From Lelliottia sp. JS-SCA-14 (GTDB lineage: Bacteria; Pseudomonadota; Gammaproteobacteria; Enterobacterales; Enterobacteriaceae): a stretch of DNA of 64,000 nt. The stretch is taken from assembly GCF_035593345.1 (NCBI RefSeq), contig NZ_CP141606.1, positions 3,286,001 through 3,350,000 on the forward strand, given 5' to 3'. Positions 1 to 64,000 of the stretch are shown piece by piece. Every line of letters begins with the position of its first letter. Position 1 is the stretch's first letter. Position numbers and translations under genes: made by a program. The notes under the pieces were generated by a model that had not been told where the DNA came from, did not search any database, and worked only from the letters and a program-made list of their open reading frames with translations.

Positions 1-133
1 CGAGTTCCTCAACGAGCGCTGGAAAGGGGTGCAGCCTATCGCCTGGGGCGACGCGCTGCGCGAAAGCGAATTTACCCGCTGGGTCTATCAGGGTCTGTGC
101 GGACTGGAAAAGGAGCAGCACGATGAAGTTTGA
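1..133 (+). CDS. glpA: Anaerobic glycerol-3-phosphate dehydrogenase subunit A, 3' end only
   Basis: Only the last 43 codons are in the window. The frame starts at base 2 and ends at a TGA at 131-133, and its last residues read [10 protein letters not shown]. The tail matches what I know of the GlpA C-terminus. The stop overlaps the ATG of glpB by 11 bases, as in the E. coli glpABC operon. GlpA is the FAD-containing catalytic subunit that oxidises sn-glycerol-3-phosphate to dihydroxyacetone phosphate under anaerobic conditions. The call rests on the short tail plus the two genes that follow. Confidence 0.9.
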
Positions 134-1382
134 TACGGTGATTATCGGCGGCGGTCTGGCCGGGCTGATGTGCGGTCTGAAGCTGACGCAACGCGGCCAG
201 CGCTGCGCCATCATCACGCGCGGTCAAAGTGCGCTGCATTTTTCGTCCGGCTCGCTGGACCTGCTCGGCGCGATGGCCGACGGGTCACCCGTTCAGAATC
301 CGCTGACGGCGCTGGAAAACCCGCAGGCCCTGCCGCCAGAACACCCTTATCGTCGGGTGGGCATCGACAATATTTCCCGTCTGGCACTGGAAACCGAAGC
401 GCTGCTCGCGGCGTGCGGCACGCGCTTAAAGGGCAACGCCGGGCAAAACCATCAGCGCGTCACGCCGCTGGGCACCCTGCGTAGCGCGTGGCTCAGCCCG
501 GAAGAGGTGCCTGTCGCCCCCGCGCAAACCCAGCGCGTTCGCGTCGTCGGCATTAGCGGCTTTCTTGATTTTCAGGCCCACCTCGCCGCCGCCTCGCTGC
601 GTCATCAGGGGATCGAGGCGGACACCGTCGAAATTGAGCTGCCGGAGCTGGATGTCCTGCGCGACAACGCCAGTGAGTTTCGCGCGGTGAATATCGCCCG
701 TCTGCTGGATAACGACGTTCACTGGACGACGCTTTACGACGCTTTAAAACCGCTGGCGCAGGACGTCGACGCGCTGTACATGCCCGCCTGCTTTGGGCTG
801 ACGGATAACCGTCTATGGCGCTGGCTCTCCGACCGCCTCCCCTGCCCGCTGCATCTCCTGCCTACGCTTCCCCCTTCCGTACCGGGAATTCGTCTCCATA
901 ATCAGCTCCAGCGTCAGTTTGTCGCCCAGGGCGGTGTGTGGATGGCGGGCGATGAGGTCAAAAAAGTGTCGCTGGAGGAAGGCAAAGCCACCGCAGTCTG
1001 GACGCGCAACCACGACGATATCCCGCTGCGCGCCCGTTTCGTGGTGCTGGCGAGCGGGAGCTTCTTCAGCAACGGCCTGCTCAGCACCCGCGAAGGCATT
1101 CGCGAGGCGGTAATGGGCCTCGACGTACGCCAGAGCGCCTCGCGCGCCGACTGGTATCAGAGCGATTTCTTTACCCCACAACCGTGGCAGCAGTTCGGGG
1201 TCATTACCGACGACTGCCTGCGTCCGCAGCTTTCCGGCGTCGCCGTCGACAATCTTTACGCCATAGGTTCGGTGCTCGGCGGTTTTGACCCGATAGCCCA
1301 GGGCTGCGGCGGCGGTGTGTGCGCCATTACCGCGCTGGCGGTAGCCGAACAGATTTGCCAGCGTGCGGGAGAACACCCATGA
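123..1382 (+). CDS. glpB: Anaerobic glycerol-3-phosphate dehydrogenase subunit B
   Basis: The product is a 419-residue flavoprotein subunit of the anaerobic glycerol-3-phosphate dehydrogenase. The N-terminus carries the dinucleotide-binding signature [10 protein letters not shown] at about residues 9-18, and the C-terminal region has a second glycine-rich FAD segment ([10 protein letters not shown]). GlpB is thought to pass electrons from GlpA to the membrane-associated iron-sulfur subunit GlpC and on to menaquinone. The length equals that of E. coli GlpB. Its ATG overlaps the end of glpA and its TGA overlaps the ATG of glpC, so the three are translationally coupled. In E. coli the operon answers to GlpR, FNR, ArcA and CRP; its promoter lies outside the window. 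Confidence 0.97.
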
Positions 1383-2569
1383 ACGATACCCGTTTTGAAA
1401 GCTGCATCAAATGCACCCTCTGCACCACCGTCTGCCCGGTCAGCAGCGTGAACCCTCGCTATCCCGGTCCGAAACAGGCCGGGCCGGACGGCGAGCGTCT
1501 GCGCCTGAAAGATGGCGCCCTGTACGATGAGGCGCTCAAATACTGCATCAACTGTAAGCGCTGCGAGGTCGCCTGCCCGTCTGACGTCAAAATCGGCGAT
1601 ATCATTCAGCGCGCACGGGCGCAGTACAGCACGCAAAAACCGACCCTGCGGGATGCGATTCTGAGCCACACGGATCTGATGGGCAGCGTCTCTACCCCGT
1701 TCGCCCCGCTGGTCAATGCGGCCACCGCCCTGAAACCGGTGCGCAAGCTGCTCGACGTGGCGCTTAAAATCGATCATCACCGCAGCCTGCCGAAATACTC
1801 CCACGGCACCTTCCGCCGCTGGTATCAATCTGTCGCCGCTGAACAGGCGCAATACGCCGACCAGGCCGCGTTTTTCCACGGCTGTTACGTGAACTATAAC
1901 CACCCGCAGCTGGGCAAAGATCTGGTCAGCGTACTGAATGCGATGGGCACCGGCGTGCAGTTGCTGAACAAAGAGAAGTGCTGCGGCGTGCCGCTGATTG
2001 CCAACGGCTTTACCGACAAAGCGCGCAAACAGGCCCGGCATAACGTGACTTCCCTGCGCGAAGCAATTGTCGACAAAGGCATTCCGGTGCTTGCCACTTC
2101 GTCTACCTGCACCTTCACCCTGCGCGATGAATATCCGCATCTGCTGGATGTCGATAACAGCGGCCTGCGCGAGCACATCGAGCTGGCGACGCGCTTTATC
2201 TGGCGCAAACTCGATAGCGGGCAGACGCTGCCGCTTAAGCCGTTGCCGCTAAAAGTGGTGTATCACACGCCGTGTCATATGGAGAAAATGGGCTGGGCGA
2301 TCTATACGCTGGAGCTGCTGCGGCTGATTCCGGGGCTAGAGCTGACGGTGCTGGATTCGCGCTGCTGCGGGATTGCGGGAACCTACGGATTTAAGAGCGA
2401 AAACTACCCGACCTCACAGGCGATCGGTGCGCCGCTGTTCCAGCAGATTGAGGAGAGTGGCGCGGATCTGGTGGTGACCGACTGCGAGACCTGTAAATGG
2501 CAGATTGAGATGTCCACCAGCAAGCGCTGCGAGCACCCGATTTCGCTGCTGGCGAAAGCATTGCAGTGA
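1379..2569 (+). CDS. glpC: Anaerobic glycerol-3-phosphate dehydrogenase subunit C
   Basis: The product is a 396-residue iron-sulfur subunit that anchors the GlpAB dimer to the inner membrane and passes electrons to the quinone pool. Two ferredoxin-type cysteine clusters are visible near the N-terminus: [12 protein letters not shown] at about residues 9-20 and [12 protein letters not shown] further on. The C-terminal half has two cysteine-rich CCG-type blocks, with KCCGVP and [10 protein letters not shown]. The ATG at 1379 overlaps the glpB stop and gives the E. coli length; an upstream in-frame ATG at 1319 lies inside glpB and is not needed. glpC is the last gene of the operon and is followed by a 500-base stretch without a convincing gene. 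Confidence 0.97.
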
Positions 2570-3076
2570 CGGGAGTCCTTTATAACAGTAGTGGAATCGT
2601 TCCGTTCACTTCATCGTCCGTCTCTTTGCGGTGAACGTGTAAAGGGCGCTCGCCGCCGCTCCCTCAACCTTCACAGCTGTCTACATGTGGCACCGGTGTG
2701 GGTCCCCGCAGAAATCGGCGAACCGGAGGCCGGATGACAAGGGCTGGACGCCAGGGATGGCGGCCAGAGGCGAAACGAGACAGGACAAAATTGCCGGGAG
2801 CAATTTTGAACAGCGCTTGCGCTGGCCCCGTAGGGGCGAGTCCCATGGATGGGACGAGTAATCACGAGTCGAGCCGACCGCAGGCAGATGGCCGGGAGGT
2901 GAGCGCAGTGCGAAGCACCGATTTCATGGCGGGGCGCGGGGATTGCAAAGGGGGCCGCGCAGCCCCCTTTGCACGTTCACAAGTTGTGAAGCCATTATAT
3001 TCTGCTGAACATAAAGTGAACGGAACAACCTCTGATGCTTAACTGTCCGATACTGAGGCGCTTAGCCCCGTAAGCA
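2570..3076. other. Gene-free stretch between glpC and yfaY containing a structured inverted-repeat element
   Basis: No convincing gene lies in these 507 bases. Almost all of it is taken up by the inverted-repeat element at 2599-3026. Past that, a 9-bp perfect stem (3033-3041 with 3071-3079) sits over the yfaY stop codon; it has no T-run on either strand. The short reading frames present are arginine-, glycine- and proline-rich, overlap each other on both strands, and are best explained by GC-rich structured DNA. glpC (plus) and yfaY (minus) converge on this stretch. Confidence 0.85.
2599..3026. repeat. Candidate MITE-like or structured-RNA element with 13-bp terminal inverted repeats
   Basis: The ends are a perfect 13-bp inverted repeat: GTTCCGTTCACTT at 2599-2611 and its reverse complement at 3014-3026. 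A second nested repeat pairs GTGAACGTG at 2631-2639 with CACGTTCAC at 2972-2980, and runs on imperfectly through 2650/2961 with 18 of 20 positions matching. Inside are consecutive hairpins: 2744-2754, 2786-2808 (9-bp stem), 2811-2824, 2825-2837, 2840-2855, 2908-2918 and 2945-2972 (11-bp perfect stem, 6-base loop). No transposase gene and no clear flanking target duplication are present. My impression is that similar peptides from such segments occur in other enterobacterial genomes, which would fit a dispersed non-autonomous repeat, but I could not check this. Confidence 0.6.
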
Positions 3077-4276
3077 TCACTCAATAAACAGCGTATCCAC
3101 CACATCAATCCAGCCATGATCGCTCGCAACATCTTTCCCATTAAGCCAGCGGCGCAGCATGTTCAGGGCCATCATCGCGCACACTTCCTGACGCACCGGC
3201 AGGCTGTAGCGCGTGGCACTCATTTTCACCCGCAGAGCATGGGTGCCCTGCGGCGTGGCGAGGGCAAAGTTGAGATGATCGTCTTCCAGACCCGTCACCG
3301 CCAGCGCCAGCCCGGCGAAATGATTCACCCGACGATCGGCCGTCCAGTGGGCGGTTTGCGCCAGAGTCTCTTCCTGAGACGGCACCACTTCGCTCGCCAG
3401 CAGCGCGGCGTTGGCCCGCGAGAGCTGCAGCGCCAGCAAACCACCGGTGAACTGCTCGCTTAAGGTCAGGCTCAGCTGACGCTCCTGCAGATGGCGGGCG
3501 ATTTGCGCCGGTAATCCTTCGGTGCCTTCGAAGATCAGGTTTTCACCCGCCACGCGCTGCACTTCCGGCCATGCCGCCAGCATCGCCGCTTTTTGTGTCG
3601 CCGGGCCGGTGAGTTTCAGTTCGATAATCGGCATTGAGGAGCGATAGCCCATCGACACCCCTTCCGGCAGTTCGAGGGGATCCAGGCTTTGCGCCAGATC
3701 GCTTTCCGAGCGGCCAAAAGTGGTGAGACGCAGGCAAATCGGCGGCTCGGGCAGCGTGAATCGCTCGCGCAGGCGCGGCATGATCTCCTGCTCGACCATA
3801 ACTTTAAATTCAGAGGGAACACCGGGGGTGAAGAACATCAGGCAGCGGTTCAGCTTGACGGCAAACCCGCAGGCCGTGCCAACCGGGTTGTTGATAAATT
3901 CAGCGCTGGCGGGGATTTCCGCCTGCTTGCGGTTGCTGGGGGCCATCACCCGACCACGATCGGAAAAGAAGCGCTCCATCTGTGTCAGCCAGGCTTCGTG
4001 CAGCACCAGCCCTTCACCTTTTGCCGTGGCGGCGGCCAGCGCGCTGAGATCGTCGCTGGTCGGCCCGAGGCCGCCGTTCACAATCAGCACATCCGCATGC
4101 TCGCTGCGCTCGCGCAGCACGTTGACTAATGACTCGAGGCTATCGCCGACGGTATTGCGGCGCGTTAAGGGTAATCCCTGCTCAAAGAAAAAATTGGCCA
4201 GCCAGGCCGCATTGGTATCGGTAATTTGTCCGTGCAGCACTTCATCGCCAGTGGACAACATTTCCACGCTTATCAT
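3077..4276 (-). CDS. yfaY: CinA-like protein YfaY
   Basis: The product has 399 residues and belongs to the CinA family. The N-terminal MoCF_biosynth-like domain begins EMLSTGDEVLHGQ and includes the conserved NGGLGPTSDD stretch. The C-terminal part corresponds to the CinA amidase-like domain. In E. coli the matching protein (400 aa) is regarded as a CinA paralogue without proven nicotinamide-nucleotide amidase activity; PncC is the active one. I chose the ATG at 4276 because it is preceded by a good Shine-Dalgarno (GGGAG about 8 bases upstream) and matches the E. coli length; an upstream in-frame start would add ten unrelated residues. Biochemical role: uncertain. Confidence 0.92.
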   Translation of the reverse strand: MISVEMLSTGDEVLHGQITDTNAAWLANFFFEQGLPLTRRNTVGDSLESLVNVLRERSEHADVLIVNGGLGPTSDDLSALAAATAKGEGLVLHEAWLTQMERFFSDRGRVMAPSNRKQAEIPASAEFINNPVGTACGFAVKLNRCLMFFTPGVPSEFKVMVEQEIMPRLRERFTLPEPPICLRLTTFGRSESDLAQSLDPLELPEGVSMGYRSSMPIIELKLTGPATQKAAMLAAWPEVQRVAGENLIFEGTEGLPAQIARHLQERQLSLTLSEQFTGGLLALQLSRANAALLASEVVPSQEETLAQTAHWTADRRVNHFAGLALAVTGLEDDHLNFALATPQGTHALRVKMSATRYSLPVRQEVCAMMALNMLRRWLNGKDVASDHGWIDVVDTLFIE

Positions 4277-4369
4277 CGTGTTCTCCCACGTATTGAGTGG
4301 AAACACTATAGCGCAAACCGATGTGGGGGGAAGAAAGAAACAGGTGCGGCAGGACGCCGCACCCGAAAA

Positions 4370-4912
4370 TCAGAAACCTGCGCTCACACCAACGTACGGG
4401 CCGTCGGCCAGCGCGTTGTCGCGGTTGCCGTCTTTACCGGCGAGGTTCAGGTAGCGGTAGCCCGCTTCGATAGTGATTGGACGCATGATGGTCCAGCGCG
4501 CACCGGCGTTGGCTTCTTCATAGCTGTCGATACCGCTGGAGAGGGAATCCGGAGAGTAGTAGTACTCGCCAAACAGGCCGAAGCTGTCGCCGATTTTCCA
4601 CTGTAAACCGCCGCCCACTGCCGCCGCGTAGCCTTCGCTGCCGTCGTTCGGGTTGGTGTAGATCCCTTTCCCGCCCACGGTCGCCAGGAAGGGTCCCAGC
4701 GGAATGTTCAGACCCAGGCCGAGGCTTGCCGCATCGCCGTCGTCATCGTTATGCGTCCAGCCGCCGGTCATCGCCAGGCCAGAGGTCTCCGTGCCCATGC
4801 CAAAACCAAGGTGGGTGTAATCTTTACCCGCCTGGCCGCTGAAAGAAATTGCGTTTGCCGCTGCAGATACAAACATCAGGCCGCTCAGGCCCAGTAATGC
4901 CACTTTTTTCAT
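4370..4912 (-). CDS. yfaZ: Predicted outer-membrane protein YfaZ
   Basis: The 180-residue product has a signal peptide at about residues 1-21 (Lys-Lys start, hydrophobic core, AANA cleavage site). The mature part has alternating glycine/aromatic segments and ends in an aromatic residue (VSAGF), as expected for an outer-membrane beta-barrel. Length and sequence match E. coli YfaZ, a predicted porin-like protein of unknown function. The start at 4912 puts the signal peptide at the N-terminus; an earlier in-frame start would add 12 residues in front of it. The gene is monocistronic, with 157 bases to menE upstream and 93 to yfaY downstream. Confidence 0.93.
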   Translation of the reverse strand: MKKVALLGLSGLMFVSAAANAISFSGQAGKDYTHLGFGMGTETSGLAMTGGWTHNDDDGDAASLGLGLNIPLGPFLATVGGKGIYTNPNDGSEGYAAAVGGGLQWKIGDSFGLFGEYYYSPDSLSSGIDSYEEANAGARWTIMRPITIEAGYRYLNLAGKDGNRDNALADGPYVGVSAGF

Positions 4913-5072
4913 TGTCGTGATCCCGCACTCATTGAATAGATATCCCAAAACCGCGCGATTTTAACCCGTGCGGGCCTGGGATCAATGCGCTATCAGTGCG
5001 TATGACGTTTAGTTTGTAACGATTTGAAACTTTCCGGCTTTTTTGCAAGCAGTGTTTAGGTCAATTAACGGA

Positions 5073-6434
5073 CTAGCCTTTCAGAAAAGCATTAACCCAC
5101 TGCTGTAATGCCCGACGGGAAATTTTGATCCCACCGCTTTTCAGCTCCGCGGGCAGCACCAGCCAGTGTCGTGGCTGCTGGAACCGCGCCAGCTTGTCGC
5201 TGACCCACTCGGGAAACTCGCCGATATCGGCGTTTTCGGCGCACTCGACTACCGCCACCGGGCGCTGACCGAACTCGGCGTCATCCAGCGGCACGACAAA
5301 CACCTGATGAATCAGCGGATGTGCGCTAATTACGCGCTCCAGCTCTTCCGGCTGAATGCCCTCGCCGCCGCTGAAAAACAGATTATCCATGCGTCCAACA
5401 ATCGTCAGACGGCCATCGTGCAGCTCCCCACGATCGCGGGTGGCGAACCAGCCCTGCGCATTGGCAAGCGGCGCTAAACCGCCGTCGCGCCAGTAGCCGC
5501 TGGCCATCGATTTCGCTTTCAGCCAGACCTCGCCGTCAACAATGCGAACTTCACGGCCCGGCAGCGCATATCCCACGTCAGGTTGACCGTCGGCCTCTTT
5601 CGCACAAACTGTGGAGGCAAACTCCGTCAGGCCGTAGCCACACCAGCTTCTGATGCCCTGCTCTTGCGCCTTGAGAGTTAGCTCAACGGGGATCGCCGCG
5701 CCGCCCAGCAGCACCGCTTTGAGGGCGACGGGGTCGTGGTTATTCAGCAGACGCCAGAGCTGCGTCGGGACCAGCGACGCATGCGTGCAGCCCTGCAGCA
5801 TCTGCTCCAGCGGCTGTTTTTCACGCACGGTTAAACGGGCACCGGCCAACAGCCAGCGCCAGAGAATCCCCTGCCCGGAGACGTGAAACAGCGGGAGCGA
5901 AAGCAGCCAGTCATCGTCGTCGCCATAGGGCATCAGGGAGAGCACGCCCTGCGCACTGGCAAGATGGGCCTCACAGGTGTGTACCGCCGCTTTTGGCAGG
6001 CCAGTGGAGCCAGAGGTCAGCGTCATCGACGCCAGTCGCTCTGGCTGCCATGGGGCCGCGTGGCGTCCTGTGGATTCGCGCATCGCAAGCCGCGGCAATC
6101 CATCGAAATCGCCGTCCAGCAGCAGGGTAAAGCGCAGGGTCATCTGCGGAATTAACACGTCCAGCAGCGGGCGCGGAAGCTGAGGGTTAACGGGTAAGAT
6201 TCGCGCGCCGCATTGCAGCAGCGCCAGCCAGGCGAGCAGCGTATCAGGGTGGTTTTGCGCCATCAGCATCACGCCGTCGCCGTCCTGCACGCCCTGCTGC
6301 TGGAAGCTGCTGGCCTGGGCATCGACGCGCTGACACAGCTGATGCCAGGTCAGGATTTCACTGTTCAGGCGCAGGGCCGGTTTGTCGGCCTGCTGCTGAC
6401 ACCAGTGTCGCCACGGCCAGTCGGTAAAGCTCAT
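5073..6434 (-). CDS. menE: o-Succinylbenzoate--CoA ligase
   Basis: The product has 453 residues and is an acyl-CoA synthetase of the AMP-forming family that converts o-succinylbenzoate, ATP and CoA into o-succinylbenzoyl-CoA in menaquinone synthesis. The phosphate-binding loop is visible as [15 protein letters not shown], the adenine-binding motif as GYGLTEFAS, and the hinge/ribose region as [16 protein letters not shown]. The catalytic lysine near the C-terminus fits [11 protein letters not shown]. The ATG overlaps the menC stop by 4 bases. It is the last gene of the menFDHBCE operon. Confidence 0.96.
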
Positions 6435-7396
6435 AGCAGCGGCTCCAGCGCCTCAACGTCCACCAGCGGGAGCGCATTGTCCGGCCAGCGACGCACGAGC
6501 TGGGCCTGCATCAAATTGAGCGTGTCCAGCCCCGGAATGGTGTTCGGGGTCAGCCACGCGGCAATCCGCGCCAGTTGGGTCAGGCCGAGGCTCGACTCGA
6601 TGGAGGAGCTGATTACCGCGGTCAAACCCAGCGCGTGGGCCGCCGCGACCTGCTCGCGCACCTTATCCAGACTGCCTGTGAGCGTCGGTTTGATCACCAC
6701 CGCGCTCACACCCGGCTCGGCGATAAACTCGAAATCCGCCTCGCGCAGGCTTTCATCCCAGGCAATGGCAATCCCCGTCTCCTGTGCAAAGGCGCGCGAG
6801 TCGTCACGGGTTTTGCACGGCTCTTCCATAAACGCGATGCGGTTGCGGTAAACCGGATTGACATACTTCGCGAACTGCTGCGCTTTGAGCGGCGTCCAGG
6901 CGCGGTTGGCGTCCAGACGCAGACGCAAATCCGGGATCGCCTCGAGCAGCAGATTAACGACCATGCCGTCGCGTACCGCTTCGTACAGGCCCACTTTGAC
7001 CTTAGCGACTTTCTCGCCCGGCATGGCGGCAAGCGCCACAAACAGCTCGTCCGGATCGCCGGAACAGAGCGGCGCGGCGCGATAATCCGCCGCCTCCGGC
7101 AGCGTGCCATCCAGTTCGGCGAGCGCGCAGCTAATCCCGAAGGCAGCAGAAGGCACATCCGGCAGCGCCGGAGAAGCGCCGTCGCGCCAGGCGTTAACCC
7201 AGCTCAGCAGCGCCGCCTGGGCGTCGTCCAGCGATTCGAGGCTAAAGCCTGGCAGCGGCGAGACTTCGCCCCAGCCCTGCTTTTCGCCCTGCTGCAAATG
7301 GACGAACAGACCGTCACGGGTTTTTAACCGCCGTTCACGCAGCACCACGCCCGCGTCCATCGGTATCTGCCAGCGGTAAACCTGCGCGCGACGCAT
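6431..7396 (-). CDS. menC: o-Succinylbenzoate synthase
   Basis: The 321-residue product is an enolase-superfamily enzyme that dehydrates SHCHC to o-succinylbenzoate. The catalytic lysine pair is visible in KVKVG, the metal ligands lie in [14 protein letters not shown] and AWDESL, and the second acid/base lysine is in [11 protein letters not shown]. The length fits E. coli MenC (320 aa). Its ATG shares one base with the menB stop (TAATG) and its stop overlaps menE by 4 bases, so it is translated within a tightly packed block. Confidence 0.96.
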
Positions 7397-8253
7397 TACG
7401 GGTTCCGTTTGTATTTGCTGAAGTCCGGCTGGCGTTTTTCGTTAAACGCGTTGCGGCCTTCCTGCCCTTCTTCGGTCATGTAGAACAGCATGGTGGCGTT
7501 ACCCGCCAGCTCCTGCAGGCCGGCCTGACCGTCGCAGTCGGCGTTCAGCGCGGCTTTCAGGCAGCGCAGCGCCATCGGGCTGTTTTGCAGCATTTCGCGA
7601 CACCAGCGGACGGTCTCTTTTTCCAGATCGGCAATCGGCACCACGGTGTTGACGAGGCCCATATCCAGCGCCTCTTTAGCGTCGTACTGACGGCACAGGA
7701 ACCAGATTTCACGCGCTTTTTTCTGACCCACGATGCGCGCCATGTAGGAGGCCCCCCAGCCGCCGTCGAAGGAGCCGACTTTCGGGCCGGTCTGGCCGAA
7801 GATGGCGTTTTCAGCGGCAATCGTCAGGTCACACATCATGTGCAGCACGTGGCCGCCGCCGATGGAGTAGCCAGCGACCATTGCGACAACAGGTTTTGGA
7901 CAGGTGCGGATCTGGCGCTGGAAGTCGAGCACGTTCAGGTGATGCACACCGGAGTCGTCCTGGTATCCGCCGTAGTCGCCGCGTACTTTCTGATCGCCGC
8001 CCGCGCAGAAGGCTTTGTCGCCTTCCCCGGTCAGCACGATCGCGCCGATGTTGTCGTCGTAGCGCGCATCAGCCATCGCCTGCATCATCTCTTTGACGGT
8101 CAGAGGACGAAACGCGTTACGCACCTGCGGACGGTTAATGGTGATTTTGGCAATGCCGTCGACAGATTTGTGGTAACGAATATCCGTGTAGCCTTCGGAG
8201 CAGTCTTGCCATTCAACGGGTGCATACAGCATTTGTTCATCAGGGTAGATCAT
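7396..8253 (-). CDS. menB: 1,4-Dihydroxy-2-naphthoyl-CoA synthase
   Basis: The 285-residue product is a crotonase-fold enzyme that closes the naphthoate ring of o-succinylbenzoyl-CoA. Oxyanion-hole and active-site segments are visible: [33 protein letters not shown] and [19 protein letters not shown]. The C-terminal segment [18 protein letters not shown] is typical of MenB. The length equals E. coli MenB. It overlaps menH by 4 bases upstream and menC by 1 base downstream. Confidence 0.98.
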
Positions 8254-9026
8254 AGGATGTCCTTTGTTCGAAGACGCAGTATCTGCGCCAGACTCGCGGC
8301 AACCGCAGCGGGATTGTCCCGGTGGGCGTTGTGTCCGGCATTGGGAATCACATGGCGTTCGGCGTGAAGTTCAGCCGCGAGGGCTGCAAACTTCTCGTCG
8401 CGCTCGCCATACACATAGTGAAAAGGAATATTGCTGGCGCTGAGCGCCGCACGTAAATCAGGCTGTACCGCCAGAGAGGTGGCTTCCAGCATGGCCGCCA
8501 GGGTCGCGCCGTTGTTTTGGCTGCGCAGGGCAACCAGTTCGCCGCGCTGGGCGTCGGTCAGAGAGGCAAAGACCGGCTGCTGATACCACTCCTGGAAGAC
8601 TGACGCCAGGGGTTCATCGCGAAAGCATCGCGCCCAGCGTTGATCGGACCGGGATCGCGCCTCTCGCTCTGAGGCGTCGCGCAGGCCAGGATGACCGCCC
8701 TCCACGATCAGCCCCGCCAGCCCTTGCGGCTGCTGGCAGGCATGAAACATCGCCACGCGGCCGCCGAGGGAGTACCCCACCAGCCAGTAGTTAAGTATGT
8801 TGTAACTAAGAAGCGTATTACTCAGAAGCTGGTTGACGTCGCTGAAACCCGTCACGGCAATAGCCTGTGAACCGCCGTGGCCGGGAAGATCGAGATACAG
8901 CTGCAGGTAGTCGGGCAGCTGCGCCCCTACCCTCTGCCATTCGCGGTTATCGCCGGAAAAACCGTGCAGGAACACCAGCCAGGGGAGGCCTGGTTTTCCG
9001 GCGCGCATTTCACCGGCGAGGATCAT
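8250..9026 (-). CDS. menH: 2-Succinyl-6-hydroxy-2,4-cyclohexadiene-1-carboxylate synthase
   Basis: The 258-residue product is an alpha/beta-hydrolase-fold lyase that removes pyruvate from SEPHCHC to give SHCHC. The oxyanion segment [14 protein letters not shown], the nucleophile elbow [11 protein letters not shown] (catalytic Ser) and the C-terminal catalytic His in [11 protein letters not shown] are present. The C-terminus is a few residues longer than in E. coli (252 aa), ending LRTKDIL. Its ATG overlaps the menD stop by 4 bases. Confidence 0.95.
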
Positions 9027-10693
9027 AGATGGCTCACCTGGGCGAGGAGGTTTTGCAGCTTCTGCGCGCCGTCGGAATCGTTGACCACCAGCTCAATCAG
9101 CGTGGCGCCCGGCTGTTTCCAGGCGCGGCTCATGGCCTCATCCAGCTCAGCCCAGCTTTGCGGGCGGCGGTATTTGAGGCTAAACATCGCCGCGGCGTGC
9201 TCGAACTGCACGTTTTGCGGCATGAGATAGAATCGCTCGCGCTCGCTTTGCGGCGTCGGCAGCAGGGAGAAAATCTGCCCGCCGTTATTGTTCACCACAA
9301 TCAGCACGAACGGTGCGGAGACCTGGCGCAGCAATGCCAGCGCGTTGAGGTCATACAGGGCCGATAAATCCCCGACAATCGCCAGCGTCGATTTTGCGCT
9401 CGCGCGCTGCACGCCCGCCGCGGTGGAGATCAAACCGTCGATGCCGCTTGCGCCACGGTTGCTGTAGACCGGGTAACCGGCAGGCAGTTTTGCCAGGGCA
9501 TCAATCAGACGCACCACCAGACTGTTGCCGACAAACAGCTGGCCCTGCTCCGGCAGATACTGACGGATGCGGTGCGCCAGCTCGGCCTCGCCAAAACCTT
9601 CGCACTGCTGCGAGGTTAACTCCCAGGCCTGGCGCGACAGCGTCGGGATATCCATCGCCCACGGCTGACGTTTTTCTGCCGGATGGGCATCCAGCCAGTC
9701 ATCGATGTTACTGACCAGACGACGTCCGCGATGGTGCGCCGGATCCAGCCGTCCTTCCAGCGGGTCCACCAGCCAGTACTCTTCCGGCTCGCAGGTGGTT
9801 TGCCATTGCAATACGCGCTTACCCGTGAGGCTCGATCCCAGCTGGACCACGATTTGTGCCTGCGACAGTTCTGTCACGGCTTTGGCGTTACTCAGCCAGA
9901 GGTCCGCGCAGGGCAGCGGCTGTCCGGTTTGCGAAAGCACGTCGCCAATCAGCGGCCAGCCGAGGGTTTGCGCCCACTCCGCCACCCGTTTGCCCTCGGC
10001 GGCGGTCATGCGGCCGGCAAGGACCACGCCGCGCTTTTGTCGCCAGAAGAACCAGTCGCGCTGTTTTGCGCTGTCGAGATGGGTCTGGGCGCGCAGCCAG
10101 GGTTTGTCGCTGCGCCACCAGTTGCCGAGGGTTTGCTGCCACTCCACGCCGGTGTCGTCCATTTCACCATACAGCGGTTCGGCGAACGGGCAGTTGATGT
10201 GCAGCGCACCGCTGTGCAGCGATCCCAGCGCATGATCAATCGTCGAGACCAGCCAGCTGGCGGGGATATCTTGTGTCGGACGCGGAAGCGCGATGGACTG
10301 GGACGGATGAGAGGCAAAAATGCCCGGCTGACGGATCGCCTGGTTGGCGCCGCAGTCGATCAGTTCCGGCGGACGGTCGGCGGTGAGCAGAATCAGCTTT
10401 TCGCCCGTCAGCCCGGCTTCAATCAGGGCCGGATAGAGATTCGCGACCGCCGTACCGGACGTCACAATCACCGCCACGGGTGCCTGGCTGACTTTTGCCA
10501 GCCCAAGGGCCAGATGGCCAAGACCGCGCTCATCAAAATGGGTGTGATGAATAAACGCCCGGTTTTCTGCCGCCGCCAGCGTCAGCGGCGTAGAACGTGA
10601 GCCCGGCGCAATACACACATGCCTGACGCCATGGCGAGTCAGGGCTTCAAGGATCACCGCCGCCCAGCGTCGGTTAAAAGAACTTACTGACAT
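9023..10693 (-). CDS. menD: SEPHCHC synthase (menaquinone pathway, ThDP enzyme)
   Basis: The 556-residue product is a thiamine-diphosphate enzyme that joins 2-oxoglutarate and isochorismate, the committed step of menaquinone synthesis. The N-terminal Pyr domain contains [18 protein letters not shown], with the catalytic glutamate. The PP domain has the ThDP/Mg motif [12 protein letters not shown] followed by [11 protein letters not shown] chose the ATG at 10693 because it gives [10 protein letters not shown] and the E. coli length; an upstream TTG at 10711 is in frame but unnecessary. There are 88 bases to menF. Confidence 0.96.
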
Positions 10694-10781
10694 GAAATTG
10701 TCCGGTATCAATATTGAGACACAGTATAAATAATAGAGAGTGATTGAATTTTGATATGAATCGGGATTGCGCGACTCAGTA

Positions 10782-12077
10782 TTAATCCATAAGGAGCAGT
10801 GTTCTCAGCCCTGCGGCTTTGTTCTCTATCTCCTGCCACTCCTCCTCGGGAACGGACCCACTGACAATCCCTGCCCCGGCGTAAAGCCTGACGGCTGAAT
10901 CACTGACGCGCGCGCTGCGAAGCGCCACGCAAAATTCACTTTGTGCCAGCGACAAATAGCCCGCCGAACCGGCGTACCATTCCCGGTCGAAGGGTTCAAA
11001 GGTCTGGATAAAGTCATGCGCTGACTGGCGTGGCAAACCAGCGACGGCGGCCGTCGGCTGTAACAGCTGCAAACACTGCTCGTCGTCGGCGTCATGTAAT
11101 TCGGTCCAGATACAGCGGCGCAGGTGTTGCACCTTGCGCAGCCGGACGATTTGCGCCGGGAGCACCTCCAGCGCCTGGGTATGGCGCTGCAACCGCTGGC
11201 AGATATCTTCCACCACCAGCATGTTTTCACGCTGGTTTTTGTCGTCCGCCAGCAGCCACTCGCCCAGACGTTGGGCCTGAGCGTCGTCGGGATGGCTGGC
11301 GACCGTACCGGCCAGCGCCTCGGTGCGCAGATGCGTGCCGCGCCGACGCCACAGGCGCTCCGGCGAGGAGCCCATAAACGCGCTGTGGGCGTCAAACACC
11401 ATGCAGAAATGGTAGCAGTTGAGATTCAGACGGCGGCTGGCGGCCATCAGGGCGATGGCGTTCACGCCGCGGTCGAAGTGCAGATCCGTCGCGCGGGCCA
11501 GCACCACTTTATCGAATGCACCGCGCTCGATGGTGTCGGTGGCCTGCGAAACCAGCCGCAGCCACTCCGGCTTTTCAGGCAGATGCGTTTCGCGCACTTT
11601 GTGCATCGCGAGCACGGTAATGGGTTTGCTCTGACTGAGCTGTTGCAGAAAGGCGCTGGCCTGTTGCGCGTCGTCCTGAAGCGAATGGTCGCTCGCCAGA
11701 TTCAGTCGCAGCGTCGCCACGCCGCCCAAACGCTGCCATAACAGACGCGGCAGGAACAGATGGCTCTTTTCAGGGCTAAAGGCGTTCAGCCCGCAAATAC
11801 GGGTATCGTCAGGAAGCGAATGGGTCTTGAGAAACTGGCGGGCGAGCGCGAGTGAGGAGAAGTGTTGCACCGCGCCGATGGCGGCGAGCTCTTCTTCGCC
11901 GTTACGCTGCTGCCAGTAAAACTGGGGATAAGATGCCTGAGCGCCCAGCCAGGCCAGGGGATCGAAGGCATCGTTTAACGGGAAAGCAATGTCGATATGG
12001 CGTACGCCGGGGGTAGCCGGAAAGTCTTGCGCCAGAAAGCTGCAAAGACGTTCCATCGCGACTGAAATCGAATGCAC
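10782..12077 (-). CDS. menF: Isochorismate synthase MenF
   Basis: The 431-residue product is a chorismate-binding enzyme that converts chorismate to isochorismate for menaquinone. The C-terminal domain shows the family signatures: [10 protein letters not shown] (general-base Lys region), [28 protein letters not shown] with the Mg-binding glutamate, and [10 protein letters not shown]. The length equals E. coli MenF. It is the first gene of the men operon; a perfect TATAAT lies 28-33 bases upstream of the ATG. Confidence 0.96.
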
Positions 12078-12104
12078 GCTGACCTCTCCCTGTTAAAACC
12101 TCAC

Positions 12105-12110
12105 ATTATA
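12105..12110 (-). promoter_or_regulatory. Candidate -10 box of the menF promoter
   Basis: On the minus strand this reads TATAAT, a perfect sigma-70 -10 hexamer. It would start transcription around 12098, about 20 bases before the menF ATG. The -35 region at a 17-base spacing is poor. A 7-bp inverted repeat (12113-12119 with 12133-12139) sits immediately upstream and could end elaB transcripts or bind a regulator. Confidence 0.4.
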
Positions 12111-12173
12111 CGGGGTACTTAGCCGAAAAAGCAGTACCCACGTTTAGGGAGGGGTCACCGTTTGTGCGCAGAA

Positions 12174-12479
12174 TCAGCGGCGAGAGAGCAGAAGCCCCAG
12201 CACCAGTCCGACGGCCGCCCCTGCGCCAATGCCCTGCCACGGTTTTTCGTGCACGTAATCATCGGCGCGATAGACCGCTTTTTTGGCGCGATAATAGTAA
12301 TTATCGGACGCGTTGCTGACGCGGTGTTTCACCTCTTCCAGCGCCCGCTCAGCGCGCGCTTTCAGCTCAATGTACTTTTGGTCAGCCGGATCGCCCGATG
12401 AGCGCAGCACTTCTTCCAGCGTTTCGCTTAGCAGCGCCAGGTCGTCGTCGATACGGGAATCCCAGGATTGAAATGACAT
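12174..12479 (-). CDS. elaB: Tail-anchored inner-membrane/ribosome-associated protein ElaB
   Basis: The 101-residue product belongs to the DUF883/ElaB-YqjD family. A charged, helical N-terminal part (residues about 1-75) is followed by a single C-terminal membrane segment, GIGAGAAVGLVLGLLLSRR, consistent with tail anchoring. In E. coli, family members associate with ribosomes and are induced in stationary phase. The start at 12479 has a strong Shine-Dalgarno (GGAG, 7 bases upstream) and gives the E. coli length; the earlier in-frame ATG would only add MEKD. Confidence 0.94.
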   Translation of the reverse strand: MSFQSWDSRIDDDLALLSETLEEVLRSSGDPADQKYIELKARAERALEEVKHRVSNASDNYYYRAKKAVYRADDYVHEKPWQGIGAGAAVGLVLGLLLSRR

Positions 12480-12531
12480 ATCTTTCTCCATGTGAGTGCA
12501 TCAGTCCCTAACTATAGACAACGACAGCGAA

Positions 12532-12993
12532 TTACGCCTGTTTCGCTTCCCTTGCCATGCCAATGTGCGGAATGCCGTCTTCGTCATACACGTCCGTGAC
12601 CGGGGCAAAACCGAAATGGGCGTAGAAGGGTTGCAGATGCGCCTGTGCGCCGAGGTATAACGCCTTGTCTGGCCACTGTTTTTCGCAAGATTTCAGCGTT
12701 TGCTCCATCAGCGCATAGCCAAGTTTTTCCCCGCGCGCGTTACTGCTGATAATTACGCGGCCAATGACGACCGGTTCATAATCCTCTTCGCTTTTCAGAA
12801 TCCTCGCATACGCCACCAGTTCGTCATCTTTCCAGCCGAGGATGTGGCGGTTCTCGCCCACCAGGTCATCGCCGTCGATATCCTGGTACGGGCAGGTTTG
12901 TTCCACGACAAACACTTCGCAGCGCAGTTTGAGCAGCGCATAGAGGGCGGAAACGGTCAGTTCACTATGATGTAAATCTTGCCACTGGATCAT
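12532..12993 (-). CDS. elaA: GNAT-family acetyltransferase ElaA
   Basis: The 153-residue product is a compact GNAT-family protein. The acetyl-CoA-binding region is around VVIGRVIISSNARGEKLGYALME; before it stands the family-typical RCEVFVVEQTCPYQDIDGDD stretch. The substrate is unknown. The start at 12993 matches E. coli ElaA (153 aa); the upstream ATG at 13017 would add eight residues. It is divergent from rbn, with 71 bases between the two starts. Confidence 0.92.
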   Translation of the reverse strand: MIQWQDLHHSELTVSALYALLKLRCEVFVVEQTCPYQDIDGDDLVGENRHILGWKDDELVAYARILKSEEDYEPVVIGRVIISSNARGEKLGYALMEQTLKSCEKQWPDKALYLGAQAHLQPFYAHFGFAPVTDVYDEDGIPHIGMAREAKQA

Positions 12994-13064
12994 GTCAGGC
13001 TCCTTATTGGATTTCATCCCGTTATACTAAACACTTCTCGTGAGTCATAGAGTTTGATGATGTT

Positions 13065-13982
13065 ATGGAACTGATTTTTCTCGGTACGTCTGCCGGTGTG
13101 CCAACCCGATCACGAAACGTGACGGCAATATTGCTCGATTTGCAGCACCCGACGCACGCGGGCTTATGGCTTTTCGACTGTGGTGAAGGGACGCAGCATC
13201 AGCTGCTACGCACCACGTATCACCCCGGCAAGCTGGACAAAATTTTTATCACCCATCTGCACGGCGATCATCTGTTTGGCCTGCCAGGGCTGCTGTGCAG
13301 CCGCTCAATGGCCGGGAACGCTAACCCGCTGACGATTTACGGCCCGGCGGGGATTAAGGAGTTTGTCGAAACCACCCTGCGCCTGAGCGGATCCTGGACC
13401 GATTACCCGCTGGAGGTGGTTGAAATCACCGAGGGGGTGGTCTTTGAAGACCCACGCTATAGGGTGACGGCGCAGCCGCTGAATCATCCGGTGGAGTGCT
13501 ATGGCTATCGCGTGGATGAGCACGACAAGCCCGGTGCACTGGACGCTGCGGCGCTGATTGCCGACGGCATCAAACCGGGGCCACTGTTCCAGCAGCTGAA
13601 AAACGGCGAAACCCTGACCCTGGATGACGGGCGCGTGGTTAACGGTCAGGATTATCTCGCATCCCCCGTTCCCGGCAAAAAAGTGGCGATCTTTGGCGAT
13701 ACGGCGCCCTGCCCGCAGGCGCTACTTCTGGCACAGGACGTGGATCTGCTGGTTCATGAGGCCACGCTTGAAGCAGCAATGGAAGAGAAAGCCAACAGCC
13801 GTGGGCATAGTTCTACCCGTCAGGCGGCGGCCCTGGCGCGAGATGCAGGCGTGAAGAAACTGATCGTCACCCACGTCAGCTCCCGCTACGACGCCGAGGG
13901 CTGCGCGGCGCTGCTCGCGGAGTGCCGGGAGGTATTCGCAGAGTGCGAGCTGGCCCACGATTTCTGGCAGGTTTGCGTTTAG
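13065..13982 (+). CDS. rbn: Ribonuclease BN / RNase Z
   Basis: The 305-residue product is a metallo-beta-lactamase-fold, zinc-dependent nuclease that processes tRNA 3' ends. The RNase Z signatures are clear: [13 protein letters not shown] at the N-terminus, zinc-binding [13 protein letters not shown], the mid-protein [20 protein letters not shown], and HEATLE with HSSTRQAA and THVSSRY at the C-terminus. The length equals E. coli Rbn (ElaC). cheV begins 64 bases downstream. Confidence 0.96.
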
Positions 13983-13985
13983 CCC

Positions 13986-14012
13986 TTCACTTTTCCCTCA
14001 GCGTGCCGATAA
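13986..14012 (+). promoter_or_regulatory. Candidate sigma-28 (FliA) promoter of cheV
   Basis: GCCGATAA at 14005-14012 matches the flagellar class 3 -10 consensus exactly. At the canonical 11-base spacing upstream, 13986-13993 reads TTCACTTT, matching 5 of 8 positions of the sigma-28 -35 element. Transcription would begin some 30 bases before the cheV ATG. It fits cheV being a chemotaxis gene; the overlap with the rbn tail is small. Confidence 0.65.
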
Positions 14013-14046
14013 CGATTAAAAGGCAAGCATTTCATTTGAGGGCACC

Positions 14047-15051
14047 ATGGATAATTACCAACAAGATATTGATGACAGGGCGAATCTCACCCTGTCGAAC
14101 CGGTTTGAACTGTTACTGTTCCGTCTCGGGACCTCAATGAATGAGAACAAGTCTGAACTGTTTGGCATTAACGTTTTTAAGCTGCGTGAAATTGTGCCGA
14201 TGCCGGAATTCACTAAACCTGCGGGTATGAAATCCCCGCTGATGGGGATGGTGAATATCCGCGATCAGGTGATCCCGGTGATCGATCTGGCGGCAGTCGC
14301 AGGCTGTACCCCTACAACCGGTCTGAATATTCTGCTGATTACCGAGTATGCCCGCAGCGTGCAGGCGTTTGCCGTGGAGTCCGTGGACAATATTATGCGT
14401 CTGGACTGGAAGCAGGTGCATGCGGCGGAAACCGCCGTCAGCGGGCGCTACATTACCAGCATCGCCAGTCTGGATGAGGGCAGCGATTCGAACAATCTGG
14501 CGATGGTGTTGGACGTTGAGCAGGTCTTATATGACATCACGCCAGCGAACCACGAAATGCACGCCACGGATTTGAAAATCAGCAAGTTCAACATCAAGCC
14601 AGGTGCGGTGGCGATTGTGGCGGAAGACTCTAAAGTCGCTCGCTCGATGCTGGAAAAAGGGCTGGAGGCGATGAATATCCCGGCACAGCTGTTTATCACC
14701 GGCAAAACAGCCTGGGAAAAAATTGGCGAGCTGGCGGCGCAAGCTCAGGCAGAAGGCGTGCCGATTACCGATAAGATCGCGCTGGTGCTGACTGACCTCG
14801 AAATGCCAGAGATGGACGGATTTACGCTGACGCGCAAAATCAAGACCGATGAATTCCTCAAGCACATTCCGGTGGTGATCCACTCTTCCCTGTCCGGGAA
14901 CGCCAACGAAGACCATATCCGCAAGGTGAAGGCCGACGGGTATGTGGCGAAGTTTGAGATTAACGAGCTGTCATCGGTGATCGAGGAAGTGCTGGATCGT
15001 TCGATGAAGAAGATTGAAGGGCCGTTGATCAGTCGTAAACAGCTGGCGTAA
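14047..15051 (+). CDS. cheV: Chemotaxis coupling protein CheV
   Basis: The 334-residue product joins a CheW-like domain (about residues 15-170; LFGINVFKLREIVPMP, PLMGMVNIRDQVIPVIDL) to a C-terminal response-regulator receiver domain (about 195-320). The receiver keeps an acidic pair early (AEDSK), the phospho-acceptor Asp in LVLTDLEMPEMDGF, and the Lys in VAKFEINE. Such proteins couple chemoreceptors to CheA and are thought to buffer phosphoryl flow. E. coli K-12 lacks cheV; Salmonella has one at this same place, as I recall. A sigma-28-like promoter lies directly upstream. Confidence 0.95.
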   Translation: MDNYQQDIDDRANLTLSNRFELLLFRLGTSMNENKSELFGINVFKLREIVPMPEFTKPAGMKSPLMGMVNIRDQVIPVIDLAAVAGCTPTTGLNILLITEYARSVQAFAVESVDNIMRLDWKQVHAAETAVSGRYITSIASLDEGSDSNNLAMVLDVEQVLYDITPANHEMHATDLKISKFNIKPGAVAIVAEDSKVARSMLEKGLEAMNIPAQLFITGKTAWEKIGELAAQAQAEGVPITDKIALVLTDLEMPEMDGFTLTRKIKTDEFLKHIPVVIHSSLSGNANEDHIRKVKADGYVAKFEINELSSVIEEVLDRSMKKIEGPLISRKQLA

Positions 15052-15057
15052 GCCTTG

Positions 15058-15137
15058 TGCCGGGTGGCGGCTGCGCCTTACCCGGCCTACAGATCATGAC
15101 ATTTTTGTAGGCCGGGTAAGCGAAGCGCCACCCGGCA
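15058..15137. repeat. REP pair (BIME) between cheV and nuoN
   Basis: Two REP-type palindromes in opposite orientation: one starts TGCCGGGTGGCGGCTGCGCC, and its inverted partner runs from TGTAGGCCGGGTAAGCG to CCACCCGGCA. REP pairs of this form are typical of enterobacterial intergenic space and can stabilise 3' ends or bind gyrase and IHF. Here it lies between two converging genes, just before a bidirectional terminator. Confidence 0.85.
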
Positions 15138-15140
15138 ATA

Positions 15141-15166
15141 AAAAACCCGCCGAAGCGGGTTTTTTT
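15141..15166. terminator. Bidirectional terminator between cheV and nuoN
   Basis: A 10-bp stem (AAAAACCCGC with GCGGGTTTTT) has a 4-base CGAA loop and T-runs on both strands. It would end cheV transcripts going right and the nuo operon transcript going left. Confidence 0.85.
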
Positions 15167-15180
15167 ATGTCTGCCACCTG

Positions 15181-16638
15181 TTACATCAGCGGCATCGCAT
15201 GCTGCACCAGGGTGATCAGCGGCTGCGGGTAGATACCGAAGATCAGCACCAGCAGCGCGGAGATCAGCACCACAATACCGCCGGCGCTGTACTGCCAGTT
15301 GGTAGGCGCATCGCGGTTCAGCTGCTGCGGCGCGTTCAGGTACAGACTCACGGCGACACGCAGGTAGTAGTACAGACCGATGGCGGAACCGATAACCACC
15401 GCCGCGGTCAGCCACCACAGACCCGCCTGCACACCGACGGCCAGCACGTAGAACTTACCGATAAAGCCGAGCGTCATCGGGATACCCGCCAGAGACAGCA
15501 TCATCACGGTCATCACCGCGGACAGAATCGGACGGTGCCAGAACAGACCACGGTAGGAGTACAGTGAATCTGCATCCGGGCCACGGTACGGGCTGGACAT
15601 CAGACTCACCACGCCGAACGCGCCGAGGCTGCTGAACAGGTAACCGGCCAGGTAAACCCCGACGGTTTCCATCGACATCGAACCGCTCTGCAGCGCAATC
15701 AGCGCCACCAGCAGATAGCCCAGGTGAGAGATAGACGAGTAACCCAGCAGACGCTTGATGTTGGTCTGGCTGAGCGCCATCAGGTTACCGAAGATGATCG
15801 AGGCGAAGGCGATAATGCCCAGCACCACGCGCACCGCTTCGCTGTCGCCAACCGGCGCGTACAGGAACAGACGCATCACCACGCCGAAGATAGCGATTTT
15901 GCTCGCCGTCGCCAGGAAGGTGGAAACCGGAGCCGGAGCACCCTGATACACGTCTGGCGTCCACAGGTGGAACGGAACCAGAGAGAGTTTAAAGCCGAGG
16001 CCAACAATCATCATGCCCAGACCCGCCAGCAGCAGCGGTTCGTGCAGCATGTTGTCGCCGAGGCTCTTGCCGAGCGCCAGGAAAGAGAGGTTACCGGACT
16101 GCGCATACAGCAGCGCCATACCAAACAGCAGGAATGACGAGGCCGCAGCAGACAGGATCATGTACTTGATAGCAGCTTCCAGAGAACGCTTCTGACGGAA
16201 CGCATAACCAATCAGGCCGAACAGCGGGAGAGAGATCAACTCAATACCGAGGAACAGGGCCGCGAGATGGTTAGCGTTCGCCAGCAGGATCCCGCCGAGA
16301 GCGGCAATCAGAACCAGCAGGTAAAACTCTTCTTTGTTGTCGTTGTAGCCTTCAAGCCACGGGTAGGCAAAGGTACAGGTCGCGAGGCTCGCCAGCAGAA
16401 CCAGCCCGGTGTACAGCATCGCAAAACCGTCAACGCGCATCAGCGGGGTGACATCCATCGCGCCCGCCTGGCCAACAAACCAGAGGGAGACTAACGCAGC
16501 GTTCAGACCCAAAACCGACAGCGTGGCATTCAGGAAGTGATTGCGTCGCCACGCAATGGAGAGCATCACAACCACCACCGTCAATCCGACGATCAGCAGC
16601 GGTAGCAGCGCGATCAGTTGTTGTGGAGTTATTGTCAT
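15181..16638 (-). CDS. nuoN: NADH-quinone oxidoreductase subunit N
   Basis: The 485-residue polytopic membrane protein is one of three antiporter-like proton-pumping subunits of complex I. The conserved core is visible as [17 protein letters not shown] and in the lysine- and histidine-bearing helices around [20 protein letters not shown]. The length equals E. coli NuoN. It is the last gene of the nuo operon, 6 bases after nuoM. Confidence 0.97.
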
Positions 16639-16644
16639 GGCGAA

Positions 16645-18174
16645 TTACAGCCTTGTATTAGAAGCAGAATTAACAAACCACTGCTGGATGTTACCCATCG
16701 CGGAATGCGAGGTATCCAGAATCGGCTGCGGATAGAAGCCCAGCAGCACCAGCAGTACGACCAGCAACAGAACGAGGAACAGTTCGCGCGGCGACATCCC
16801 CGGCAGCTCTTGCTCCGCGATTTGGCTCTTCGCTTTACCGAAGTAAGCGCGATGCAGCATCGCCAGCGAGTACACGGACGCGAAGACCAGGCCGAAAGTG
16901 GAGACCACGGTAATCACCGGAACCACTTTGAAGCTGCCGAACAGAATCATGAATTCGCCGACAAAGTTACCGGTGCCCGGCATCCCCAGCGTCGCGACTG
17001 CGAAGAACATCGACAGAGCTGGCAGCCACTTAATTTTGCTCCACAGACCGCCCATCATGCGCATGTCACGGGTATGCAGACGTTCGTAAAGCTGACCGCA
17101 GAGGATGAAGAGACCCGCCGCAGAAAGACCGTGAGCAATCATCTGAATCACCGCGCCCTGGTACGCCAGCTGGCTGCCGGTGTAGATGGCAATCAGCACG
17201 AAGCCCATGTGGGAAACGGAGGTGTACGCGATAAGACGTTTGATGTCGTACTGCGTGAATGCCATCCATGCGCCGTAGAAGATACCGATCACACCGAGCC
17301 ACATCGCAATAGGCGCGAACTCAGCGGAGGCGTTCGGGAACAGCGGCAGCGCAAAGCGCAGCAGACCGTAGGCCGCGGTTTTCAGCAAGATCCCCGCCAG
17401 GTCAACGGAACCTGCCGTTGGTGCCTGGGAGTGCGCGTCTGGCAGCCAGCCGTGCAGCGGAACCACCGGCATTTTCACCGCAAACGCGATGAAGAAGCCC
17501 AGCATCAGCAGGTATTCCACGCCGTGAGACATTGGCGTTTTCAGCAGCGCTTCGTAGTTGAAGGTCCAGACGCCGGTCGCGTTGTAGTGCACGAACACCA
17601 GGCCCAGGATCGCAATCAACATCACCAGACCACTCGCCTGGGTGTAGATGAAGAACTTGGTTGCCGCCGTGATACGCGTTTTACCGTCGGATGCCTTATG
17701 GCCCCACAGCGCGATCAGGAAGTACATCGGCACCAGCATCATTTCCCAGAAGAAGAAGAACAGGAACATGTCGATGGCAAGGAACACGCCGATCACGCCG
17801 CCCAGGATCCACATCAGGTTCAGGTGGAAGAATCCCTGGTATTTTTGAATCTCATTCCAGGAACACAGTACCGCCAGAACGCCAAGCAGGCCGGTCAGCA
17901 CCACCATCAGCAGCGACAGGCCGTCGAGCGCGAGGTGGATCGTGATACCAAAGCGCGGTATCCACGGCAGGATAAATTCAGACTGCCACTGCGGGATGCC
18001 CGCAGACTGGGTCAGTGAATAGCCGCCCTGCAACCAGAGTTGCAGACCAAGTGCAAGCGTCAATCCCATGGTGATCAGCGCAATCCAGCGCGGCATCTTC
18101 ACGCCAAAGCGTTCGGTCTGCCAGCACAGGAACCCACCAATGAAGGGAATTAATATTAGCCAGGGTAGTAACAT
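16645..18174 (-). CDS. nuoM: NADH-quinone oxidoreductase subunit M
   Basis: The 509-residue polytopic proton-pumping subunit of complex I resembles NuoL and NuoN. Conserved signatures include FFFWEMMLVPMYFLIALWG (with the key glutamate of helix 5), FAVKMPVVPLHGWLPDAHSQ (with the functional lysine) and YDIKRLIAYTSVSHMGFV. The length equals E. coli NuoM. The gap to nuoL upstream is 169 bases, the largest in the operon, and holds a REP pair. Confidence 0.97.
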   Translation of the reverse strand: MLLPWLILIPFIGGFLCWQTERFGVKMPRWIALITMGLTLALGLQLWLQGGYSLTQSAGIPQWQSEFILPWIPRFGITIHLALDGLSLLMVVLTGLLGVLAVLCSWNEIQKYQGFFHLNLMWILGGVIGVFLAIDMFLFFFFWEMMLVPMYFLIALWGHKASDGKTRITAATKFFIYTQASGLVMLIAILGLVFVHYNATGVWTFNYEALLKTPMSHGVEYLLMLGFFIAFAVKMPVVPLHGWLPDAHSQAPTAGSVDLAGILLKTAAYGLLRFALPLFPNASAEFAPIAMWLGVIGIFYGAWMAFTQYDIKRLIAYTSVSHMGFVLIAIYTGSQLAYQGAVIQMIAHGLSAAGLFILCGQLYERLHTRDMRMMGGLWSKIKWLPALSMFFAVATLGMPGTGNFVGEFMILFGSFKVVPVITVVSTFGLVFASVYSLAMLHRAYFGKAKSQIAEQELPGMSPRELFLVLLLVVLLVLLGFYPQPILDTSHSAMGNIQQWFVNSASNTRL

Positions 18175-18247
18175 GGCGATTTTTATTCCTTTTTAAGGCC
18201 CCAGCCGGGGCCGATGTTCAACGAATTCTCACGGAAAATTCAGTTCG

Positions 18248-18338
18248 GATGGGGTTTGTTGTGTCGGGTGGTGCTTACGCTTACCCGACCTACGGTTTTG
18301 TAGGCCCGGTAAGCAGCGCCACCGGGCGAAACCCCATC
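18248..18338. repeat. REP pair inside the nuo operon, framed by a 10-bp inverted repeat
   Basis: A REP pair (18262-18329) sits between nuoL and nuoM. It is framed by GATGGGGTTT at 18248-18257 and its perfect reverse complement AAACCCCATC at 18329-18338. The outer repeat would extend the fold into one long hairpin in the nuo transcript. Such structures within operons often mark an RNA-processing or stability boundary, so nuoM-nuoN could be expressed at a different level from upstream genes; that is inference. Confidence 0.8.
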
Positions 18339-18343
18339 TCAAA

Positions 18344-20185
18344 TCAACGCAACACCATCAGCAGCGCCAGCACGACAACCGCACCAATGCTCATCGAAGC
18401 CACATACCAGCGCAGATAACCGTTCTCGCTCAACAGCAGGCCTTTACCTGCGAAGCGGGACAGCACTGCCGGGATGTTCATCATGGAGTTCATCGGATCG
18501 CGTTTCAGCAGCCACGCAATGCCGAGGAATGGCTTAACGAAGATCATGTCGTACAGCCAGTCGAAGCCCCACGCGTTGTACCACCAGGTGCCCAGCAGAC
18601 GGCCCGGCGCACTGTTAGCGACCGCAGTCACCAGCGTACGTTTGCCCAGCCACAGCCATGCAGCGATCAGGATGCCCGCAATAGCGACCACACCCGAGGT
18701 GATTTCAAGCGTCAGAACACGACCGTGCTCAAGCTCGGTGGTATCCGGCAGTACGCCCTGCAGCGGTGGCACAATCATCGCGCCAACGAAGGTAGACAGG
18801 ACCAGCAGAACCAGCAGCGGCAGGTGGTGGGTAATCCCTTTCCCTGCGTGAGCGTGAATTTGTTCTTTACCGTGGAATACGATGAAAATCATTCGGAAGG
18901 TATACAGGGAGGTCATGAATGCACCGACCAGACCTGCCACCATCAGATTGATATGACCATTTGCCATGGCACCCGCAAGGATTTCGTCCTTACTGAAGAA
19001 GCCCGCGGTGATAATCGGCAGAGCCGACAGCGCCGCGCCGCCCACCAGGAAGCAGACATAAACCAGCGGAATCGATTTGCGCAGACCGCCCATCTTGAAG
19101 ATGTTCTGCTCGTGGTGGCACGCCAGAATGACGGAGCCGGACGAGAGGAACAGCAGCGCTTTAAAGAACGCGTGTGTCATCAGATGGAAAATCGCCGCGT
19201 CCCATGCCTGTACGCCGAGCGCCAGGAACATGTAGCCAATCTGGCTCATGGTGGAGTAAGCGAGAACGCGTTTGATGTCCGTCTGAACCAGCGCGGCAAA
19301 GCCCGCCAGAACCAGCGTCACCGCGCCCACGATACCGACCAGGTGCAGGATTTCCGGAGTCATCAGGAACAGACCATGGGTACGCGCAATCAGGTAAACA
19401 CCGGCGGTCACCATGGTCGCGGCGTGGATCAGCGCGGAGACAGGCGTTGGGCCTGCCATCGCGTCCGCAAGCCAGGTCTGCAACGGCAGCTGCGCGGATT
19501 TACCCACGGCACCACCCAGCAGCATCAGCGTTGCCCACGTCAGCATGTTGTTGCCTGCTTCGAAGTGAGCCGGCGCCAGTTCCACCATTTCGCGGAAGTT
19601 CAGCGTGCCCAGTTCGTTGTAAAGAATGAACAGCGCGAAAGCGAGGAACACGTCACCCACACGGGTCACGACGAACGCTTTCATGGCCGCTGCGCCATTC
19701 TTCGGATCGGTGTAGTAGAAACCGATCAGCAGGTAAGAGCAGAGACCCACGCCTTCCCAGCCGAGATACATCAGCAGGAGGTTATCACCCAGCACCAGAA
19801 CAACCATGCTGGCGATAAACAGGTTGGTGTAGGCGAAGAAGCGGGAGTAACCCTCTTCACCGCGCATATACCAGGAGGCGAACATGTGGATCAGGAAGCC
19901 CACACCGGTCACCACGGAGAGCATGGTCAGAGAGAGACCATCCAGCACCAGGCTGAAACCGATGTTGAAATCACCGACCGACATCCAGGTCCACAGCGGC
20001 AGGGTGAACGCCTGCTTGCCGTTGTTAAAGAAGTCGATACCGGCATAGGCGGTGACCAGCGCCGCCAGGCCGATAGAGCCAATGCCCACGGTCGCGGACA
20101 GATTTTCCGACCAGCGGCCGCGGGAGAATGCCAGCAGCACAAAGCCGATCAACGGAAAGATAATGGTTAAGGCAAGCATGTTCAT
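18344..20185 (-). CDS. nuoL: NADH-quinone oxidoreductase subunit L
   Basis: The 613-residue product is the largest antiporter-like proton-pumping subunit, at the distal end of the complex I arm. Conserved core segments include [38 protein letters not shown] and [18 protein letters not shown]. The C-terminus carries the extra region that forms the long lateral helix along NuoM and NuoN, ending LMVLR. The length equals E. coli NuoL. Its ATG overlaps the nuoK stop by 4 bases. Confidence 0.97.
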
Positions 20186-20484
20186 CCACGCAACTCACTT
20201 ACTGAATCGATGTTCAGGTTCTGGCGGCGACGATGGAGCTGCAGCAACAGCGCCAGGCCAATACTCGCTTCAGCAGCCGCAAGGCTGATGGCGAGAATGT
20301 ACATTACCTGACCATCGGTCTGGCCCCAGTAGCTACCGGCGACCACAAAGGCCAGCGCGGAAGCGTTGATCATGATTTCCAGACCGATCAGCATAAACAG
20401 CAGATTGCGGCGGATAACCAGACCGGTTAAACCCAGAACGAACAAAATCGCGGCGAGGATCAGTCCATGTGTTAAGGGGATCAT
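20182..20484 (-). CDS. nuoK: NADH-quinone oxidoreductase subunit K
   Basis: The 100-residue protein has three membrane segments and belongs to the MrpC/NuoK family, part of the proton path in complex I. Conserved membrane glutamates are visible in [10 protein letters not shown] and [12 protein letters not shown]. It overlaps nuoJ and nuoL by 4 bases on each side. The length equals E. coli NuoK. Confidence 0.97.
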
Positions 20485-21035
20485 GCGCGCTCCTCCGTTT
20501 TTCTTTTCGCGCTGTCATTCGCACGGTTGCTCAGCACTTCACCCGGACGCTCTTCGCGACCGACGTGGAAGGCCACAACCAGACCCGCCAGCAGCAGCAT
20601 CGACGCCAGTTCAACGGCCAGAACGTATGGGCCAAACAGCGTGATACCGACCGCTTTCGCGCTGATCGGCGTACCGTCGATGCCCTGATCGTTCACGCCA
20701 AGGATCGCGTAAACGATCACCGCCAGCATGATGGCCGACAGAATCGCCGGGCCAATCCACACCTGCGGTTTTAACCACTGACGTTCTTGTTCAATTTCAG
20801 AGCCGCCCAGGTTCAGCATCATCACCACGAAGACGAACAGAACCATGATGGCCCCGGCGTAGACGATGATTTCCAGTGCGCCCGCAAAGTGGGCGCCCAG
20901 TGAGAAGAACACCCCGGAAATAGCCAGCAGCGAGATGATCAGATACAGCAACGCATGCACCGGATTGGTGTGCGTGATCACGCGCAGCGTGGCCAGGATG
21001 GCGATAAGGCCACAGATATAAAAAGCGAATTCCAT
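20481..21035 (-). CDS. nuoJ: NADH-quinone oxidoreductase subunit J
   Basis: The 184-residue membrane subunit of complex I has five predicted membrane segments followed by a polar, charged C-terminal tail (about residues 165-184). The conserved [20 protein letters not shown] and [17 protein letters not shown] stretches of NuoJ are present; the latter contains the pi-bulge helix region. It overlaps nuoK by 4 bases and lies 10 bases after nuoI. Confidence 0.97.
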
Positions 21036-21045
21036 TGCCCTCTCC

Positions 21046-21588
21046 TTACGGTAACAGGCTCTTGACGTCGATAGGCTTAGCTTCGTTCTCTGCTTCGCCC
21101 TTATCTTTGCCGTCGATTGCCATACCCGCCATCCGGTAGAAGTTATATTCCGGGTATTTGCCCGGACCGGAAATCAGCAGATCCTCTTTCTCGTACACCA
21201 GGTCCTGACGCTTGTACTCACCCAGTTCGAAATCTGGAGTCAGCTGAATCGCCGTGGTTGGGCACGCTTCTTCACACAGACCACAGAAGATGCAGCGTGA
21301 GAAGTTGATGCGGAAGAACTCAGGGTACCAGCGGCCGTCTTTGGTCTCTGCTTTCTGCAAAGAGATACAGCCGACCGGACAGGCTACCGCACACAGGTTA
21401 CAGGCAACGCAGCGCTCAGAGCCGTCCGGATCGCGGGTCAGCACGATACGGCCACGGTAGCGCGGCGGCAGATATACCGGCTCTTCCGGATACATCTGGG
21501 TTTCGCGTTTTGCAAACGCGTGCAGGCCGATCATCCAGATACTGCGAAGCTGGGTGCCGGTGCCTACCAATAATTCTTTTAAGGTCAT
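21046..21588 (-). CDS. nuoI: NADH-quinone oxidoreductase subunit I
   Basis: The 180-residue ferredoxin-like subunit carries two [4Fe-4S] clusters (N6a and N6b) of the peripheral arm. The two motifs are [15 protein letters not shown] and [15 protein letters not shown]. It passes electrons from NuoG towards NuoB. The length equals E. coli NuoI. Confidence 0.98.
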
Positions 21589-21601
21589 GTTCTAAAGCCC
21601 C

Positions 21602-22579
21602 TTATGGCTGCTGCCAGAGAATGACAGCCGCCGTTACCAACAAGTTGACGAGCGTCAGCGGCAGGCACACTTTCCAGCCGAAGGACATTACCTGGTCATA
21701 ACGCGGACGCGGTAAGGACGCACGAATCAAAATGAACATCATCATGAAGAACGCGGTTTTCAGCGCGAACCAGATGAACGGCGGTAAGAACGGGCCATGC
21801 CAGCCACCAAAGAACAGCGTAACCATCAACGCGGAAATGGTGACGATACCGATGTACTCGCCCACGAAGAACAGACCGAACTTCATGCCGGAATATTCAA
21901 TGTGGTAACCGTCGGCCAGTTCCTGTTCGGCTTCTGGCTGGTCAAACGGGTGACGGTGACACACCGCCACGCCCGCGATGGCAAAGGTGACAAAACCAAA
22001 GAACTGCGGTATGACGTTCCAGATATCAGCCTGGTTGTTGACGATGTCGGTCATGTTGAATGAACCGGCCTGCGCCACCACGCCCATCAGGGAAAGACCG
22101 AGGAACACTTCGTAGCTCAGGGTCTGCGCAGACGCACGCATCGCCCCCAGCAGGGAGTATTTGTTGTTACTCGACCAGCCCGCGAACAGGACCGCGTAAA
22201 CCGCCAGGCCTGCCATCATCAGGAAGAACAGGATCCCGATGTTCAGGTCCGCCACCACCCAGGTCGGACTGACCGGGACGATAGCAAAGGCCAGCAGCAG
22301 CGAGGTAAAGGCGATCATCGGTGCCAGGGTAAAGATGACGCGGTCCGAGAATTTCGGGATCCAGTCTTCTTTAAAGAACATCTTGATCATGTCCGCGACC
22401 AGCTGGAGTGAACCACCCCAGCCCACGCGGTTCGGTCCGTAACGGTTCTGGAACAGACCGAGCAAACGACGTTCACCAAAGCTCATGAACGCGCCGCAGG
22501 TGACAACCACCAGCAGAATGACCACCGCCTTGAGAATGCTTAACAGAATTTCGATGAGATCCGGCGTTAACCAACTCAT
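21602..22579 (-). CDS. nuoH: NADH-quinone oxidoreductase subunit H
   Basis: The 325-residue membrane subunit forms much of the quinone-binding chamber at the junction of the two arms. Conserved segments include [40 protein letters not shown] (the acidic loop) and [13 protein letters not shown]. The length equals E. coli NuoH. Its ATG overlaps the nuoG stop by 4 bases. Confidence 0.97.
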
Positions 22580-25302
22580 GCTTGTGCCTCCTGCAGATTA
22601 TCAAGACGCGCGCCCGCCAGCACCGGAGCGATACCCGGCAGACCCATCGGCAGACCCACCTGCCCTGCTGTCAGACCTTCGGCGATCACCAGCGGCAGAC
22701 TGATGGTCTGGCCTTCATAGCTAAAGGAGACCTGGCTGCCCGCGTTGACGCCAAGCTTCGCGGCATCCGCCGGATTGAGCTTGATGTAAGGCTGCGGCAT
22801 GCGCGTCTGGAACACCGGAGAGCGCTGGGACATCTCGTCACTACCAAACAGATGGTAGTAAGGCGCGATACGCCAGTTGCCTTCCTGCGCTTCGAAACGT
22901 GCCGGAACGGTCGTGAAGTACTCCAGACCCGTTTCGCTCGCCTCAATCAGACGCACGCCCGGATCGCCGTGGCGCAGAGAACCGCCCACTTCAGCCTGGA
23001 ACTTGTTCCATGCCTGCGGGGAGTTCCAGCCCGGTGCCCATGCGAACGGAATCTGAGAACGCGGTGCAGACGGCTGGTTGTTCCCTTCCATGGAGAAGGC
23101 GAACATGGTGTCTTTATCCTGCGGCTGACGCGGCTCGTGCACGCTGATATTGGCGCGCATCGCAGTACGGCCACTGTAACGGTGCGGTTCACGCGCCAGT
23201 TTCTGGCCGCGAATGCGGAAGCTCGCGTCCGGTGCGGCATCTTTGATGCCTGCCAGCTGCGGCAGTTTGGCCACAACGGCGTCGATCACATCATCGAGCT
23301 GCGTCCAGTCCACCTGACGGTTTTCCACGGTGCTGTGCAGAGAGTGCAGCCAGCGCCAGCTTTCCAGCATCAGGGTGTTCGCGTCGTAGTAAGACGGGTC
23401 ATAAACCTGGAAGAAACGCTGTGCGCGGCCTTCGTTGTTGATAACAGTACCGTCGCTTTCGGCGAAGCTTGCTGCCGACAGCACCAGGTGCGCTTTGTCC
23501 ATAATCGCCGTGCGCTGATGGTCAATTACCATCACCAGCGGCGCTTTCGACAGAGCCGCATCCACGCGAGCGGCAGAAGCATGACGATGCAGGTCGTTCT
23601 CAAGGACGATCACGCCGTCAGCCGCACCCGATTCGAGTTCGCTTAACGCCGCTTCCAGAGAACCGCCGCCAATCAAGCCCAGACCGACGCTGTTAACTGC
23701 GCGCGCAATCATGGTCACGCCCACGTCCGCCCCACGCCCTTTCAGCGCTTTCGCCACGTTTGCCGCAGCCTGAATCACGTCCGGGCTACCGGCGTTGGTG
23801 CCGGAAATAATCAGTGGTTTCTTCGCGCCGGCCAGAGCCTGCACGATCACGTCGATCTTGTTCTGCAGGTCACGATCCAGGCCTTCGACAGCCGGAGCAC
23901 TGTTATCCAGCGCGTGAGCAATGGCAAAACCGAGACGCGCCTGGTCTTCTACCGGAGCGCGATAGGTCCACGCCGCGATGTCGTCCAGACGGGTGTTGTC
24001 GACGTTAGTGACAAACAGCGGATGCTTGGCGCGCTGGCCGATGTTGAGGATCGCCGCAATCTGCCAGTCAGCCACTTTCTGGGCCGCTGCCATTTCACGT
24101 GCTTTACCTTTCACCGCCTGACGAACCGCCAGTGCAACGCGTGCACCGGTCTGCGTCAGATCTTCGCCCAGCACCAGCACCGCGTCATAGGATTCGATTT
24201 CGCGCAGCGCGGGAGTACGGATACCGCCTTCACGCAGCACTTTCAGCACCAGCTCCAGACGTTCCTGCTCGCCGTGGGCGATACCGGTGTAGAAGTTATC
24301 CGCACCCACCAGCTCACGCAGCGCAAAGTTGCTTTCGACGCTGGCACGCGGGGAGCCGATACCGATCACTTTCTTCGACTGGCGCAGAATATCTGCCGCG
24401 CCCTGCATCGCTTGTTCAGCGTTGAGGGTGATCAGATCGTCGCCACGGCGCTGAACCGGCTGACGCGGACGGTCTTTCAGGTTCACATAGCCATAGCCGA
24501 AACGACCACGGTCGCAGAGGAAGTAGTGGTTAACGGTACCGTTGTAACGGTTTTCGATACGACGCAGTTCACCGTAGCGCTCGCCCGGGCTGGTGTTACA
24601 GCCGAGGGAACACTGCTGGCAGATGCTTGGCGCAAACTGCATGTCCCACTTACGGTTATAACGCTCGGAGTGCGTTTTATCGGTGAATACGCCGGTCGGG
24701 CAGATTTCTACCAGGTTACCGGAGAATTCGCTTTCAAGCGTACCGTCTTCCGGACGACCAAAGTAAACGTTGTCATGTGCGCCATACACACCCAGATCCT
24801 GACCGTCTGCGTAATCTTTGTAGTAACGTACGCAGCGGTAGCAGGCGATGCAGCGGTTCATTTCGTGAGAGATGAACGGCCCCAGATCCTGGTTGCGGTG
24901 GGTACGTTTGGTAAAGCGATAGCGACGGAAGCTATGACCCGTCATCACGGTCATATCCTGAAGGTGGCAGTTACCGCCCTCTTCACAGACCGGACAGTCG
25001 TGCGGGTGGTTGGTCATCAACCATTCCACAACGCTCTCACGGAACTGTTTCGCTTCTTCGTCTTCAATCGAAATAAAGGTGCCTTCGGTCGCTGGTGTCA
25101 TACAGGACATGACCAGGCGTCCACGCGTGTCTTCCGCGTTTTGGTATTGCTTCACCGCACACTGGCGGCAAGCACCGACGCTGCCCAGCGCCGGATGCCA
25201 GCAAAAATACGGAATATCAAGGCCGAGAGACAGACAAGCTTCTAGCAGGTTGTCGGCCCCGTTGACCTCGTATTCTTTGCCGTCTACATGAATCGTAGCC
25301 AT
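22576..25302 (-). CDS. nuoG: NADH-quinone oxidoreductase subunit G
   Basis: The 908-residue iron-sulfur subunit has an N-terminal [2Fe-2S] ferredoxin domain ([20 protein letters not shown]), a His/Cys cluster motif ([15 protein letters not shown]), two [4Fe-4S] motifs ([13 protein letters not shown] to [15 protein letters not shown]), the extra N7 cluster motif (CQQCSLGC) and a large molybdopterin-oxidoreductase-like C-terminal region without cofactor. The start at 25302 ([11 protein letters not shown]) gives the E. coli length; upstream in-frame starts add up to 15 unrelated residues. Confidence 0.97.
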
Positions 25303-25359
25303 TAGCATGCTTCCAGTTGGCTCAGTCAGAGACTGAGCGTTAATCAAAATTCAGTATCG

Positions 25360-26697
25360 CTACCAGCGCGCTTTCAGCAGGTTCGGCTGAATACCGTTAA
25401 TCAAATGGGTATTGCTGAACTGCTGCTTGATGCCCGCTTCGAATTCGTCGCGGAAATATTTAATCGCGCTTTGCAATGGCTCAACGGCACCTGGTGCGTG
25501 GGCACAGAAGGTTTTGCCCGGACCGAGGAATCGACACAGTTGCTCAAGTGTCTCGATGTCGCCAGGCTGGCCTTCGCCGCGCTCGATGGCGCGCAGGATC
25601 TTCACGCTCCACGGCAAACCGTCACGGCATGGCGTACACCAGCCGCAGGACTCGCGGGCGAAGAACTCTTCCAGGTTACGCACCAGCGACACCATGCCAA
25701 TTTCATGGTCAACGGCCATCGCCAGCGCCGTACCCAGACGGCTGCCTGCTTTACCAATGCTTTCGAATTCCATCGGCAGGTCGAGGTGCGCTTCTGTCAG
25801 GAAGTCTGTCCCCGCGCCGCCCGGCTGCCAGGCTTTGAATTTCAGGCCATCGCGCATACCGCCCGCATAGTCTTCGAGGATTTCGCGTGCGGTGGTCCCG
25901 AACGGCAGCTCCCACAGACCCGGATTTTTAACGCGACCGGAGAAGCCCATCAGCTTGGTGCCAGCGTCTTTACTGGTCGAGATGTTCTGATACCACTCCA
26001 CGCCGTTGGCGAGGATAGCCGGAACGTTACACAGGGTTTCGACGTTGTTGACACAGGTCGGTTTACCCCAGACGCCGGAGCTTGCCGGGAACGGAGGCTT
26101 GGAGCGCGGGTTCGCGCGGCGGCCTTCGAGGGAGTTGATCAGCGCGGTCTCTTCACCACAGATGTAACGCCCTGCCCCGGTGTGCACGAACAGCTCGAAA
26201 TCAAAACCGGTGCCGAGAATGTTTTTGCCAAGCAGGCCCGCTTCGGTCGCTTCCGCGATGGCGCGACGCAGGTTTTCTGCCGCTTCAATGTATTCGCCGC
26301 GCAGGAAGATGTAGCCACGGTAGGCTTTCAGCGCGAACGCAGAAATCAGCATGCCTTCCACCAGCAGGTGCGGCAGCTGTTCCATCAGCAGGCGGTCTTT
26401 ATAGGTGCCCGGCTCCATTTCATCGGCGTTACACAGCAGGTAACGGATGTTCATGGATTCGTCTTTCGGCATCAGGCTCCACTTCAAACCGGTGGAGAAG
26501 CCCGCGCCGCCGCGCCCTTTCAGGCCGGAGTCTTTCACCGCGTTGACGATTTCATCTGGCGCCATGCCGGAGAGCGCTTTACGTGCGCCTTCGTAGCCGT
26601 TTTTGCTCTGATATTCTTCGAGCCAGACGGGCTGTTTGTCATCGCGCAGACGCCAGGTCAGCGGATGAGTTTCAGCAGTGCGAATGACTGTTTTCAT
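25360..26697 (-). CDS. nuoF: NADH-quinone oxidoreductase subunit F
   Basis: The 445-residue flavoprotein subunit binds NADH and FMN and holds the N3 [4Fe-4S] cluster. Signatures: the nucleotide-binding [19 protein letters not shown]-binding [37 protein letters not shown], and cluster-binding [12 protein letters not shown] with a later cysteine in KTFCAHAPG. The length equals E. coli NuoF. It overlaps nuoE by 4 bases. Confidence 0.98.
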
Positions 26698-27194
26698 TTG
26701 TACCGCTCCAGCAGGTCAGGAATCGCTTCCGGCGTCAGATGGCTGTGAGTGTCCTCATCAATCATCATGCTCGGCCCCTTGTCGCAGTTACCCAGGCAGC
26801 AGGTTGGCAGCAGCGTGAAACGACCGTCGAAAGTCGTTTGTCCTGGCTTGATGTCGAGTTTTTTCTCGAGCGCGGCCTGGATGCCCTGATAACCGGTGAT
26901 ATGACACACCACGCTGTCGCAGTAGCGGATCACGTGACGGCCTACCGGCTGGCGGAAGATCTGGCTGTAGAATGTTGCCACCCCTTCCACGTCGCTTGCC
27001 GGGATACCCAGCACCTCGGCGATCGCGTAGATCGCGCCATCGGGTACCCAACCGCGCTGTTTCTGGACGATTTTCAGCGCTTCAATGGATGCCGCACGCG
27101 GGTCTTCGTAGTGATGCATCTCGTGCTCAATTGCCGCACGTTCTGCCGCACTCAGCTCAAAAGCCTCGGTTTGTGGTTGTTGATTCTCGTGCAT
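26694..27194 (-). CDS. nuoE: NADH-quinone oxidoreductase subunit E
   Basis: The 166-residue thioredoxin-like subunit holds the N1a [2Fe-2S] cluster. Cysteines in CDSVVCHI and CLGNCDKGP are the ligands. With NuoF and NuoG it forms the NADH dehydrogenase module. There is a 2-base gap after nuoCD and a 4-base overlap with nuoF. Confidence 0.97.
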
Positions 27195-27196
27195 AA

Positions 27197-28999
27197 TTAG
27201 CGGTCCACATCTGACATAACAAAATCGATACTACCCAGATACACAATCAGGTCGGAGACCAGACTGCCGCGAATGGCGGACGGGATCTGCTGCAGGTGCG
27301 CAAAGCTCGGCGTACGAATACGCGTACGGTAGCTCATGGTGCTGCCGTCACTGGTCAGGTAGTAACTGTTAATACCCTTGGTCGCTTCCACCATCTGGAA
27401 GGATTCCTGGGCTGGCATGACCGGGCCCCATGAAACCTGCAGGAAGTGGGTGATCAGGGTTTCGATATGTTGCAGCGTGCGCTCTTTCGGTGGCGGCGTC
27501 GTCAGCGGGTGATCCGCTTTGAACGGGCCTTCCGGCATGTTGTTGAGGCACTGCTCAAGGATGCGCAGACTCTGGCGCAGCTCTTCCACTTTCAGCATCA
27601 CGCGGGTGTAGCAGTCGGATACACCGCCGCCAACCGGGACTTCGAAGTCGAAGTTTTCGTAGCCAGAGTATGGACGGGCTTTACGCACGTCGAAATCAAT
27701 ACCGGTCGCACGCAGGCCAGCACCGGTGGTGCCCCACTCCAGCGCTTCTTTCGCGCCGTAAGCGGCCACGCCTTTGGAACGGCCAATCAGAATGGTGTTG
27801 CGCAGCGCGGCTTTCTCATAAGAGGCCAGACGCTTCGGCATCCAGTCGAGGAATTCACGCAGCAGGCGATCCCATCCACGCGGCAAGTCGTGTGCCACAC
27901 CGCCGATACGGAACCAGGCCGGGTGCATACGGAAACCGGTGATGGCTTCAACCAGATCGTAAATTTTCTGACGGTCGGTAAACGCGAAGAACACCGGCGT
28001 CATCGCCCCAACGTCCTGAATGAACGTGGAGATATAGAGCAAGTGGCTGTTGATACGGAACAGTTCAGAGAGCATGACGCGGATAACATCAACGCGTTCA
28101 GGCACTTTGATACCGGCCAGTTTCTCTACGGCCAGCACATAAGGCATTTCGTTCACGCAGCCGCCGAGGTACTCGATACGGTCGGTGTACGGAATGTAGC
28201 TGTGCCAGGACTGGCGCTCGCCCATCTTCTCAGCACCACGGTGGTGGTAACCGACGTCAGGAACGCAGTCGACAATCTCTTCGCCGTCGAGCTGAAGAAT
28301 AATACGGAATGCACCGTGCGCAGACGGGTGGTTTGGACCGAGGTTGAGGAACATGAAGTCCTCATTGTCGGTGCCACGCTTCATGCCCCAGTCTTCCGGC
28401 TTGAAAGTCAGCGCTTCCATCTCCAGATCCTGTTTGGCTTTGGTCAGCTCAAACGGGTCGAATTCGGTGGCGCGCGCCGGGTAGTCTTTACGCAGCGGGT
28501 GGCCGGTCCAGGTCTGCGGCATCATGATGCGCGTCAGGTGCGGGTGGCCATCGAAGGTCATGCCGAACATTTCCCAGGTTTCGCGCTCGTACCAGTTCGC
28601 GTTCGGGAAAAGTTTGGTGATCGTCGGCAGATGCATGTCGTTTTCAGACAATGCCACCTTGAGCATGATATCCCGATTGCGGTCTATTGAGATCAGGTGG
28701 TAGAAAACGGAAAAATCCGCCGCGGGTAAACCGTGACGGTGGGTGCGCAGACGCTCATCCATGCCGTGTAAGTCAAACAGCATGACGTAAGGTTTAGGTA
28801 ATTTCTTTAAGAAATCGACTGCTTCCAGCAATTGTTCACGCTTGACCCAAACAACGGGTACCCCGGTGCGGGTGGCCTGAACAGTAAAGGCATCCGGCCC
28901 AAAACGGTTGCGCAGTTCGCCGATGACCGGGTCATCGAGATGATCCCGGGTTTGCCATGCGGCATCTTGCGCGGTTAAGTCGGTCATATTGTTCACCAT
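27197..28999 (-). CDS. nuoC: NADH-quinone oxidoreductase fused subunit C/D
   Basis: The 600-residue product is a natural fusion of NuoC (about residues 1-190) and NuoD (about 200-600), as in E. coli and related gamma-proteobacteria. The C part shows [19 protein letters not shown] and [17 protein letters not shown] sequence ([13 protein letters not shown]); the D part shows the 49-kDa signatures [26 protein letters not shown] and the C-terminal [11 protein letters not shown] that lines the quinone site. An internal ATG at 28987 (MTDLTAQ) has GGTG about 8 bases upstream and gives 596 residues, the length now used for E. coli; the choice between the two is open. Confidence 0.97.
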
Positions 29000-29089
29000 T
29001 GCAAATGGTCCGTGGTGACTGTTAAGCCTGGCTTCGCGCTATTTGTATAGTGATATGCGAAGGTTTTTCTCCAGGCCTACAGGCGCAAA

Positions 29090-29764
29090 TTAAATTTCGT
29101 CAGGCGTACGCAGATTGGTCACTGCAATACGTTCTCCGCGTTTACGCTCGCGCTCAGACTGCATATTGGCGCGGTACACGCCCTGGTCGCCAACCACCCA
29201 GGAAAGCGGACGGCGCTCTTTGCCGATCGACTCCTGCAGCAGCATCAGCGCCTGCATGTAAGCTTCCGGACGCGGCGGGCAGCCAGGGATGTAAACATCC
29301 ACCGGGATAAACTTATCGACGCCTTGCACTACGGAATAAATGTCGTACATACCGCCCGAGTTTGCACAAGCCCCCATGGAAATAACCCATTTCGGCTCGA
29401 GCATCTGGTCGTAAAGACGCTGAATGACGGGCGCCATTTTGGTGAAGCAGGTTCCCGCTACCACCATCAGGTCAGCCTGACGAGGTGATGCACGCAGTAC
29501 CTCGGCACCAAAACGCGCAACGTCATGCACCGCAGTGAATGACGTCACCATTTCAACGTAGCAGCAAGAAAGACCAAAGTTGTATGGCCAGATGGAGTTC
29601 TTACGACCCCAGTTGACCATATCGTGCATGGCATGTTCGAGCTTGCCCATGTACACGCTTTTGTTGACTTCTTGCTCCAGGGGGTCGGTTACGATCTCCT
29701 GTTTTTGCAGGGGGTAACGGTCATTCTCACCGTTAGGATCTATGCGGGTGAGCGTATAATCCAT
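29090..29764 (-). CDS. nuoB: NADH-quinone oxidoreductase subunit B
   Basis: The 224-residue product carries the terminal N2 [4Fe-4S] cluster next to the quinone site. Ligand cysteines are in [18 protein letters not shown] and [11 protein letters not shown]. Compared with the 220-residue E. coli protein as I remember it, there are four extra residues in [15 protein letters not shown] near position 45; the rest is nearly unchanged. It lies 15 bases after nuoA and 90 before nuoCD. Confidence 0.97.
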
Positions 29765-29779
29765 CTTATTGCCTCGCTG

Positions 29780-30220
29780 TTACTGCTGACGATTAGAGTT
29801 ACTGTTTTCCGGGTTAACCAGTTCACGGCGTGAACGCACAGGTGTCCAGTCCAGCGCGCCGATGCGCACCAGGTAAACCAGACCGGCCAGTAGCACTAAA
29901 ATGAAAATTGCGGCTTCGACAAAGCCAATCCATCCACTTTCGCGGATTGAAGTTGACCATGCGAACAGGTAGAGCGCTTCAACGTCGAAGATGACGAAGA
30001 ACATGGCCACCAGATAGAACTTGGCGGACAGGCGTAAGCGAGCGGTACCTACCGAATCGATACCCGATTCAAATGGGGTGTTTTTGTGCCTTGCGCGGGC
30101 GCGACCGCCCAGGAACCAGCCACCGACTAACATCAGGCAGCACAGGCCTATGGCAACGATAAGAAAGATTGCGAATGCCCAATGATGAGCGACGACTTCT
30201 GTGGATGTTGACATACTCAT
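29780..30220 (-). CDS. nuoA: NADH-quinone oxidoreductase subunit A
   Basis: The 146-residue membrane subunit has three hydrophobic segments with the conserved loop [21 protein letters not shown] and helix [15 protein letters not shown]. It is the first gene of the nuo operon; the length is within one residue of E. coli NuoA. The long upstream region (30221-30850) holds the operon promoter(s). Confidence 0.97.
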
Positions 30221-30850
30221 TGCTTACTCATCAAAAGTGATATCTACAGCTCTGCTCTTGCTGGCAGATGGACATCACATCGATTCATGGGGAGGAACAA
30301 ATAACCTTACACCGACTGTCAGAAATGAGACATAGACAGCAAAATGATGTGGTTTTTTACTCCTTTCTATAACCTTTTGTCAACTTTAACAAAGGTTTCT
30401 TCACATTAAATCACATAGATCGATTCTCATTAACATTTCATGCCCTTTAACCCTGGTGGGTCGATGACTTTACGTCAACCGCATGGTGTTGAATCGTGTC
30501 CGTTTTGAAGTAAAAGAAATATTACCCCCCTATTTTGACAGGATTTGCTGCTGATTCCTCCCCCCAAATAGGAGTATTTTCTTGATCTGAGACACGCTTT
30601 TGTTAATCCAATCCAAAAAACGGCAACATTTTTGCTGGTTTTTTAACATCAACACTGCAAACAGAATAACAAAACGCGAAACGTTTAAAAATCGAGCAAA
30701 TATACTCATTACTATGATAATTAAACACTTTTTAAAATATCCCTAAAGATAATGACGATATTTTTGTCAAAAAAAAACCACTCCGCGAAAAATCCGCACG
30801 AGTGGTTCTTTTTTACACTTACAAATTGTTACGAGATTATTAGAGCCTGA
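30221..30850. promoter_or_regulatory. nuo operon upstream region (lrhA-nuoA intergenic)
   Basis: These 630 bases hold no gene. The stretch is AT-rich, and the minus strand, read toward nuoA, offers candidate promoter elements: TTGACA at 30378-30383, and TATAGA at 30366-30371 with a weak -35 about 16 bases upstream. The 30378 TTGACA lies too close to TATAGA to serve as its partner. In E. coli the nuo promoters are controlled by ArcA, NarL, FNR, Fis and IHF far upstream of nuoA; I infer the same here but did not identify individual sites with confidence. The lrhA terminator occupies the right end. Confidence 0.5.
30769..30815. terminator. Terminator downstream of lrhA
   Basis: An 8-bp stem (AACCACTC at 30776-30783 with GAGTGGTT at 30800-30807) has T-runs on both strands: seven or more T on the minus strand beyond 30776 and six on the plus strand at 30809-30814. 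It ends lrhA transcription and shields the nuo promoter region from read-through. Confidence 0.8.
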
Positions 30851-31789
30851 TCACTCAAAATCCCCTTCAACCACCAGGGAATCGCCCCCCCCTTCGGGAG
30901 TAACATTCTCGAATTGCCACGGATTGTGGTAGCTCACCATCGCTTCAAAGACGATTTTTGCCAGCTCATTATTGCTGCCCGGGTTATGGCACAGCAGATA
31001 CTCCGTGTCAGGTAATGACGGTAATCCGTCAGATTTGCCTAAAACGCGCAAATCCGGGCTCATCATCTCAACAGGACGAGCGGTCACGCCAAGTCCCGCT
31101 TTCACGGCGGCGCGAACCGCAGGCAGCGTGGAAGCCACATAGGCTAAGCGCCACGGAATATTGGCTTCATTCAGCGCGGACAACACCATATCGCGGAACG
31201 GGCTGGGATCGTCCAGCAACACCAGCGGAATAGGCTCACCTTTTTGCAGCACATATTCCGCCGCGCAATACCAGTGCGTCGGCGACGTGCGCAGCGTCAG
31301 GCAATCAAATTGCCCAGGGCGGTGCGTTGTCACAACCAGATCAACTTCATGGTCTTTCAGCATATCAATCATGAAGGCATTTCGTTTGACGCTGACATCC
31401 AGCGCAAGCTTCGGATAAACCGAACTGATGCGATTAAGTAAAAACGGCAATATCGTATCAGCGGATTCATCAGAAGCGCCTAACGTTAAAACGCCCTGAA
31501 GATTGCTAAACATTAATGACATACATGCTTCATCATTGAAGCGCAGAATCTTCCTTGCGTAACCCAGTAACTGGATCCCGTGCTCGGTTAAGAGCTTATT
31601 ACGACCATGGCGTGCAAAGAGCTCTTTGCCCACCAGCTGCTCGAGTCGCTGCATTTGTTGGCTCACCGCCGACTGGGTACGGCAAACAGCGGCTGCGGCG
31701 GCGGCAAACGTATTGAGATCAGCGACCGCAACAAAGGTTCTCAGCAGATCGAGGTCGAGATTCATTATCGGACGATTTGCATTTATCAT
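30851..31789 (-). CDS. lrhA: LysR-family regulator LrhA
   Basis: The 312-residue product is a LysR-type transcriptional regulator. The N-terminal helix-turn-helix spans about residues 12-70 ([36 protein letters not shown]), followed by a substrate-binding domain. E. coli LrhA represses flhDC, and so flagella and chemotaxis, and affects type 1 fimbriae and RpoS. The protein is close to E. coli LrhA throughout and of equal length; the acidic C-terminal tail differs most. Its position directly upstream of nuo is the E. coli arrangement. Confidence 0.96.
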
Positions 31790-32673
31790 ATCTATTCACT
31801 TACAAGTTGCTCGTGCGGAGCTGCCCGACCGGCAGACTACATGACAGATAGTTATTGGCTGGTGTATAGCAGAAGTCAGAAACAACGTTCCATGACGATA
31901 TTTTTATTCTCTTAAATGTTCAGGATATTTTTAGGTTTTGCTGATTTAGGTAAATTCCATTAAAGAAACTACACATCATCACCTTTTTTCACGCAACACG
32001 GGCACAGCAGTAAAGGTGTTGCCTATCCAGTATAGTAGAGATAATTCTAACAATAACAATCAACTAATTCAGGAAAAACAGGAGGAAATACACGTTATTG
32101 TAAACATTCCTCTCTTTTCCTGAGACAACATCTTAACCCAAATCCACTTTATTTATAAGTATTATTGCACCATTAATGATTAATCGATGTTGATTAACGG
32201 CTAAACTAATTTTATTAAAATTAACGAAAGTTAAGATTTCGGCCTCAATAATATATAAACATTAATTTAGATTAGCTTTATCCATTAATAATGCTTAACA
32301 TTATTTTCACACGCGCAACCTTTGACCAATTCCCCCATTGAGCAAAGATATTAAGAAGCATTCCGGTTTTACGAAAGGTCACCCGAGGAAATCATTGCAA
32401 TCTCATCGTTTCCCTACAAGAGAGCGGTTTTTAGCAGGGTAAAATACATTAAAAACCGCCGCAAACGCGATAATAAACTGCACTTACCTGCTAACGCAAT
32501 GCTTTAAACGACCAAACTACCCTGCTGGCAGATAAATAGATTACGTCTTATTTTCGCATCCCGGCAAAATCTTCTTCTGTACACCCTTCAAAACGCAGCG
32601 CGGTGGGAGTACATTGTTCCGTGCTGACTTCCACGGCAGGGAGTGGCAACAACAGCTAAAAGGTCAACGATTC
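31790..32673. other. Long AT-rich intergenic region between lrhA and alaA
   Basis: These 884 bases between two divergently transcribed genes hold no supported gene. Much of it (about 31900-32350) is very AT-rich compared with the GC-rich genes around it, which suggests H-NS/StpA binding and complex control of lrhA. A 10-bp inverted repeat, GCGGTTTTTA at 32424-32433 with TAAAAACCGC at 32450-32459, has a 16-base loop. A small RNA cannot be excluded, but I see no clear promoter-terminator pair. Confidence 0.6.
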
Positions 32674-33888
32674 ATGTCCCCTATCGAAAAATCCAGCAAA
32701 TTAGATAACGTCTGTTACGACATCCGCGGTCCGGTTCTCAAAGAGGCAAAGCGCCTGGAAGAGGAAGGTAACAAGGTCCTGAAACTCAACATTGGCAACC
32801 CTGCGCCCTTTGGTTTTGACGCGCCGGACGAAATCCTGGTGGATGTGATCCGTAACCTGCCCACTGCGCAAGGCTACTGTGATTCAAAAGGACTCTACTC
32901 CGCCCGTAAGGCCATCATGCAGCACTATCAGGCCCGTGGGATGCGCGATGTCACCGTTGAAGATATCTATATTGGTAACGGCGTTTCCGAACTGATCGTG
33001 CAGGCGATGCAAGCCCTGCTGAACAGCGGCGATGAGATGCTGGTGCCTGCGCCGGATTATCCGCTGTGGACAGCGGCCGTTTCCCTCTCCAGCGGCAAAG
33101 CGGTGCACTATCTGTGCGACGAATCCGCCGACTGGTTCCCGGATCTCGACGATATCCGCGCCAAAATCACCCCGCGCACGCGCGGTATCGTGATTATCAA
33201 CCCGAACAACCCGACGGGTGCGGTCTACTCCAAAGAGCTGTTGATGGAGATCGTGGAGATCGCCCGTCAGCACAACCTGATCATCTTCGCCGATGAGATT
33301 TACGACAAGATCCTCTACGACGCAGCGCAGCACCACTCGATTGCGACGCTGGCTCCGGATCTGCTGACCGTCACCTTTAACGGCCTGTCGAAAACCTACC
33401 GCGTGGCCGGTTTCCGTCAGGGCTGGATGGTTCTGAACGGCCCGAAAAAGCACGCTAAGGGCTACATCGAAGGGCTGGAAATGCTGGCCTCGATGCGCCT
33501 GTGCGCCAACGTTCCGGCGCAGCATGCGATTCAAACGGCGCTCGGCGGCTATCAGAGCATCAGCGAATTTATCGTGCCCGGCGGTCGCCTGTACGAGCAG
33601 CGTAACCGCGCATGGGAGCTGATCAACGATATTCCTGGCGTCTCCTGCGTGAAGCCTAACGGCGCACTCTACATGTTCCCGAAAATTGACGCTAAACGTT
33701 TCAATATTCACGATGACCAGAAGATGGTGCTCGATTTCCTGCTGCAGGAAAAAGTGCTGCTGGTTCAGGGAACCGCGTTTAACTGGCCATGGCCGGACCA
33801 CGTGCGTATCGTCACCCTGCCGCGTGAGGATGACCTGGAAATGGCGATTAGCCGGTTCGGACGCTTCCTCTCCGGTTATCATCAGTAA
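32674..33888 (+). CDS. alaA: Glutamate-pyruvate aminotransferase AlaA
   Basis: The 404-residue PLP enzyme of aminotransferase class I makes alanine from pyruvate and glutamate. Visible landmarks: [14 protein letters not shown] at the N-terminus, [25 protein letters not shown], and the PLP lysine in [17 protein letters not shown]. The start at 32674 ([10 protein letters not shown]) matches E. coli AlaA; an earlier in-frame start would add 20 unrelated residues. The C-terminus lacks the final Leu of the E. coli protein. Confidence 0.96.
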
Positions 33889-33982
33889 CCTCCCATCAGG
33901 CTGCCACTGGCAGCCTGATTTGCATCTTGCCTCCCCTCGCCGCACAATGAACGCTGTCGCAGTGCAAGACAAAAGGTATTCT

Positions 33983-34582
33983 ATGAGTCAAAGTCATTTC
34001 TTCGCCCATCTCTCCCGCCTGAAACTCATTAACCGCTGGCCGCTGATGCGCAACGTGCGCACCGAAAACGTGTCGGAACACAGTTTGCAGGTGGCGATGG
34101 TTGCTCACGCCCTGGCCGCCATAAAAAACCGCAAATTCAACGGTAACGTCAATGCCGAACGCATCGCCCTGCTGGCGATGTACCACGACGCCTCCGAAGT
34201 ATTAACCGGCGATCTGCCGACACCGGTGAAATATTTCAATTCGCAGATTGCCCAGGAATATAAGGCTATCGAGAAGATCGCCCAGCAGAAACTGGTGGAT
34301 ATGGTGCCAGAAGAGCTGCGGGATATTTTTGCGCCGCTGATCGATGAGCATCAGTGCACAGAAGAGGAAAGATTGCTGGTGAAACAGGCCGATGCCCTGT
34401 GCGCCTATCTCAAGTGCCTCGAAGAGTTGTCCGCCGGAAACAACGAGTTTTTACTGGCGAAAACGCGACTGGAAAAAACCCTCGAATCACGCCGCAGCGA
34501 AGAGATGGATTACTTTATGCAGGTGTTTGTGCCGAGCTTCCATCTGTCGCTGGATGAGATTAGCCAGGATTCACCTCTTTAG
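33983..34582 (+). CDS. yfbR: 5'-Deoxynucleotidase YfbR
   Basis: The 199-residue HD-domain phosphohydrolase removes phosphate from deoxyribonucleoside 5'-monophosphates. Metal ligands are visible in [10 protein letters not shown] (His), [13 protein letters not shown] (His-Asp) and [12 protein letters not shown] (Asp). I took the ATG at 33983, preceded by AAAGGT, which gives the E. coli length; the frame is open further upstream but overlaps alaA. It follows alaA on the same strand by 94 bases and converges on yfbS. Confidence 0.95.
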
Positions 34583-34592
34583 TCGTCCGTTG

Positions 34593-34626
34593 TGCCCGGC
34601 GGCGCTACGCTTGCCGGGCCTACAAA
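34593..34626. repeat. Single REP element between yfbR and yfbS
   Basis: One REP palindrome, TGCCCGGCGGCGCTACGC followed by TTGCCGGGCCTACA, sits between the converging ends of yfbR and yfbS. It likely serves as the 3' structure for one or both transcripts. Confidence 0.8.
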
Positions 34627-34653
34627 ACCCTTAACGGGATGCCAACAACGATG

Positions 34654-36486
34654 TCAAAACGGGAACAGCACCGGAATCAGCACCACGCAAACCAGCATCA
34701 CCAGAATGGTGAACGGCACCCCGAGCTTCACGAAATCGCTGAATTGATAGTTCCCCGGCCCCAGCACCAGCGTATTCACCGGTGACGAAACTGGCGTCAT
34801 AAACGCCGCTGACGCCGCCATTGCGACCATCATCGCAAACGGATACGGCGACACGCCCATCGACTTCGCCATCGCCAGCGCAATAGGTGCCATCAGCACC
34901 GCCGTCGCGGTATTGGAGATAAACAACCCGATGGTGGCGCACATCACGAACAGACAAATCAGCATCATGTACGGGCCATAGCCCCCGCCGACGTCCATCA
35001 GCCCTTTCACCACCAGATCCACACCGCCTGTTTTTTGCAGCGCCAGCGCGAACGGCATCATACCGACGATCAGAATAATGCTCGGCCAGTGAATGGCTTT
35101 GTAGGCGCTCTCGGCGTCGATGCAGCGGAATTTGCCCATCAGCAGGCAGGCAATAATCGCCGCGATGGGGTTAGGAATTTCGTCGGTGAGCATCAGGGCG
35201 ACCATCAGCACCAGACAGAATATGGCGTGCGGAGCCTGACTGTGGGCGGGTGAGGCGTCGCTCTCTTCGACAGGCATATTGAGCACCACAAAATCGCGCC
35301 CTTTTTGCCCGAGTTGGCTGATAAGCTTCCAGTTGCCGACCACCAGGAAGATATCGCCCAGCTGCAGCGGCTCATCCACTACCGCCCCTTCCATCGCAAC
35401 GCCGTCGCGTTTCAGACCGACGACGTTCAGTCCGTAGCGGGTACGGAACCCGATTTCACGCACGGTTTTGCCCAGCAGTTCCGACTCAGGGATCAGCGAG
35501 ACCTCCGCCATCCCCACGTCCAGCGCCTGGTCGGAGAAATACTCGCCGCGCAGCACCATCGGCTCCAGCAGTTGTTCAGTGCAGAACTCACGCAGATCCA
35601 CGTCCGCCGTCGACATATCAATCAGCAGGACGTCGCGGGCGCGGAACTCAGACACCCCATTCACATTCACAATCACGCGACGGAACCGCCGCCAGCGCTC
35701 GACGCCAATGATATTCGCGCCGTAGCGTTCGCGCAGTTTGAGATCGTCCAGACGCTGACCAATTAGCGGTGAGCCGGGGCGGATCGCCAGGCGACGCGCG
35801 CGCCCGGTGAGGCGATACTCTTTGATCAGATCGCGGAAAGTGCGCCGACGCCAGCCGTCGCCTTTTTTGTGTTGCGTATCGCCCTTCAGCGCAAAGCGGG
35901 TCAGAAGCATGTAAATCACGCCGAGCACCAGCACGACCAGGCCAATCGGCGTCACGCTGAAGAAGCTAAACCCGGCATAGCCTTCGCGCAGCAGTTCGCT
36001 GTTCACCACCAGGTTTGGTGGCGTCGCGACAAGAGTCATCATGCCGCTAATCAGCCCGGCGAAACTCAGCGGCATCATCAACCGCGACGGTGAGGTCTGC
36101 ATGCGCATTGAGACGCTTAACACCACCGGAATAAAGATCGCCACCACGCCGGTGGAGCTCATAAAAGCACCCAGCCCGGCGACCGTCAGCATCAGGTAGA
36201 TGAGCATTTTGGTTTCGCTGCTGCCCGCCACTTTCACCAGCCAGGAGCCCATCACCGTGGCGACGCCGGTGCGCACCAGCCCGTCGCCGATGATAAACAG
36301 CGCGGCAATCAAAATGACGTTCGGATCGCTAAAACCGGAGAAGGCTTCGGAGAGCGTTAAGGTACCGCTCAGAACAAACGCGACGATAACCAGCAGAGCA
36401 ACGGCGTCCATGCGCACTTTGCCGGTTGCAAAGAGAATGATGGCGATAGCAAGAAGGCTCAGCACCCAAATCAGTTCACCGTTCAC
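34654..36486 (-). CDS. yfbS: Predicted transporter YfbS (SLC13/DASS type with RCK_C domains)
   Basis: The 610-residue polytopic membrane protein has two halves of hydrophobic segments (about residues 1-195 and 405-610) of the citrate/sulfate-transporter family, interrupted by two TrkA-C (RCK_C) domains at about 210-390. The motif [18 protein letters not shown] in the first half and [20 protein letters not shown] with [19 protein letters not shown] in the second match anion/sodium symporters. The substrate is not known. The length equals E. coli YfbS. Confidence 0.93.
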
Positions 36487-36526
36487 AACATATCCTTGTC
36501 AGGGAAAGGGAGGGAAATTTTGCCAT

Positions 36527-36551
36527 AAAAAGGCCCCAACAATGTGGGGCC
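36527..36551 (-). terminator. Terminator downstream of yfbT
   Basis: A 7-bp stem (GGCCCCA with TGGGGCC, 36532-36551) is followed on the minus strand by TTTTTA. It separates yfbT from yfbS. Confidence 0.75.
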
Positions 36552-36562
36552 AAATCATGGGT

Positions 36563-37228
36563 TTACATTTTCAGGGAGACGGTAACATTTCCGTCCGATC
36601 CCTTGTGGACCGAGAGCGCGGCAAGCGACGTGAGCGCGAAATCCACTTCGTCGAGCCGGGGCGAACCGGCCGGGACATTCACGGCAATCACGTGGCTACC
36701 GGCGTTGAGCCCTGCCAGCACACCGGCGGCGGCGTCTTCGACCACCACGCAATCCTTCGGATGAATGCCCAGCAGTTCCGCGCCTAATAAAAACGCATCC
36801 GGCTCCGGTTTACCGCGCTTCACACGTTCAGCGGTGACGAACACTTCGGGCATCGGCAGGCCTGCGGCCTTGTGGCGGGCATGAGCGACGGGAATTGAAC
36901 CCGAGGTCACGATCGCCCATGGGATCTGCGCTTCGTTCAGATGCTGGAGCAGCTCAAGCGCGCCCGGGAGTGCCGCAATACCCTCGACATCCTGAGCTTC
37001 AATTTGCTCCAGATATTTGAACTCCGCCTGAATCTCCTCTTCGGTTCTTCCGGATAAGAAGTGGCGTAAAGAGGTAATGGCCTGTTTGCCATGGATGAAA
37101 TTCAACACGTCCTGATGGTCGATGCCATGCCTGTCGGCCCAATGGCACCACGAGCGCTCGACAACCGGCAGCGAATCCACCAGCGTACCGTCCAGATCAA
37201 ACAGAAAACCTTTACACTGCACACTCAC
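36563..37228 (-). CDS. yfbT: HAD-family sugar phosphatase YfbT (HxpA)
   Basis: The 221-residue HAD-superfamily phosphatase has motif I FLFDLDGTLVDS with the nucleophile Asp, motif II IVTSGS, motif III lysine in RVKRGKPEPDAF, and motif IV VVVEDAAAGVLAGL. The E. coli counterpart dephosphorylates hexitol and hexose phosphates. It lies 4 bases after yfbU on the same strand, so the two are probably cotranscribed. Confidence 0.94.
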   Translation of the reverse strand: MSVQCKGFLFDLDGTLVDSLPVVERSWCHWADRHGIDHQDVLNFIHGKQAITSLRHFLSGRTEEEIQAEFKYLEQIEAQDVEGIAALPGALELLQHLNEAQIPWAIVTSGSIPVAHARHKAAGLPMPEVFVTAERVKRGKPEPDAFLLGAELLGIHPKDCVVVEDAAAGVLAGLNAGSHVIAVNVPAGSPRLDEVDFALTSLAALSVHKGSDGNVTVSLKM

Positions 37229-37232
37229 CCCC

Positions 37233-37814
<582 letters not shown>

Positions 37815-37818
37815 TCAA

Positions 37819-38274
37819 TCACAAGTCATCAAGGAATGTTTTATCAAGTTGCTTAAAAGCGCGCTTGAGCGTGTCGGCCAGCGCCTGGTAATCCGGCTTA
37901 CCTTCCACCGGGGCCAGCGCCTGACCGGCTTCCTGAAGTTTCCCGCGCACTTCATAAAACCAGTGTAAAATAGTAGGTGGCAGCGGTGTGACAGAACGTT
38001 TGCCCAGCCACCACAGTCCTTGCATCGGAAGTGTTAACGCAAATAGCGCCGTCGCGACGGCCGGGCCAAGCTGGCCGCCGAGGGCAATTTGCCAGCACAG
38101 GGTAAAGACGGCAATCGGCGGCATAAAGCGGATCGCATAGCGGGTGATGCGGATGACGCGGTTATCGATAAACACCGGGGCAAGGCGCTTTTCCAGGGGC
38201 CACGTCTTTGCGTAATGCTGGCCCCGACGAAACAGGCTAAAGAAGCTCACGGAGGGGTTCTCTGGTGTCGACAT
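37819..38274 (-). CDS. yfbV: UPF0208 inner-membrane protein YfbV
   Basis: The 151-residue protein has two membrane segments at about residues 45-90 ([19 protein letters not shown] and [18 protein letters not shown]) and polar ends. It belongs to the UPF0208 (DUF412) family. In E. coli YfbV has been linked to insulation of the Ter macrodomain of the chromosome; the molecular role is unclear. The length equals E. coli YfbV. Confidence 0.94.
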
Positions 38275-38611
38275 GGCTGTACCTCAACTTCACATATAAA
38301 AATTAAAATTTTCGTGCAAATCCACAACAAGCTATGACAACGTTCAAAATATTTTGTCATCGCTACCCAGTATCGGGTATTCTGTGCCAGCCTGATTGGG
38401 CCTTAGACGAGAATCGTTAACTCGTCAAATTATCGCATATTATGCCATTGTCTGAAAATCGTTCAAAATGGCATAAAATCATATGGATTTCTTTCATCCT
38501 GCCAGAATGTTCGTTTGGCATGATGTTAATCATAAATGTCTGGGTCATCTTGCGCTACGCTACGAGACTCACTGACGTTTTTTTAGCCACGTATCAATAA
38601 TAGGTACTTCC
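38275..38611. promoter_or_regulatory. ackA upstream region
   Basis: These 337 bases between divergent yfbV and ackA hold no gene. An FNR-like site stands at 38520-38533; the rest is AT-rich. I identified no confident -35/-10 pair. Confidence 0.6.
38520..38533 (+). promoter_or_regulatory. Candidate FNR-type site upstream of ackA
   Basis: ATGATGTTAATCAT matches the FNR consensus TTGAT-N4-ATCAA at 8 of 10 positions and is nearly palindromic. It lies about 80 bases before the ackA ATG. Oxygen control of ackA-pta fits the pathway, but the site has not been tested here. Confidence 0.35.
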
Positions 38612-39814
38612 ATGTCGAGTAAGTTAGTACTGGTTCTGAACTGCGGTAGCTCCTCACTGAAATTCGCCATCATCGATGCGCTCAACGGTGAAGAGTACCT
38701 CTCTGGTTTGGCCGAATGTTTCCATCTTCCTGAAGCACGTCTTAAGTGGAAAATGGACGGCAGCAAACAAGAAGCGGCTTTAGGTGCAGGCGCCGCTCAC
38801 AGTGAAGCGCTGAACTTTATCGTTAACACTATTCTGGCACAAAAACCAGAACTGTCTGCTCAGCTGACTGCAATCGGTCACCGTGTTGTTCACGGCGGCG
38901 AGAAGTACACCGGCTCTGTAGTGATCGACGAATCCGTGATTCAGGGTATCAAAGATGCAGCCTCTTTTGCACCGCTGCACAACCCTGCGCACCTGATCGG
39001 CATCGCGGAAGCGCTGAAATCCTTCCCGAATCTGAAAGACAAAAACGTCGCTGTCTTCGACACCGCGTTCCATCAGACCATGCCGGAAGAGTCCTACCTC
39101 TATGCCCTGCCGTACAGCCTGTACAAAGAGCACGGCGTACGTCGCTACGGCGCACACGGCACCAGCCACTTCTACGTTACTCAGGAAGCGGCCAAGGTTC
39201 TGAACAAACCTGTTGAAGAGCTGAACATCATCACTTGCCACCTGGGCAACGGTGGTTCTGTTTCCGCTATCCGCAACGGCGAGTGTGTTGATACTTCTAT
39301 GGGTCTGACCCCGCTGGAAGGTCTGGTGATGGGTACCCGTTCCGGTGACATCGACCCGGCGATTATCTTCCACCTGCACGACACCCTGGGCATGAGCGTT
39401 GATGCGATCAACAAAATGCTGACCAAAGAGTCTGGCCTGCTGGGTCTGACCGAAGTCACCAGCGACTGCCGTTACGTTGAAGACAACTACACCACCAAAG
39501 CTGACGCTAAACGTGCAATGGACGTTTACTGCCACCGTCTGGCGAAATACATCGGTTCTTACACCGCGCTGATGGATGGTCGTCTGGATGCGGTTATCTT
39601 CACCGGCGGTATCGGTGAGAACGCGGCAATGGTTCGTGAACTGTCCCTGGGCAAACTGGGCGTTCTGGGCTTTGAAGTTGATCACGAGCGTAACCTGGCT
39701 GCCCGTTTCGGCAAGTCTGGCTTCATCAACAAAGAAGGCACCCGCCCGGCTCTGGTTATCCCAACCAACGAAGAGCTGGTCATCGCGCAAGACGCGAACC
39801 GTCTGACTGCCTGA
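38612..39814 (+). CDS. ackA: Acetate kinase
   Basis: The 400-residue enzyme interconverts acetyl phosphate + ADP and acetate + ATP. ASKHA-fold signatures are clear: [14 protein letters not shown] at the N-terminus, [14 protein letters not shown] with the catalytic arginine, [20 protein letters not shown] and [13 protein letters not shown]. The length equals E. coli AckA. Codon use is strongly biased to preferred codons, as expected of a highly expressed gene. pta follows after 76 bases with a hairpin between. Confidence 0.98.
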
Positions 39815-39819
39815 TTCCA

Positions 39820-39848
39820 CACCGCCAGCCTAGCTGGCGGTGCTGTTT
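39820..39848 (+). terminator. Hairpin between ackA and pta
   Basis: A perfect 10-bp stem (39820-39829 with 39833-39842) has a 3-base CTA loop and is followed by CTGTTTTG. The T-run is short, so it probably acts as a partial terminator or a 3' stabiliser of ackA mRNA; pta would still receive read-through. Confidence 0.6.
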
Positions 39849-39890
39849 TGTACCCCGCCCGATGCGGCGGTAACCAAAAGAGGATAAACC

Positions 39891-42035
39891 GTGTCCCGTA
39901 CTATTATGCTGATCCCTACCGGAACCAGCGTCGGCCTGACCAGCGTCAGCCTTGGCGTTATCCGTGCTATGGAACGCAAAGGCGTTCGCCTGAGCGTCTT
40001 TAAGCCTATCGCCCAGCCTCGTGCCGGTGGCGATGCGCCAGACCAGACCACCGCCATCGTGCGTGCGAATTCCGGTCTGCCAGCGGCTGAACCGCTGAAA
40101 ATGAGCCACGTTGAGTCTCTGCTCTCCAGCAATCAGTCCGATGTGCTGATGGAAGAGATCATCGCCAATTTCCACGCGAATGCGCAAGACGCAGAAGTGG
40201 TGCTGGTTGAAGGCCTGGTTCCGACGCGCAAACACCAGTTTGCTCAGTCTCTGAACTTTGAAATCGCCAAAACCCTGAACGCTGAAATCGTGTTCGTGAT
40301 GTCCCAGGGTACCGATACCCCGGAACAGCTGAACGAGCGTATTGAGCTGACTCGCAGCAGCTTCGGCGGCGCGAAAAACACCAACATCACCGGCGTTATC
40401 GTTAACAAACTGAACGCACCGGTTGATGAACAAGGCCGTACCCGCCCTGACCTGTCTGAAATTTTCGACGACTCTTCCAAAGCGAAAGTCGTGAAAGTGG
40501 ACCCGGCTCAGCTGAGCGCAAGCAGCCCGCTGCCAGTTCTGGGCGCGGTGCCATGGAGCTTCGACCTGATCGCCACCCGTGCGATCGACATGGCGCGTCA
40601 CCTGAATGCGACCGTGGTTAACGAAGGCGACATCAACACCCGTCGCGTAAAATCTGTGACCTTCTGTGCGCGCAGCATTCCGCACATGCTGGAACATTTC
40701 CGCGCAGGTTCCCTGCTGGTCACTTCCGCTGACCGTCCTGACGTGCTGGTTGCAGCCTGTCTGGCCGCGATGAACGGCGTTGAGATCGGTGCAATCCTGC
40801 TGACCGGCGCTTATGAAATGGACCCTCGCGTGGGCAAGCTGTGTGAACGTGCGTTCGCCACCGGCCTGCCAGTGTTCATGGTGAACACCAACACCTGGCA
40901 GACCTCCCTGAGCCTGCAGAGCTTCAACCTGGAAGTGCCGGTTGATGACCATGAGCGTATCGAGAAAGTTCAGGAATACGTTGCAAGCTACATCAACGCT
41001 GACTGGGTTGAGTCTCTGACTGCGACCTCCGAGCGTAGCCGTCGTCTGTCTCCACCAGCCTTCCGCTACCAGCTGACCGAGCTGGCGCGTAAAGCCGGTA
41101 AACGTGTTGTTCTGCCAGAAGGCGACGAACCACGTACAGTGAAAGCAGCCGCTATCTGTGCAGAGCGCGGAATCGCGACCTGCGTGCTGCTGGGTAACCC
41201 GGATGAAATCACCCGCGTTGCCGCGTCTCAGGGCGTGGAACTGGGTTCGGGTATCGAAATCGTCGATCCAGAGGTGGTCCGCGAGAGCTATGTTGCCCGT
41301 CTGGTTGAGCTGCGTAAGAGCAAAGGCATGACCGAAGCCGTTGCCCGCGAACAGCTGGAAGACAACGTGGTTCTGGGTACCCTGATGCTGGAGCAGGATG
41401 AAGTTGACGGCCTGGTTTCTGGTGCTGTTCACACCACCGCGAACACCATCCGTCCACCGCTGCAGCTGATCAAAACTGCACCAGGCAGCTCTCTGGTCTC
41501 TTCTGTGTTCTTCATGCTGCTGCCTGAACAGGTTTACGTTTACGGCGACTGTGCGATTAACCCGGATCCAACTGCTGAGCAACTGGCTGAGATCGCTATT
41601 CAGTCTGCGGACTCCGCGATTGCCTTCGGTATCGAACCGCGCGTGGCGATGCTCTCCTACTCTACCGGCACCTCCGGCCAGGGTAGCGACGTTGAGAAAG
41701 TACGTGAAGCGACCCGTCTGGCGCAGGAAAAACGTCCTGACCTGATGATCGATGGCCCGCTGCAGTACGACGCCGCAGTGATGGCTGACGTTGCGAAATC
41801 CAAAGCGCCGAACTCTCCGGTTGCAGGTCGCGCTACCGTGTTCATCTTCCCGGATCTGAACACCGGTAACACCACCTATAAAGCGGTACAGCGTTCTGCC
41901 GACCTGATCTCCATCGGGCCGATGCTGCAGGGTATGCGCAAGCCGGTGAACGACCTGTCCCGTGGCGCGCTGGTAGACGATATCGTCTACACCATCGCTC
42001 TGACCGCGATTCAGTCTTCACAGCAACAGCAGTAA
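39891..42035 (+). CDS. pta: Phosphate acetyltransferase
   Basis: The 714-residue enzyme interconverts acetyl-CoA and acetyl phosphate. It has the long enterobacterial form: an N-terminal DRTGG/AAA-like region with a P-loop-like start ([17 protein letters not shown], about residues 5-21), a middle DRTGG domain (about 230-340) and the catalytic domain (about 390-710; [44 protein letters not shown] segment [14 protein letters not shown]). The length equals E. coli Pta. Confidence 0.98.
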
Positions 42036-42040
42036 GGTTT

Positions 42041-42109
42041 TGCCGGATGGCGCTTCGCTTATCCGGCCTACAAAACCGTAGGCCCGGTAAGCGTTAGCGC
42101 CACCGGGCA
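42041..42109. repeat. REP pair downstream of pta
   Basis: Two inverted REP palindromes: TGCCGGATGGCGCTTCGC begins the first and CCACCGGGCA ends the second. The pair sits between the pta stop and the bidirectional terminator. Confidence 0.85.
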
Positions 42110-42111
42110 AC

Positions 42112-42142
42112 AAAAAGGCGACCAATAAATGGTCGCCTTTTT
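42112..42142. terminator. Bidirectional terminator between pta and the transketolase operon
   Basis: A perfect 13-bp inverted repeat (AAAAAGGCGACCA with TGGTCGCCTTTTT) has a 5-base loop and T-runs both ways, ending pta from the left and the PTS/transketolase operon from the right. Confidence 0.9.
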
Positions 42143-42145
42143 TAT

Positions 42146-43099
42146 TTACAGCAGCTCTCGCGCCGCCGAGACAATATCGTGAGCCGTCAGGCCATACTCT
42201 TTTTGCAGGAAATCCTGCGTCCCGACCTGACCGTAGCGCTCCTTCACCCCCACGCGACGCATCGGCACCGGGCACGTTTCGACCAGCACTTCCGCCACCG
42301 CAGACCCTAATCCGTTGTGAATGCTGTGATTCTCACAGGTGACAATCCGCCCGGTTTTCTCGGCGTAGTTTTTCACCAGCATCCGGTCGATAGGTTTCAG
42401 GGTAAACATGTCGATCACCGCCGCGCTGACCCCCTCCTGCTCGAGCTGGCGCGCCGCTTCCAGCGCTTCCGCCACCATAATGCCGTTGGCAATCAGAGTA
42501 ATATCACTCCCCTCGCGCAGCACGTTGCCTTTGCCAATCGTGAACGTGGAGCCTGGCGCATAGACGCTCGGGGCCTGCTTACGAATGGTGCGCACCCAGT
42601 AGAACCCGTCGAGATCGATAAGCTGGCGCAGCACGTCCTCGAACATCACGGCATCGGTGACTTCCAGCACCACCGAATGCGCCAGACCGCGTACAATCCC
42701 CATATCCTCAAACGACATATGGGTGCCGCCGTTGTGACAGGCCGTGACGCCCGCGTCCGAGGCGATCACTTTGACGTTATTGCGCTGATAATCCAGCGAC
42801 ATAAACAGCTGATCAAAGCAGCGACGGCTGGCGAATGCCGTAAAGGTATGCACAAAAGGTCTGCGTCCGGTCAGCGATAAACCCGCCGCCGTGCCAATAA
42901 CGTTGGCCTCCATAATGCCGCAGTTGATCACGTGCTGCGGGTAATCACGCGCCACGCCGTCCATCGCCATTGAGCTCATCAGATCGGCTTCGAGGGCGAT
43001 AATCTCGCTTCCGGCTTCAATCTGGCTGGCCACGAAACCGGCGTACACTTTGCGCATCTCGATAGCGTCTTTTTGTCCTGCGGGTGCAACCTTAATCAT
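42146..43099 (-). CDS. Transketolase, C-terminal half (split enzyme)
   Basis: The 317-residue product corresponds to the pyrimidine-binding and C-terminal domains of transketolase. The catalytic glutamate is in NCGIMEANVIGTAAGLSL, followed by TFTAFASRRCFDQLF; the last domain starts at about residue 190. It needs the N-terminal partner encoded just upstream (8-base overlap) to form an active ThDP site. The start at 43099 gives MIKVAPAGQK; an upstream TTG-type start would overlap the partner gene further. The closest relative I know of is the Salmonella pair at the same place. Substrate unknown. Confidence 0.9.
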   Translation of the reverse strand: MIKVAPAGQKDAIEMRKVYAGFVASQIEAGSEIIALEADLMSSMAMDGVARDYPQHVINCGIMEANVIGTAAGLSLTGRRPFVHTFTAFASRRCFDQLFMSLDYQRNNVKVIASDAGVTACHNGGTHMSFEDMGIVRGLAHSVVLEVTDAVMFEDVLRQLIDLDGFYWVRTIRKQAPSVYAPGSTFTIGKGNVLREGSDITLIANGIMVAEALEAARQLEQEGVSAAVIDMFTLKPIDRMLVKNYAEKTGRIVTCENHSIHNGLGSAVAEVLVETCPVPMRRVGVKERYGQVGTQDFLQKEYGLTAHDIVSAARELL

Positions 43100-43922
43100 T
43101 TGCGGCCTCCAGTTGGCGAATCGTCTCATTCAGCGCGGCTTTGACGTCATCCGTCAGTCGCAGGTGGTGGGAGTTGCTTAACTGCTCCAGATACGGCACG
43201 CCCTGCCCTTTGATGCTGTCGAGGATCACCACCCGTGGGCGGGCCTCGGCGGCAGGCGGCTGCGAAACGGCCTCCAGCAGCCCGGCCACGTCATCTCCTT
43301 TGACCGTCACCACATCAAAGCCAAAGGCGCGGAATTTCCCTTCGAGGTCGAACGCGCAGATGATCTCGTCCAGCTCACCGTCGAGCTGCTGTTTGTTCCA
43401 GTCGACAAAAATGGTCAGATTGTTCAGCCGGTGATGGGCAATAAACTGGAAGGCTTCCCAGCACTGGCCCTCGTTCAGCTCGCCGTCACCGACGATGCAG
43501 AATACCCGGTTTGGACGCCCCGCCAGCTTGTGTGACAGCGCCATGCCGCCCGCAATCGAAATCCCCTGCCCGAGCGAGCCGGTCGTCGCATCCACGCCGC
43601 GCGTTTTCAGGCGATCCGGGTGGCTTGGGAGCCGCGTCCCGTTCTGGTTCAGGGTGCTCAGTTCTTCCACCGGGAAATAGCCTTTAATCGCCAGCGTACT
43701 GTAGAGTGCCGGGCCCGCATGGCCCTTGGAGAGCACGAAGTAGTCACGCTCCGGCCAGTCGGGATCGGCCGGGTCGATTTTCATCACCGCGCCGTAGAGC
43801 ACCGCCAGGGTTTCCACTACCGACATACTGCCGCCGTAATGTCCGAACCCCAGTTGCGTTAAGGATTTGAGCGTTTCCACGCGGATCTCGCGCGCCAGTC
43901 GGGTCACTTCTTTCACATTCAT
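43092..43922 (-). CDS. Transketolase, N-terminal half (split enzyme)
   Basis: The 276-residue product matches the ThDP pyrophosphate-binding domain of transketolase. The ThDP/Mg motif is GDGELNEGQCWEAFQF ending in FVDWNKQQLDG; KGHAGPALYSTLA and GSLGQGISIAGGMALS are further family marks. Full-length transketolase has about 660 residues, so this and the downstream 317-residue half make a two-subunit enzyme. Its start overlaps the EIIC stop by 4 bases, so sugar import and two-carbon transfer are translationally coupled. Confidence 0.92.
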   Translation of the reverse strand: MNVKEVTRLAREIRVETLKSLTQLGFGHYGGSMSVVETLAVLYGAVMKIDPADPDWPERDYFVLSKGHAGPALYSTLAIKGYFPVEELSTLNQNGTRLPSHPDRLKTRGVDATTGSLGQGISIAGGMALSHKLAGRPNRVFCIVGDGELNEGQCWEAFQFIAHHRLNNLTIFVDWNKQQLDGELDEIICAFDLEGKFRAFGFDVVTVKGDDVAGLLEAVSQPPAAEARPRVVILDSIKGQGVPYLEQLSNSHHLRLTDDVKAALNETIRQLEAAND

Positions 43923-45316
43923 GATTTGGCTCCGGTGTTTTCCTGCGCGTTACCGCCCGCAGTTTTGTTTTTAGCAAACAGGTTGTAGGCCACCAGCACG
44001 GCAAACAACGCGACGACGAGGCCGGTGATAGCAAACGGTGACAGGTAGCGCGCCAGGTTGCCCAGCACGATGCCCACCGCGCCAAAATCGGCGTCAGAGA
44101 AGGTGGTGTTAGCGAAACCAATCGCCCCCAGCACCGGCAGCAGCATCACCGGCAGGAAGGTAATCAGCAGGCCGTTGGCAAAGGCACCGATCATCGCCCC
44201 GCGACGCCCACCCGTTGCGTTACCGAACACGCCAGCGGTTGCCCCGGTGAAGAAGTGCGGCACCACGCCCGGCAGGATCAGCACCCAGCTAAACTGTCCG
44301 CACAGGAACAGCCCGACGATCCCGCCGAGGAAGCTGAACAGGAAGCCAATCAGCACGGCGTTAGGCGCATAGGGATAGACCACCGGGCAGTCGAGGGCTG
44401 GACGCGCATTCGGCACCAGTTTTTCGGAGAATCCGGTGAAGGCCGGGACGATCTCCGCCAGAATCAGGCGCACGCCCTGCAGGATGATGAACACACCCGC
44501 TGCGAAGGTGATCGCCATGATGATGGCGTAAACCAGATAGTTTTGGCCGCCGCTGAAGGTGGCTTCTACGTACTCGCGCCCGGCGCTGACGGCCATGATC
44601 AGGTAGATAATCATCATGGTCAGCGAGATAGAAATTGAGCTGTCGCGCAGGAAGCTTAAGTTCTTCGGCAGGTTCATCTCTTCAGTAGAACGCGAACCTT
44701 TCCCGCACTTGCTGCCGATCCAGCCGGAGAGCACGTAGCCCAGCGTCCCAAAGTGACCAAAGGCAATGTCGTCATTGCCGGTGATGCGCTTCATATAGCG
44801 TTGCGCCAGCGCCGGGAAGAACGCCATGATTAAGCCCAGAATCAGCGAGCCGGTAAAGACCAGGCCGATGCCTTCGAAACCCGCCACCGTCAGGATCACG
44901 CCGATCATACAGGCCATATAAAAGGTGTGATGCCCGGTGAGGAAGATGTATTTCAGACGCGTAAAGCGGGCGACAATAATATTCGCCACCATCCCGAAGG
45001 CCATAATCAGCGCCGTGGATGCGCCGTATTTCTCCAGCGCAATCGAAACAATCGCTTCGTTATTCGGAATAATTCCCTGAATACTAAAGGCGTGTTCAAA
45101 CATCCCGCCTAAGGGATTTAACGAGCCCACCAGCACCGTGGCACCACCGCCCAGCACAATAAAACCGAGAATGGTTTTAATGGTGCCTTTTACTACATCA
45201 GAAAACGGTTTTTTCTGCGCCACCAGGCCAATTAAAGCAATTAATCCCACCAGCACTGAGGGGACTTTTAAAATATCAACAACGAAATTCAGCGTTTCAA
45301 GGATAAACATATCCAC
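43919..45316 (-). CDS. PTS ascorbate-type (UlaA family) EIIC permease
   Basis: The 465-residue polytopic protein belongs to the UlaA/SgcC-type EIIC family, with about 11 membrane segments. The early segment KGTIKTILGFIVLGGGATVL, TGHHTFYMACMIGV in the middle, and CPVVYPYAPNAVLIGFLFSFLGG are family marks. It has the same length as E. coli UlaA but modest identity, so the substrate need not be ascorbate. The 15-base gap from EIIB and the overlap with transketolase fix it in the operon. Confidence 0.9.
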   Translation of the reverse strand: MDMFILETLNFVVDILKVPSVLVGLIALIGLVAQKKPFSDVVKGTIKTILGFIVLGGGATVLVGSLNPLGGMFEHAFSIQGIIPNNEAIVSIALEKYGASTALIMAFGMVANIIVARFTRLKYIFLTGHHTFYMACMIGVILTVAGFEGIGLVFTGSLILGLIMAFFPALAQRYMKRITGNDDIAFGHFGTLGYVLSGWIGSKCGKGSRSTEEMNLPKNLSFLRDSSISISLTMMIIYLIMAVSAGREYVEATFSGGQNYLVYAIIMAITFAAGVFIILQGVRLILAEIVPAFTGFSEKLVPNARPALDCPVVYPYAPNAVLIGFLFSFLGGIVGLFLCGQFSWVLILPGVVPHFFTGATAGVFGNATGGRRGAMIGAFANGLLITFLPVMLLPVLGAIGFANTTFSDADFGAVGIVLGNLARYLSPFAITGLVVALFAVLVAYNLFAKNKTAGGNAQENTGAKS

Positions 45317-45331
45317 CTCGCCTCAACAGGG

Positions 45332-45604
45332 TTATTGTTTCGCGAACCAGGCGCTGAGCTGCGCTTCGAGTTCATTGATATCGATAATGTTGGTGATCAC
45401 CACCAGCTGGCTTTCCGGCACGCTTGCGCTGGCGGCGATGTCTTTTGCCATCACGAACAGGTCAGCGGCTCCCGGTGTGGCCGAGGAGAGATCGGAGTGC
45501 TCCACCTCAGCTTCAATATTTAATTTCTTGAGGACTTTTTTGATATTCATTTCGACCATAAAACTGCTGCCCAGGCCGGAGCCGCAAATCGCCATAATTT
45601 TCAT
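45332..45604 (-). CDS. PTS EIIB component (ascorbate/lactose-type)
   Basis: The 90-residue protein has the phosphocysteine loop at its N-terminus (AICGSGLGSSFMVEMN; Cys at residue 7), typical of SgaB/UlaB-like IIB proteins. It takes phosphate from IIA and passes it to the sugar carried by IIC. It lies 15 bases upstream of EIIC and 79 downstream of EIIA. Confidence 0.9.
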   Translation of the reverse strand: MKIMAICGSGLGSSFMVEMNIKKVLKKLNIEAEVEHSDLSSATPGAADLFVMAKDIAASASVPESQLVVITNIIDINELEAQLSAWFAKQ

Positions 45605-45683
45605 TGTTATGCCTTTTTTGAGTAGAGTACGTCCGCATCACGCATCGGCGTAATGAGTCAATTAATCGGAATGGGTAATAACG

Positions 45684-46127
45684 TCAGAAGCGTTCGATAA
45701 TGGCTTTTATTTCCTCCCGCGTATTAACGTTATGCAGTTCGGCCAAATCCTCATCGCTGGAAAATAACTCGGCCAGCGCGGAGATCATTTCGATATGGCT
45801 GTGTTTATCGGGTGCAGCCAGCATGATAATAATATCTACCGGATCGAACTCTCCGGCACCAAATGCGACTCCCTGTTTCAGTTTTAATAATGAGAGGCCA
45901 AGCCCTTTCGCCCCTTCTTCTGGCCGCGCATGCGGCATCGCCAGCCCTGGTGCCAGCACGTAATAGGGTCCTAACTTATGATGCTGTTCGACAATCGCCG
46001 TCACATACTCCGGGGAGATGACGTTCATCTCCAGCAGCGGTCTGGCGCACAGCTCCAGCGCCTGCGGCCAGTCCTCAACGCTCTCTTCCAGCGTGATGGT
46101 TGCATCATGTATCCAGCTTTTGAGCAC
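45684..46127 (-). CDS. PTS EIIA component (fructose/mannitol/ascorbate type)
   Basis: The 147-residue IIA domain has the phospho-histidine in LAPGLAMPHARPEEGA. It is the first gene of the operon. I chose a GTG start at 46127 because GGGAG stands 7-8 bases upstream; an in-frame TTG at 46160 would add 11 residues without a good ribosome site. The family receives phosphate from HPr. Confidence 0.9.
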   Translation of the reverse strand: MLKSWIHDATITLEESVEDWPQALELCARPLLEMNVISPEYVTAIVEQHHKLGPYYVLAPGLAMPHARPEEGAKGLGLSLLKLKQGVAFGAGEFDPVDIIIMLAAPDKHSHIEMISALAELFSSDEDLAELHNVNTREEIKAIIERF

Positions 46128-46160
46128 TTTCTTCTCCCGCCTGAGGTCAATGATGAACAA

Positions 46161-46170
46161 ACTTTATGCA
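46161..46170 (-). promoter_or_regulatory. Candidate -10 region of the PTS/transketolase operon
   Basis: The minus strand reads TGCATAAAGT, containing an extended-type TGn before a CATAAA hexamer. A start near 46156 would put the CRP-like site (centre 46195.5) about 40 bases upstream, the spacing of a class II CRP-activated promoter. This is inference from geometry. Confidence 0.35.
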
Positions 46171-46187
46171 AGCCCATCGCGGATAGC

Positions 46188-46203
46188 TGCGATCCGGATC
46201 ACA
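46188..46203. promoter_or_regulatory. Candidate CRP site upstream of the PTS operon
   Basis: TGCGATCCGGATCACA matches TGTGA-N6-TCACA at 9 of 10 conserved positions. It lies between the PTS operon and its regulator gene, about 60 bases before the IIA start. Confidence 0.5.
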
Positions 46204-46205
46204 AA

Positions 46206-46252
46206 GATAGCGCTACCAATTTCGAACATTCAGAATTGTGATAGCGCTATCA
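46206..46252. promoter_or_regulatory. Two palindromic operators between the PTS operon and its regulator
   Basis: GATAGCGCTACC at 46206-46217 and the perfect palindrome TGATAGCGCTATCA at 46239-46252 share the core ATAGCGCTA. Their centres are 34 bases apart, about three helical turns, so the two sites face the same side of the DNA. LacI-family regulators bind such palindromes with a central dyad; the adjacent divergent gene encodes one. The second site is followed by AAATTGG and the first by AATTTCG, a weaker resemblance. Confidence 0.65.
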
Positions 46253-46364
46253 AATTGGAATCCGCACGGGAAATCACAGTAAAAAAAGGGATTTAAGGCG
46301 TATACTCAAATTCATGTGAAGCGAAGGATGATAAGAAAAACGCGTCTGGTCACCAGGAATTTGT

Positions 46365-47384
46365 ATGTCTCTAACCCGAAAACGACGTAGTACCGGCAAA
46401 GTGACTATCTCGGATGTCGCGCAGCTTGCCGGAGTGGGTACTATGACGGTGTCCCGCGCATTGCGCACGCCTGAGCAGGTTTCCGATAAGCTACGAGAAA
46501 AAATTGAAGCGGCGGTGCAGGAGCTGGGTTATATGCCCAATCTTGCGGCCAGCGCGCTGGCGTCAGCATCGTCCAGGACCATTGCGATGGTCGTGCCCAA
46601 TCTGGCAGAGGATGGTTGTTCCGATATGTTTGCCGGATTGCAGCAGGTCCTGCAGCCCGCCGGATACCAGATTATGCTGGCAGAATCGCAGCACCGGCCT
46701 GAGCAGGAAGAGAAATTGCTGGAAACGCTGCTCGCCTCGAACATTGCGGCGGCGATTTTACTCAGCGCGGAACACACGGATACCGTTCGCCACTGGCTGA
46801 AAAACGCCTCGATCCCGGTGATGGAAATGGGCGCGATGCGCGCCGACCCGCTGGATATGAATATCGGCATCGACAACGTCGCGGCGATGTACGAACTCAC
46901 CGAACTGGTGATTCAGCGCGGCTATCAGAATATCGGGCTGTTGTGCGCCAATCAGGAGCAGTGGATTTTCCAGCAGCACCTGCAGGGTTGGTACAAAGCG
47001 ATGTTGCGCCACCATATGTCCCCCAATCGGGTGATTAACGCCGCGCTGCCGCCGAACTTCTCGACGGGGGCGTCACAGCTGCCGGAGTTTTTACTCGCCT
47101 GGCCTGAGCTGGATGCGCTGGTCTGCGTCTCTGACGAGCTGGCGTGCGGCGTGCTGTATGAATGTCAGCGCAGACGCATCAAAGTGCCGGATGATTTGGC
47201 AGTAGTGGGTTTTGGCGATAGCGACGTGAGCCGCGTCTGTCAGCCGCCGCTGACGACCATGGCGGTGCCACATCGCAAGATTGGTGTTGAAGCGGGACGT
47301 GCGCTGCTGGAGCGCTTAAATGGCGACGACTGGCGCGATCAGAAACCGATCGCCTCCAGTCTGTGCTTGCGGGAAAGCTGCTGA
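46365..47384 (+). CDS. LacI-family regulator of the PTS/transketolase operon
   Basis: The 339-residue product has an N-terminal LacI-type helix-turn-helix (VTISDVAQLAGVGTMTVSRA, residues 13-32) with a hinge near LASASSRT and a periplasmic-binding-like effector domain (about 70-335). It most resembles the GntR/IdnR branch of the family. It is divergent from the PTS operon, and two palindromic operators lie in the shared region, so local control is likely. The effector is unknown. Its stop is only 3 bases from the stop of yfcD on the other strand. Confidence 0.9.
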   Translation: MSLTRKRRSTGKVTISDVAQLAGVGTMTVSRALRTPEQVSDKLREKIEAAVQELGYMPNLAASALASASSRTIAMVVPNLAEDGCSDMFAGLQQVLQPAGYQIMLAESQHRPEQEEKLLETLLASNIAAAILLSAEHTDTVRHWLKNASIPVMEMGAMRADPLDMNIGIDNVAAMYELTELVIQRGYQNIGLLCANQEQWIFQQHLQGWYKAMLRHHMSPNRVINAALPPNFSTGASQLPEFLLAWPELDALVCVSDELACGVLYECQRRRIKVPDDLAVVGFGDSDVSRVCQPPLTTMAVPHRKIGVEAGRALLERLNGDDWRDQKPIASSLCLRESC

Positions 47385-47387
47385 GAT

Positions 47388-47942
47388 TTACTCAGCCTGC
47401 TCCTGCTTCTCAGGTTTTGCGGATTCATTTTTGGCGTTGCGGCTCATCCACAGCGCCAGGGCTTTCAGTGAGTCCGGCGTAAATTCATCGCAACGGGCGG
47501 TGATCTCTTCTGGCGTCATCCAGCTCACTTCGCTCACCTCTTCTTCCTGAAGCGCGAATGGCCCGTGGGAAACGCAGCTAAACAAGCCACCCCAGACGCG
47601 ACAATGTTTGTCCTCGAAGTAGAACAAACCGTGCTCGGCAAAGGGGACACCGGCGATGCCTAACTCTTCTTCGGCTTCACGACGCGCGGAATCCAGCAGG
47701 ATTTCATCGGCCTGAACGACGCCGCCTGCCGTTGCGTCAAGCATGCCTGGCATAAAGTCTTTCGTTTCAGTACGTCGCTGTACCAGGATCTTGCCCATAC
47801 CGTCGTGAACAACGATGTAGGTGGCGCGATGGCGCAGACGTTCAGCCCGCATTTGCTCGCGGCTGGCCTGTGCAATCACTTCATTGTCTTCGCTGACAAT
47901 GTCTACCCACTCTGTACTTGCCAAATGACTCTGCTCCACCAT
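47388..47942 (-). CDS. yfcD: Nudix hydrolase YfcD
   Basis: The 184-residue protein holds a Nudix box: GGVVQADE followed by [12 protein letters not shown] at about residues 74-95. It belongs to the IPP-isomerase-like branch of Nudix proteins, with an N-terminal extension [20 protein letters not shown]. The substrate is unknown. The C-terminal tail is rich in Lys/Glu ([14 protein letters not shown]) and slightly longer than in E. coli. Confidence 0.93.
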
Positions 47943-47997
47943 CGGGAACCCTTCTCGTTAAGCGCTCTTTTGGCGCGTTTGACTTTTGAGGTGTAAC

Positions 47998-48549
47998 TTA
48001 CGGATTAATGCTGACCTGCGCAATAACTTGCTGATCATTAAGTGCGATAACGCTCAAGAGATTCTCATCCAGCAGGCCATAGCTGGGAGCATGTCCCCCT
48101 TTCGGAATGCTGACGGACCCTGGATTGAAATGAACGATATCCCCGTGTAATGCCGCCACCGGAATATGAGTATGACCGTAAACCAGCACATCGCCAGTCG
48201 CGAGCGGCGGCAGATTCTCCGGGCCAAAAAGATGTCCGTGGGTTAAAAACAGACGGGTATTTTCCAGCAACACCTGCTGCCAGGGGGCCGTTATCGGGAA
48301 GTGAAGCAGCATCTGGTCAACTTCGCTGTCGCAGTTGCCGCGCACCGCAATAATTTTATCCGCGTACTGGTTCAGTTTTTCCGCCACCTGCGCCGGAGCG
48401 TAGCCTTCCGGGAGCGCATTGCGCGGCCCGTGGTTGAGCACATCACCGAGGATTATCAGCCACTGCGCACCGCTTTCTACAAAGCGTGACAGCACGCGTT
48501 CCGTCGCGGGCAGCGACCCGTGAATATCCGATGCAAACATGAGTTTCAT
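47998..48549 (-). CDS. yfcE: Phosphodiesterase YfcE
   Basis: The 183-residue calcineurin-like metallophosphoesterase has motifs FASDIHGS, ILGDVLNHG, VRGNCDSE, THGHL and YGHTHIP, with the metal-binding Asp, His and Asn residues. E. coli YfcE is a manganese-dependent phosphodiesterase active on artificial substrates; the natural one is unknown. Length is within one residue of E. coli. Confidence 0.95.
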   Translation of the reverse strand: MKLMFASDIHGSLPATERVLSRFVESGAQWLIILGDVLNHGPRNALPEGYAPAQVAEKLNQYADKIIAVRGNCDSEVDQMLLHFPITAPWQQVLLENTRLFLTHGHLFGPENLPPLATGDVLVYGHTHIPVAALHGDIVHFNPGSVSIPKGGHAPSYGLLDENLLSVIALNDQQVIAQVSINP

Positions 48550-48604
48550 CAGGGACTCCTTTCAAATGATCACTGCCCTATGATACCTGAACCCACGGGG
48601 TTTA

Positions 48605-49327
<723 letters not shown>

Positions 49328-49387
49328 TTATGCGCAGCGCCTATACTCGTTTTTATGGCATGAAATAATGTAAGGACAGGAGTTGAG

Positions 49388-50017
49388 ATGATAGACCTCT
49401 ATTTTGCCCCGACCCCCAACGGACACAAGATCACGTTATTTCTGGAAGAGACGCAGCTGGATTATCGCATTATCAAAGTGGATATCAGCAAGGGCGATCA
49501 GTTCCGGCCTGATTTTCTCGCCATCTCGCCCAACAATAAAATCCCCGCGATTGTCGATCACGCTCCGGCGGACGGCGGCAGGCCGCTGAGTCTGTTTGAA
49601 TCCGGCGAGATCCTGCTCTATCTGGCGGAGAAAACCGGGAAACTGCTGAGCGGCGAACTGCGCGAGCGCCACCATACGCTGCAGTGGCTGTTCTGGCAGT
49701 CGAGCGGGCTTGGCCCCAGCCTCGGGCAAAACCATCACTTCAACCACTTCGCCCCGCAGCCGATTCCTTATGCTATCGAACGCTATCAGGTGGAGACACA
49801 GCGGCTTTACGGCGTGATGAACAAGCGGCTGGAAAAATCTCCGTGGCTGGGCGGGGACCATTACAGCATCGCCGATATTGCCTGCTGGCCGTGGATCAAC
49901 GCCCACGTGCGCCAGCGAATCGACCTTGCGACTTATCCCGCCGTGAACAATTGGTTCGAGCGAATTCGCAATCGCCCGGCGACAGAACGCGCGATGCAGA
50001 AGGCGCAACAAATTTAA
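49388..50017 (+). CDS. yfcG: GSH-dependent disulfide-bond oxidoreductase YfcG
   Basis: The 209-residue GST-fold protein of the Nu class begins MIDLYFAPTPNGHKITLFLEE, with the Thr/Asn residues that contact glutathione disulfide in place of a catalytic Tyr. ESGEILLYLAEKTG and GGDHYSIADIACWPW mark the two domains. E. coli YfcG (215 aa) has disulfide reductase activity. A 6-bp hairpin (50018-50037) follows the stop without a T-run. Confidence 0.94.
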   Translation: MIDLYFAPTPNGHKITLFLEETQLDYRIIKVDISKGDQFRPDFLAISPNNKIPAIVDHAPADGGRPLSLFESGEILLYLAEKTGKLLSGELRERHHTLQWLFWQSSGLGPSLGQNHHFNHFAPQPIPYAIERYQVETQRLYGVMNKRLEKSPWLGGDHYSIADIACWPWINAHVRQRIDLATYPAVNNWFERIRNRPATERAMQKAQQI

Positions 50018-50089
50018 GCGCCCGCCCCGTTGGGCGCGCCGAAAATCCTCATGTATTATGATCTGAATAACAAACAGAGGAAGCCTGCA

Positions 50090-50452
50090 ATGTCACAGCA
50101 TGACGCTATTATTCGTATAAAAAACTTACGCTTACGCACTTATATCGGCATTAAACCTGAAGAGATCGAAAATCGTCAGGACATCGTGATTAACGTGGTG
50201 ATCCACTACCCGGCCGAGAAAGCGCGCGCCAGCGAAGATATCAACGATGCCCTGAACTATCGCACCATCACCAAGAGCATCATTAAGTACGTGGAGAATA
50301 ACCGCTTCTCATTGCTGGAAAAATTAACTCAGGATGTGCTCGACATCGCACGCGAACATCACTGGGTCACTTATGCTGAAGTGGAAATCGATAAACTTCA
50401 CGCGCTGCGTTACGCCGACTCGGTCTCCATGACCCTGAGCTGGCAACGCTAA
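50090..50452 (+). CDS. folX: Dihydroneopterin triphosphate 2'-epimerase
   Basis: The 120-residue enzyme of the dihydroneopterin aldolase family converts 7,8-dihydroneopterin triphosphate to its 2' epimer. [18 protein letters not shown] and [15 protein letters not shown] are family marks. The ATG at 50090 has GAGGAAG about 7 bases upstream and gives the E. coli length. yfcH follows after 19 bases and is probably cotranscribed. Confidence 0.96.
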
Positions 50453-50471
50453 GCGCAATCCCGGAGGTAGT

Positions 50472-51365
50472 ATGAAGATTCTGGTGACTGGCGGTACAGG
50501 CCTGATTGGTCGTCATCTCATTTCGCGTCTGCAGGTGCTGCATCACGAGATTACCGTGGTGACGCGCAATGCAGAGAAAGCCCGTCAGGTGCTGGGAAAA
50601 GACGTTGGCATCTGGAAGGGTCTCGCTGAGCATCAGAATCTGGACGGCTTCGACGCCGTCATCAACCTCGCAGGCGAGCCTATCGCCGACAAACGCTGGA
50701 CCGAAGAGCAAAAACAGCGGCTGTGCGACAGCCGCTGGAACATCACGCAAAAGCTGGTCGATCTGTTCCACGCCAGCACTACCCCGCCGTCGGTACTGAT
50801 TTCCGGCTCGGCGGCCGGGTATTACGGCGATCTCGGGGAAGTGGTCGTCACCGAAGAAGAACCGCCGCACAACGAATTCACCCACAAACTCTGCGCGCGC
50901 TGGGAGCAAATCGCCTGCGGCGCGCAAAGCGACACGACCCGCGTCTGCCTGCTGCGAACCGGCGTGGTGCTGGCGCCGAAAGGTGGCATTCTGGCGAAGA
51001 TGTTGCCGGTGTTTAAACTCGGTCTCGGCGGCCCGATGGGCAGCGGTCGTCAGTATCTGGCGTGGATCCACATCGACGATATGGTCAACGGTATTCTGTG
51101 GCTGCTGGATAACGATCTGCGCGGCCCGTTCAATATGGTTTCGCCCTATCCTGTGCGTAACGAACAGTTCGCCCATGCGCTGGGCCACGCCCTGAAACGC
51201 CCGGCGGTTCTGCGCGCCCCTGCCACCGCCATTCGCCTGATGATGGGCGAATCGTCGGTGCTGGTGCTGGGGGGGCAGCGCGCCCTGCCAAAACGGCTGG
51301 AGGCGTCAGGGTTTGCCTTCCGCTGGTATGATTTAGAAGAAGCCCTGGGAGATGTGGTGGGTTAA
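50472..51365 (+). CDS. yfcH: SDR-like epimerase family protein YfcH
   Basis: The 297-residue protein has a Rossmann fold with [15 protein letters not shown] at the N-terminus and the SDR39U1-type active-site region [12 protein letters not shown] (with Tyr) about residue 110; the C-terminal DUF1731 domain includes [14 protein letters not shown]. The substrate is unknown. The length equals E. coli YfcH. Confidence 0.93.
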
Positions 51366-51422
51366 ATCTGCCGTGTCGCTTATGGTAGAGTCGTACGTCA
51401 GACTCCCCAGAATGGCGACACT

Positions 51423-51956
51423 ATGGCGACAATCACCACTCCCCGACTTCAGCTTTCCCCGTTCAAACCCTCCGACTGGGCGTTCTTCCGCTCGCTGCGC
51501 GAAGACCGCGCCATCATGCGCTATATGGCGGCCATTGCCCCTGAAAAAGAGACGCGACGCTTGTTCGCCATCCGCCTCGCAGCACCGCATACCTTCGTGA
51601 TCCGCTCCCGTCATGAGGACACGCCGCTCGGCGATATCGGCCTGCAAATCAGTGCGAAGTATCGGGAAGAGGCGGATATCGGCTACACGGTAATCCCGCA
51701 GGCGCAGGGCAAAGGCATTGCCAGCGAGGCGCTGCGCGCGGTGTGCGACTATGCATTCACTCAGACGGGCGTGAAAGCGATCAATGCTTACGTGCTGGCA
51801 GATAACGCCGGTTCCGTGCGGGTGCTGGAGAAGATGGGTTTTGTGCGCACTCAGGTGCTGGAACAGGCCTATGAGATCGATGGCGTTCGGTATGACGACT
51901 GGGTGTATCGGCTGGAGTGTGGTGCGGGCGGCACTGCGTTTGCCCGGCCTACATAA
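51423..51956 (+). CDS. GNAT-family N-acetyltransferase with a REP-encoded tail
   Basis: The 177-residue protein is RimJ/RimL-like. The acetyl-CoA pocket is visible as IGYTVIPQAQGKGIASEAL (about residues 82-100), and NAGSVRVLEKMGFVR is the usual C-terminal GNAT segment. The last eleven residues or so (ending AGGTAFARPT) are encoded by a REP element, so they are probably a late addition to a protein that once ended near VYRLEC. E. coli K-12 has another gene between yfcH and hisP. Substrate unknown. Confidence 0.85.
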   Translation: MATITTPRLQLSPFKPSDWAFFRSLREDRAIMRYMAAIAPEKETRRLFAIRLAAPHTFVIRSRHEDTPLGDIGLQISAKYREEADIGYTVIPQAQGKGIASEALRAVCDYAFTQTGVKAINAYVLADNAGSVRVLEKMGFVRTQVLEQAYEIDGVRYDDWVYRLECGAGGTAFARPT

Positions 51957-51990
51957 CTCGTAGGCCCGGTAAGCGCAGCGCCACCGGGCG
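51922..51990. repeat. REP pair overlapping the end of the GNAT gene
   Basis: Two inverted REP palindromes. The left one, from GTGCGGGCGGCACTGCG to GCCCGGCCTACA, lies inside the reading frame of the acetyltransferase; the stop TAA at 51954-51956 falls in the loop between the two. The right one ends CCACCGGGCG, 6 bases before the hisP stop. Confidence 0.85.
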
Positions 51991-51996
51991 ACAAAA

Positions 51997-52770
51997 CTAC
52001 TTGAGCGAACCTTTCAGGAACTGCTGCAGACGCGGGCTTTTCGGGTTCGCCAGCACCTCGTCCGGATGCCCCTGCTCTTCGATGACGCCCTGATGCAGGA
52101 AGATCACGTGGTTAGAGACGTTACGGGCGAAGCCCATCTCGTGCGTCACCACCACCATCGTTTTCCCCTCTTCGGCGAGCTTCTGCATAATGCGCAGCAC
52201 TTCGCCCACCAGCTCAGGGTCGAGCGCGGAAGTCGGCTCATCAAACAGCAGCACTTCCGGCTCCATCGCCAGCGCACGGGCGATAGAGACGCGCTGCTGC
52301 TGACCGCCGGACAGATGCACCGGATATTTAATCTGCTGGCGCTCGTCGATCCCCACTTTCGCCAGGTATTTCACCGCGCGCTCACGCGCTTCCTGTTTGC
52401 TTAAGCCGAGAACCTGAATCGGTGCTTCCATCACGTTCTCCAGCACCGTCATGTGGCTCCAGAGGTTAAAGTGCTGGAAGACCATCGTCAGGCGCGTGCG
52501 CAGCAGGCGCAGCTGATTTTTATCCGCCACTTTCAGCTGCCCGTCTTTGTCGCGCACCAGATTGATATTCTGCCCGCTGACGATAATCGAGCCTTCGCTC
52601 GGTTTTTCGAGGAAGTTAATGCAGCGCAGGAAGGTACTTTTTCCCGAACCGGATGAGCCGATAATACTGATCACATCGCCCGCATTCGCCGTGAGCGATA
52701 CCCCTTTCAGCACTTCATGTTCGCCGTAGCGTTTGTGCAGATCGATAACGTTTAATTTATTTTCAGACAT
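51997..52770 (-). CDS. hisP: Histidine/lysine-arginine-ornithine ABC transporter ATP-binding protein
   Basis: The 257-residue ATPase energises uptake through HisQM. Walker [17 protein letters not shown], signature [15 protein letters not shown], Walker [16 protein letters not shown] and switch His in VVTHEMGFA are all present. The length fits E. coli HisP. It lies 7 bases after hisM. Confidence 0.97.
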
Positions 52771-52777
52771 CGTTTTC

Positions 52778-53494
52778 TCAGTGCGTCGAAGTAGGTTTCA
52801 TGTGCTGCAACCAGCGTTTTTCTGCCTTACGGAACAGGCTAATCAGGACGTACGAAATGATCAAATACAGCACCGCGGCGATGCCGAAGGCGGTAAAGGG
52901 CTGGTAAGTCGCCGAGTTAATATCACGCGCGATTTTCAGCAGATCCGGCACGGTGGCGGTAAACGCCAGCGCGGTGGAGTGCAGCATCAGAATCACTTCG
53001 TTGCTGTACGCCGGAAGGGCGATACGCAGCGCCGATGGCATAATAATGCAGCGATAGAGTTTCACTGACGAGAAACCGTAGGCACGCGCTGCTTCAATCT
53101 CACCGTACGGCACAGAGCGAATGGCCCCGGCGAAAATCTCGGTGGTGTAAGCGCAGGTGTTCAGCGTCAGCGCCAGCACGGTACAGTTCAGGCCGCTGCG
53201 AAAGAACGCGTTGAGCATTTCGGTGCCTTTGACGATCTCCAGCGTATACATCCCGGAGTAAAAGACCAGCAGCTGAACGTACAGCGGCGTACCGCGAAAC
53301 ACATAGGTGAACAGCCAGATCGGGAAGCGAATGTATTTATTTTCCGACACCCGGCCAATGGACAAAAACACCGCCAGAATCCCGCCCATCACCACGGACG
53401 AAATCAGCAGCCACAGGGTGATCGCCACGCCGGTAAAGCGATAGCCATCGGTCCACAGCAGCGATTTCCAGTATTCCTGAATAATCTCAATCAC
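52778..53494 (-). CDS. hisM: Histidine/LAO ABC transporter permease HisM
   Basis: The 238-residue permease has five or six membrane segments and the EAA loop of the HisMQ family ([21 protein letters not shown]). Together with HisQ it forms the channel. Its ATG overlaps the hisQ stop by 4 bases. Confidence 0.97.
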
Positions 53495-54177
53495 AGGTCA
53501 GCCCTCTTCACACCCACGGAGTAGCGACGTTCGAGAAGAAGCAGCACACCATTGGAGACGGTAGTAAACACCAGATAAATCACGCCGCACACCACGGCAA
53601 AATAGAAGGGTTCCCAGGTGCTCTTGCCCGCAAGCTGCGTGGCTTTCACCACATCTTCCAGCCCGAGGAGGGAAACCAGCGCCGTCGCTTTAAGGATCAC
53701 CTGCCAGTTGTTGCCGATGCCCGGTAAGGCAAAACGCATCATGGCCGGGAACATAATCCGACGAAAGATTTGTGAGGAGGTAAAACCGAAGGCGGTGGCC
53801 GCCTCGATGTGGCCTTTGGGTACGGCCATGTACGCGCCACGGAAGGTTTCCGTGAAATAGGCGCCGTAGATAAAGCCGAGGGTGATAATACCGGCCACCA
53901 TCGGGTCGATATCAATTTGCGACATGCCTACGGCATCCGTCACGCTGTTGAGCGCGATTTGCAGACCGTAGAAAATGAGCAGCATCAGCACCAGATCGGG
54001 TACACCGCGAATCAGCGTGGTGTAGCCTTCAAAAATCAGCGCCAGTACCCGATTACTTGAGAGTTTCGCTCCCGCACCCGCCAGGCCTATCAGCACCGCC
54101 AGCACCACTGAACTGAGGGCCAGTTCAAGAGTGACGAGCGCGCCTTGTAAAATAACGCCAGAAAATCCGTACAGCAT
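53491..54177 (-). CDS. hisQ: Histidine/LAO ABC transporter permease HisQ
   Basis: The 228-residue permease carries the EAA loop IEAATAFGFTSSQIFRRIMFP. The start at 54177 (MLYGFSGVIL) matches E. coli HisQ; the upstream frame adds nine residues of unlike composition. Between hisJ and hisQ a 9-bp hairpin stands in the 85-base gap. Confidence 0.96.
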   Translation of the reverse strand: MLYGFSGVILQGALVTLELALSSVVLAVLIGLAGAGAKLSSNRVLALIFEGYTTLIRGVPDLVLMLLIFYGLQIALNSVTDAVGMSQIDIDPMVAGIITLGFIYGAYFTETFRGAYMAVPKGHIEAATAFGFTSSQIFRRIMFPAMMRFALPGIGNNWQVILKATALVSLLGLEDVVKATQLAGKSTWEPFYFAVVCGVIYLVFTTVSNGVLLLLERRYSVGVKRADL

Positions 54178-54216
54178 AAGGCCTGCCCTGTCGTGAGTGG
54201 TCACACCGTGTCTTTT

Positions 54217-54239
54217 CCCCTCCCGAAACGCGGGAGGGG
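54217..54239. promoter_or_regulatory. Hairpin between hisJ and hisQ
   Basis: A perfect 9-bp GC-rich stem (CCCCTCCCG with CGGGAGGGG) has a 5-base loop. No T-run follows on the minus strand, so it is more likely a 3'-stabilising structure for hisJ mRNA than a terminator; binding proteins are usually made in excess over their permeases. Confidence 0.5.
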
Positions 54240-54262
54240 CCGCACGTTATATAACGGGGCGA

Positions 54263-55045
54263 TTAGCCGCCGTAGACATCAAAGTCGAAGTATTTCTTCG
54301 CCAGTTTTTCGTAAGTGCCGTCTGCACGCATTTCGGCAAAGGCTTTGTTCAGTGCTTCACGCAGTTCGTTGTCCTCTTTACGCAGGCCCATGCCGGTGCC
54401 GACGCCAAAGAGTTTCTCGTCCTTGATGGACGGACCGCCGAACTTATAATCTTTCCCAACCGGCTGCTTGAGGAAACCTTCGCTGGCAGCCACTTCATCC
54501 TGGAACGCAGCGTCAATACGGCCTGCAGTCAGGTCAGCGTAGATGTTTTCCTGGCCCTGATAAGAGACGATTTCAATCCCTTTTGGTGCCCAGTGTTCAT
54601 TGCCGTAGGTTTCCTGGGTGGTGCCCTGCAGCACGCCGACGCGTTTGCCTTTCAGGGACTCCAGCGTTGGCTGAATGTCAGAAGACTTAGCCACCACCAG
54701 ACGCGAATCCGCGGCATAGAGTTTGTCGGTGAAGGCAATCTCCTGCTGGCGTTTTTCGGTGATGGAGAGGGAGGACATAATCACGTCGATTTTTTTGGCT
54801 TTCAGCGAGGGGATCAGCGCATCCAGCGGGTTTTCAACGTAGGTACATTGCGTTTTGATGCGTTTGCACAGCTCGTTGGCGATATCGATGTCAAAACCAA
54901 CCAGTTCACCTTTCGAATTCTTCGATTCAAACGGGGCATAAGTCGGATCGGTACCGATACGCACTTTTTGCGGAATGGCGGCAAAAGCAGCGGTAGCGCT
55001 GGAAAAGGCCAGCACCAGAGAAAGCGACAACACCAGTTTTTTCAT
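54263..55045 (-). CDS. hisJ: Histidine-binding periplasmic protein HisJ
   Basis: The 260-residue solute-binding protein has a signal peptide at residues 1-22 ([14 protein letters not shown] to AAFA) and the family signature [15 protein letters not shown] near residue 55. Cysteines in LCKRIKTQC form the disulfide. It delivers histidine to HisQMP. The start at 55045 gives the E. coli length. argT, a paralogue, is just upstream. Confidence 0.96.
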
Positions 55046-55192
55046 GTTTATCCTCAACAGACTGTCTTCTTACGGGATTTTACGACGGGGGAGTGTCGTT
55101 AATGTGCCATTAATCCCCTTAGCAAGGCAAAGTATAATGCCCGCCAGATGGAAATTTTTGCATCATAAGTGCTTAACTATGCACTTGACGAC

Positions 55193-55223
55193 CCAAAATG
55201 GTGCGCTTTTTGCACCATTTTGG
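55193..55223. promoter_or_regulatory. Hairpin between argT and hisJ
   Basis: A perfect 12-bp inverted repeat (CCAAAATGGTGC with GCACCATTTTGG) has a 7-base loop. No T-run follows on the minus strand. It could stabilise the argT 3' end or limit read-through into hisJ. Confidence 0.5.
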
Positions 55224-55256
55224 ATCCAACACATCCGAATGCCCCGTCAGTGACGA

Positions 55257-56039
55257 TTAATCACCGTATACGTTGAAGTCGAAATATTTCTTCGCCAGTT
55301 TGTCGTAGGTACCATCTTTGCGCAGTTCAGCAAAGGCTTTGTCAAAGGCCGCTTTCAGCTCTTTGTCGTCTTTACGCAGGCCAATCCCGGTGCCGTCACC
55401 GAAGTACTTTTTGTCTTTCACCGACGGACCGGCAAAGGCGAACTCTTTACCCGCAGGCTGTTTCAGGAAGCCTTCGCTCGCCGCCACTTCGTCCTGGAAT
55501 GCCGCATCCAGACGCCCTGCCGCGAGGTCAGAATAGATCAGATCCTGGTTCTGGTACGCGACCACATCGACGCCTTTTTCGCGCCAGTCGGCGTTAGCAA
55601 AACCTTCCTGCGTGGAGCCCTGCAGCACGCCAACGTGTTTGCCTTTCAGCGATTCGATCGTTGGCTGGATTGGGGAGCCTTTTGCCGCGATCAGACGGGA
55701 GTCCGCCGCGTAGAGCTTGTCAGAGAAGGCAATCTCCTGCTGACGTTTTTCAGTAATGGAGAGTGAAGAGATAATGGCATCGATTTTCTTGGCTTTCAGC
55801 GACGGGATTAACGCATCAAAATCGCTGCCCACCCATGTGCATTTCACCTGCATGCGCTTGCACATTTCATTTCCCAGATCGATATCAAAGCCGACGAAGT
55901 CGCCTTTCGCATCCTTGGACGAGAATGGCGCGTAAGTGGCGTCAGTACCGATACGCACTGTCTGAGGAAGTGCCGCATAGCTGCTCGCTGCCGCACTTAA
56001 TCCCACCAGCAGAGACAGAGCCAGAACCGTCTTCTTCAT
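55257..56039 (-). CDS. argT: Lysine/arginine/ornithine-binding periplasmic protein ArgT
   Basis: The 260-residue solute-binding protein has a signal peptide ([20 protein letters not shown] to SYA) and the signature [15 protein letters not shown]; it shares the HisJ fold and disulfide. It works with HisQMP to import lysine, arginine and ornithine. A sigma-54 promoter lies upstream, as known for nitrogen-regulated argT in Salmonella. Confidence 0.96.
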
Positions 56040-56106
56040 ACATTTACCCTCAAGTGTCGTGATTTTCTTATGGTTTATGTTGTGTGTTGTGTAACAGGCG
56101 TTCTCT

Positions 56107-56122
56107 TGCAGGTCTTATGCCA
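56107..56122 (-). promoter_or_regulatory. Sigma-54 promoter of argT
   Basis: The minus strand reads TGGCATAAGACCTGCA. The GG and GC dinucleotides of the -24 and -12 elements are 10 bases apart, exactly as in sigma-54 promoters. It lies about 70 bases before the argT ATG. NtrC should activate it under nitrogen limitation; I did not find a convincing NtrC palindrome in the upstream stretch. Confidence 0.75.
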
Positions 56123-56277
56123 TATTGCCGACGGGTCAAAAATTCGACGTTAAATATGTTAATAAAACGTTGCGATATTGCCTTAATAAGGAAAGATAGC
56201 AGGTCTGCCAAACGAACCGGAGAGGGAGAAAGGGAAAAAACGAATTAAATGTCGAGGATATGATCGCGGTTGCATAA

Positions 56278-56296
56278 TTGCCCCGCAACGGGGCAA
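56278..56296 (-). terminator. Hairpin downstream of ubiX
   Basis: A perfect 8-bp GC-rich stem (TTGCCCCG with CGGGGCAA) has a 3-base loop and no T-run. It lies between the ubiX stop and the argT control region and may mark the 3' end of the purF-ubiX transcript. Confidence 0.4.
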
Positions 56297-56330
56297 CCAG
56301 GCTTATCATGCACCCAAAACGGGCAACGGG

Positions 56331-56900
56331 TTATGCGCCCTGCCAGCGGGCGAAGAGATCTTCCGGCAGGTCGATGTCAAACTGATCCAGTACGCGATTG
56401 ACCGTCTGGTTGATCACGTCGTCCAGCGTTTGCGGGCGATGATAAAACGCCGGCACCGGCGGCATAATCACCGCGCCCAGCTCCGCCGCCTGGGTCATCA
56501 GGCGCAAATGGCCGAGATGCAGCGGCGTTTCACGCACGCAGAGCACCAGGGTGCGGCGCTCTTTCAGCACCACGTCGGCGGCGCGCGTCACCAGCGTGTC
56601 CGTATAGCTGTTCACGATGCCAGAGAGCGTTTTGATGGAGCACGGCAGGATAACCATGCCAGCAGTTTTAAACGAGCCTGAAGAGATGCTGGCGGCGATA
56701 TCGCGGGCATCGTGCACCACGTCGGCCAGGGCCTGAACGTCGCGCAGGGAAAAATCGGTTTCGAGGGAGAGGGTCTGACGCGCCGCCTGGCTCATCACCA
56801 GATGGGTCTGGACATCCGCCACGTCGCGCAGTACTTCCAGCAGTCGTACGCCGTAAATGGCACCGCTGGCACCGGAGATCCCTACAATGAGTTGTTTCAT
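56331..56900 (-). CDS. ubiX: Flavin prenyltransferase UbiX
   Basis: The 189-residue protein makes prenylated FMN, the cofactor of UbiD decarboxylase in ubiquinone synthesis. The FMN-binding segment VGISGASGAIYGVRLLEVL and the conserved LCVRETPLHLGHLRLM with the PVPAFYHRP stretch are present. The start at 56900 (MKQLIVG) gives the E. coli length; the frame is open 26 residues further. It lies 89 bases after purF. Confidence 0.96.
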   Translation of the reverse strand: MKQLIVGISGASGAIYGVRLLEVLRDVADVQTHLVMSQAARQTLSLETDFSLRDVQALADVVHDARDIAASISSGSFKTAGMVILPCSIKTLSGIVNSYTDTLVTRAADVVLKERRTLVLCVRETPLHLGHLRLMTQAAELGAVIMPPVPAFYHRPQTLDDVINQTVNRVLDQFDIDLPEDLFARWQGA

Positions 56901-56989
56901 GATTTCGCCCTTACTTGCATCTCGGGCAGACTGTGCAGGATTTTGCGGGGAGTTGCAAGTGAGGGCGCCCGCCCTCACTTGCCGAAGAC

Positions 56990-58507
56990 TTAGCCTTCGT
57001 TGTGCATCTCTAAGCTTTCGAGATCGTTTTGCATCTGCACGGCTTTCGCATCGTCGTTGCGCAGCGAGTCGAGATAGTCAAGATACTGCTGATCAACGTC
57101 TTTAGTCACGTAAATACCGTTGAAGACCGAGCACTCAAACTGCTGAATATCCGGGTTCTCGGCGCGTACGGCGTCAATCAGATCGCTCAGGTCCTGGAAA
57201 ATCAGGCCGTCAGCGCCGATGATCTGGCGAATCTCATCCACTTCGCGACCGTGAGCAATCAGCTCGTTGGCGGTCGGCATGTCGATGCCGTAGACGTTCG
57301 GGAAGCGAATTTCCGGCGCAGCAGAGGCCAGATAGACCTTCTTCGCACCCGCTTCACGCGCCATCTCGATGATCTGCTCAGACGTGGTGCCGCGCACAAT
57401 GGAGTCGTCCACCAGCAGCACGTTCTTATCGCGGAACTCAGCGCGGTTGGCGTTGAGCTTACGACGCACGGACTTACGACGCAGCTGCTGGCCCGGCATG
57501 ATAAAGGTGCGGCCCACGTAGCGGTTCTTAACGAAGCCCTGACGGTACGGTTTACCCAGGATTCGCGCCATTTCCAGGGCGATATCGCAGGAGGTTTCCG
57601 GGATCGGGATGACCACGTCGATATCCAGATCGTCCCACTCACGGGCAATCTTCTCACCGAGCTTGGTGCCCATGTTCACACGCGCGCTGTACACGGAAAT
57701 CTTGTCGATGAACGAGTCCGGACGGGCGAAGTACACATATTCGAACAGGCACGGATTGCTGACCGGGTTTTCCGCGCACTGGCGGGTAAACAGCTGGCCT
57801 TTTTCAGTGATGTAGACAGCTTCGCCCGGTGCGACGTCGCGCAGGAACTCAAAGCCCAGGGTATCCAGCGCCACGCTTTCGGAGGCGACCATGTACTCGG
57901 TACGGCCATCGCCCAGATCGCGTTTACCCAGCACCAGCGGACGGATGCCGTTAGGATCGCGGAACGCCACCATACCGTGGCCGATAATCATCGCCACGCA
58001 GGCATATGCGCCACGGATCTGGCGGTTAGTCGCGGCAATGGCGGCAAAAATGTTGTCTGCTTCCAGCGGGTAATGGCGGAAGTTATCCAGCTCGCTGGCA
58101 AAGATATTGAGCAGGATTTCAGAATCAGAGGTGGTGTTAATGTGGCGACGCTTCTCTTCGAACAGCTTTTTACGCAGCTCGTGCGCGTTGGTCAGGTTGC
58201 CATTGTGGGCAAGCGTGATGCCATACGGAGAGTTGACGTAGAAAGGTTGTGCTTCAGAGGCGCTGGAACTGCCAGCAGTAGGATAACGAACGTGGCCAAT
58301 CCCCATATTGCCCTGCAGGCGCTGCATATGGCGGGCTTCAAATACATCGTTGACCAGGCCATTCGCTTTGCGTAAACGGAAACAGTTGTTGGCATCAATG
58401 GTAATGATGCCTGCTGCATCCTGGCCACGGTGCTGAAGCACCGATAACGCGTCATAAATAGACTGGTTTACCGGCATGAAACCGGCGATACCGACAATAC
58501 CGCACAT
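56990..58507 (-). CDS. purF: Amidophosphoribosyltransferase
   Basis: The 505-residue enzyme makes phosphoribosylamine from PRPP and glutamine, the first step of purine synthesis. The N-terminal nucleophile Cys follows the start Met ([10 protein letters not shown]), as in class II glutamine amidotransferases. The PRPP-binding site is [17 protein letters not shown]. The start at 58507 therefore puts Cys at position 2, which the mechanism requires. It lies 35 bases after cvpA and shares its PurR-controlled promoter. Confidence 0.98.
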
Positions 58508-58542
58508 TCGTCTTTTCCTCGTTAAGCCACATCTCAAAGTGA

Positions 58543-59031
58543 TTACACTTTGGGCAAGAAACTCGACGAGCTTTGCAGATAGTCAAAGAACCATCTGATG
58601 ATGAAGCTGAACTGTGGAATCAGCTGGGACTTGCTCCAGTCTTCGCTTTTTGAAAACCCGGTAAAGGTATCAAGGAAGAACAGAATCGCTGCCACGATCA
58701 GCGCGCCTCGCAGCGCACCAAAACAGATCCCCAGTACCCTGTCCGTTCCTGACAGACCGGTTTTCTCGACCAGCTGACCTATCACGTAGTTCACGATAGC
58801 GCCGACGAGAAGCGTCGCGACAAACAGCACCGCGATGGCGATTCCATTTCGGACCAGTTCATCTTCAAAGCCCGTGAACCAGACAGACAGGTAAGTGTAG
58901 TAATGACTGGCAACAAAGAAAGCACAACCCCATGTCACCAGCGATAACGCTTCACGAACAAAGCCACGGATCAGGCTAACCAGACAGGAAAAACCTATCA
59001 CCGCAATGATGGCGTAATCAATCCAGACCAT
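58543..59031 (-). CDS. cvpA: CvpA family inner-membrane protein
   Basis: The 162-residue protein has four membrane segments ([21 protein letters not shown] is the first). CvpA is needed for colicin V production and for resistance to bile and envelope stress in related bacteria. The start at 59031 (MVWIDYAII) matches E. coli; the long upstream frame is not supported. It is the first gene of the cvpA-purF-ubiX operon. Confidence 0.95.
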
Positions 59032-59087
59032 ATGTGTCCCACGATTAAACGCCCTGTCATCCAGTTCGGGGCGAATTCTAACAGAAA

Positions 59088-59103
59088 AAGAAAACGTTTG
59101 CGT
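59088..59103. promoter_or_regulatory. PurR operator upstream of cvpA-purF
   Basis: AAGAAAACGTTTGCGT matches the PurR consensus palindrome ACGCAAACGTTTGCGT at 14 of 16 positions, the right half being perfect. It lies about 57 bases before the cvpA ATG, as in the E. coli cvpA-purF operon. Confidence 0.85.
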
Positions 59104-59202
59104 AGGGATTTCCTTCCCGCGCGTAAATAAAAAAGGCGCTGAAAAAATGCTCAACGCCGTCGGCCTTGTTGCCTTATCTGGCAATCTGGCGCACGCGATT
59201 TT

Positions 59203-59297
59203 CCCCTCACCCCGGCCCTCTCCCCAAAGGGGCGAGGGAGAAAAGACCGCACCGAACAGTCCCCTCTCCCCTATGGGGAGAGGGTTAGGGTGAGGGG
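59203..59297. repeat. Inverted-repeat element between dedD and cvpA
   Basis: The arms CCCCTCACCC (59203-59212) and GGGTGAGGGG (59288-59297) are perfect inverse copies, and each carries a second palindrome inside: CTCTCCCC-AAA-GGGG on the left and CTCCCCTATGGGGAG on the right. Repeats of this type are widespread in gamma-proteobacterial intergenic DNA. It lies just downstream of dedD on the minus strand. Confidence 0.8.
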
Positions 59298-59310
59298 GGA
59301 TTAGCGCCTA

Positions 59311-60006
59311 TCAGTTCGCGCTATAATTCATCACCACACCGCTCAACCCGGAGATCTGCTTCAGCTCGCCAAGCGATCCTTTCAGCTTATCTTTCGAGGC
59401 GTCCGGGCCGACCAGAATGCGGGTAATTTTACCCTGTACCGGCGTCGAAGGTGAAGTGTAAACCCGATACCCTGCCCCGCGGAGTTTACCCACCACTTCA
59501 TTGACTTTATCGGCATTTTTCAACGCCCCAAGCTGCACCACGTACGCTTTCCCGGTCGGCGCAGGTTTCTCTTCCTGAACCGGTTTTTCCGGCGGCGCTT
59601 CTGCCGCAGCGGCAATCTGCTCGCTGGCTTTATCGCGCTGCGGTTTCGGCTGGGGTTTGTCCGCCGGTTTCGCGGCAGGCTTAGGCTGCACGACCGGTTC
59701 CGGAACAGGGTCCAGTTCACCGGTGTTGCTTGCCGTCAAACGAGAGGGATCGAGCGACGGTGCCGCCGCATCACCGGCACGCACCTCTTCTGCCGCCCCT
59801 TCCGGAGGCTGAGCAGGCAGCGCCTGCGTGGCCGCAGGCAGCATGTCGGGCTCGTCGCGATCGCCGGGCTTCGGCACCAGCGGGATCGCCGCGAACTCAT
59901 CCTGATAATGTTTTTTCTGCCCGTCGAGCAGTCCCGGGAGAATAATCACTCCCAGCGCAACCAGCACAATGGTTCCTGTTAAACGGTTCTGAAACTTACT
60001 TGCCAC
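59311..60006 (-). CDS. dedD: Cell-division SPOR-domain protein DedD
   Basis: The 231-residue protein has one N-terminal membrane segment (GTIVLVALGVIILPGLL, about residues 10-26), a proline-, lysine- and glutamate-rich linker (about 45-150) and a C-terminal SPOR domain (YVVQLGALKNADKVNEVVG to SGLSGVVMNY) that binds septal peptidoglycan. It is longer than the 220-residue E. coli protein, the difference being in the linker. It overlaps folC by 11 bases. Confidence 0.95.
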   Translation of the reverse strand: MASKFQNRLTGTIVLVALGVIILPGLLDGQKKHYQDEFAAIPLVPKPGDRDEPDMLPAATQALPAQPPEGAAEEVRAGDAAAPSLDPSRLTASNTGELDPVPEPVVQPKPAAKPADKPQPKPQRDKASEQIAAAAEAPPEKPVQEEKPAPTGKAYVVQLGALKNADKVNEVVGKLRGAGYRVYTSPSTPVQGKITRILVGPDASKDKLKGSLGELKQISGLSGVVMNYSAN

Positions 60007-61264
60007 CGGTTCTCCCCGCCTCCATCACTTCCATGACATGCGCTACGGTGTGAAACGATCCACACACCAGCACGGTATCTTCAGGTTTAGCATCCGCCAT
60101 CGCGGCGTGCCATGCCAGCGCCACGTTTTCATAAGCTTCGCCCTGCGCGAGATGTTCCATCAACTGTTCGGCAGACGCGCCCCGTGGGCCTTCCAGTGGA
60201 GCACAATACCAGCAATCGACGACACTCTCCATGCAGGCCAGTGTGCCAGCAATATCTTTATCATGAAGCATACCGATAACCGCCAGCACTCGCCCGGTTT
60301 TTGGCAGGGATTTGAGTCGTTCTGCGAGGTAGGCCGCGGCATGGGGATTGTGCGCCACGTCCAGGATCAAACGCGGAGACTCGCTGACAATCTGAAAACG
60401 TCCCGGCAGAAGCGCATTCTGAATACCGTCACGAATCGCCTGTTCGCTCACCGCCAGTCCACTGGCGCGAATGGCCGCCAGCGCGGTAGCGGCGTTCGGC
60501 TGCGGAACCTGCGGCAACGGCAGATTATCCAGCACGCCCTGAGCGTCGCTAAAGCGCCAGCCGTCAGCCGTCACCTCATACTGCCAGTCAACGCCGCGAC
60601 GCATCAGATGCGCCCCCTTCTCCTGCGCCACATCGGCGATGGTGTGCGGCATATCCGGCTCACCCACCACGGCAGGTTTGTTGGCGCGGAAAACGCCCGC
60701 TTTTTCGCGACCAATGCTTTCGCGGTCTGGCCCCAGCCAGTCCGTGTGATCTAGCGCGATGCTGGTCACTACGGCGACGTCGGCATCGACCATGTTAGTG
60801 GCGTCCAGGCGTCCGCCTAAACCGACTTCGAGGATCACCACGTCCAGCTGCGCCTGTTTGAACAGCCACAGGGCGGAGAGCGTGCCGTACTCAAAATAGG
60901 AGAGCGAAATCTCACCGCGCGCGGCTTCGATTTCCGCAAAAGAGGCGGTGTGCGCCGATTCCGGCAGCTCGGTATTCTGCACGCGCACGCGCTCGGTGTA
61001 GCGCACCAGATGCGGGGAGCTGTAAACGCCCACCTTGTAACCGGCGGCCATCAGCATCGATTCGAGGGTGCGGCAGGTGGTGCCTTTGCCGTTGGTTCCC
61101 GCTACGGTAAAGACGAATGGCGCGGGCTTGAGGACATCTAAACGCGCAGCGACCTGGCTCACGCGATCCAGTCCCATATCGATAGTTTTACTGTGCAGAT
61201 TTTCCAGATAAGAAAGCCACGTGACCAGGGGTGACGTGGCTTGGGGAATCATTTGTTTTTCCAT
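59996..61264 (-). CDS. folC: Bifunctional folylpolyglutamate/dihydrofolate synthase
   Basis: The 422-residue ligase adds glutamate to dihydropteroate and to folates. The P-loop is FTVAGTNGKGTTCRTLESM; VILEVGLGGRLDATNM and the LDVAHNPHAA segment of the C-terminal Mur-ligase-like domain are present. The start at 61264 (MEKQMIPQ) gives the E. coli length; the ATG at 61252 has a better-spaced GGAA and is an alternative. Confidence 0.97.
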   Translation of the reverse strand: MEKQMIPQATSPLVTWLSYLENLHSKTIDMGLDRVSQVAARLDVLKPAPFVFTVAGTNGKGTTCRTLESMLMAAGYKVGVYSSPHLVRYTERVRVQNTELPESAHTASFAEIEAARGEISLSYFEYGTLSALWLFKQAQLDVVILEVGLGGRLDATNMVDADVAVVTSIALDHTDWLGPDRESIGREKAGVFRANKPAVVGEPDMPHTIADVAQEKGAHLMRRGVDWQYEVTADGWRFSDAQGVLDNLPLPQVPQPNAATALAAIRASGLAVSEQAIRDGIQNALLPGRFQIVSESPRLILDVAHNPHAAAYLAERLKSLPKTGRVLAVIGMLHDKDIAGTLACMESVVDCWYCAPLEGPRGASAEQLMEHLAQGEAYENVALAWHAAMADAKPEDTVLVCGSFHTVAHVMEVMEAGRTGGK

Positions 61265-61294
61265 GATACGCACTTTCATTTTAGGTTAGAAAGC

Positions 61295-61327
61295 AAAAGG
61301 GCAGCGCCGTCTGGCCCTGCCCTTTTT
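61295..61327 (-). terminator. Terminator downstream of accD
   Basis: A perfect 10-bp stem (AAAAGGGCAG with CTGCCCTTTT) has a 12-base loop and a T-run on the minus strand. It lies between accD and folC, so folC probably needs partial read-through or its own promoter. Confidence 0.7.
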
Positions 61328-61333
61328 GAGTTA

Positions 61334-62239
61334 TCAGGCTTCGGGTTCCTGATGCGGCACGACCACGCCTTCACGCGGCTCGTCCGGACTTGGCGACGGC
61401 AGATTCATCAGCTTCGCCAGGATGCTTGCCAGTTTCAGGCGCATTTCCGGGCGGCGAACGATCATGTCGATAGCGCCTTTTTCGATCAGGAATTCACTGC
61501 GCTGGAAGCCCGGCGGCAGTTTCTCACGCACGGTCTGTTCGATAACGCGTGGACCGGCAAAGCCGATCAGCGCTTTCGGTTCAGCGATGTTCAGATCGCC
61601 CAGCATCGCAAAACTCGCCGATACGCCGCCCATGGTCGGGTCGGTCAGAACGGAGATGTACGGCAGACCGCGTTCCTGCATTTTGCCCAGTGCCGCAGAG
61701 GTTTTCGCCATCTGCATCAGGGACATCAGCGCTTCCTGCATACGTGCACCGCCGGAGGCGGAGAAGCAGATCAGCGGGCAGTTGTCTTCCAGCGCCTGCT
61801 CAACGGCACGGATGAAACGCGCACCGACGACGGAACCCATTGAGCCGCCCATAAAGGAGAACTCAAAGGCCACAGCGACAACCGGCATCTCGTGCAGGGT
61901 GCCTTTCATCACGATCAGCGCGTCTTTCTCGCCGGTCTCTTTCTGAGCAGAAGCCAGTCTGTCTTTGTATTTCTTGGAGTCACGGAACTTCAGCACATCT
62001 TTTGGCTCAAGTTCGCTACCCAGTTCAACCATGGAACCTTCATCCAGCAGGCTATGCAGGCGATTACGCGCCGACATACGCATGTGGTGGTCACACTTCG
62101 GGCACACCTCAAGATTGCGTTCCAGCTCAGCGCGGTACAAGACCTGGCCGCAGCTGTCACACTTGGTCCACACCCCTTCAGGAATACTCGCCTTACGGGT
62201 TGGGGCTATGTTGCTTTTAATTCGTTCAATCCAGCTCAT
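61334..62239 (-). CDS. accD: Acetyl-CoA carboxylase carboxyltransferase subunit beta
   Basis: The 301-residue subunit transfers carboxyl groups to acetyl-CoA at the start of fatty-acid synthesis. The N-terminal zinc finger CDSCGQ to CPKCDHH (four Cys, about residues 27-49) is present, with the crotonase-like core [17 protein letters not shown] and [19 protein letters not shown]. The start at 62239 (MSWIERIK) matches E. coli; 28 earlier in-frame residues are not supported. E. coli AccD has 304 residues. Confidence 0.98.
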
Positions 62240-62393
62240 TGATAACCTTTCTGCCTGAACCTGGTCGTATGCCAGTTTTGCTGTAAGCGGCGCATAATGC
62301 CATTTTTGCCACAAACAGACCATGAATGTTGCACATTAAAACATAACAGCCCGAAACTTTGGATAAAAAAGTGGTCGAACCGCAAATGCGTAC

Positions 62394-63053
62394 TTACTTC
62401 GCTTGCTTTGCCGCCGCACGTTTATGACGAATAATTTCGACAACGCCCGGCAGGATTGAGAGCACAATAATGGCAACAATCAGTAACTTAAGATTTTCCT
62501 GCACGATTGGCAGATCGCCAAACAGGTAGCCCGCGTAGGTAAACAGCAGCACCCACAGCAGCGCACCAATCACGTTATAGGCCGCGAAGTGACGATAGGA
62601 CATATGTCCCATTCCCGCCACAAAGGGGGCAAACGTCCGGACGATCGGCACAAAACGCGCCAGAATGATGGTTTTGCCACCATGACGTTCATAGAACGCG
62701 TGCGTTTTGTCTAAATAGCTGCGACGGAAAATCTTCGAGTTCGGATTACTGAACAGCCGTTCACCGAATACCCGCCCAATAGTGTAGTTCACCGCATCGC
62801 CCACAATAGCCGCAACGATCATCAGCACCACCATCAGGTGGACGTTGAGATCGTTGGTCGGCAAAGCAGAAAGCGCGCCCGCGACAAACAGCAGGGAATC
62901 GCCCGGCAAAAACGGCGTGACGACCAGGCCGGTTTCACAGAACAAAATCAGGAACAGAATGGCATACACCCAGACGCCGTACTGCGCGACCAGCTCCGCC
63001 AGATGAACATCGATATGCAGGATGAAATCGATGAGAAAACGTATTAAGTCCAT
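62394..63053 (-). CDS. dedA: DedA family inner-membrane protein
   Basis: The 219-residue membrane protein of the DedA/SNARE-associated family has the conserved block [22 protein letters not shown] sequence ([20 protein letters not shown]) and [14 protein letters not shown] with [17 protein letters not shown]. Family members keep the proton gradient and recycle polyprenyl phosphate carriers. The length equals E. coli DedA. Confidence 0.95.
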
Positions 63054-63085
63054 ATTGTCTAAGCCTTAATTGAATTGCAACTGCG

Positions 63086-63898
63086 TTAGTCCGCTAAAAA
63101 TAGCGGGCCCATTGGCGGTTTTGGAAGGTCAAAGCGATCCGGATAATCTACCGAGACCAGATACAGCCCTTCCGCCTTCGCCGTTGCTGCCGCAAGCGTT
63201 CTGTCCTTCGCTGCCAGCAGTTCTGCAATCCAGCTCTCCGGCTGGTGTCCGGCGCCTACTTCCATCAGGCTGCCCACAATATTCCGCACCATATGATGTA
63301 CAAAGGCATTGGCTTTGATATCCACCACCACATACGCGCCATAACGACTGACGGTAATGTGCATCACGTTTCGCCACGGCGTGCGCGACTGACACTGGAC
63401 CGCACGAAACGAGGTAAAGTCATTTTCACCGAGCAGATGCTGCGCGGCACGATGCATACGATCGGCATCCAGCGGCTCATAAAAATGAGTCACGCCCTGG
63501 CTTAACACTGCCGGACGCAGACGCTGATTGTAGATAACGTAGCGGTAACGACGGGCCGTGGCGCTGAAACGCGCGTGAAAATCATCCGGCACATCTTTCA
63601 CCCAGCGCACCGCGATGTCACCAGGCAAATTCGCATTTACGCCCAGTGTCCACGCCGCATCTTTACGCACCGCGGTGGTTTCGAAATGCACCACCTGGCC
63701 CGTACCGTGTACGCCTGCATCGGTACGACCGGCGCACAGCACACCGATCGGTTCGTTCGCCACCTGAGAGAGCGCTTTCTCCAGCTTTTCCTGGACGCTG
63801 CGCACTTCATTCTGACGCTGCCAGCCATAATATTTGCTGCCGTCGTACTCAATCCCGAGGGCAATTCTATGCACTGGCTTGTGTTCCACTTCAGACAT
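63086..63898 (-). CDS. truA: tRNA pseudouridine(38-40) synthase
   Basis: The 270-residue enzyme isomerises uridines 38-40 of the anticodon arm. The catalytic Asp is in [18 protein letters not shown] (residue about 60), and [15 protein letters not shown] and [21 protein letters not shown] are family marks. The length equals E. coli TruA. It lies 2 bases after usg. Confidence 0.98.
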
Positions 63899-63900
63899 CC

Positions 63901-64000
63901 TTACAGATACTCCTGCACCAGCTTCTCAGCGATTTTGACCGCCATCAGCGCGCCGCCGAAACGTACGTTGTCCGCCACAGACCAGAACTGCACCTGCTCA
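63901..64000 (-). CDS. usg: Usg protein (aspartate-semialdehyde dehydrogenase-like), 3' end only
   Basis: The last 33 codons and one further base are in the window. They translate to a tail reading [20 protein letters not shown] and ending KLVQEYL. This matches the C-terminus of Usg, a homologue of aspartate-semialdehyde dehydrogenase found directly upstream of truA in E. coli. The gene continues past the window. Confidence 0.85.

Follow-up and report, generated by a model that had tools for sequence, protein, structure and literature searches.

A decayed mobile element between two convergent genes of Lelliottia, probably an IS4-type MITE with a mirror pair of TwoAYGGAY-related RNA domains

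The window, a stretch of 64,000 nucleotides from Lelliottia sp. JS-SCA-14, contains near its start two convergent open reading frames (ORFs), at 1319-2569 on the plus strand (stop codon at 2567-2569) and at 3077-4306 on the minus strand, which we take to be glpC and a cinA/yfaY-like gene, respectively. Between them, the initial annotation had described a 428-bp patch (2599-3026), read as a MITE-like mobile repeat or a structured RNA 3' of glpC. This patch is only the inner part of a mobile element, now decayed, that spans about 2571-3055, since homology between copies continues past its 13-bp repeats to IS4-type terminal repeats. The features are listed below; A2 and A3 are the left-type and right-type domain alignments.

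2571..3055, plus strand (orientation of the family consensus): remnant of the whole element, from a flank comparison of 22 own-genome copies and an alignment of 20
2571..2598, plus strand: remains of the outer region on the left side, consensus CCCAGGACCTTTATGGCATCAGTGGAATC, from the own-copy flanks and the alignment
2599..2611, plus strand: left arm of the inner inverted repeat, GTTCCGTTCACTT, from inverted-repeat and arm searches
2600..2678, minus strand: surviving part of the left (minus-strand) domain, covering model positions 156-247, from a profile match (L001 1502-1580) and the alignment
2705..3025, plus strand: right (plus-strand) domain, very likely TwoAYGGAY-related, with an insert of ~80 bp, from profile matches at 2705-2785 and 2832-3025
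2711..2718, plus strand: 5' side of a long-range stem, GAAATCGG, partner 2918-2925, helix 2 of alignment A3
2746..2765, plus strand: first GGA-loop hairpin, GGACGCCAGGGATGGCGGCC, GGA at 2755, from alignment A3 and predicted folds
2777..2868, plus strand: match to Rfam AaHKsRNA22 (RF02902), 40.2 bits, only just above the gathering cut-off of 39.8
2847..2849, plus strand: GGA (ATGGAT) in the loop of GTCCCATGGATGGGAC inside the inserted module, from predicted folds
2918..2925, plus strand: 3' side of the long-range stem, CCGATTTC, from alignment A3
2944..2973, plus strand: helix 11 of A2 and A3, a hairpin TGCAAAGGGGGCCGC/GCAGCCCCCTTTGCA that covaries across the family
2974..3022, plus strand: terminal hairpin CGTTCAC (2974-2980) / GTGAACG (3016-3022), helix 12, conserved without covariation
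3014..3026, plus strand: right arm of the inner inverted repeat, AAGTGAACGGAAC, from inverted-repeat and arm searches
3027..3055, plus strand: right outer arm, a decayed IS4-type terminal repeat, GCTTAACTGTCCGATACTG, with 13 of 19 positions as in GCTTAACTGACCAGCATTA
3056..3070, plus strand: probable right half of a split target hairpin, AGGCGCTTAGCCCCG, by eye against the empty gaps of relatives

State of the window copy

The 13-bp repeats (2599-2611/3014-3026), originally described as terminal, are indeed perfect, and an inverted-repeat search extended them to arms of 94% complementarity at 2599-2614/3011-3026. They are, however, internal to the element, because the flanks of the own-genome copies are homologous outside the 428 bp; the best of these copies read TAATGCCAGTCAGTTAAGC ... 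GCTTAACTGACCAGCATTA. The second inverted repeat that had been noticed (2631-2650/2961-2980) was found with 90% complementarity, a further arm pair lies at 2944-2958/2959-2973 (93%), and the motif CGTTCAC or its complement is read in the sequence at 2603, 2631, 2974 and 3016, as had been claimed. Their excess over chance was judged from the family, by the genome-wide copies and the covarying stems. The reported chain of hairpins is present too, but as a damaged version of the family structure, since most of one domain is missing and an 80-bp hairpin repeat has been inserted. A coding reading was discarded, given the shortness of the ORFs and the compensatory nature of the variation in the alignments.

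Alignment of 20 own-genome copies places a deletion of ~200 bp in the left half of the window copy, in the middle of the element, and no left IS4-type terminal repeat is recognisable in 2571-2598. Its first GGA hairpin is whole, and the AaHKsRNA22 module breaks up the second. The window copy is best seen as the relic of an older insertion, decayed, with its left end and most of its left domain gone.

AaHKsRNA22 was the sole match over the cut-off in an Rfam scan of 1500-4500. The module (~2785-2864) splits the second GGA hairpin at its loop, where uninserted copies read GAGACAGGAAGTC or GAGACAGGATGTC; among the 20 aligned copies, it is common to the window copy and to c3118447, c2192448, c2543765 and c4034288. 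It fits AaHKsRNA22 (RF02902) by score, and is a hairpin repeat in its own right that has entered the element. The 80-bp module is itself dispersed, and its hairpins also carry GGA loops; its occurrences elsewhere (L092 1501-1581, L089 1501-1582 and G043) include an rhs-like frame of Proteus (by eye), a place beside a DUF3486 gene in E. coli and, in G043, a genome of the same order, 10 scored sites. The accessible portions of the open-access literature on AaHKsRNA name another AaHKsRNA family, not AaHKsRNA22.

IS4-type ends, copies and target sites

A total of 22 copies or part copies were extracted from the own genome, where a search with the inner arms gave at least ~20 paired sites. Their flanking ORFs, chosen mechanically and given here without a background figure, are convergent in 15 cases, tandem in 5 and divergent in 2. 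In a DNA search of 60 genomes including the own one, 28 matched; across the Enterobacteriaceae, 33 of the 246 genomes searched matched, representing 20 of 154 genera, with only three candidates scored per genome. No place covering 80% of the query was found in E. coli, plasmids or phages. Partial matches occurred in 516 of 5426 E. coli genomes and in 14 plasmid and 6 phage records, mostly via the 80-bp module among the matches listed.

Copies with both ends carry 18-bp ends of the TAATGCYRGTCAGTTAAG type, as in IS4. One genome (G007) holds a 1426-bp element with the same ends that encodes a 428-aa IS4 transposase (NCBIfam NF033592, IS4, 299 bits; Pfam PF13006, Nterm_IS4, and PF01609, DDE_Tnp_1) and shares 90% identity with E. 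coli IS4 over its full length. By eye, this transposase holds the Y(2)R(3)E(6)K spacing given for the IS4 family in the available part of PMC2266710. The IS4 copies on three E. coli chromosomes end in TGCTTAACTGACTGGCATTA and are flanked by perfect 12-bp duplications; a table in the same part of PMC2266710 gives target duplications of 10-13 bp for the IS4 subgroup. The mobile element copies have no transposase gene of their own, and would be moved by IS4 transposase supplied in trans. A profile search of the own genome gave no PF01609 match, so the copies there may be immobile now.

Other small relatives of IS4 were seen. Two 34-bp palindromes (L073 208-241 and L081 1610-1643) consist of two abutting IS4 ends and are apparently the smallest IS4 derivatives, and a 342-bp IS4-ended element in G007 (L072 150-491) has a different interior, with IS4 subterminal sequence kept at one end.

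Target duplications were scored on the best end pair per locus in 23 core-bearing loci. Duplications with at least 80% identity over 10-14 bp were present in 18 of the 23 end-bounded copies, from several genera, whereas only 2 of 506 mismatched flank pairs passed the same rule; L010, L030, L051, L157 and L172 failed. Ten of the 23 loci belong to the own genome, and nine of these passed. The 18 copies with a duplication measure 447-737 bp. Their duplications are centred in terminator-like hairpins: once rejoined, 16 of 18 target sites reach a folding energy of -12 kcal/mol or lower (mean -16.5), compared with 78 of 584 segments drawn at random from these loci (mean -7.5). An example is the site AAAAGGGCGACCATCGGTC-element-GACCATCGGTCGCCCTTTTT, at which G031 lacks the element, though the intergenic sequence there is non-alignable. 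These sites point to a preference for insertion into the loop of terminator hairpins. The rejoined sites of IS4 itself gave -15.2 (G007), -14.9, -8.5 and 0.0 kcal/mol (the three E. coli copies); as some of them fold weakly, the preference for hairpins, clear in the MITE, is only half seen in its parent.

The mobile repeat that the initial annotation had proposed is thus borne out by many copies, IS4-type ends, target duplications and empty sites in relatives; judged from these sequence comparisons, the element is almost certainly mobile by nature.

The glpC end was matched at some length in 38 of 40 genomes of the genus, and 30 loci, the own one and those of 29 relatives, were compared. Of the 27 relatives that could be evaluated, 26 have a glpC-cinA gap of only 34-38 bp, and the remaining one (G031) is occupied. 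This gap had been proposed as the place to look for empty sites and duplications: the empty sites are there, but the window copy, whose left end is lost, has no recognisable target duplication. The empty gaps form hairpins with folding energies between -13 and -26 kcal/mol, most of them lacking a clear T-run, and it is in this hairpin that the window copy sits.

In G031 (L186), the element in the gap runs the other way; its left half is complete, and the 80-bp module is absent. Given this opposite orientation, the site must have had a less than straightforward history. Independent insertion of the two elements into the same hairpin, as against one insertion that was later inverted, is an alternative that we rate as somewhat less probable than not. 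Their opposite orientation, the presence of the 80-bp module in the window copy only and the status of hairpins as preferred targets would fit two separate events. However, the ends are decayed in both copies, only these two of the 28 evaluable genomes are occupied, and the long inverted arms could flip a single insertion.

Structured domains and their relation to TwoAYGGAY

The cargo of each element consists of two domains of ~250 nt in mirror orientation, located with a profile built from the right half. Left-type (A2, n=24) and right-type (A3, n=25) domains were aligned separately and their structures derived with RNAalifold; L062, L180 (two domains) and L183 were omitted as too diverged, and L173:2141-2382 was reassigned from left to right type. 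A joint alignment (A1) contains 53 of the 54 non-redundant domains, the truncated L014:1234-1452 being left out.

The A2 structure has 75 pairs, with 91.4% of cells paired and two-sided change at 35 pairs; its covariation score is 0.272, against a shuffled mean of 0.108 (0 of 500 shuffles as high) and at most 0.056 in slid controls. For A3, the corresponding values are 69 pairs, 94.1%, 31 pairs and 0.245, against 0.094 (0 of 500) and at most 0.042. The structures are favoured over their slid versions because they were derived from those same alignments, and the sequences are also related. In A1 (n=53), 20 of 28 pairs have two-sided changes. The loops are kept: GGA is found in loops 1 and 2 of all 24 A2 sequences, and in 24 and 22, respectively, of the 25 in A3, where it is missing from 1/25 first and 3/25 second loops. 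The first loop of L180:1762-2003, outside the alignments, also lacks GGA.

Both motif and fold depend on the strand. Of the 54 domains, 46 carry CANGGAYG on their outward strand and none (0/54) on the opposite one, counts that are non-independent because the domains are related; the density of the motif is 5.07 per kb on the outward strand and 0.117 per kb in the window. ACARGGATGT showed the same polarity (10/54 versus 0/54). In 22 of 25 and 27 of 28 sequences, the outward strand had the lower folding energy. On the evidence of the alignments, it is nearly certain that the domains have a conserved RNA structure, with base pairing strongly selected.

Two adjacent hairpins with AYGGAY-type loops form helices 8 and 9 of A2. 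The Rfam model TwoAYGGAY (RF01731) scored above its cut-off in 5 of 14 loci (L182, L171, L170, L177 and L179), all from other genera; the left domains of L170 and L171 match the whole model on the minus strand, below cut-off. A left domain of the own genome (L061) reached 33.9 bits, against a cut-off of 43. The model had no match in the own genome at E<=0.001 and none in the window copy at E<=1, so the link between window copy and family runs through homologous copies in other genera. The homology makes it very likely that the domains are related to TwoAYGGAY.

The second proposal of the initial annotation, a structured RNA 3' of glpC, is borne out by the strong compensatory changes and by this link. 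Second copies and compensatory base changes, the absence of which had been named as decisive against the initial annotation, were both found, and the results support both of its readings, mobile repeat and structured RNA, as true together.

A class-wide search with TwoAYGGAY matched 17 of 274 genomes, 13 of them over the cut-off, often in multiple copies. In G326 and G216, from a distant gammaproteobacterial family, 4 of the 8 loci listed (L257, L258, L261 and L264) contain mirror pairs of outward domains within terminal repeats of the CTTGGACAAGCAAGAAAA type, unlike IS4 ends, and L263 has a mirror pair in part. By eye, GTGAACGGAA-like motifs recur 2-5 times in the right flanks of L158, L174 and L182, mismatched and in steps of ~20-35 bp, as a row beyond the right domain that resembles a row of binding sites.

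Taken together, these data lead us to regard the element as probably a non-autonomous MITE of the IS4 group whose cargo is a mirror-oriented pair of TwoAYGGAY-related structured RNA domains, the window copy being decayed. A rival view, which we hold with distinctly less confidence, takes the structured domains as the mobile unit proper, captured by IS4 ends in the Enterobacteriaceae and spreading by means of other terminal repeats elsewhere. In L090, L091 and L158-L165, inspection by eye showed no IS4 end next to the domains, and the mirror pairs of the distant family (L263 in part) stand in quite different terminal repeats. However, copies without ends may simply be old, and clear target duplications are known only in IS4-ended copies, a confinement that arises because the test covered those copies only.

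A plain IS4 MITE, with hairpins selected as DNA only (for protein binding or as cruciforms in transposition) and an RNA without a role, seems to us unlikely. The mobility evidence needs no RNA role, the inner GTTCCGTTCAC arms resemble inverted binding sites, and solo 34-bp end pairs exist (L073 and L081). Such a MITE would not account for the strand bias of the GGA motif, the lower folding energy on the outward strand, loops kept while stems covary, or homology to an RNA family that is also found with other end repeats.

That the element is the remnant of a gene-carrying unit, with a SymE-like toxin gene between inverted halves and the short form as its deletion derivative, is highly improbable and was rejected as the main explanation: such a gene lies between inverted halves in L052 (frame matching PF08845) and L135, and beside one half in L138, but only 3 of the 21 SymE-like loci checked, part of a longer list, carry any half, and L052 and L135 are the same site, adjoining an ORF that we take to be ridA-like. 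The enclosing halves in L052 (1028-2257) and L135 (632-3359) are two inverted right halves, with a further 346-aa frame inside L135; the half and gene of L138 span 1318-2321.

Proposed role and comparison with known systems

For our preferred reading, a MITE of the IS4 group with paired RNA domains, we propose the following course. Insertion would split a terminator in its loop, and the terminator halves, together with the pairing element ends, would re-form a stem around the whole element, so that insertion would do little harm. When the folds of 18 copies were predicted, each for both strands, the terminator halves re-paired (at least 5 pairs) in 36 of 36 and the element ends paired (at least 8) in 33 of 36, both figures being without a control. 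Read-through RNA from either neighbouring gene would then fold with an outward-facing GGA-loop domain at its 3' end. The likeliest molecular role of this domain would be to bind CsrA or another protein that recognises GGA hairpins, serving either as a decoy or as a 3' UTR tag.

The own genome has one copy of csrA (PF02599). The available part of PMC7652899 gives RUACARGGAUGU as the CsrA SELEX consensus; it also reports that most of the selected hairpins have at most 4 contiguous pairs and that very stable stems may be disadvantageous, whereas the stems of the element are longer. As for TwoAYGGAY, a table in PMC2864571 lists it in 2010 as a probable RNA that is not cis-regulatory, and PMC4333381 still calls its function unknown in 2014 and presents CsrA binding as a prediction.

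We lean towards an RNA-level function of some kind for the domains. That they act as a CsrA decoy is a tentative suggestion, less likely than not. Still more doubtful, though worth stating, is a class of selfish elements across the Gammaproteobacteria that would spread GGA-hairpin decoys, entering terminator loops while sparing termination and titrating CsrA/RsmA from the transcripts of both neighbouring genes through their mirror domains. Were this true, an orphan RNA family would gain a mobile origin, and a global regulator would be subject to a dosage-dependent effect.

Our results suggest that RNA of the TwoAYGGAY type spreads by jumping between gene ends. In the portions of the open-access literature consulted, no link of TwoAYGGAY to mobile elements was found, and no paper on an IS4 MITE in terminators was found in the open-access literature. 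With relatives of TwoAYGGAY recognised as mirror-paired, multi-copy cargo at gene ends in two sets of terminal repeats, the function of this RNA becomes directly testable. The element is also an example of transposable DNA with terminator loops as its targets, the terminator being predicted to survive insertion, and of RNA-structure selection acting within a MITE.

REP/BIME and ERIC are palindromic intergenic repeats at gene ends; they differ from the present element in sequence, ends and size. The BrickBuilt MITE of Porphyromonas gingivalis is, according to the accessible part of PMC4596501, also intergenic, with long predicted stem-loops and terminators predicted nearby in 10 of 19 instances. 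It differs, in that same part, by the IS5-like ends in its table, an unsplit terminator in the example described and the lack of an Rfam match.

The element domains share with TwoAYGGAY RNA (RF01731) two adjacent GGA-loop hairpins inside a long closing stem, but are mirror-paired, multi-copy and housed in a mobile element, with the window copy and the own genome below the cut-off. With the CsrA-sequestering RNAs of the CsrB/RsmZ type, they share repeated GGA in hairpin loops, a likeness that may extend to function; they differ in forming dispersed copies and not one gene and in their longer stems, and are a candidate by motif, not a classed member.

IS4 (insG), of subgroup IS4 in the family IS4, resembles the element in its 18-bp ends, the sequence of its right end and the length of its duplication. 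IS4 also often has a hairpin at its target (2 of 4 copies looked at). Compared with IS4, the element has no transposase gene, a length of 447-737 bp, a cargo unrelated save for the ends and a stronger preference for hairpins.
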